IMG/VR virus record: IMGVR_UViG_3300022542_001010
Location: 1-30,612 of that record
Length of the DNA: 30,612 bases
DNA from: a virus
Reading direction: 5' to 3' (one strand)
Part shown: in pieces, positions 1 to 30,612 of the stretch
Position numbering within the stretch: the first letter of the stretch is position 1
Layout: the number at the start of each line of letters is the position of its first letter
Translations under genes and position numbers: made by a program
Notes under the pieces: generated by a model
What the model saw: the letters and a program-made list of their open reading frames with translations, nothing else
What the model was told of the DNA's origin: nothing
Database searches by the model: none

Positions 1-5
1 ATAGA

Positions 6-107
6 ATGAAATATGAAAAGATTATGTTGTAAGAATATGGCAGCCATAATGTAAGAGATTTTAATAATCAATTCCTTTACACAAGTAAGAAAAAGTGGGA
101 TGAATAA
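6..107 (+). pseudogene. Short open frame broken by an in-frame ochre codon
   Basis: An ATG at 6-8 opens a frame that stops at TAA 30-32 after eight codons. The same frame then stays open to TAA 105-107 and encodes a plausible peptide ending YTSKKKWDE. The final TAA overlaps the ATG of the next gene (TAATG), the coupling style used throughout this genome, which argues that the downstream part is or was translated. There is no in-frame start after codon 9. It could be a gene with a nonsense mutation, the tail of a gene relocated by recombination, or chance. Large genes here end normally in TAA, so general ochre reassignment is unlikely. Confidence 0.3.
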
Positions 108-355
108 TGATATTTAAGAAAATAAGAGAATACATAGAAAAAAAGAATGAAGAAAAGAGAGAACTAGACGCGTGTTTTAAATGGACACCTCTAGCCGAAA
201 GAAACTATCACGCTGGTTATGAACAGGGTTTTAAAGATGGTTACGAACGGGGTTGGAATGATCGAGAGCTTAAATATGCAGATAAGTTATTAAAGGAAGA
301 ATATGAGAATCATGTATTTAAAAAGATAATCCAACCCCGCGCAATAAATAATTAA
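107..355 (+). CDS. Small protein with glycine-every-four motif, unknown function
   Basis: This is an 82-residue hydrophilic protein. Residues 1-24 are highly charged (KKIREYIEKKNEEKRE). Residues of about 37-53 read GYEQGFKDGYERGWNDR, with glycine every fourth position alternating with aromatics. That is the pattern called deca-GX3 in the Yae1 family and seen in many small phage proteins. A lysine-rich tail follows. The start at ATG 107 overlaps the stop of the preceding broken frame, and only a weak GGGA lies upstream. The same glycine periodicity recurs in two minus-strand genes of this window. Function is unknown; a helical packing or protein-binding role is inference only. Confidence 0.65.
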   Translation: MIFKKIREYIEKKNEEKRELDACFKWTPLAERNYHAGYEQGFKDGYERGWNDRELKYADKLLKEEYENHVFKKIIQPRAINN

Positions 356-376
356 CAATAACCAAGGAGACTAATT

Positions 377-384
377 ATGTAATG
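377..384 (+). promoter_or_regulatory. Start-stop element (ATG TAA) overlapping the next start codon
   Basis: An AAGGAG at 364-369 is followed 7 nt later by ATG TAA at 377-382. The last A of that stop begins the ATG (382-384) of the sigma-like gene, giving ATGTAATG. The Shine-Dalgarno is optimally spaced for the abortive ATG and about 12 nt from the real start. Ribosomes could load on the one-codon ORF and reinitiate, or stall, which would lower or tune expression of the downstream gene. The arrangement is seen; the regulatory effect is inferred. Confidence 0.35.
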
Positions 385-693
385 AAACTAACAGAGGAAC
401 TAATACTTGAAGCCTATAAACAAATAAGACTAACACTGATAAACCCTAAAACATCAAATAACAAACTCGCGAAAGAACTATATCAAAAGTATCATGTTGA
501 AACAGAAGACCTTATACAAGACCTTATATTATTATTTATGAAGCGTAAACATAAACCAATAAGAAACATGCCATCATATATTAATACATTTGTATACAGA
601 GCTCTATTAGATATAGCAAAGTATCATGGTAGACAGAAACGGATTGAGAAGAAACACTTGGTTGATATAGATGACCCTAAACTAAACATTTAG
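382..693 (+). CDS. Sigma-70 region 2-like protein lacking region 4
   Basis: This 103-residue protein resembles region 2 of ECF-type sigma factors. Residues of about 40-58 (ETEDLIQDLILLFMKRK) match the D-x-x-Q-(D/E)-x-(F/L) signature that binds the RNA polymerase clamp. PSYINTFVYRALLDIAK followed by basic GRQKRIEKK matches the end of region 2 (W-L/Y-x-I-A-x-N-x-x-x-D-x-x-R). Only about ten residues follow, so the region 4 helix-turn-helix that reads the -35 box is absent. Full ECF sigmas are usually 160-200 residues. It may modify host polymerase for viral promoters, act as a split sigma with a partner, or be an anti-sigma decoy. The assignment rests on pattern similarity only. Its start is preceded by the start-stop element at 377. 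Confidence 0.55.
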   Translation: MKLTEELILEAYKQIRLTLINPKTSNNKLAKELYQKYHVETEDLIQDLILLFMKRKHKPIRNMPSYINTFVYRALLDIAKYHGRQKRIEKKHLVDIDDPKLNI

Positions 694-997
694 TGATACT
701 GGACTATTCTTTATTAATACTAAACTAATGTTATTTTATACTATATTATTATACTAAAAGTCGTCTATATATTATATAGGGAAGTTTTCCAAGACTTACT
801 TGGGCAACCCTATTATTTCTTCATAGAATTGAGATTTAGCTTTATCCATAATTTTACGACATTTCCTTCCAGATAACTTTTCCCGAGTTATTGCAGCCTC
901 GTTCAGAGGCATAAAAGGACAACCACTTCTAGGATACGAATGTGGTCCTAATTCTGCAGAATTAAATACGAATACTAAATAATATAGGGGATAACAA
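694..997. other. Intergenic stretch without a confident gene
   Basis: The first about 90 bases are almost purely A/T and rich in TACTA/TATA words. A hairpin-like CCAAG-actta-CTTGG lies at 789-803. The remainder carries a possible minus-strand reading frame (796-912, open further upstream). No plus-strand gene or convincing promoter is visible. Confidence 0.4.
796..912 (-). CDS. Possible small minus-strand ORF or gene remnant
   Basis: An ATG at 912 (minus strand) gives 38 codons to TAA at 796-798. The peptide is basic and helical-looking (REKLSGRKCRKIMDKAKSQF, then YEEIIGLPK). The frame remains open upstream of the ATG, past position 1000, with coding-like sequence (AELGPHSYPRSGCPF), but no in-frame ATG or Shine-Dalgarno is seen there, and none precedes the 912 ATG either. 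It may be the 3-prime end of a decayed gene. It overlaps the upstream region of the plus-strand gene at 998, which has a good ribosome site. I do not recognise a family. Confidence 0.25.
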   Translation of the reverse strand: MPLNEAAITREKLSGRKCRKIMDKAKSQFYEEIIGLPK

Positions 998-1198
998 GTG
1001 AAACAGAATAGATCTGTTAGAAGAGTAAAATATAGAGTTATAACGGTGCCATTTGATTCATCTGATGAGGGACTAACGGAAGCATTAATGTCCCAAGCAT
1101 CTGAAAAACTTGAAGCTTATAGATATGAACTTCATTCAATGCATCAAATTGAAGGAAGAGGATTAGTCTTAATTTTCTGGCGTAATTTTAAGACATAG
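998..1198 (+). CDS. Small hypothetical protein, DUF4177-like in pattern
   Basis: This is a 66-residue protein starting at GTG 998, with AGGGG 7 nt upstream. It has a basic N-terminus, then a strand-helix-strand-looking core: YRVITVPFD, a helix around LTEALMSQASEKLEAYRYEL, and a final GRGLVLIFWR strand. The order strand, long helix, strand ending in (L/V)IFWR or FKR resembles the short DUF4177 family, but this is shape similarity only. The word gagggactaac occurs inside the gene (around 1067) and again in the direct repeat that follows the stop. Function is unknown. Confidence 0.55.
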   Translation: MKQNRSVRRVKYRVITVPFDSSDEGLTEALMSQASEKLEAYRYELHSMHQIEGRGLVLIFWRNFKT

Positions 1199-1245
1199 GG
1201 ACCAACGAGGGACTAACAGAGAAGGGACCAACGAGGGACTAACAG
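1198..1245 (+). repeat. Two 22-bp direct repeats just after the stop codon
   Basis: Identical 22-bp copies lie at 1198-1219 and 1224-1245, separated by 4 bases. The core accaacgagggacta (1201-1215, 1227-1241) recurs with one change at 9832-9846, between the capsid gene and the next mini-gene. The repeat contains the Shine-Dalgarno-like GAGGG but is not followed by a start codon here. It could be a protein- or RNA-binding site; its function is unknown. Confidence 0.6.
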
Positions 1246-1375
1246 GGTTATTATAAATTTATGAGGAATTAACTTTATTAATCTTTTTTTTATTAATTTC
1301 AATTACTTAATTAATTTAATTTTTTGTAGGTAACGGGGTGACGAGAAAAGTCGACCCAGGAGAGATAAATTTTGT

Positions 1376-1399
1376 GGCGCCAGCTAATTTACTGGCGCC
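1376..1399 (-). terminator. Hairpin terminator of the minus-strand operon
   Basis: A perfect 8-bp GC-rich stem GGCGCCAG (1376-1383) pairs with CTGGCGCC (1392-1399) around an 8-nt loop. It lies just past the stop of the last minus-strand gene (1405). Downstream on the minus strand is acaaaattta, so the U-tract is poor. It could work in both directions, since the plus strand shows tgtgtttaattta. Confidence 0.6.
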
Positions 1400-1404
1400 T
1401 GTGT

Positions 1405-1563
1405 TTAATTTAATAGATCTAGTATGAACTCTGTTGCATCTTTTTGACCGACCAAATAATTCATAACCATGTTATCTGGTATGGTGTCGTCAGCTTTTTC
1501 TTTTTTACTGTCAATTCGACCAGTCAGATAAATCAAAAGTTGTTCAACTTTTTCAATACCCAT
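1405..1563 (-). CDS. Small hypothetical protein, last gene of minus operon
   Basis: This is 52 residues, acidic overall, starting at an ATG (1563) that overlaps the stop of the upstream gene in a TAATG arrangement. It opens with MGIEKVEQLLIYLTGRID, likely an amphipathic helix, then a charged linker (KKEKADD), and ends in a second helix (KDATEFILDLLN). The two-helix layout would suit a small protein-protein interaction module, but no family is recognised. It is co-transcribed and probably translationally coupled with the gene at 1712, and is followed by the hairpin at 1376-1399. Confidence 0.55.
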   Translation of the reverse strand: MGIEKVEQLLIYLTGRIDSKKEKADDTIPDNMVMNYLVGQKDATEFILDLLN

Positions 1564-1712
1564 TAATTTACCCCCTCTTTAATCATACTTTCCGAGTCTT
1601 CTTTTGCTTTATTATATCCATGGGTGTAAGCGTCATCGTAAGCGTCTGTGTAACCATCATCATAATCTTTTGATTCCAACCTTCTTTTTAACTGTTTCTC
1701 ATCCTTTGTCAT
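1563..1712 (-). CDS. Small glycine/tyrosine-periodic protein, unknown function
   Basis: This 49-residue protein starts at ATG 1712 with AAAGGAG upstream (minus strand). It begins MTKDEKQLKRRLESKDY. Its centre, DDGYTDAYDDAYTHGYNKA, has a G/A-Y pair every four residues, the same periodicity as the proteins at 107 and 2373. Its stop overlaps the start of the next gene (TAATG), and it begins 3 nt after the stop of the NUMOD3 gene. The clean ribosome site and tight packing support expression. Function is unknown. Confidence 0.6.
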   Translation of the reverse strand: MTKDEKQLKRRLESKDYDDGYTDAYDDAYTHGYNKAKEDSESMIKEGVN

Positions 1713-1714
1713 TA

Positions 1715-1897
1715 TTATATTCTCCTTTCTTGATTAAGATTATTTTTGATTCTATTTTCGTTAAATCGTTTTACACCTTCACTAATTTTTAGTTTGGTTT
1801 CTTCAGAGTGTTTATACCCTGTTTTTGATTCACTGATTGCTTTTTTAGAACTTTCTTTCATTCTGAAATTTTTGGGTCTTCCGACTAATTGTTTCAC
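1715..1897 (-). CDS. Stand-alone NUMOD3 DNA-binding motif protein
   Basis: This is a 60-residue basic protein. I place its start at GTG 1897 because a strong GGAGG with 8-nt spacing precedes it; a longer frame from 1966 has no such site. After VGRPKNF come two copies of the NUMOD3 pattern: ESSKKAISESKTGY and HSEETKLKISEGVKRF. NUMOD3 helices bind DNA in the C-terminal part of GIY-YIG and HNH homing endonucleases. No nuclease domain is present here or nearby, so this is either a remnant of a homing endonuclease or a stand-alone DNA-binding protein, possibly regulatory. The strong ribosome site argues that it is still translated. It follows a leader rich in hairpins. Confidence 0.65.
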   Translation of the reverse strand: MKQLVGRPKNFRMKESSKKAISESKTGYKHSEETKLKISEGVKRFNENRIKNNLNQERRI

Positions 1898-1939
1898 TTT
1901 AATCACCTCCTTTAAGGTAGATTGTGTAATTCGACTTTT

Positions 1940-2028
1940 GTGCGGATTAAGTATGCAAGAACTCACCGCACTTTTAAAACTACCTGATGGAACTACAGGT
2001 TGTGCGAGATTATTATTTCAAATCTCGC
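1940..2028 (-). promoter_or_regulatory. Leader with three hairpins upstream of the NUMOD3 gene
   Basis: On the minus strand, between the stop at 2053 and the start at 1897, three inverted repeats follow each other: an 8-bp stem GCGAGATT/AATCTCGC (2004-2011 with 2021-2028), a 5-bp stem ACCTG/CAGGT (1982-1986 with 1996-2000), and a 6-bp stem GTGCGG/CCGCAC (1940-1945 with 1966-1971). The first two have 9-nt loops. None is followed by a good U-tract. The leader could be an attenuator, a binding site for a small protein, or what is left of an intron. It matches no riboswitch I know. Confidence 0.4.
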
Positions 2029-2052
2029 GTAATAATTATTTTCCTATTTTAA

Positions 2053-2373
2053 TTATTCAACTAAGAATTTGTAATTCATTTTATCACCATTATCAAATCC
2101 GATAGTTTGTCCTGATTTAGCACAGTTTCTAACAGCATTAAGACACATCTCGAAACTGTCTTCTTCATCATAATTTATCTCAACTGTAATGATTTTCTTT
2201 TGCTTTAATTTAGGTCTGTCCCAACTGTCATAAAGGGTGTTTCCGGTTTTGGCTGTTCCTGCTTTTAGTCCAGATATGTTTCCACTTTTGTATCCGTCTT
2301 CAAATCCTACTTTCTTTCCATCATTCAGTCCATACCAGTAACCTTCTTTATTTCTTCTTTCTTCTGTTGTCAT
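2053..2373 (-). CDS. Glycine-periodic (deca-GX3-like) small protein
   Basis: This 106-residue protein starts at ATG 2373 after AAAAGGAG with good spacing. Residues of about 11-38 carry GYWYGLNDGKKVGFEDGY, continuing GNISGLKAG: glycine at every fourth residue for about seven turns, the deca-GX3 pattern of the Yae1 family. The C-terminal half (IITVEINYDEEDSFEMC to KFLVE) looks like a small mixed alpha/beta domain with two cysteines. It is the second gene of the leftward operon, and the 8-bp hairpin at 2004-2028 lies beyond its stop. Its role is unknown; the repeated occurrence of the motif in this phage suggests a family with interacting partners. Confidence 0.65.
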   Translation of the reverse strand: MTTEERRNKEGYWYGLNDGKKVGFEDGYKSGNISGLKAGTAKTGNTLYDSWDRPKLKQKKIITVEINYDEEDSFEMCLNAVRNCAKSGQTIGFDNGDKMNYKFLVE

Positions 2374-2399
2374 TTTTTAAATCTCCTTTTGGTTTTATT

Positions 2400-2540
2400 T
2401 TATTTCCATCTTTTTAATAGTTCAGGGTCTGTTTCTTCGATAATTCTTTCTCTCAATTCTTCTATGTTTTCATGTAAAATTTCATAACACAGACATTCTA
2501 TTTCTTTTTGTTGGTATTCTATAATTTCATCTTTTGTCAT
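2400..2540 (-). CDS. Small charged helical protein, first gene of minus operon
   Basis: This 46-residue protein (starting MTKDEIIEYQQKEIECLCYE) is rich in Glu and Lys and probably wholly helical. Its start at ATG 2540 is preceded by AAGGTGGTGAT. It opens with MTKDE, as does the gene at 1712, and sits 26 nt upstream of the gene at 2373. It is the first gene of the leftward operon, next to the long non-coding region that should hold its promoter. No family is recognised. Confidence 0.55.
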   Translation of the reverse strand: MTKDEIIEYQQKEIECLCYEILHENIEELRERIIEETDPELLKRWK

Positions 2541-2637
2541 TCAAATCACCACCTTCTGTTTTATTTAACTTCCCCTCTACTTTAAATAGGGGTTACATTA
2601 ATAATAATAAAACATACCTAACTTATTGATATCTTTA

Positions 2638-2643
2638 ATTATA
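2638..2643 (-). promoter_or_regulatory. Possible -10 box for the leftward operon
   Basis: The minus strand has a perfect TATAAT about 100 nt upstream of the first leftward gene (start 2540). No good -35 hexamer is found 16-18 nt further upstream. In such AT-rich DNA a lone TATAAT may be chance. Confidence 0.22.
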
Positions 2644-3278
2644 TACTACTTTAACACTAATACCTGAATTCCTAAACCCCCAATCCATAGGGGTCGAAGT
2701 TAGTATTTGTAATTGGAATCAATAGTTACGGCCCATTTTCTTTGTAAACCGTTGATACTCTAACATCTACGAGGATTTGCGGTCGCGACACTACAAAAAA
2801 ATATTTTTGATTATTTCCAATTTCTTTAATTATTTTTTACAATTTACAATTACAAAAGAGCCAAAAGTCTACCAAACAACATTTTTCTCGCGCGGAAGAA
2901 AATATCGCTAAAAGTTCCAAACTCATTGAACAAGTAACTACTAATAGTAAAAGAGTAACAATAACAATATAACTACCACTATTACTCTAACCTACAAAGA
3001 GATTAACTCAACTCTCTATGTAACAAATAACAACTTTAAATTAATACAACGCACTCTAACTACCCTTAGTTTTTACGCTACACGCCACAACAGCTACACT
3101 GTATTTCTACACTACACTGCTTTATTTATGCTATACCTACACCATACCTACATTATGCTATGCTATACCTACACTACATTATTATTATGTAATACAACGG
3201 TCGTCATACATCCGCATATCTGTAGGTCTTACAACATAATAATAATAGTATAGTAATAATATAATCTATATATCTTAG

Positions 3279-3431
3279 TGTAGTATCAATAACATATCTT
3301 GTGTATGCTCTCAGAGGCCTCTCATTATACTAATGTAATACCTATCTATACTAATGTAGTATCAAGCTCATATACGCGCTCTCAGAGCTTCTCAGAGGGT
3401 ATTATGTAATACTAAACTAATGTAGTATTAA
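3279..3431 (+). repeat. Degenerate tandem repeats with internal palindromes
   Basis: The word tgtagtatcaa begins units at 3279 and 3355, and tgtagtattaa at 3421, giving spacings of 76 and 66 bases. Each of the first two units also holds ctctcagag (3308-3316 and 3379-3387), a TAATGTAATAC or TATGTAATAC word, and a closing actaa. Local palindromes are AGAGGCCTCT (3313-3322) and GCTCTcAGAGC (3378-3388). The ordered recurrence of several words in the same sequence argues for a duplicated functional block, such as iterons or operator sites. Confidence 0.5.
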
Positions 3432-3684
3432 TACTATACTATATTAACAAGGTTAGCCCTACTTAAATATGATGATACTATTCTATTATACTATACTATT
3501 GTTGACACTCGTACCTACCAGCAAACCCGCGGCCGGGGCTTCAGCAGCTCTATCCACCTGTAATTTCAGTAAGTTAGTAAGTGGGTTATATCATTACATA
3601 TTATCAATAGTATCATGGTCAAATACCCTTTTTATAGGGGGTAAATACTTTTTTCTATACTATATCTATTATGTAAGACAAAAC

Positions 3685-3706
3685 TCGCAGACGCACGGTT
3701 CTGCGA
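3685..3706 (-). other. Hairpin beside a minus-strand Shine-Dalgarno and ATG-TGA
   Basis: A perfect 7-bp stem TCGCAGA/TCTGCGA (3685-3691, 3700-3706) has an 8-nt loop. On the minus strand it is followed by gttttgtctt, terminator-like. Just upstream on the same strand is GGAGGAG (near 3722-3728), then ATG TGA at 3715-3710. A GTG at 3713 opens a 14-codon frame containing CVCEFC and ending at 3669. It could be a leader peptide with an attenuator; there is no proof of transcription. Confidence 0.3.
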
Positions 3707-3817
3707 TGGTCACATCAAAAACTCCTCCTAACACTATGGTACTGTAGTGTTTGCATTCTGTAGTGGTATGTAAGCTAGGGGTAATCATTACATATTCTTA
3801 CTTTGGAGGTCACCCAT

Positions 3818-3859
3818 ATGACATTTTTTCGCCGCGCAAAGAAATATTACACTCGATAG
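3818..3859 (+). CDS. Thirteen-codon basic mini-ORF with strong Shine-Dalgarno
   Basis: GGAGGT at 3805-3810 lies exactly 7 nt before ATG 3818, one of the best ribosome sites in the window. The frame encodes MTFFRRAKKYYTR and stops at TAG 3857-3859. Such a short, basic, aromatic peptide could be a leader peptide or a tiny DNA- or membrane-binding product. Alternatively the ribosome site belongs to a gene since deleted. No partner gene directly follows. Confidence 0.35.
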   Translation: MTFFRRAKKYYTR

Positions 3860-4083
3860 TAATACTATATTATATAATAATATAATACTAATAGTGTTGG
3901 ATTATACTACACTACATTTATCTACACATGCTGCATTATATTTCTACACTACAGCTAAGCTACACTAAGTTTATTTATATGTTATACTATACTACTAACT
4001 ATTGGATCGATTCAGATCGAACTTCTTATATGCCATAATGGTCACTGTAAAAATTTTTGCGGGTTTTTCCATAGCGGTATAAA

Positions 4084-4095
4084 ATAGTATACTAT
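4084..4095. promoter_or_regulatory. 12-bp palindrome, possible operator
   Basis: ATAGTATACTAT is a perfect palindrome located about 20 bases upstream of the putative -35 box of the structural operon. Related TAGTATA/TACTATA words are common throughout the neighbouring non-coding DNA, so specificity is uncertain. Confidence 0.3.
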
Positions 4096-4113
4096 AAAAT
4101 AGTTTAATCTTAT

Positions 4114-4142
4114 TTGTATAAAATCACATAGAATAATATAGT
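4114..4142 (+). promoter_or_regulatory. Putative promoter of the packaging/structural operon
   Basis: TTGTAT (4114-4119) and TATAGT (4137-4142) are separated by exactly 17 bases. The -10 matches the sigma-70 consensus at 5 of 6 positions and the -35 at 3 of 6. The implied transcript would start about 85 nt upstream of the first gene (4233). Late phage genes may instead depend on a phage factor. Confidence 0.4.
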
Positions 4143-4232
4143 TTTAATACATAGTTATTTACTCTGTAAATCACTTAAAGAGATTTTGTTTCACAAAGTA
4201 TCTCAGTATCACAATAAATAGGGGAGAAAAAC

Positions 4233-4445
4233 ATGAACGAAAAGATAAAATTAGCAATATCACAGTATACAATAGAAATTTTAATATCAGTATTGAATAA
4301 GCAAAATCCCGAATTAGTATCTCAGAAGGTTTTTGAATTAACCAGTCATATTGAAACTATCATAGAACAATTTGATATAGATAAAACCACAACAATAAAT
4401 GATATAACATTTGGTGAAGAAGGTAAAATTGAAGAAAAAAGTTAA
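4233..4445 (+). CDS. Small hypothetical protein upstream of terminase
   Basis: This is a 70-residue acidic protein starting at ATG 4233 behind a clear GGGGAGA. Residues 1-50 look like two amphipathic helices (IKLAISQYTIEILISVLNKQ and FELTSHIETIIEQFDI), followed by an acidic tail (FGEEGKIEEKS). It is the first gene of the structural operon, and its 3-prime end overlaps the putative small terminase. No family is recognised. A role in packaging is suggested only by position. Confidence 0.6.
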   Translation: MNEKIKLAISQYTIEILISVLNKQNPELVSQKVFELTSHIETIIEQFDIDKTTTINDITFGEEGKIEEKS

Positions 4446-4773
4446 TCCAAAAAGCATAGAAAACCTTAAAAAAGGTAGTTCAGGTAATTTATATGATGCT
4501 CGTAAGGCTAAAGAAGCTGAAAAGTGGAATGAACTTATGGATGTTGATGCACAACTTGTAGAATTACATAGGATGGGGATGAGATTTTTGCGCGGGCATA
4601 GAAAGTTTACTAAAGACCAAGCTACTGTTTGGGGTAAGATGTTTGAAAAATTGGCTGATAAAGTTTTACCGACAGCTAAAATCCAAGTTGATAATAATAA
4701 GACTATAACAATAAAGGTGAAAAAACCAAATGAACATAGAGATAGACCTGACGGAACTGAAGGAAGCGACTAA
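4429..4773 (+). CDS. Putative terminase small subunit
   Basis: This protein is about 114 residues if it begins at TTG 4429, preceded by AGAAGG with 5-nt spacing. Alternative starts at TTG 4411 or GTG 4414 lack such a site. It has a very basic N-terminus (KKKVNPKSIENLKKG), a helical middle (about residues 25-85) and a lysine-rich C-terminus. The call rests on position: it lies directly before and overlaps TerL, where the small subunit that recognises the packaging site normally sits. I cannot point to a clear helix-turn-helix, and the protein is on the short side, so another packaging-associated role remains possible. Confidence 0.5.
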   Translation: MKKKVNPKSIENLKKGSSGNLYDARKAKEAEKWNELMDVDAQLVELHRMGMRFLRGHRKFTKDQATVWGKMFEKLADKVLPTAKIQVDNNKTITIKVKKPNEHRDRPDGTEGSD

Positions 4774-5986
4774 TCCTGATTTTTTACCGTTATTAAAAAA
4801 TAGAAATAGATATTTAGTCTTGAGAGGCGGGGCCGGCTCAGGGAAATCTCATTTCTGCGCCCAGAAAATTCTTCTGCGTATTTTGATGGATTTAGATAAG
4901 CCTTTTAAACATAAATTCTTGGTTTTGAGAAAGACTGCTCCTAGTGCTAGAAAATCAGTTTGGCCATTATTGAGAAATTATATTTATGATTGGGGACTGA
5001 ATCACATTTGTCATGAAAATAGAACTGAAATGTCTTTTACATTTGAAGATGGTAGTGAGATTTTGTGTACTGGTTTAGATGACCCAGAGAAAATAAAAAG
5101 TATCGAAGGTATCACAGGAGTATGGATGGAAGAAGCTACTGAAATGGCTTTAAGTGATTTTAGACAGGTAGATCTTCGTCTCAGGGGTTTAGTTCCAACT
5201 TATTTTCAGATAATGCTTAGTTTCAACCCAATTTCTGATTTAAGTTGGGTTTATAGTGAGTTTTTTGGTAAAAAATCAGAGGATGCTTTTACACATTTTT
5301 CTACTTATAAAAGTAATATGTTTCTAGATGATATCTATAAGCGTAAACTAGAAGAACTGATTGATAAAGATTTTTGGCATTATAAAGTTTATACTTTAGG
5401 CGAATGGGGTAGTTTAGATCATATTGTATATAATAATTGGTCAGAGGTGGATAGTTTTCCTGAAGATGTTAAGGAAATTATTTGTGGAATGGACTTTGGT
5501 TATACTCATCCGGCTGGTTTAATTATGTTAGGTATAACTGATGAAGGATTATATGTTAAACAATTATTATATGTTAAAAAACAACACATGAAAAAGATAA
5601 TTACTAAAATGAAAAAGATAATCCCCCAAGAATATGGAAAGCCAAACGAGTTAAATTTAAATACACCAATTTATTGCGATAGTGCTTATCCTGGAGATAT
5701 AGCACAATTGAGGGAGACTGGTTTTAATGCTATACCAGTAACAAAAGGTAAAAATACTGTTAAAGAAGGTATAGATGTTATAAAACAGCATAAATTGTTT
5801 ATAACAAAAGATAGTATTGATTTATTAAGAGAAATTCGACAGTATAAATATAAAGAAGACAAAGATGGTAATGTATATGAAGAACCTGTTAAACTTAGGG
5901 ATGATTTGATGGATGCTATGAGATATGCCGCTTATATGCGTTTTAGAAAAAGAAGATTATTAGAAGTATTATTTATTGAAATGTAG
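4730..5986 (+). CDS. terL: Terminase large subunit (packaging ATPase-nuclease)
   Basis: This 418-residue protein drives DNA into the prohead and cuts it. The N-terminal ATPase has Walker A GGAGSGKS at residues 33-40 and a Walker B region VWMEEATE near 131-138 with the catalytic Glu. SFNPISDLSWVY near 165 is the coupling-motif region typical of the PBSX-type Terminase_3 family. The C-terminal RNase H-like nuclease shows the three expected acidic sites: CGMDFGYTHPAG (Asp near 255), IYCDSAYPGD (near 317) and LRDDLMDAMRY (near 390-394). Length is normal for the family. The start overlaps the 3-prime end of the preceding gene; AAAGGTG lies upstream. Confidence 0.96.
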   Translation: MNIEIDLTELKEATNPDFLPLLKNRNRYLVLRGGAGSGKSHFCAQKILLRILMDLDKPFKHKFLVLRKTAPSARKSVWPLLRNYIYDWGLNHICHENRTEMSFTFEDGSEILCTGLDDPEKIKSIEGITGVWMEEATEMALSDFRQVDLRLRGLVPTYFQIMLSFNPISDLSWVYSEFFGKKSEDAFTHFSTYKSNMFLDDIYKRKLEELIDKDFWHYKVYTLGEWGSLDHIVYNNWSEVDSFPEDVKEIICGMDFGYTHPAGLIMLGITDEGLYVKQLLYVKKQHMKKIITKMKKIIPQEYGKPNELNLNTPIYCDSAYPGDIAQLRETGFNAIPVTKGKNTVKEGIDVIKQHKLFITKDSIDLLREIRQYKYKEDKDGNVYEEPVKLRDDLMDAMRYAAYMRFRKRRLLEVLFIEM

Positions 5987-6013
5987 GGGAACTAAAAAAA
6001 AGGAAAAAATAAT

Positions 6014-7690
6014 ATGGGAGTAATAAAATCTGTTAAAAATCTCTGGACTGGCGTACAAATATTAGCAAACAGTTCTAATGAGAAAAGTTGGTCAGAGGAT
6101 TTAATGGCCGTCAGAAATGGTAATTTAGAAAGTTGGTCTTCTGATGAAATAACAAATCCTTATGCTGAAAATTATGTAGTTCATAGAGGATTACAAATAC
6201 TGGCTACTAATATTGCGCAAGTTCCCTTTGATTTATATCAAGGAGAAGAGAAGCTAAGTTCTGATTTTGAATTAAATAGTGTTTTACATAAACCTAATCC
6301 CTATACATCAAATTTTGAGTTATGGGAAGCCACAATAACATATCTATTTTTATATGGAGAGGCTTTTTGGTATCTTAATACTAATAATTTTAATATAATA
6401 AGAGAAATTTATGCTTTACACCCCAAATATATGAGGCATGTTCAAGATACTACATATGATCCAATAAAAAGTTGGGTTTATAATGATAAAATACCAATGA
6501 ATCTTGATGAGGTTGTTCATTTTAAATTATTTAATGGCGGTGGAGTAAGAGGATTATCACCATTAGATACTATTAAAATAGAATATGCAACTGATAAAGA
6601 AGCAGCCGAGCTTGGTAAGAGAGTATTCAAAAACGGCACAAAATTAAGTGGGGTAATCGAGGTTGACAAAGAAGTTGGTACTACTTTAGAAGAAATGCGA
6701 AGAATTTTAGGAATGTGGAAACAAGAACATCAGGGTTCGGAAAAAGCTTATAAAGTTGGTGCATTATTAGGCGGCATGAAGTATAGAGAATTAGGTCAAA
6801 CTATGGCTGATTTAGAATTTATTGCTGGTAGAGACGCCATTAGAGATCGAATTTTGCTTGTTCTGGGTATTCATAAAGCTGTGGTGGGAGTAACTGATAA
6901 AATTGATAGAGCAACTGCTGATACAGCATTGAGGTCTTTATGGCAAACTACATTAAAACCCCAAACTGTCCGTATTCAAGAAAAAATTAATGCTTCACTA
7001 CTGGATATTTATTATCCAGGATTAAGTTGTAAATTTGACTTGACAGTGGTAGAAGAATTAAAGAAAGATCTTAATGATACTCTCGACGCTGCTACAAAAC
7101 TTTGGAAAATGGGTTATACACGCAATGAAATTAATACAAGACTTGGTCTTCGTATGCCTGAAGATGATGGTGATAAACGATTAATACCCCGTATCATGAT
7201 TCCTGAAGATATGGCCGAAGCAGCAGCTGTAACTGGTAGAAGCACTACTCAAGCAAATGATCCTAGAAAATCAACTGAAAAAGACATACCTGAGTATTCA
7301 GAAAAAAAGATCGTCCAACCTGAAGCATCTGAGAGGACAGTAAAAACCCAAAACAATCAACTAGTTAAAAAACTAAAGAATTTCTTGGTATTACAGCGCG
7401 GAAAAGTAATAAAAATCTTTTTAAAACATGAAAAAGTAGATAAATTACTTGAAAAAGAAGATAATAGGTTAAAACAGGCTTTAGAATCATTTGAAAAGAA
7501 ATCTATAAAAAACATTTTCGGATTAAATTCTATTATTTTTAAACAAATTAATGAAATTATTTCTGTAGAAAATCAGAATAAAGATGAAAAGATTAATAAT
7601 ATTAAAAAATTATATGAATTTTTAAATACTAAAACTGAATTTATTATTAGTGGTGAAGATGATGAAATTATCAAAAGTAATAAGGAATAA
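6014..7690 (+). CDS. Portal protein, HK97/SPP1-like, with long C-terminal tail
   Basis: This 558-residue protein forms the ring through which DNA enters and leaves the head. Features typical of Phage_portal include NPYTSNFELWEATITYLFLY near residue 94, the VVHFKLFNGGGVRGLSPL loop near 165-182, and LWQTTLKPQTVRIQEKIN near 310. The core ends around residue 400. The remaining 150 or so residues are lysine/glutamate-rich and probably helical, longer than in many HK97-type portals. It starts after AAAGGA, 27 nt past TerL. Its last bases overlap a tiny ORF in another frame (7662-7751). Confidence 0.95.
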   Translation: MGVIKSVKNLWTGVQILANSSNEKSWSEDLMAVRNGNLESWSSDEITNPYAENYVVHRGLQILATNIAQVPFDLYQGEEKLSSDFELNSVLHKPNPYTSNFELWEATITYLFLYGEAFWYLNTNNFNIIREIYALHPKYMRHVQDTTYDPIKSWVYNDKIPMNLDEVVHFKLFNGGGVRGLSPLDTIKIEYATDKEAAELGKRVFKNGTKLSGVIEVDKEVGTTLEEMRRILGMWKQEHQGSEKAYKVGALLGGMKYRELGQTMADLEFIAGRDAIRDRILLVLGIHKAVVGVTDKIDRATADTALRSLWQTTLKPQTVRIQEKINASLLDIYYPGLSCKFDLTVVEELKKDLNDTLDAATKLWKMGYTRNEINTRLGLRMPEDDGDKRLIPRIMIPEDMAEAAAVTGRSTTQANDPRKSTEKDIPEYSEKKIVQPEASERTVKTQNNQLVKKLKNFLVLQRGKVIKIFLKHEKVDKLLEKEDNRLKQALESFEKKSIKNIFGLNSIIFKQINEIISVENQNKDEKINNIKKLYEFLNTKTEFIISGEDDEIIKSNKE

Positions 7691-7751
7691 TGAATTTGAG
7701 GATAATAAACAACGATATGCTGTCTGTCAACAAAAATGGCGTGATAAGTAA
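7662..7751 (+). CDS. 29-codon overlapping mini-ORF, FEDNKQRYAVCQQKW motif
   Basis: The frame is +1 relative to the portal gene. ATG 7662 opens a 29-residue peptide (MKLSKVIRNNEFEDNKQR, then YAVCQQKWRDK) that ends 15 nt before the protease start. GGTGA lies about 7 nt upstream. The arrangement F-x-x-x-x-Q-R-x-A-V-C-x-x-x-W looks non-random, and similar short motifs occur in phage head-gene regions, though I cannot name a family. It fills what would otherwise be a 76-nt gap in a tightly packed operon. It may be a genuine mini-gene or an exon-like remnant of a fused domain. Confidence 0.4.
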   Translation: MKLSKVIRNNEFEDNKQRYAVCQQKWRDK

Positions 7752-7766
7752 AAGAAGGAGAAGAAA

Positions 7767-8603
7767 ATGGAAGCAAAACATTTAAGATTTTATACTACCT
7801 TAAAAATGAAGGCCAATAAAGAAGAAGATAGAACTGTAGATTTTATTGCTACTAAAGAAATTATAGATCGTGATGGGGAAATTTTAAAAGTTAGTGGTCT
7901 CACAACTGCTAACTATAAAAAAAACCCTGTTGTTTTATGGGCTCATGATAGAAGAGGTTTACCTGTAGGTAAAACAGTAAAAATTTCTAAAAGGGGCGAT
8001 ATTATGAAAATGAGAGTTCAATTCGCCAAACCTGAAGAATACGGTTTTGCCGATACGGTTTATAAATTAGTTAAAGGTGGATATTTAAATGCGGTTTCGG
8101 TAGGTTTTACACCAGATTATAGTAAAACCGAATATCCTGGTAGAAACAAACCTAATAGTAAAATATATAGAATTTTCCACAAGACTGATTTATTAGAATT
8201 ATCTGTATGTCCTATTGGCGTAAATCAAGAAGCATTAAGTGTTGATAAAGCTTTACAAGATGGTATTATTGATGAGGTGGAATTAAATGAATGGAATTTA
8301 TATTATGAAAAAGCCATTGAACAATATGAAGATATAATAGATAATATTGATGATACTGATACTAAGAAATTGTCTTTAGATATATTAACTAAAATGAATC
8401 AAGAAATTGACCAAAGATTACAAGAAATAAGAGAAGAAAATAAATCTTATTTAGATAGTATCTTCGAGAGCTATAAAAAGGACATCTCGTCTTCGGACAA
8501 AGAGAGTCAAACTGATGAGTTCACAGAAGATGATACTAAAGAGATATTAACTGAAATGGGATTTGATGAAGATGAAATCAATGACCTATTGGAGGAAGAA
8601 TAA
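7767..8603 (+). CDS. Prohead maturation protease, HK97 gp4 family (S78)
   Basis: This 278-residue serine protease is predicted to cleave the capsid N-terminal domain during head maturation. The family landmarks are present in order: IDRDGE near 33-38, WAHD with His60, NAVSVGF with Ser111, and LLELSVCP with Glu144, matching an H-S-E triad and the usual spacing. Residues from about 165 onward are strongly acidic and helical, about 110 residues beyond the catalytic core, possibly a scaffold-like or self-removed tail. The start follows AGAAGGAG. The stop overlaps the capsid start (TAATG). Confidence 0.93.
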   Translation: MEAKHLRFYTTLKMKANKEEDRTVDFIATKEIIDRDGEILKVSGLTTANYKKNPVVLWAHDRRGLPVGKTVKISKRGDIMKMRVQFAKPEEYGFADTVYKLVKGGYLNAVSVGFTPDYSKTEYPGRNKPNSKIYRIFHKTDLLELSVCPIGVNQEALSVDKALQDGIIDEVELNEWNLYYEKAIEQYEDIIDNIDDTDTKKLSLDILTKMNQEIDQRLQEIREENKSYLDSIFESYKKDISSSDKESQTDEFTEDDTKEILTEMGFDEDEINDLLEEE

Positions 8604-9787
8604 TGGACGCTAAAAAGTTTACAAAGTTTCAAGATGAACTCGCTGGTATGATTTTTGAAAGAATGAACAAAGCGGAATTCAATGAAGGTAAAGAAGAAAC
8701 TCGCGAGGAAATCGCTAGGATGAAAGAAGATAATACTGCATTAAAAGCTGAGATGGAAACTCTTCGTAAATCTGCTGGTAAGAAAGTTTCTTTATCAGTT
8801 CCTGGTGAAGAAAAAACTACAGATTTTATATATAAAGGGTATGATTTGAAAAGTCAAGGTGCTATCTTAACAGTTCCAGATGAACAGAAAGAGCATATAG
8901 CTAAATTTGCAATAGATGTAATGATTAATGATAAGGCAGCTCTCAATGAAGGTACAGCGGCTCAAGGTGGTTATACTGTCCCTGAAATTTGGGAAACAGA
9001 AATGCAAGCATTGGCTCGTTTGAATTCTGTAGCTATTAAGGATTGTCGTATTTGGCCTATGTCCACTGATACTACCCTTATTCCAAAAGAAAATGGGGCT
9101 GTAAGTGTTGATTGGGCTAATGAAAAGAGTGCTAATAGTGAAAGCGAACCTACAGTGGATCAAATTACTTTATCTGCTAAGAGATTAGGTGCTTATTCCG
9201 AAAGTTCGACCGAACTTGTTGAAGATAGTTTTGTTGATATCGTTTCCTGGCTGACGGAATTATTTGCAGAAGCTCAGGGTCAAGAAATTGATAAACAGGT
9301 TTTTGTAGGAACTACTTTTACTAGTTCTTTGAAGGGTAATGCCGGAGCAACTATTTCTGGCTCAGGCGCTTATTCAGCGATTACTTATACTGATTTTGCA
9401 AGTGCTATTACTCAGATTGAAGCTCCTCGTAGAGTAGGCGCGAAATATTATTTGGATAAGTCTATGGCTTATTATGTTCGTACAATGAAAGATGGTTCTA
9501 ACCGACTAATCTATCAAATGCCTAATGGTACTGACCCAGAAAATATTTATAACTACTTAATGGCAGAAGTTCCGCAGATGACTAATACACCAGCAGCTGC
9601 TGATACTGGCTTTTTCTTTGGAAATCTGAGAAAGGCTTACGCTCTTGGAAGGCGTAGAGGTATGACTATGAAGGTTAACCCATACATTAAAATGAAAGAG
9701 GAAATGGTTCAGTTTATTAATAATTCACGCTGGGATGGTGCAGTTGTACTACCTGGTGCTTATGTTGAATGGATTGCTAAGACATAA
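8603..9787 (+). CDS. Major capsid protein, HK97 fold
   Basis: This 394-residue protein builds the icosahedral shell. Residues 1-60 form a charged coiled coil (ARMKEDNTALKAEMETLRK), the delta/scaffold domain expected in HK97-type capsids. A linker leads to the mature domain, which begins around EGTAAQGGYTVPEIW (near residue 114). RLGAYSESSTELVEDS and the final sequence VEWIAKT are typical of the fold. The predicted protease is encoded immediately upstream, and cleavage in the 95-112 stretch is likely but not locatable by eye. The start overlaps the protease stop. A GC-rich hairpin follows the gene. Confidence 0.95.
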   Translation: MDAKKFTKFQDELAGMIFERMNKAEFNEGKEETREEIARMKEDNTALKAEMETLRKSAGKKVSLSVPGEEKTTDFIYKGYDLKSQGAILTVPDEQKEHIAKFAIDVMINDKAALNEGTAAQGGYTVPEIWETEMQALARLNSVAIKDCRIWPMSTDTTLIPKENGAVSVDWANEKSANSESEPTVDQITLSAKRLGAYSESSTELVEDSFVDIVSWLTELFAEAQGQEIDKQVFVGTTFTSSLKGNAGATISGSGAYSAITYTDFASAITQIEAPRRVGAKYYLDKSMAYYVRTMKDGSNRLIYQMPNGTDPENIYNYLMAEVPQMTNTPAAADTGFFFGNLRKAYALGRRRGMTMKVNPYIKMKEEMVQFINNSRWDGAVVLPGAYVEWIAKT

Positions 9788-9803
9788 ATATTTGTTAATT
9801 AAC

Positions 9804-9830
9804 GGGTCGGGCCCTTTTTGGGCCCTTCCC
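9804..9830 (+). terminator. GC-rich hairpin after the capsid gene
   Basis: GGG-tc-GGGCCC (9804-9814), loop ttttt, GGGCCC-tt-CCC (9820-9830) form a stem of 6 plus 3 pairs around a small internal loop. It is followed by aaccaatgag, with no U-tract. It is more likely a partial terminator or a 3-prime end stabiliser that boosts capsid mRNA than a full stop, since tail genes continue in the same direction. Confidence 0.55.
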
Positions 9831-9845
9831 AACCAATGAGGGACT

Positions 9846-9962
9846 ATGAAAAATAACTATAATGATAAGATGATTAGAGATAATGTAGGATGTAAAAAAA
9901 GCAAAACTTGCCGATGTGATAAATGCTTGAAGGAGAAAGCTTATGTCAAATATAGACGATAA
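9846..9962 (+). CDS. 38-residue Cys-rich mini-protein, zinc-knuckle-like
   Basis: ATG 9846 opens a frame to TAA 9960-9962. The centre GCKKSKTCRCDKC shows Cys-x5-Cys-x-Cys-x2-Cys in an otherwise basic peptide, suitable for binding a zinc ion. GAGGG ends 3-4 nt before the ATG, closer than ideal. The 3-prime end overlaps the next gene by 20 bases and contains its Shine-Dalgarno, a typical coupled arrangement. It sits between the capsid hairpin and the connector gene. Cysteine clustering makes chance coding less likely, but no family is recognised. Confidence 0.4.
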   Translation: MKNNYNDKMIRDNVGCKKSKTCRCDKCLKEKAYVKYRR

Positions 9963-10539
9963 TGCTCTATGTAATGTAGATGATGTAAAACTCTATATGG
10001 ATCTTAGAGATAGTGAAGGAGCTACTGATGCAGATGATGATTTATTTGAAGTATTAATTAATCAAATATCTAAACAAATAGAAACTTATTGTAATATTGT
10101 TTTTAAGGAATCTACTTATGTAGAATATTATGACGGAAAAGGTTCTAAAGAATTATTTGTTGATCATTACCCTATCACTACTATATCTGGTATATGGCAA
10201 GATAGTGCTTGGGATTGGGCGGATTCAACTGAAATCAGTAGTGATTTATATCGTTCAGCAGATAATAATAAAATAATATTATATAATAGTACATTTGCTA
10301 AATATACTCAAAATATCAAAATTATTTATAATGCTGGTTATAATATTATACCTAAAGATCTTGTTTTGGTCTGTATTAAGGAAGTAAGTAGATTATTTCG
10401 TAATAGAACTACCAAAGGTGCAACTTTTCGTAGAGAAGATACTGCCCGTGGTAGTATGGATAGTGCTTTTATTGTTGATGAATTTTTACCAGAAAATATT
10501 AGTGTTTTAAATCGTTATCGTATCAAAGGTGCTTTATAA
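9943..10539 (+). CDS. Head-tail connector protein (HK97 gp6-like)
   Basis: This 198-residue protein follows AAGGAG with 7-nt spacing. The N-terminal half opens with NVDDVKLYMDLRD and a long helix (DLFEVLINQISKQIETYCNI), then the strand-rich section STYVEYYDGKGSKELFVDHY, PITTI, and a C-terminal helix with RLFRNR. This order matches the gp6-like connector family that docks under the portal and closes the head after packaging. It is followed by the gp10-like gene with a TAATG overlap, the usual HK97 order. Confidence 0.82.
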   Translation: MSNIDDNALCNVDDVKLYMDLRDSEGATDADDDLFEVLINQISKQIETYCNIVFKESTYVEYYDGKGSKELFVDHYPITTISGIWQDSAWDWADSTEISSDLYRSADNNKIILYNSTFAKYTQNIKIIYNAGYNIIPKDLVLVCIKEVSRLFRNRTTKGATFRREDTARGSMDSAFIVDEFLPENISVLNRYRIKGAL

Positions 10540-10868
10540 TGATAACTTTTGGATTAGATAAAAAATCTAAAGAATTTCTTAAAATAGCTGATAAGATTAT
10601 AGTAGCTGGCGCTTTTAAAGGTTTTAAACCTGCGTTTGAGGAAATAGTTAAAGAAGCCAAAAGAAAAGCACCTGTTCGAACTGGTAGATTAAGAGATAAT
10701 ATTATTAGTATAATCACTAATGAAATGGTTACTATTGAAGCATCAGTTAAATATGCCGCTCATGTTGAAAAATATCAACCTTTTTTATTTCCAAGTGCTG
10801 AAGAAAAACAAGATCGAGTAAATCAAATCATTCTAGATCATATTACGGAAGAATGGGAGAGCAATTAA
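10539..10868 (+). CDS. HK97 gp10-like head-tail/tail completion protein
   Basis: This 109-residue protein has the family hallmark AKRKAPVRTGRLRDNI near residues 45-60, followed by strands and YAAHVE, which fits the YAxxvE motif. PFLFPSAEEKQD and a final helix complete the fold. Family members act at the head-tail joint during neck assembly. The start overlaps the connector stop (TAATG), and the stop overlaps the next start the same way. Length is typical. Confidence 0.88.
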   Translation: MITFGLDKKSKEFLKIADKIIVAGAFKGFKPAFEEIVKEAKRKAPVRTGRLRDNIISIITNEMVTIEASVKYAAHVEKYQPFLFPSAEEKQDRVNQIILDHITEEWESN

Positions 10869-11314
10869 TGAAATCCTATAATGAAATATTGGATACTTTT
10901 GAACAGGACATGAAAGATCATATTGATCCTATCAATGATTATAGTTATAGACCTACTATAAGGCATGGGATTTTTTCTGCTGGGGAATTAGAAGGTCACT
11001 TACCTGCTGTATGTTTTGAATGTTATAAAGAGAATTTTTCTGAAGCATTAGGCACTAAAATTATGGCTGAAATAACTATAAAAATTTATGGGTTTATCAA
11101 GAATGATGGTTTAAGGAATACAAACTCTGTCCGAAAACTCGCCCACGATGTAGTTTATTTTCTTTATAGTTCTGATAATACTTATGTAGAGGATACTTGG
11201 ATTGATAGTGATATTGAATATTGGGAGAGTGGTACTGAAACAAGATCAATCTCTTCGTTTATTTTCGATATCCGTATTAAAAATGATGTTACTTATAATA
11301 CATTAAGAAATTAA
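10868..11314 (+). CDS. Tail terminator / minor tail protein (gpU-like)
   Basis: The protein is 148 residues from ATG 10868. I prefer this start because GGGAGAG lies 6 nt upstream and the ATG overlaps the preceding stop (TAATG). An ATG at 10853 in frame would add five residues and lacks a good site. The alternating strands (AVCFECYKENF, AEITIKIYGFI) and the helix SVRKLAHDVVYFLY fit the small alpha/beta fold of tail terminators that cap the tail tube at the neck. The call is supported by position between the gp10-like gene and the tail tube gene, not by a unique motif. Confidence 0.68.
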   Translation: MKSYNEILDTFEQDMKDHIDPINDYSYRPTIRHGIFSAGELEGHLPAVCFECYKENFSEALGTKIMAEITIKIYGFIKNDGLRNTNSVRKLAHDVVYFLYSSDNTYVEDTWIDSDIEYWESGTETRSISSFIFDIRIKNDVTYNTLRN

Positions 11315-11424
11315 AATGGCATTACTTTATAAAAAGAATGTCATAAACTATTTTATTGTATGTCCGGCCGGAAAATAATACAAAAAAAACAGTTTGAAAA
11401 TATAAATAAGGAGAAATAAAAAAA

Positions 11425-11820
11425 ATGGCTCTGCACGGAAGAAATGCAAGTGTTAAACTTAGTGATGGTACAGTTACAGTTGAAGATTTATATAACTGGA
11501 GCATCGATATTACATCTGATCCGATTGAACAGCCGGTATTTGGTGATACCTGGAGTGTAACTCATGGTCTTGCTGTTAATAAATGGTCTGGTTCGTTCGA
11601 AGGTATTTATGATAAAGATGATACTGATGGTCAGGTGGCTTTAAGAGAGGCTCAGATTGCTAGTACTTTGGTATCTGGTGTTCGTTTTTATATGGATACC
11701 GCTACTAATTATTATGAAGGTGATGTTTATATTACCAGTCATAATGTATCTACTGATCCAGAGGATGTTGTTCGTGTGTCTTATAGTTTCAATGGCACTA
11801 GTGAATTAGCATTGGTTTAA
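11425..11820 (+). CDS. Major tail tube protein
   Basis: This 131-residue protein follows AAGGAG. It is almost entirely beta-strand in appearance (VKLSDGTVTVEDLYNWSIDI, GLAVNKWSGSFEGIYD, EGDVYITSHNVS, VVRVSYSFNGTSELALV), the pattern of siphovirus tube subunits, where a beta-sandwich hexamer stacks to form the tail. The closing SYSFNGTSEL is characteristic. It sits directly before the chaperone pair, as expected. The 110-nt gap upstream holds an 8-bp CCGGCCGG palindrome (near 11364-11371) and no convincing gene. Confidence 0.88.
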   Translation: MALHGRNASVKLSDGTVTVEDLYNWSIDITSDPIEQPVFGDTWSVTHGLAVNKWSGSFEGIYDKDDTDGQVALREAQIASTLVSGVRFYMDTATNYYEGDVYITSHNVSTDPEDVVRVSYSFNGTSELALV

Positions 11821-11850
11821 AAATAATCTAAATTTATAGGGGGAAACAAA

Positions 11851-12150
11851 ATGGAAATAAATCGTGATTTCTTAAAAGAAAAATGGTATAAATATGATGA
11901 TGAGGTTCAGTTTAAAATTGGTTCTTTTCCGTTTTCAAACCACAAAACTCCAGAAGTTATGGATATGGTTTATGAACAATTTGATCATTGTTTAATAGAT
12001 TGGAAGGGAATAACTGAAAAGGATAAAGTTTTTAAATATACTAAGATTAATAAGAAATTTTTATATGATTTTTATCCTGAAGTCAGGGAGTTTATTCTTA
12101 CGCATGCTAGATCAGTAACTGCTACTTTAGATGATGAAATAAAAAACTAA
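11851..12150 (+). CDS. Tail assembly chaperone (gpG analogue)
   Basis: This 99-residue protein starts after GGGG with good spacing. It is charged, with a C-terminal helix. By position (tube, then this gene, then tape measure) it corresponds to lambda gpG, which coats the tape measure during tail assembly. The coding sequence ends ATA AAA AAC TAA. The A AAA AAC heptamer and the hairpin just after it are a -1 frameshift signal, so a fraction of ribosomes should make the longer G-T fusion of about 228 residues by continuing in the frame ending at 12536. Confidence 0.85.
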   Translation: MEINRDFLKEKWYKYDDEVQFKIGSFPFSNHKTPEVMDMVYEQFDHCLIDWKGITEKDKVFKYTKINKKFLYDFYPEVREFILTHARSVTATLDDEIKN

Positions 12151-12178
12151 TAAGGGTTGCTGAACACGAAAGCAACCC
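12141..12178 (+). promoter_or_regulatory. Programmed -1 ribosomal frameshift signal
   Basis: The slippery heptamer A AAA AAC occupies 12141-12147 in the correct phase, directly before the zero-frame TAA. A 6-nt spacer leads to a perfect 8-bp stem GGGTTGCT (12154-12161) with AGCAACCC (12171-12178), loop 9 nt. The flanking TAATA/TATTA bases can extend the stem around one bulged A. The -1 frame is open to 12536 and lacks a good start of its own. This is the canonical layout at phage tail chaperone genes. Confidence 0.92.
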
Positions 12179-12536
12179 TATTAGGCATACTTGTGAGAAT
12201 TGTTTAAGAAAACATCCTGCCACAGATATAACTTTTAAAGATAAGATGAAGTATGATTGTGATACTAATTGTCCTATACCGAAACTACATATTAATAATT
12301 TACCTGTAATAAATTTAATATTAAGATTTAGGGATATGATTTATAATGGTGAAAGTATATCGGCTTATGGTATTGAAAAAGCTATGGTCTGGTCTGATAT
12401 TCCTCGTGAAGAATGGTGGAATTTTTCACAGAAAATAGCTTCTTATTTTGCAGCTATGCGTAAATCAGACCAAAAACGCATAAAAGCTGAGAGTGAAAAG
12501 AAATCCAAACAAGGACGAAAACATGCCAAGAAGTAA
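12147..12536 (+). CDS. Frameshift extension of the tail chaperone (gpT part of gpGT)
   Basis: This frame is entered by -1 slippage at 12147 and adds 129 residues to the chaperone. An internal ATG at 12246 exists but has no Shine-Dalgarno. The extension begins LIRVAEHESN and carries HTCENC and, about 25 residues later, DCDTNC: a Cys-x2-Cys plus Cys-x3-Cys set that could bind zinc, unusual for this part of lambda-like chaperones as I know them. A helical, lysine-rich tail ends the protein. In lambda, the T part recruits tube protein to the tape-measure complex. It overlaps the tape measure start by 14 bases. Confidence 0.85.
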   Translation, partial: LIRVAEHESNPIRHTCENCLRKHPATDITFKDKMKYDCDTNCPIPKLHINNLPVINLILRFRDMIYNGESISAYGIEKAMVWSDIPREEWWNFSQKIASYFAAMRKSDQKRIKAESEKKSKQGRKHAKK

Positions 12537-15500
12537 ATCTTTGAATTTAAATTGGAAAACAAATACTAGTCAATTAAAAACTGATGTTAGAAAAGGATTT
12601 TTGGCTGTAGAAAAATCAGTAGGTAAAACAGCTAAAAACATTGAACGATCTTTTGGTAAAACTACCAAGAAATTAATTAAAGATAATAAAAAAGTTACTA
12701 AAACTATGATAGATAATAATAAAAAATTAGCTAGTAGTTTTAGTGGTTTAAGTAAAGTTATAATTGGTATGTTTTCTATTAGAGCGGCTGCTGGTCTTAT
12801 TTCTAATATTATTCAAACTGGTGTTGAAATTGATAGATTAAATAAAACTTTATTTGCTTCTTTAGCAGGTTTTGAAGATGTAGCGGCAGCTCAGAAATTT
12901 CTGGCTGATGAATCCGAGCGTTTAGGTTTAATTTATGTTGATCAAATTAAAGGTTATTCACAATTAGCTGCAGCTGCTAAATCTGCCGCTGTAGATCTAA
13001 GGGATGTTAAAGATATTTATCTTGGTATAGCAGAGGCTTCTACTGCTTTGCAACTTTCTCAAGATGATGCTTGGGCTGCGATGAGAGCTGTAGTTCAAAT
13101 TATGTCAAAAGGTAAAGTACAGGCTGAAGAATTGCGTGGCCAATTAGGTGAAAGACTGCCTGGTGCAGCCCAAATTGCGGCCAAGGCCCTAGGTGTAACT
13201 GATCAGCAATTAAATGCTCTACTTGAGACAGGTCAATTATTTGCTAAAGATTTTCTACCATTATTTGGTAGAGCACTAAGGCGTGAATTTGGTGAAGCCG
13301 CTGTTGAAGCTGCTACTAGTGCTCAGGCATCTATTAATCGTTTTAAGAATGCTTGGATAGAATTAAAGAACGAATTAGCTAGGGCTGGTATATTAGAAAG
13401 TTTTGTGACCACAATGAAAGACCTTACTGAGATTTTGAGGACCGGCGATGCTAAAGACGCTCTAGTAGCTTTTGGAGAAGATGTAGGTACTATAGCTAAA
13501 GCTCTAGGTAAATTTACACTTATAACAATAAAAATCGGTGCGGCTTTTGATAGCTGGGCATTAAAATTTGCTGGTGTTTTATTAGGTTTAAAATTATTTA
13601 GTATGATAGCTGGTAAATTATCAAATATTTTCTTGCCATTTTTAACGAGTGCCACTGGTAAAACTTCTTTATTTGCCGGTGCTATTAATCTTATTAGAAA
13701 AGCCCTTACTGGTCTTATAGCCGGACCTCTGGCAGCAGCTGGTAGATTACTTTTATCACTTGGTATTTCATTTGGACCTTTACATGCTGCTATTATTGGA
13801 ATTAGTGCTGCACTTATTAGTACTACAGCTGCTACTTTAGGTTTAGTGGGTGTAGTAACTTGGTTAATTGCACAATTTGTCTTAGCTACCAAAACTGGTC
13901 AGAAATTTATGGTTTTAGTTATAACTGGCGCCAAGGAACTTTGGGCTTCTTTGACATTAGTAGGAGATCAAATTATTGCAGTAACACAAGGTATGGGTGG
14001 TTTAGCACACACTACTATGTTAGTTCTTAGTGGTAGTTTTAGTGCAGCTAAGAATCAATTAAATAAAACTAAAGAAGAAGTATCAAAAGCTTTGGATGCA
14101 GCTAAAGCTAAATATGATAAAACTATGAAAGATATTAAACAATCTGCAGAAAATGCTTGGGTTGGTATTGAACTTCCAGATATGATTGATCCTACTAAAA
14201 CTCAAGAAAAAGGTAGAGAAGCTATAAAAAAATTAATTGCTCATCTTGGTGAAGCTTCTATATTTATGGATATTGAATTTCGTAATCGTGTTAAGAAATT
14301 TAGAAGATTCCATAAAAATATTGAAAAATTTACTGCAGAACATAATACTTCCATGTTAAAACTGCGTGGTGAAAATATCAAATCTGCCATCGCTCAAGCC
14401 GATGAGGAACACCGTATTAGATTAACAAAAATTAGAGAAATAGGTAAAGTTACTATAGAAGAACTTAAGAGAGTACGAGATGAAGAAATTGCAGCTATGG
14501 AGGCAGCCAAAAAGAAAAATCCTGAATTATTTCAAAAAGGTGAAATTGATTTAGTTAAAAAAACTTGGGCAGAAAAAATTTCACTTAGAAAGAGCTTTGG
14601 CAAGCTTGAAACTGATGAAGTTCGGAGACATCAAGCTGAAATATCTAGAATTCAAAGAGATGCTGCCGAAAAAAGAAATAGAGAACAATTTAATATTATG
14701 CAGCAATCTTTAGGAATACGAGCTGAAATTCTTAGTATGGAAGGAGATGCCCATGCTGCTAAATTAATACAAATTGAAATAGAAAGACAATCTTCCATAA
14801 ATGCTATCAGTAATATTAAAGATAAATATACCGAAGCCTATAATTCACAAGTTGAACAGATTAATAGATTATCTGAATTAAGAAAAAGTGTTTTAACAGA
14901 TGAAGCAGCTAAAGCATATATGGAGTCTATGAATGCTCTTTCGATAGAGTGGTTACAAAAACAAGGTGAAAATAGAGCTGCAGAAGCTGCAGCGGCTACT
15001 CAGGCATATACTAATGATCTTGTAAAATTTAAAGAAATGTTAGATCAAAAACTTATTAGTGAGCAGCAATTCATTGATGCTAAATTTATCCTTAATGATA
15101 ATTTACAAAAAAGCCTTGATACCATTAATAAAAGTGGTTTAGAGAAATGGGCAGAAAATACTAAAACATCAGTAGAATTAATAACAGATGTTTATAAAAG
15201 TGCAATTGAATCATTATCTTCTGGATTAGCAGATTCAATGTTAGATTTCATATCCGCCACTGATGGTGCTAAAAAGAGTTTTAAAGAGTTTGCTGCTAGT
15301 TTTTTAAGAATGATAGCTAAAATGATCATACAGCAAATGATATTAAATGCATTGAAAGGTATTACTTCTTCGTTCGGTGGTTGGGGAGGTGGTGGAGGTG
15401 GTGGAAGTACAGCACCACAAGCAGCTGAAGGGGGCATACTTAGTGGCCCAACCTCTGGTTATCCTGCCATATTACATGGAACCGAAGCCGTTGTGCCGTT

Positions 15501-15705
15501 AGATAAAGCAGGTGGATTTGGTAACACTATAAATACTACAATTAATGTATCAGTGACCTCTAACGGTAATAGCCAAGGTGAATCAGGTGATGATGAAGAC
15601 AGAAAACGCCTTGGTAAAGATATAGCAAATTTAGTAGAACAAAATTTTAATTCAAATCTCAGGGAACAACTACGCCCTGGGGGTATGTTAAATAGGAGTG
15701 CATAA
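12523..15705 (+). CDS. Tail tape measure protein
   Basis: The protein is 1060 residues from ATG 12523, chosen for the AAGGA 7 nt upstream; an in-frame ATG at 12493 would add ten residues without a site. It sets tail length and is ejected into the host. The N-terminus is basic and helical. The tape-measure N-terminal domain includes AEELRGQLGERLPGA near 201-215. Hydrophobic segments, likely membrane-inserting, lie near 349-375 and 398-456. Long coiled coils fill about 520-900. A glycine run near 953 precedes ILSGPTSGYPAILHGTEAVV, a C-terminal motif of lambda-type tape measures. The stop overlaps the next start. Confidence 0.95.
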   Translation: MPRSKSLNLNWKTNTSQLKTDVRKGFLAVEKSVGKTAKNIERSFGKTTKKLIKDNKKVTKTMIDNNKKLASSFSGLSKVIIGMFSIRAAAGLISNIIQTGVEIDRLNKTLFASLAGFEDVAAAQKFLADESERLGLIYVDQIKGYSQLAAAAKSAAVDLRDVKDIYLGIAEASTALQLSQDDAWAAMRAVVQIMSKGKVQAEELRGQLGERLPGAAQIAAKALGVTDQQLNALLETGQLFAKDFLPLFGRALRREFGEAAVEAATSAQASINRFKNAWIELKNELARAGILESFVTTMKDLTEILRTGDAKDALVAFGEDVGTIAKALGKFTLITIKIGAAFDSWALKFAGVLLGLKLFSMIAGKLSNIFLPFLTSATGKTSLFAGAINLIRKALTGLIAGPLAAAGRLLLSLGISFGPLHAAIIGISAALISTTAATLGLVGVVTWLIAQFVLATKTGQKFMVLVITGAKELWASLTLVGDQIIAVTQGMGGLAHTTMLVLSGSFSAAKNQLNKTKEEVSKALDAAKAKYDKTMKDIKQSAENAWVGIELPDMIDPTKTQEKGREAIKKLIAHLGEASIFMDIEFRNRVKKFRRFHKNIEKFTAEHNTSMLKLRGENIKSAIAQADEEHRIRLTKIREIGKVTIEELKRVRDEEIAAMEAAKKKNPELFQKGEIDLVKKTWAEKISLRKSFGKLETDEVRRHQAEISRIQRDAAEKRNREQFNIMQQSLGIRAEILSMEGDAHAAKLIQIEIERQSSINAISNIKDKYTEAYNSQVEQINRLSELRKSVLTDEAAKAYMESMNALSIEWLQKQGENRAAEAAAATQAYTNDLVKFKEMLDQKLISEQQFIDAKFILNDNLQKSLDTINKSGLEKWAENTKTSVELITDVYKSAIESLSSGLADSMLDFISATDGAKKSFKEFAASFLRMIAKMIIQQMILNALKGITSSFGGWGGGGGGGSTAPQAAEGGILSGPTSGYPAILHGTEAVVPLDKAGGFGNTINTTINVSVTSNGNSQGESGDDEDRKRLGKDIANLVEQNFNSNLREQLRPGGMLNRSA

Positions 15706-16052
15706 TGGCTGATACTACATTACCTGATATAACACCATCAATGTCGAGTTCTAAAAAAGTTAATGCTCGTATTTTGAAGAATGAATTTGGCGACGGTTAT
15801 AGTCAGCGCGCAGCAGACGGTTTAAACAACACACCATCTGAATGGTCTTTAACATGGGCTGGTCAAAATAAAGACGATATAGATACATTAGAAGCTTTTT
15901 TTGAAGCGCGTGGTGGTTGGGATGCTTTTAATTGGATTCCCTACCGTGAGAGTTCAACCAAACAATTTACTTGTTCCGAATGGAGTAGAAACTTTGATGG
16001 CGCACATAATGATACACTTACAGCAAAATTAGATGAAGTCTATGATCTCTAA
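15705..16052 (+). CDS. Minor tail protein, lambda gpM-like
   Basis: This 115-residue protein belongs to the Phage_min_tail pattern: NEFGDGYSQRAADGLNN near 28-44, SEWSLTWAG near 47, LEAFFEARGGWDAFNWIPY near 65-83, and a closing W-x-R-x-F stretch with KLDEVYDL. Lambda gpM is part of the tail tip initiation complex below the tape measure. The start overlaps the tape measure stop (TAATG), and gpL follows after 9 nt, giving lambda order. Confidence 0.92.
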   Translation: MADTTLPDITPSMSSSKKVNARILKNEFGDGYSQRAADGLNNTPSEWSLTWAGQNKDDIDTLEAFFEARGGWDAFNWIPYRESSTKQFTCSEWSRNFDGAHNDTLTAKLDEVYDL

Positions 16053-16061
16053 AGGTAAATA

Positions 16062-16781
16062 ATGACTACAAATGCAAAAATAAAATCAGATTGGCAACAA
16101 CCAAATGTAGGAACACTTGTAATTCTATATGAATTAGATCTCACTGATTTAGGTGGAGCCGTATTTAGATTTGTTGAGGGAACAATATCTGGGACGGCAG
16201 TTCATTTTCAAAATCAAACATTTTTTCCGTTAGATATGGATAGTACCGGTTGGGAACTTAAAGGAACAGGTCAGTTACCTAAACCAAAAATTAAATTAAA
16301 TAGCCAGGAATTAACTTTACGAGCGGCTCTAAATACTTATGAAGATATGTTAGGAGCTACAGTTAGACGCAAGAGAACTTTTTCAAAATATCTCGATGGA
16401 GAACCATTAGCTGATGCCTCAGCTGAATTTCCAGTTGATATTTATGTTATAGAGCGTAAATCAGCTCAGAACAGAGAATTTATAGAGTTTGAACTTGCTG
16501 CTTATATGGATTATGAAGGTAAAAAAATACCCGGTAGACAAGTTTTGAGAGATACTTGTACACATATTTATAGATATTATGACACAACTGCATCGGGATT
16601 TGATTATACTCACGCTACTTGTCCATATACTGGATCAAGTTATTGGGATATATCGGGTGATGTTGAGAGTGAGCCAGAAGATGATGCCTGTGGTAGAAAA
16701 TTAACTGATTGCCAACTTAGATTTGGTGATTACGGGGAACTTCCGACAAGGGCTTTTCCTGGTGTGGGGAGAACAAGATAA
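16062..16781 (+). CDS. Minor tail protein, lambda gpL-like, Fe-S candidate
   Basis: This 239-residue tail-tip protein follows AAAGGT. The N-terminal two thirds is a beta-rich domain (ELDLTDLGGAVFRFVEG and ELKGTGQLPKPKI). The C-terminal part has four cysteines at positions 166, 187, 210 and 217 (DTCTHIY, HATCPYT, DACGRKLTDCQLRFG), corresponding to the cluster that binds a [4Fe-4S] centre in lambda gpL and relatives. The ending AFPGVGRTR is typical. It overlaps the start of the K-like gene (TAATG). Confidence 0.92.
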   Translation: MTTNAKIKSDWQQPNVGTLVILYELDLTDLGGAVFRFVEGTISGTAVHFQNQTFFPLDMDSTGWELKGTGQLPKPKIKLNSQELTLRAALNTYEDMLGATVRRKRTFSKYLDGEPLADASAEFPVDIYVIERKSAQNREFIEFELAAYMDYEGKKIPGRQVLRDTCTHIYRYYDTTASGFDYTHATCPYTGSSYWDISGDVESEPEDDACGRKLTDCQLRFGDYGELPTRAFPGVGRTR

Positions 16782-17521
16782 TGATTAACTATTTTTCAAA
16801 ATCTATTATTAAAGCGGCTAAAAAACATGCTATTAACGAATTCCCAAAAGAAAGTTGTGGTATAGTAGTAAATAATATCTATAATCCATGTAAAAATATA
16901 GCACAAAATCCAGATAATAATTTTAAAATACATACAAGTACTTATCTTAAATATGAGCGTTTAGGTAAAATACAATGTATTATTCATTCACATAATGATT
17001 TTGCCATGGCTTCTATGAAAGATATGACTGCTCAAATTAATACAGCAGTTCCGTGGGGTATTATTAATCTAATAAACAAAGTTCCCCATGAAGTTTTATT
17101 TTGGGGGGATCAATTAGAAATACAAGAACTTTATGGTAGACCATTTCATTCTGGTATTTATGATTGTTTCACATTAGTACGAGATATAGCTAAAATTAAA
17201 TATAATGTTATATTACCTAATGTACCTAGAGAATGGGATTTTTGGAATAATCCAGAAGCCAAAGCTCATTTCGAAGAAGGATTATCTATTCTTGTACCTA
17301 AGGAAATGAATTTTGTAGATAAAAATAGTGGATTAGAAGAAGGTGATTTTTTATTATTTAAATTAAACAGGAGTAAAGTATGGAATCATTCAGCCATTTA
17401 TATTGGACAAGGATTAATGGCCCATCATTTAGCACGAAAATTATCACGACGAGAACCAGTATTAAATTGGATGAAAGTTGTAGATGCAGTTATTAGACCA
17501 ATCAAAGTGGGGAAATTATAA
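16781..17521 (+). CDS. Tail assembly protein K-like: JAMM plus NlpC/P60
   Basis: This 246-residue two-domain protein resembles lambda gpK. The N-terminal JAB/MPN domain has Glu24 (PKESCG), His69 and His71 (IIHSHNDF), Ser78 and Asp81, a JAMM metalloprotease site. The gap between HSH and the Ser is six residues rather than the usual seven. The C-terminal NlpC/P60 domain has Cys128 (YDCFTLVRD) and His203 (WNHSAIYIG), the catalytic pair of cell-wall peptidases. Such proteins help form the tail tip and may cut peptidoglycan at entry. The next gene starts immediately after the stop. Confidence 0.93.
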   Translation: MINYFSKSIIKAAKKHAINEFPKESCGIVVNNIYNPCKNIAQNPDNNFKIHTSTYLKYERLGKIQCIIHSHNDFAMASMKDMTAQINTAVPWGIINLINKVPHEVLFWGDQLEIQELYGRPFHSGIYDCFTLVRDIAKIKYNVILPNVPREWDFWNNPEAKAHFEEGLSILVPKEMNFVDKNSGLEEGDFLLFKLNRSKVWNHSAIYIGQGLMAHHLARKLSRREPVLNWMKVVDAVIRPIKVGKL

Positions 17522-18148
17522 ATGGAATTGGCAATTAGAAATATTTATCTTTATGGTGACTTGGGCGAGAAATTTGGTAAAATTCATAAATTAGCTGTTT
17601 CTTCAATTGGGGAAGCCATCAGAGCAATGGAAGCTAATTTCCCAGGTTTTAAAAGCCATATCAAAAAAGAAGGACAATATCAGGTATGTAGAGGCGAAGT
17701 TCTTGCTGAAACAGAAGCAGATCTAGAAAAGACAGAACAACTTAATGAAGAAACTGTCAAAATGAATTTCCAAACGGGTGATTTTCACATAGCACCAGTA
17801 ATAGAAGGTGCTGACAGAAATGGTAAGGGTTGGTTTCAAATTATTTTAGGTATTATTTTAATTGTTGTAGGCGCTGTGTTAACTGCTTATGGTGTTGGTG
17901 GACCCATAGGTGGATATTTAATAAATTTAGGAATTGGTTTGGTACTTTCTGGTTTAGGAACATTATTAACTCCAACACCAGAGAACCCAACTACAGTAGA
18001 GCCAGATCGCCCTGCAGAAAACCGATCATTTTTATTTAATGGCCCAGTAAATACAATGGAACAAGGTGGAGTTATTCCACTAGTTTACGGTAGGTTTACA
18101 AAAGGATCCACAGTATTATCAGCCGCATTACAAGCAGAGGATATATAA
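17522..18148 (+). CDS. Tail assembly protein, lambda gpI-like
   Basis: This 208-residue protein has an N-terminal ubiquitin-like beta-grasp pattern (IRNIYLYGDLGEKFGK, then SSIGEAIRAMEANFPGF). A glycine-rich hydrophobic stretch at about 105-150 (GIILIVVGAVLTAYGVGGPI) is followed by the conserved NGPVNTMEQGGVIPLVYG near 180. That is the Lambda_tail_I layout. In lambda, gpI acts with K and J early in tail-tip building. The gene sits between K and J with gaps of 0 and 1 nt. Confidence 0.9.
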   Translation: MELAIRNIYLYGDLGEKFGKIHKLAVSSIGEAIRAMEANFPGFKSHIKKEGQYQVCRGEVLAETEADLEKTEQLNEETVKMNFQTGDFHIAPVIEGADRNGKGWFQIILGIILIVVGAVLTAYGVGGPIGGYLINLGIGLVLSGLGTLLTPTPENPTTVEPDRPAENRSFLFNGPVNTMEQGGVIPLVYGRFTKGSTVLSAALQAEDI

Positions 18149-18149
18149 T

Positions 18150-21100
18150 ATGTCAATAGACAAAATTAAAGATATAATTATAGAAGGTTCTGGCGGTGGG
18201 GATGAAGAAGATCCACCACGAACACCTGTAGAGGATCCAAATAATTTACATAGTAAAAATACATTAAGATTCATAGATTTATTAAGTGAAGGTGAGATTT
18301 TTGGTTTATATGATGGTGCTAAAAGTATTTATTTAAATGAAGTTCCGCTTGAAAATGCCATTGGTGATTTAAATTATGGTGGTGTTAATTATTACGAAAG
18401 AAAAGGTACAAATTCTCAATCAATAGTTAATGGATTTAGTGTAGTAGAAAGCGAAGTATCAGTTGGTACTGAAATTACAAAAGATGGCGGGCCTATAGTA
18501 AGATCTGTATCTTCTTCTGATGTAAATGATGTTAGATTTACTCTTACTATAATGTCATTATCATCAACTGATGTTACAACTGGTGATATAAGCGGAACCA
18601 CAGTTCAATTAACTATTGGTGTTAATCCTAACGGAACCGGTTGGCAAACTGTTAAAAATATAACTAAAACTGGAAAATGTACTGCACCGTATCAATTTTC
18701 TATTAGAATTTCTGATCTTGTTAATTATGGTTCTGGCCCTTGGGATATAAGAGTTAGTAGAATAACTGCTGATAGTGAAAGTAGTTATTTGTCAAATGCA
18801 ACTTATTGGTCATCTTATACTGAAATTATTAATGAAAAACTTATTTATCCTGATACAGCTTATATAGCTTATGAAGTTGATGCTGAATTTTTTGGTAGAA
18901 CAGCACCGTCTCGTACTTATGATCTTAAAGGTATTAAAATACAAATCCCTAACAATTATTATCCAGAAATTGTTGATACTAATTTTACTACTTCCTATTC
19001 AGGTACATGGAATGGTACATTTAAAACTGAATATAGCAATAATCCGGCTTGGATATATTATGATTTGCTAACTAATACAAGATACGGCCTTGGTATTGAA
19101 CCACAATATATTGATAAATGGGCTCTTTATACAGCAGGATATTATTGTGATGGTGAAGTAGATGATGGTTTTGGAGACAGTGAACGCCGTTTCACATTTA
19201 ATGGGACTATAGAGACTAGTAAAGAAGCTTATCATGTATTAAATATGGCAGCATCAGTGTTTAGATCTATGCCATATTGGGGAACTGGTGTGGCTACTGT
19301 TTCTCCTGATATGCCAATAGATCCTACAAGATTAGTTACAGCTGCTAATGTTATTGGCGGAATTTTCGAATATCAGGGTTCTGGATTAAGAGCGAGACAT
19401 ACAGTATGTCATGTTACATGGAATGATCCTTCTGATTTTTGTCGACCGGTAGTTGAGGTTGTACAAGATGCTGCGGGTATAAACAGATATGGTTATAATA
19501 AAGTTGATGTAGTGGCTTATGGGTGTACAAGTAGAGGACAAGCACATCGTTTTGGTAGATGGATGTTATATACTGATATAAATCAAACTGAAATGCTTAC
19601 TTACCGAGCTGGGTTTGATCATGCAGATTGTGTTCCTGGTGAAGTTGTAAAAATATTAGATCCAGACTACGCCCAAGTTAGATTTGGTGGTAGAGTAGTA
19701 TCTTCAACTAGTACTACTGTAACATTAGATAACTCAGTAGAAATTGAAGGTGGAGAAGCTTACACTTTATTTACTACTACATCCTCAGGTACATTACAAG
19801 AAAACGATGTAGATGAGGGATCTCCAAGTGAACGCATTGTAATAGAAATAAATGGTACATTTGATGAGGAACCTGCCGCTAATTCAGTGTGGATGTTGGT
19901 AGCTACTAATTTGGAAGCAAGACTTTTTAGAATTATGTCAGTAGTTGAAAAAGAGCCTCATTTATATGAAATGAATGCTATTATTCATGATCCTAATAAA
20001 TTTGCTATAGTTGAACAAGGTTTATTTTTTGATGATCCACCATTTATAAGAATACCTACAGGTAAATTAGACCCGCCTACTAATTTGGCAGTAGAAGAAT
20101 ATACTTATCATGATGGTGCTTCTAATCAACAATTTGGTGTGTTGGCTTCTTGGGAACATTCACCAGATCCACGAACTTATTTTTATGAATTTCAGGCAAG
20201 AAATAACTCATTAAATGAAGTTTGGACTGGAAGAGGTGGTACAAGAGGAACCGGCGAAACCGGTGATAATGGAATAGATTTAAGACCTGTTTCTTCCGGA
20301 ACATGGGATTTTCGCACTAGAGCTAGAGGGACAATAGGTAATTCTAACTGGTTAACTCTATCTGATGTTGCTATTTACGGAGATCCTGATCCATTACCAA
20401 ATATCACAGGATTACAAGTTAAAGGTGGGGGCTCTACATTTGATGGTAAAGATTGTGAAATTGAATGGGATACTGTTTCAGGTACAGTATATCGTTTTAA
20501 AGATTATGTAATAGAAACATATACTATTGCAGATGTTCTTTTAAGAACAGAACAACTTACAACTGAAAGTTTTACTTATTGGTATGATTGGAATGAGGCT
20601 GATAATGGTGGTACCGCTATAAGGCAGCTTAAATTTAAAGCATATACAAGAGATGTTTACGATAAGAAATCAACAACAGCGGCTACTTTAGTTGCGTCTA
20701 ATCCTGATCCTAGTATGGCGGGACTAACACCAGATGTTACAGAGGCTTATAAAGCACTTAATATAGAAATAGATAATATAGTTCCATCTGACAATGATTA
20801 TGAAAAAACAAAAATCTATTGTGATGCTAATAATCCACCAACCACATCCGTAGGTGAATTGGCTAAAGGCAGCACAGCTTTATTTATTCCTGAGTTAGAC
20901 CCAGATTTATCTTATAATGTTCAATGTGAACCATATGATTTATTTGGGGCCGGCACAAAATCTTCTGTTTTAACTGGGAATGATCCTAAAAAAGTAGTAG
21001 ATGCGGCCGATATAGATATTGAATTAACAACATCAATTGAAATGTCTACAAGTGTACCTGGATTTACTAATACTGAATTACAAGTATTATATGATAGAGA

Positions 21101-23123
21101 TACTACTACTAGTGGTTTTACTTTTACTACATCTGGTACTGAAACTTGGATACAATATAGTTATGCTATGCAAGATTTTCAAGATAGAGTTGTCATTTGG
21201 AAAGATGATAATAGTCCAGCAATAAATTGTTATTTTACTTTATCAATTGATGATGGAGATAGTTGGTCTTATTTTTCAGATGTAGTGGATGGAGAGCATG
21301 TTTTAGAAAATTATGATTATTTAACTGAACATGCTAATTCTACAATAGCCGGTGATAATTATGTAAAACTTTCTAATTCAAAAAGTGTTTATAAATTTCC
21401 AGAACGAACAACTGCAACTGATTTTAGAATGTATATTACTTCTGCGCCTGGACTAACAGTAACTATTAATGAATTAGTTCCTTATAGAGAAGTTATAGCA
21501 GAGTTAATAGTTGCAGATGAACTTGCAGCTATATCAGCCAATCTCGGTGTAGTTACTGCTGGTCTTATACAGAGTAATACTATAACAGATGATTCCGGTG
21601 TAATGATTGATTTAGATAATGAACTTATACGCATCGGCGGAACAACTAATCCTTTCTTATATGCTGATGGTGTAAATAATTATATGTCTATAAGTGGTGA
21701 TGGTTACTTAGAAATTCTTGAGGGTGGTACTTTGCTTGCCGGTGATGGAAATTTCATGCTGCGAACAGAAAATATTAGTAATCATGCTGTTTTAATGATG
21801 GCTGAAGATGGTGGAATACAATCTGATGGTAGTGTAGCAGACGGTAAAGATTATATGATAATGGATGCTCAACACCTTAAAACTTTTCTTTGGGATTCAT
21901 TATCAAATCGACATAGAGAATTTAGAACTTTAAGAAAAGTTACGGGTGGAACAGTAGATAATAATACATATGCATATGTAGGTTATTTTCCACAACAACC
22001 ACTAATATTATTGTCACCTGCTAATTTACAGTGCTATAATACTACATATAAATTACAATCTCAATCCTTTAGATTAGAAGTAAGAAATATACAACAGACA
22101 GCAAATGGTGATTGGAGATTTAGACCATATGCACAATTAGTATTAACAGATGGTTCAGGTTCAACAACAATTAATCAAACCAAAACTTCATCATCAGACA
22201 GTACTCCTATATATTCATCAAATTATACAACACCGCCTAATACTAATAGAGTTGTTTTTAGTATAAATTTACGATCATATAGAGGAACCGGTACCACTAA
22301 TCAATACTATTATAGAACAACTAGATATTATGTTTATGTTGATGGTACCCCCCGCGGTGCTTATTATTATAATCATGGTGCTAGTATAGGTACTACTACT
22401 GTAACAATAGATATATCTGGTTTAAGTAGTGCTGCTCATGTTATTAGAATTAGAAGTGATGCATATAATGCTGGCGGAACATTTTTTTACGGTACACAAG
22501 TTTGGGACTATCAATGGGTATATAACACAGCAACTTATAATATGGGTGTTACTTCTACAAGTAATGGTGCTGGTAATGTATCAAAAACTGTGGGTCATAC
22601 TGGAGTTACTGTACCTGGGGCAGCAGGCACCCCAGGAGGATGGACTGACACGGGGTCAAGAAATTGTACTGTTAAAATAACATATAGTGCTAGTAGCGGT
22701 GGGCCCATTACATATTATGAAGCCGAATCAGAAATTTGGGTGATGAATAGTTTTTTAGGTGATTATAATTATGTTTGGAAGGGTATTACTAGACCCTCTC
22801 ATCTTTATTATGCCAGAGAAAAAAGTACTAATTATAGTATATCAACATCAGACACAAGAACTTGGAATTATAGTCGTATAGGTCATTCCATTAAATTAAG
22901 AGTTGAAGCTGATGCTATTTACAGCTCAGCTAGAACAGCAACAACAAGTGCTACAATTAATTGGCTTAGAACTGGTAAATATGTAAAAAGATTACGGCCC
23001 GGTGGTAGCACAACACCATATAATTTACATACATTTAATCAATATACATATTATTTAGGTACTTATCAAGTTTTAGCTGATGGAACAGTTAATTACTGGG
23101 TAATAGATACGGGGAGTGAATAA
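18150..23123 (+). CDS. Tail tip attachment protein, lambda gpJ-like
   Basis: This is a 1657-residue central tail protein that should contact the host receptor. The N-terminus has the J signature NTLRFIDLLSEGEIFGLYDG (near 36-55) and Y-L-N-E-V-P-L. The conserved body continues to about 630, then fibronectin III-like segments begin near 637 (LDPPTNLAVEEYTYHDG), 749 and 863. A short helical segment, VADELAAISANLGVVTAGL, near 1121 matches the coil before the receptor end in many J homologues. Beyond 1270 the sequence becomes Tyr/Thr/Ser-rich and has no counterpart I recognise, probably the host-specific part. It is longer than lambda J (about 1130). Confidence 0.93.
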   Translation: MSIDKIKDIIIEGSGGGDEEDPPRTPVEDPNNLHSKNTLRFIDLLSEGEIFGLYDGAKSIYLNEVPLENAIGDLNYGGVNYYERKGTNSQSIVNGFSVVESEVSVGTEITKDGGPIVRSVSSSDVNDVRFTLTIMSLSSTDVTTGDISGTTVQLTIGVNPNGTGWQTVKNITKTGKCTAPYQFSIRISDLVNYGSGPWDIRVSRITADSESSYLSNATYWSSYTEIINEKLIYPDTAYIAYEVDAEFFGRTAPSRTYDLKGIKIQIPNNYYPEIVDTNFTTSYSGTWNGTFKTEYSNNPAWIYYDLLTNTRYGLGIEPQYIDKWALYTAGYYCDGEVDDGFGDSERRFTFNGTIETSKEAYHVLNMAASVFRSMPYWGTGVATVSPDMPIDPTRLVTAANVIGGIFEYQGSGLRARHTVCHVTWNDPSDFCRPVVEVVQDAAGINRYGYNKVDVVAYGCTSRGQAHRFGRWMLYTDINQTEMLTYRAGFDHADCVPGEVVKILDPDYAQVRFGGRVVSSTSTTVTLDNSVEIEGGEAYTLFTTTSSGTLQENDVDEGSPSERIVIEINGTFDEEPAANSVWMLVATNLEARLFRIMSVVEKEPHLYEMNAIIHDPNKFAIVEQGLFFDDPPFIRIPTGKLDPPTNLAVEEYTYHDGASNQQFGVLASWEHSPDPRTYFYEFQARNNSLNEVWTGRGGTRGTGETGDNGIDLRPVSSGTWDFRTRARGTIGNSNWLTLSDVAIYGDPDPLPNITGLQVKGGGSTFDGKDCEIEWDTVSGTVYRFKDYVIETYTIADVLLRTEQLTTESFTYWYDWNEADNGGTAIRQLKFKAYTRDVYDKKSTTAATLVASNPDPSMAGLTPDVTEAYKALNIEIDNIVPSDNDYEKTKIYCDANNPPTTSVGELAKGSTALFIPELDPDLSYNVQCEPYDLFGAGTKSSVLTGNDPKKVVDAADIDIELTTSIEMSTSVPGFTNTELQVLYDRDTTTSGFTFTTSGTETWIQYSYAMQDFQDRVVIWKDDNSPAINCYFTLSIDDGDSWSYFSDVVDGEHVLENYDYLTEHANSTIAGDNYVKLSNSKSVYKFPERTTATDFRMYITSAPGLTVTINELVPYREVIAELIVADELAAISANLGVVTAGLIQSNTITDDSGVMIDLDNELIRIGGTTNPFLYADGVNNYMSISGDGYLEILEGGTLLAGDGNFMLRTENISNHAVLMMAEDGGIQSDGSVADGKDYMIMDAQHLKTFLWDSLSNRHREFRTLRKVTGGTVDNNTYAYVGYFPQQPLILLSPANLQCYNTTYKLQSQSFRLEVRNIQQTANGDWRFRPYAQLVLTDGSGSTTINQTKTSSSDSTPIYSSNYTTPPNTNRVVFSINLRSYRGTGTTNQYYYRTTRYYVYVDGTPRGAYYYNHGASIGTTTVTIDISGLSSAAHVIRIRSDAYNAGGTFFYGTQVWDYQWVYNTATYNMGVTSTSNGAGNVSKTVGHTGVTVPGAAGTPGGWTDTGSRNCTVKITYSASSGGPITYYEAESEIWVMNSFLGDYNYVWKGITRPSHLYYAREKSTNYSISTSDTRTWNYSRIGHSIKLRVEADAIYSSARTATTSATINWLRTGKYVKRLRPGGSTTPYNLHTFNQYTYYLGTYQVLADGTVNYWVIDTGSE

Positions 23124-23128
23124 ATATA

Positions 23129-25468
23129 ATGACATTATATTCATGGGAAAGAAAATATATACCTGATTTAGTTCAAGATATAATTGCTCTTACAAGTTAT
23201 GCTGATCAGGATACTACTATTAGTGGTATTATAGCAACAGAATGGGATTACACTGGGACATCCGGTATTCCATTGTCTGCTGATATATTAGATTGGCGCA
23301 ATAGTAATTATGCTGATGTTTATGCAAGAGCACAAACCACATTAGGTAAAATAGCTGTTTATGATGATTACCCCGGACATAATATTACCTCAGAATCAAT
23401 AGCTTTATATGATTTAACAGATGGATTAATTGATAATGACGGTATTACTTATGATTTATTAAATACTGGCTATACAATAACACTCGAATACCCTGTAGAT
23501 TTTCAAACTAGACGAGCTGCAATATATACTCAAGATATAACAGATGTTTATATATCCACTTCAAGTAATGGAACCGATTATACTTATTGGTCAACTGATG
23601 GAAGTCATGATATCACAAGTGGGGGCTTGTTAATAGAAGGTATAGATGAAACAACAGCATCTGGAAATTATTGGTCTTTAAATGTAGGAACTAATACTGC
23701 TCAATTCCCAACCAAAACTACTGGTAGATTTTGTAGATTACATCTTGTTCCTACAGTATCAGGATCACATTTATTATGGCAAATAGATTTTCAAAATTTA
23801 AGTATTGCCACTAGTGTATTAGCAGGACCACAGGGATGGACTGAGTCTAATTATTTGATGTTAGGGACAATTGGAGTACAAGAGGAATATACTTATGATA
23901 CTGGTTCAGATGCTGGTGCTTATTGGACTAACGATGCTAATGCAATAGATGGTAATGAAGTTACTTATGCGTATAGAGATACAGCTACTGTAGCTAAAGA
24001 AACAACTAAATGGTTTAAAGGAACAGCACATGATTATACAACTGCTTCAGGGGAAATTAACACAGTTGAAGTAGGAGTATTATCTAGCGCTACTACAACA
24101 GTGGGTAAAGGAGCCACTACACATTATATGGTACCAATATTTCTTGGTGCTTCAGATGGTGATGAACACAATAGAATTAATGTTCCAACTACAGGGATAT
24201 GGTATTGGTGGGATATTACAAATGATACTAACGCACCAAGCACATGGGGTTGGTCAGATATTGCGGGAGTAGACGCTAAAGTATATGTGGCACAAGCCGC
24301 TAATCCTAATCCATCTTGGTATGGAACTTGGGCCAAAAGAATAAAAATTACAATTGATAAAGATCAATTTGATTCTTCATTAACATGGTTTCCATTGATG
24401 GTAGAACTTGGTACATCAGTAGGACAATCAAGTCAAGATGTTAGTTCAGTTTTTGATGAGATAAGTGATAGTCAATATAAAATACAATTCACAGACGCCA
24501 ACCAAAACCCACTACATTGCGAGGTTGAATGGTGGGATGGTGTTGGTGAATATGCTGTCATGTGGGTATCTAAAACCGGGTGGTCTATATCAAATAGTAG
24601 TGATACAACTATATATTTGTATTATGATAGCAGTAAAGCAAACAATACCACTTATGTTCATGCTGATGGTGATGGTAATCTAATCTTTGATGATGATTAT
24701 GAGGCTGTATATCATTTAAATAGTGGACTTGATAGTAAGTATTCTGATGATTTAAGTACGGCTGTCACAGATACTCCGCTTGCTAAAATAGGCTACGGAT
24801 ATGACTTTGAGGCAACTAATTCAGATATAGCCGATGCCAATGGTTATCCGATAACAGCAGCTATTACAGTACAAGCCTGGCGTAAAGATGAGAGCCATGT
24901 GGACAGTAATGTCGTTGTGTCTAAACATGGATCAGATACAACAACAGTGGTAGCAGATACGCTCTATAGGTTATATACATCTGGCTCGAATATGGCATTT
25001 AGTTTACGAGGAACTTTCTCTGATATAGATTTGTCGGCCGGAGCAATATCAAATGGAACTTGGTATATGCAAACCGGAACATGGTCAAACAGCACCGGTG
25101 ATGCTAAACTATATAGTAATGGTACTTCAGTAGCATCTACTTCAGGTAAATATGGGGCTATTAACACATTCACATCAGATATGACACTGGGTGCTGCTAA
25201 AGAAGGTTCAGGTGGAACTCCAGACGAATCTAACTATTATGATGGTGTGATGGATGAAGTTAGAATTTCGAGCGTAGAAAGATCAGCAGCCTGGGTCGAA
25301 GCAGACTACCAGACCGGTTCAGATAATACTAATACATTCACAACAGAAGAATTATATACTGCGCAAACAGATGCACAACATAGAATTCACGGAATGAAAG
25401 TAAAAGTAAATTATACACAAACAATAAGTGAAGATAAATATATTTTTACTACTGATTTAATAATATAA
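23129..25468 (+). CDS. DUF2341 plus LamG-like tail/adhesin protein
   Basis: This is a 779-residue beta-rich protein. Residues 1-390 are strand-rich and unassigned, with discoidin-like stretches. From about 396 (WYGTWAKRIKITIDKDQFD), with FPLMVEL, KIQFTD, LHCEVEWWD and TIYLYYDSS following, comes a DUF2341 domain. From about 560 to 740 lies a concanavalin/LamG-like fold (VQAWRKDE, YNLxF-type strands, YYDGVMDEVRISSVERS). Both folds are associated with carbohydrate or surface binding. It starts 6 nt after J without a close Shine-Dalgarno (GGGGAG is 12 nt away), suggesting coupled translation. It is likely a structural host-binding protein; an enzymatic role is not indicated. Confidence 0.75.
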   Translation: MTLYSWERKYIPDLVQDIIALTSYADQDTTISGIIATEWDYTGTSGIPLSADILDWRNSNYADVYARAQTTLGKIAVYDDYPGHNITSESIALYDLTDGLIDNDGITYDLLNTGYTITLEYPVDFQTRRAAIYTQDITDVYISTSSNGTDYTYWSTDGSHDITSGGLLIEGIDETTASGNYWSLNVGTNTAQFPTKTTGRFCRLHLVPTVSGSHLLWQIDFQNLSIATSVLAGPQGWTESNYLMLGTIGVQEEYTYDTGSDAGAYWTNDANAIDGNEVTYAYRDTATVAKETTKWFKGTAHDYTTASGEINTVEVGVLSSATTTVGKGATTHYMVPIFLGASDGDEHNRINVPTTGIWYWWDITNDTNAPSTWGWSDIAGVDAKVYVAQAANPNPSWYGTWAKRIKITIDKDQFDSSLTWFPLMVELGTSVGQSSQDVSSVFDEISDSQYKIQFTDANQNPLHCEVEWWDGVGEYAVMWVSKTGWSISNSSDTTIYLYYDSSKANNTTYVHADGDGNLIFDDDYEAVYHLNSGLDSKYSDDLSTAVTDTPLAKIGYGYDFEATNSDIADANGYPITAAITVQAWRKDESHVDSNVVVSKHGSDTTTVVADTLYRLYTSGSNMAFSLRGTFSDIDLSAGAISNGTWYMQTGTWSNSTGDAKLYSNGTSVASTSGKYGAINTFTSDMTLGAAKEGSGGTPDESNYYDGVMDEVRISSVERSAAWVEADYQTGSDNTNTFTTEELYTAQTDAQHRIHGMKVKVNYTQTISEDKYIFTTDLII

Positions 25469-25484
25469 AAAGGACGGTAATAAA

Positions 25485-28400
25485 ATGGCAATAACATCGA
25501 CATACATTTCAGCAACCTCGTTTAGTGTAACAGGCGATTATACTGATGTATTTAGTATAGGCAGAGCAGTAAGAGGAGACAATGGGGTAGATGGATATTC
25601 TTACGGGGCTATATCTACATCAAGTTATAATCCAAATATTACTACAATAAGTCTAAATACCGTTAGTGGAAGTTTAACTACAAACCTAGTTACAACACTT
25701 GTTGGTATAACAGATGTTGAAACTGGTTCTTTACCAGATCATGATCACAGTGCGGCTGGACAAGGCGGTGAAATAGGAGGAGTAGTATCTCATAATAATC
25801 TTAGTGGACTACAAGGCGGTGCTGCTAATGATTATTATCATTTAACTTCTGCTCAAGAAACAGAATTAACTGATGGAAGCGAAACTTCACTTCACATCCA
25901 CGATGGAAGATACTACACAGAAAGTGAAGTTGATACTTTAATAGCTTCTGCTTCAGGTACCACAGATCACTCAGAGTTAGATCAATTAGATTATGCTTCG
26001 GCTGGGCATACTGGATTTCAGCCTGCCGGGGATTATTATACAGAATCGGAAGTTGATACTATTTCTGGTTCTTTACAAACCAATATAGATGGCAAATCTG
26101 ATACAAGTCATGGACATACTGCAAGTGATGTTTCTGATTTTAGTGAAGCCACTGATGATAGAGTAAATAATTTACTCGTCGCTGGTGATAATATTGAATT
26201 AACTTATGATGATGGTGCTAATACCTTAACAATTTCAGGCGGTGCTGGTGGTGGAACCACTAACCATTCAGAATTAAATGAACTAGATTATACCTCGGCG
26301 GGTCACACTGGTTTTAGCCCGACATCACATAACCATACCGAATCAAACATCACCGATTTAGATAAATATACCGTGTCAGAAGTTGACACCATCTCGGGCT
26401 CTCTGAGCTCCGAGATTGATTCAGACATTTCTACTCACACAAGTAATGCAGACGCGCATCACGCCGAAAGCCACACTGTAGCAAGTCATTCAGACACAAC
26501 GGCGACCGGCGCGGAGTTAGAAACTCTAACCGATGGAAGTGATGCAGACGCTCTTCATAACCACCCAACAGATGTTATTGATTCCGACTGGGACCAAAAT
26601 GGATTTGAGAATAGGACAGATAGTACAATTACATGGACAGATAGTAGTCCAGATTACACTTTATCAATTCAACCAACGGTTACAAGCTTTAATTATTGGA
26701 TTGCTGGTGTTAAATATACTTCAACCGGTGACACTACCCAAATTGATAACACAAAAGAAGGAATACATACTATTTATTATGATGGTTCTACACTAACCTC
26801 TCTCGCTAATCCAACTGCGAGTAACATTTCTGATCTAATTAGAAACAAAGCATTAGTTTCTATTGTATATTGGGATGTGTCTGCTTCCGCCGCTATCTAT
26901 GTCGGAGAAGAAAGACACGGAAAAAACATGGCCCCAAGCACACATAATTATTTACATTTTACTGAAGGACTAAAATATTTAAGCGGCCTGGGTTTAAATA
27001 CTATGGGTGTTGATGGTACTGGTGATGATAATACAAATGCTCAATTTGGTATCAGTGCTGGATCAGTAGCAGACGAAGATGTTTATTTAACAATATCACC
27101 AGTTACTTCTACTTCTGGGTTGCCAATTTACTATATGTTAGGTGTTAATGCTGAATGGCAAAAATATACTAATATTGGTTATAGTGCAAGAACATTTGAT
27201 GGAACATCAAGCACAAGGTTAGCATGTAATGAATATACTGGCGGAGCTTGGCAGTTAACAGAAGTAACTAATCTTGATTTTGTGTTATATCATATATTTG
27301 CTACAACTGAAAAAGATAATCCCATAATTTCCATAATGGGTCAAAACGATTATACAACACTAAACCAAGCGAGAACAGGCGCACTAACAGAAATTAGAAG
27401 TTTAGTCTTAGATGATGTTTTGTTTCCAGAGATAAAACCAGTTGCGACAGTTATATTTCAAACCAGTACTGGATATAGTAATGATATAAAATCAAGGATC
27501 AGAAGTACTGATGATGGTGATGATTATATAGATTGGAGAAGCGAAACAATATCAAGAGTTGAATTTTCAACGAGCGACCACAATGCTTTGTCGGGACTAC
27601 AAGGCGGTGCTGCTAATGATTATTATCATTTAACTTCTGCTCAAGAAACAGAATTAACTGATGGAAGCGAAACTTCACTTCACATCCACGATGGAAGATA
27701 CTACACAGAAAGTGAAGTTGATACTATCTCAGGCTCTTTAAGCACCGAGATTGATTCAGATATTTCTACTCACACAAGTAATGCAGACGCCCATCACGAC
27801 GAGAGCCACACTGTAGTAAGTCATTCAGACACAACGGCGACCGGCGCTGAATTAGACACCTTGACCGGCGGCGGAGATACCACACTTCATGATCATGATG
27901 GTATTTCAGAAAACACCTCCGCACGACACGACGAGAGCCACACTATTACTTCTCATAGTGATATAGTTGATGCAACGGGCGCACAAATTGAAGAATTAAC
28001 TGGTGGCGGAGACACAACTCTCCACGATCATGATGGTATAAGTGAAAACACCGGCGCCAGGCATACTCGTTCTCATACAATGATTTCAACAACTGACCAC
28101 ACAGCTGGAAACTGGAAATTATTTGCTTCAAATGGTTCGGGGCAAATTACAGAAATAATTCACGGTACCGATACTTATGTATTAACTTCTAACGGGGCTG
28201 CTGTAGCACCAACTTGGCAGGCTTCTGCGGGAGGTGGACTATCTAACATAGTAGAAGATACAACCCCACAGCTCGGGGGGGATTTAGATCTTAATGAATA
28301 TAAGCTATCTTTAGAACCAGCCCCAGCTAGTAATTTAGGTGCTTCGGGTATGATAGCTACTATGACGGTTGATGCTAATTCTACCGGTGTCGGCGCGGCT

Positions 28401-28703
28401 TTACACCTCGATACCGATGGTAATTTTATAGAATGTGATGCTGATGTTGCAGCGCTGCTTCCGTGTTCCGCATTAGCACTTGAAACAGGAACCGGCGCCA
28501 AAAAAGTCTTATTTTATGGTTTTATTAGAAACGATGCCTGGGCTTGGAGTCCTGGTGGTATGTTATTTGTAAGCACCACTACAGGTGCACTTACACACAC
28601 TAAACCAAGTGGTACGGGAGATCAGGTTCAAGTAGTTGGTATAGCAACACATGCTGATAGAATATTTTTTAATCCAAACTATGTAATAGCTACAGTAGCT
28701 TAA
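25485..28703 (+). CDS. Repeat-built tail fibre with HxH motifs
   Basis: This 1072-residue protein begins after AAAGGACGG. It is assembled from repeated blocks: SLHIHDGRYYTESEVDT twice, THTSNADAHH twice, and LHDHDGISENT twice, plus NHSELNELDYTSAGHTGF variants. HxH motifs followed by Tyr-Tyr-T-x-x-E-V-D are typical of trimeric tail fibres, where histidines can hold metal ions along the shaft. The middle (about 370-690) is a distinct domain. The end carries EDTTPQLGGDLDLNEYKL (about residue 925) and a compact C-terminal domain to NPNYVIATVA. Long perfect DNA repeats lie inside the gene. Confidence 0.88.
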   Translation: MAITSTYISATSFSVTGDYTDVFSIGRAVRGDNGVDGYSYGAISTSSYNPNITTISLNTVSGSLTTNLVTTLVGITDVETGSLPDHDHSAAGQGGEIGGVVSHNNLSGLQGGAANDYYHLTSAQETELTDGSETSLHIHDGRYYTESEVDTLIASASGTTDHSELDQLDYASAGHTGFQPAGDYYTESEVDTISGSLQTNIDGKSDTSHGHTASDVSDFSEATDDRVNNLLVAGDNIELTYDDGANTLTISGGAGGGTTNHSELNELDYTSAGHTGFSPTSHNHTESNITDLDKYTVSEVDTISGSLSSEIDSDISTHTSNADAHHAESHTVASHSDTTATGAELETLTDGSDADALHNHPTDVIDSDWDQNGFENRTDSTITWTDSSPDYTLSIQPTVTSFNYWIAGVKYTSTGDTTQIDNTKEGIHTIYYDGSTLTSLANPTASNISDLIRNKALVSIVYWDVSASAAIYVGEERHGKNMAPSTHNYLHFTEGLKYLSGLGLNTMGVDGTGDDNTNAQFGISAGSVADEDVYLTISPVTSTSGLPIYYMLGVNAEWQKYTNIGYSARTFDGTSSTRLACNEYTGGAWQLTEVTNLDFVLYHIFATTEKDNPIISIMGQNDYTTLNQARTGALTEIRSLVLDDVLFPEIKPVATVIFQTSTGYSNDIKSRIRSTDDGDDYIDWRSETISRVEFSTSDHNALSGLQGGAANDYYHLTSAQETELTDGSETSLHIHDGRYYTESEVDTISGSLSTEIDSDISTHTSNADAHHDESHTVVSHSDTTATGAELDTLTGGGDTTLHDHDGISENTSARHDESHTITSHSDIVDATGAQIEELTGGGDTTLHDHDGISENTGARHTRSHTMISTTDHTAGNWKLFASNGSGQITEIIHGTDTYVLTSNGAAVAPTWQASAGGGLSNIVEDTTPQLGGDLDLNEYKLSLEPAPASNLGASGMIATMTVDANSTGVGAALHLDTDGNFIECDADVAALLPCSALALETGTGAKKVLFYGFIRNDAWAWSPGGMLFVSTTTGALTHTKPSGTGDQVQVVGIATHADRIFFNPNYVIATVA
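25806..25937 (+). repeat. 132-bp perfect direct repeat, copy 1 (in tail fibre gene)
   Basis: Identical to 27594-27725 as far as can be read, offset 1788 bp (596 codons, in frame). It encodes the block from GLQGGAANDYYHL to ESEVDT. Recombination between copies would remove or duplicate 596 residues without a frameshift. Confidence 0.9.
26412..26520 (+). repeat. 109-bp near-identical repeat, copy 1 (in tail fibre gene)
   Basis: Matches 27747-27855 (offset 1335 bp, in frame) with about seven mismatches. It encodes the THTSNADAHH block. It is notably GC-richer (acggcgaccggcgcggag) than the surrounding gene. Confidence 0.85.
27594..27725 (+). repeat. 132-bp perfect direct repeat, copy 2
   Basis: Second copy of 25806-25937. 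It runs into the copy of the 109-bp block, so two modules separated in the first half of the gene are adjacent here, a sign of block duplication and shuffling. Confidence 0.9.
27747..27855 (+). repeat. 109-bp near-identical repeat, copy 2
   Basis: Second copy of 26412-26520. It is followed by two shorter LHDHDGISENT blocks (about 27885-27921 and 28017-28055) that also resemble each other. Confidence 0.85.
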
Positions 28704-28714
28704 AAGGAAAATTA

Positions 28715-29710
28715 ATGGCAGACATTGATAAATTATTTAATATAGATATCTCATCTGGTTTAAAATTATGGGATGAAATTATACATTCTCATTATTCAAT
28801 GGTTATGGATCTAGATGTTCCTACACCGACACCTAGAGGAATATTTGCTGGCGGTGATACAGGTTCAAATTCTAATATTATTGATTACATAACCATAAAT
28901 ACAACTGATAATGCTATAGATTTTGGGGATTTATCAGCGGTGAAGGCTGCTATTGCCGCTACATCTAATGGTACAAATGAAAGAGGTGTTTTTGCTGGTG
29001 GTAGTGGTGTCACTTATTATAATGTTATTGAGTATATAACAATTAATAGTACTGGTAATACTACTGATTTTGGTGATTTGACTATAACCAGAAATTGGAT
29101 AGGTGCTACATCTAATGGTACAAACGAAAAGGCTCAATTTGCCGGTGGTTATGACGCTTCTGTAAATAGAAATGAGATCGATTACATAACCATAAATACA
29201 ATAGGTAATGCTACTGGCCAGGGTGATTTAACGAGTATAAGAAGAGGCGTTGCCGCTACATCTAACGGTACTAATGATAGAGGGATATTTGCTGGTGGTT
29301 TTACAACAACAAGAATCAATATAATAGAATATACTACAATATCAACAACAGCTGGTTCTGCTGATTTTGGGGATTTAAATAATATTATGACTACATCTGC
29401 TACATCTAATGGTACAGATGAAAGAGGTGTTTTTTGTGGTGGTTATATCACAGCGATCACTAATATCATTGATTATATTACAATTAATACAACCGGTAAT
29501 GCTACTGATTTTGGGGATTTAACATCAGCTAGATATAATTTAAGTGCTACATCTAATGGTACAGATGAAAGAGGTGTGGTTGCTGGTGGTTATGATGGAA
29601 ATGTAACCGATGTTATTGATTATATAACAATCTCAACAACCGGCAACGCTGCTAATTTTGGTGATTTAACAGTGTCTAGACATGCATTAGATGCAACATC
29701 TAATGCGTAA
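28715..29710 (+). CDS. Kelch-like repeat (beta-propeller) tail protein
   Basis: This is a 331-residue protein after AAAGGA. After a 45-residue N-terminal segment come six repeats of about 48-50 residues. Each has the form RGVFAGG, variable, then IDYITINTTGNATDFGDL, then a short helix or strand and ATSNGTNE. The repeated G-G plus aromatic spacing recalls kelch blades, so a six-bladed propeller is plausible. Similar repeats are familiar in phage and large-virus surface proteins. Repeat 3 is the most divergent (KAQFAGG, GQGDL). The last ends ATSNA, so the sixth is complete. It probably binds a host or environmental ligand. Confidence 0.75.
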   Translation: MADIDKLFNIDISSGLKLWDEIIHSHYSMVMDLDVPTPTPRGIFAGGDTGSNSNIIDYITINTTDNAIDFGDLSAVKAAIAATSNGTNERGVFAGGSGVTYYNVIEYITINSTGNTTDFGDLTITRNWIGATSNGTNEKAQFAGGYDASVNRNEIDYITINTIGNATGQGDLTSIRRGVAATSNGTNDRGIFAGGFTTTRINIIEYTTISTTAGSADFGDLNNIMTTSATSNGTDERGVFCGGYITAITNIIDYITINTTGNATDFGDLTSARYNLSATSNGTDERGVVAGGYDGNVTDVIDYITISTTGNAANFGDLTVSRHALDATSNA

Positions 29711-29719
29711 GGGGGATTA

Positions 29720-30612
29720 ATGAAAGATTTAACTTTAACAACAAGTGATATTAATAAAGAAATTATTAAATCAGATGGTAGGTTTAATTCAATTATTACA
29801 AAAGCAGCAGATACAAACGCTTTAACTTTTAAAACAATTGATGAGAAGAAAATGAAGGAGATTGTTGAATTTATGCCAGAAGTTAATAGGGCTGTAGCGG
29901 CTTTTTCGAAACAAAACTCACAAACAACATCATCACTAATGGTTTTAAGTATGCTTGAATCAGGGCCATACAGAGTGCTTCGACAGATTTTGGCACAGAT
30001 AGAAAAAAAACGCAGCGCTTTAAAAGAAAATGTTTATAAACTTGAAGAGAAGAAGCTTAAGTACGAAGATTTTGCAGAAAAACTAAAAAAACTTACTACA
30101 GAGGATTTACCGGGCAGACTTGAAGAGCGTAAGTTATGTTTAAAAAAAGATAAGATTGCTTCAGACATAGTTGATGCGACTGTATACATAGAAGCAGCAT
30201 TAAAGGAACTAGGTGCTTATAAAGAACGGTATGAAGAAGTATGTAAAAATAATAATATTTCTGAACAGTGGGATGAAGAGGATTTTGAAGCGGCCGAAAT
30301 TGAACATCATATTAAAGCTATGTTTAGAAATGCAATAAGAGATAGAATGCAGGGTACCCATAATCAAGGAACAATGGAATATTTTTCACAGTTTGGAATC
30401 AACAGTATGGTAGCTTATATATTGGTCGATGAATATTTACAATCAATAAGACAAGCAATAAGTGACGGTATAAAAGAAGGAAAATTACCAACCATTGATA
30501 GTGAGTACGAATTCTACGATAGAATGCACCATTTATTCAAAGATGAATATAAAAGAGCTATGAAACGAATAGGATTAGATAATATTAATTACGCTGATTG
30601 GTTAATGAAAGA
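29720..30612 (+). CDS. Partial coiled-coil protein of unknown function (3-prime end off window)
   Basis: ATG 29720 follows GGGGGA by 4 nt, and the frame is open for 297 codons to the window edge with no stop. The N-terminus is MKDLTLTTSDINKEIIK. Around residues 50-85 are helices and Gln/Ser-rich stretches. Residues 95-135 form a Lys/Glu-rich coiled coil (EKKRSALKENVYKLEEKKLK). A helical, acidic C-terminal part follows (EDFEAAEIEHHIKAMFRN). I do not recognise a family. Its place after the tail fibre genes suggests a structural or assembly role, but it could start a new module. Confidence 0.8.
   Translation, partial: MKDLTLTTSDINKEIIKSDGRFNSIITKAADTNALTFKTIDEKKMKEIVEFMPEVNRAVAAFSKQNSQTTSSLMVLSMLESGPYRVLRQILAQIEKKRSALKENVYKLEEKKLKYEDFAEKLKKLTTEDLPGRLEERKLCLKKDKIASDIVDATVYIEAALKELGAYKERYEEVCKNNNISEQWDEEDFEAAEIEHHIKAMFRNAIRDRMQGTHNQGTMEYFSQFGINSMVAYILVDEYLQSIRQAISDGIKEGKLPTIDSEYEFYDRMHHLFKDEYKRAMKRIGLDNINYADWLMK

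Follow-up and report, generated by a model that had tools for sequence, protein, structure and literature searches.

What a long gene-free stretch does immediately upstream of the terminase genes in a compact phage genome is the question raised by positions 2541-4232 of the IMG/VR record IMGVR_UViG_3300022542_001010. The record is linear, and the window analysed here is its whole length of 30,612 bases, which represents an incomplete genome (a linear fragment). In the original prediction the region was a candidate replication origin, packaging site or dense operator array. The answer preferred here, tentatively and with the balance just short of even, is that it is a divergent control region carrying a binding-site array for a leftward gene unit and for the packaging and structural operon.

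A gene-free stretch between divergent units

The region extends from the start of a leftward ORF (2400-2540) to the start of a rightward ORF (4233-4445), and the predicted 1.7 kb without a gene was correctly placed: its longest ORF encodes 92 aa, it contains no tRNA, and it matches no Rfam family at the gathering threshold, permissive settings giving one chance-level match only. Hidden or decayed genes were rejected as an explanation, since five candidate ORFs inside the region have no PHROG match, and starts behind strong Shine-Dalgarno-like sites yield peptides of at most 14 aa. Two short signals were observed in passing. On the plus strand, at 3818-3859, TTTGGAGG precedes a 13-codon ORF (MTFFRRAKKYYTR); on the minus strand, at 3685-3735, AGGAGGAG is followed by an ATG leading directly into TGA and, just after, by a terminator-like hairpin (3685-3706), an arrangement that could be a one-codon minigene, a leader or attenuator, or chance.

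On the left, five small leftward ORFs (1405-2540, minus strand) make up one transcription unit. None has a confident family assignment, and searches with the left-hand genes returned weak matches but no homologues. The sole motif found is NUMOD3, a homing-endonuclease DNA-binding motif in the small leftward ORF at 1715-1966, where no nuclease domain was found. Small ORFs on both strands (107-355, 1563-1712 and 2053-2373) have short G-Y/D-G repeats in common, for example GYEQGFKDGYERGW. The leftward unit ends at a strong hairpin, GGCGCCAG...CTGGCGCC (1376-1399), which faces a rightward gene and is likely a two-way terminator between convergent genes. On the right, the late operon begins (4233-5986, plus strand) with a 70-aa ORF, TerS (4411/4429-4773) and TerL (4730-5986), followed by the portal gene (6014-7690); TerL and portal are clear by PHROG profiles, and the TerS call is based on a match to the TerS-like ORF of relative L004 (58% over 83 aa). 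As had been proposed, the region thus lies where a short leftward unit and the packaging and structural operon diverge. The accompanying picture of tight packing everywhere else does not extend to the left 4 kb, which has further gaps of 304 and 206 b.

It is highly improbable that the region encodes a structured non-coding RNA. A local plus-strand hairpin at 3624-3643, terminator-like and followed by a T-rich tract, favours such an RNA (z -4.2 in a 120-nt window, although z is -1.2, a weak value, when it is folded alone), but the Rfam result and the ordinary folding energies of 300-nt windows on both strands (z between -2.5 and +0.7) argue against it.

Repeated words and a candidate binding-site array

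The plus strand of the region is C-rich and, as predicted, G-poor: GC skew is -0.21 overall, reaches -0.6 in places at the left, approaches 0 at the right end and partly carries on from the leftward genes. The predicted repetition of CTACAC was also borne out, with 10 occurrences on the plus strand (1.2 expected) and, as another top word, 16 of ATACTA (4.0 expected), both excesses being due to a five-base rhythm, CTAYA/TACTA. Repeated 8-mers are in excess (269 vs 138 +/- 13 in dinucleotide shuffles, z about 10); in the same scan the structural genes nearby have z of about -0.5 to 3.3, and the repetitive right-end (tail-side) genes 5 to 15. At that end, ORF 28715-29710, which matches PHROG 19111, of unknown function, contains a 147-base unit in about two tandem copies (29398-29705, 77-80% alike). 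The tandem pair [CT]TA[CT]A[CT]TA[CT]A occurs 10 times on the plus strand of the region (0.69 expected) and not at all on the minus strand (0.29 expected), and elsewhere in the window only at 736, 9970 and 29473. The repeated words gather in a left block of CTACAC and CTATAC (3078-3190) and a right block of CTACAC and ATACTA (3860-3995), both on the plus strand; a 24-nt unit of the left block (3093-3116) recurs at 3930-3953 with 88% identity.

The repeats can be condensed to one loose 12-mer, YTAYACTAYAYT, with 15 copies at no more than one mismatch, seven of them exact, within about 1 kb (3094-4097). Eleven lie on the plus strand (3094, 3107, 3169, 3429, 3434, 3486, 3655, 3860, 3902, 3907 and 3982) and four on the minus strand (3277, 3353, 3419 and 4086). 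Shuffled sequences hold 1.3 such sites (maximum 4) and 0.06 exact ones, and a third-order Markov model expects 2.75 (maximum 8), but a fourth-order model, which already holds most of the word, expects 6.4 and reached 17 once in 200. The 12-mer was taken from this very region, which makes the counts partly circular: they document concentration rather than independent discovery. The single exact copy in the rest of the window is at 736, in a second intergenic stretch (694-997, plus strand), and all eight exact sites of the window thus fall within the two left intergenic regions.

Palindromes and hairpins had also been predicted: exact inverted repeats with 7-nt arms are only mildly enriched (9 vs 3.0 +/- 2.4), and the RNA hairpins other than 3624-3643 are ordinary. 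A perfect 8+8-nt inverted repeat, TAATACTA-N8-TAGTATTA, lies at 3407-3430 and has a second copy with three mismatches at 715-738, one half of which (715) accompanies the exact 12-mer at 736; a further repeat at 3730-3751, AACACTA-N8-TAGTGTT, has the same half-site and spacing. The half-site AYACTA is enriched (34 vs 8.7), but its spacing is not fixed, and a dimeric operator of fixed spacing was rejected. The left 4 kb and the late genes may have been brought together by an assembly error; the intergenic word common to 715-747 and 3407-3445 speaks for one genome instead.

In a divergent control region, the 15 copies, mostly in one orientation, would form a multi-site array for a phage (or host) DNA-binding protein, and the bound protein would set transcription from promoters lying among them, possibly switching early to late expression. 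The density of the sites and the confinement of the exact copies to the two intergenic regions favour this reading, as does a possible sigma-70-like protein encoded by the 103-aa ORF at 382-693 (sigma-70/ECF, TIGR02937 E 0.0026, a weak match far below the cut-off). Against it stand the origin of the 12-mer in the region itself, the irregular spacing and orientation of the sites, and a candidate word with no DNA-binding protein linked to it. Sigma-70-like promoters are at chance level as well (31 vs 31.4 in shuffles over 1-6000). T7-like promoters were considered and found unconvincing (best score 23 vs 19-22 in ten shuffles), and a single-sequence structure model of the 382-693 product, all-helical with pLDDT 50, was too low in confidence to use.

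The same repeats may also be read as the trace of five-base slippage (CTAYA/TACTA). The region would then be mostly neutral spacer, low-complexity AT-rich DNA that arrived together with an inserted cassette of small leftward genes (1376-4232) and has yet to be lost. This is on the unlikely side and is nevertheless a serious rival, since the closest relatives are without the region and similar microsatellite arrays occur elsewhere. Lag-5 autocorrelation (z about 4) and six tandem CTAYA pairs (0.18 expected) agree with slippage, and the leftward genes on the left flank stand as a unit of their own, ended by a strong hairpin. Slippage accounts less well for copies that are scattered across 1 kb instead of forming a single tract, for the larger imperfect direct repeats and the two inverted repeats with common half-site and spacing, and for the exact 12-mer in the second intergenic region.

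Terminase relatives and look-alike gaps

The closest relatives by TerL are L003 (78% identity), L004 (76%) and L045 (56%), followed by L005 (about 50%) and L046, L047 and L048 (48%). The region has no homologue among 80 TerL relatives scanned, and its DNA has none in phage or plasmid collections; comparison with 24 relatives gave two marginal 40-base matches only. In L004, L045, L047 and L005, small rightward genes follow one another closely as far as TerS. One simple gene caller was run on the window and the 80 relatives, the majority of which had over 1 kb of DNA upstream. The caller is crude and missed, for example, the TerS of L046; by its calls, the region (1692 b) is the largest ORF-free gap within 4 kb of TerL on the upstream side, the next being 1197 b, and the tandem pair has 11 copies in the window and at most three in any relative. 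Absence from related phages had been named in the original prediction as an observation that would count against a functional role, and the closest relatives do lack the region, with packed rightward genes in its place, as the spacer reading would have it. On these comparisons the region is lineage-specific, not conserved, and not a packaging element that the family needs.

Packaging sites commonly lie near TerS and TerL and need only tens to hundreds of bases. The region adjoins both genes, and a cos or pac site within it had been suggested, but this is very unlikely and nothing was found in its support: the relatives at 76% and 56% TerL identity, whose TerS is recognisable, have coding sequence at this place, no conserved non-coding block is found upstream of TerS in the 24 relatives, and the region is far longer than such a site needs.

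The divergent control region finds a parallel in L046 and L048, which likewise set a leftward gene unit opposite TerS with phage-specific repeats between them; unlike in the window, the gap is 200-250 b and the repeats are of other sequence (TCCGGA in L046, a GTTTGTTCTAAATGT inverted repeat in L048). A DnaB-like helicase is encoded in the leftward unit of L048. In L046, three TCCGGAG...AGTCCGGA repeats (601-700) between a small leftward ORF and TerS resemble an operator array.

Similar words were also sought in viral contigs as two CTACACTACA copies within 30 bases, which yielded 39 stretches, some within ORFs and others in gaps. The occurrence of period-5, microsatellite-like arrays of the same word in unrelated contigs, in part inside ORFs, favours the spacer and weakens the case for a control region. 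One of the stretches points the other way. In L140/L135, a near-identical contig pair (IMG/VR 3300035701_000270 / 3300032046_003483), leftward genes including RusA are followed by a 992-base gap, TerS (Terminase_2), TerL (Terminase_6C) and a P22-like portal gene. As in the window, about 1 kb without a matched gene precedes TerS-TerL-portal and carries CTACAC, CTATGC and ATACTA words in the same orientation (CTACACTACAC...CTATGCTATAC). The terminases belong to other families, the array is one compact tract, and the gap holds a possible 72-aa ORF (5644-5862). The phage is unrelated, the two TerL proteins giving a negligible alignment; the two gaps align with at best 54 bits, whereas shuffling the window region by 10-mer blocks gives 34 +/- 4.3 (maximum 48). 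The same words at the same place speak against a neutral spacer, and together with the directional 12-mer array they support the dense site array foreseen at the divergence, although, with about a dozen intergenic arrays in all, a single such likeness could be coincidence.

A broader proposal, judged improbable, is that such 12-mer arrays recur as a cis element before the terminase operons of unrelated phages (the window and L140/L135), and that either a common factor, perhaps of the host, recognises them or they have spread between phages as non-coding DNA. In a 234-kb viral contig (L127), 17 copies of the same 12-mer surround a small-gene cluster (7212-8833), plus-oriented at the left and mostly minus-oriented at the right. 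Exact searches with two region-specific words returned no match for one and nine contigs, none with an array, for the other, and literature searches found no description of a CTACA array in a phage among the papers covered.

Significance and comparison with known origins

What makes the region unusual is mainly its size and its look-alike in an unrelated phage. As a control hub, it would supply a ready motif for tracking down the regulator that switches on the packaging genes, in a phage group of which hardly any member has been studied; recurrence of the element ahead of unrelated terminases would point to late-gene control common to different phages. A spacer, in turn, would illustrate how much idle DNA an accessory cassette brings into a compact genome.

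The region could also be an origin of replication in the manner of Ceduovirus (c2-type), which is judged rather unlikely. AT-rich, easily melted segments at 3236-3295, 3860-3919 and 4080-4139 are among the weakest in the window, but comparably weak ones occur in coding parts (7589 and 12670). The cumulative GC-skew minimum of the window falls within the region, in line with the original prediction, but is largely explained by gene orientation. DnaA-box-like sites are at chance level (11 in the window vs 12.5 expected, one of them inside the region) and form no cluster, and a DnaA-dependent, bacterial-type origin was rejected. Regular iterons are absent, the genes scanned in this incomplete record include none recognised as a replication gene, and the region yielded no origin-specific feature.

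In the Lactococcus Ceduovirus phages (c2/bIL67), the origin occupies gene-free DNA that separates divergently transcribed early and late blocks; early promoters flank it, and its sequence varies from group to group (PMC7150918). The region shares the gene-free, divergent layout and the lack of conservation, and both speak for an origin. No sequence relation is seen, blastn giving no match to the c2, bIL67 and 923 origins in the phage collection at E 0.01 (assuming that Ceduovirus genomes are included), and the adjacent late genes of the window, unlike those of Ceduovirus, are the terminase genes. With a gene-free stretch between divergently transcribed blocks in both, Ceduovirus offers the nearest described arrangement to that at 2541-4232.
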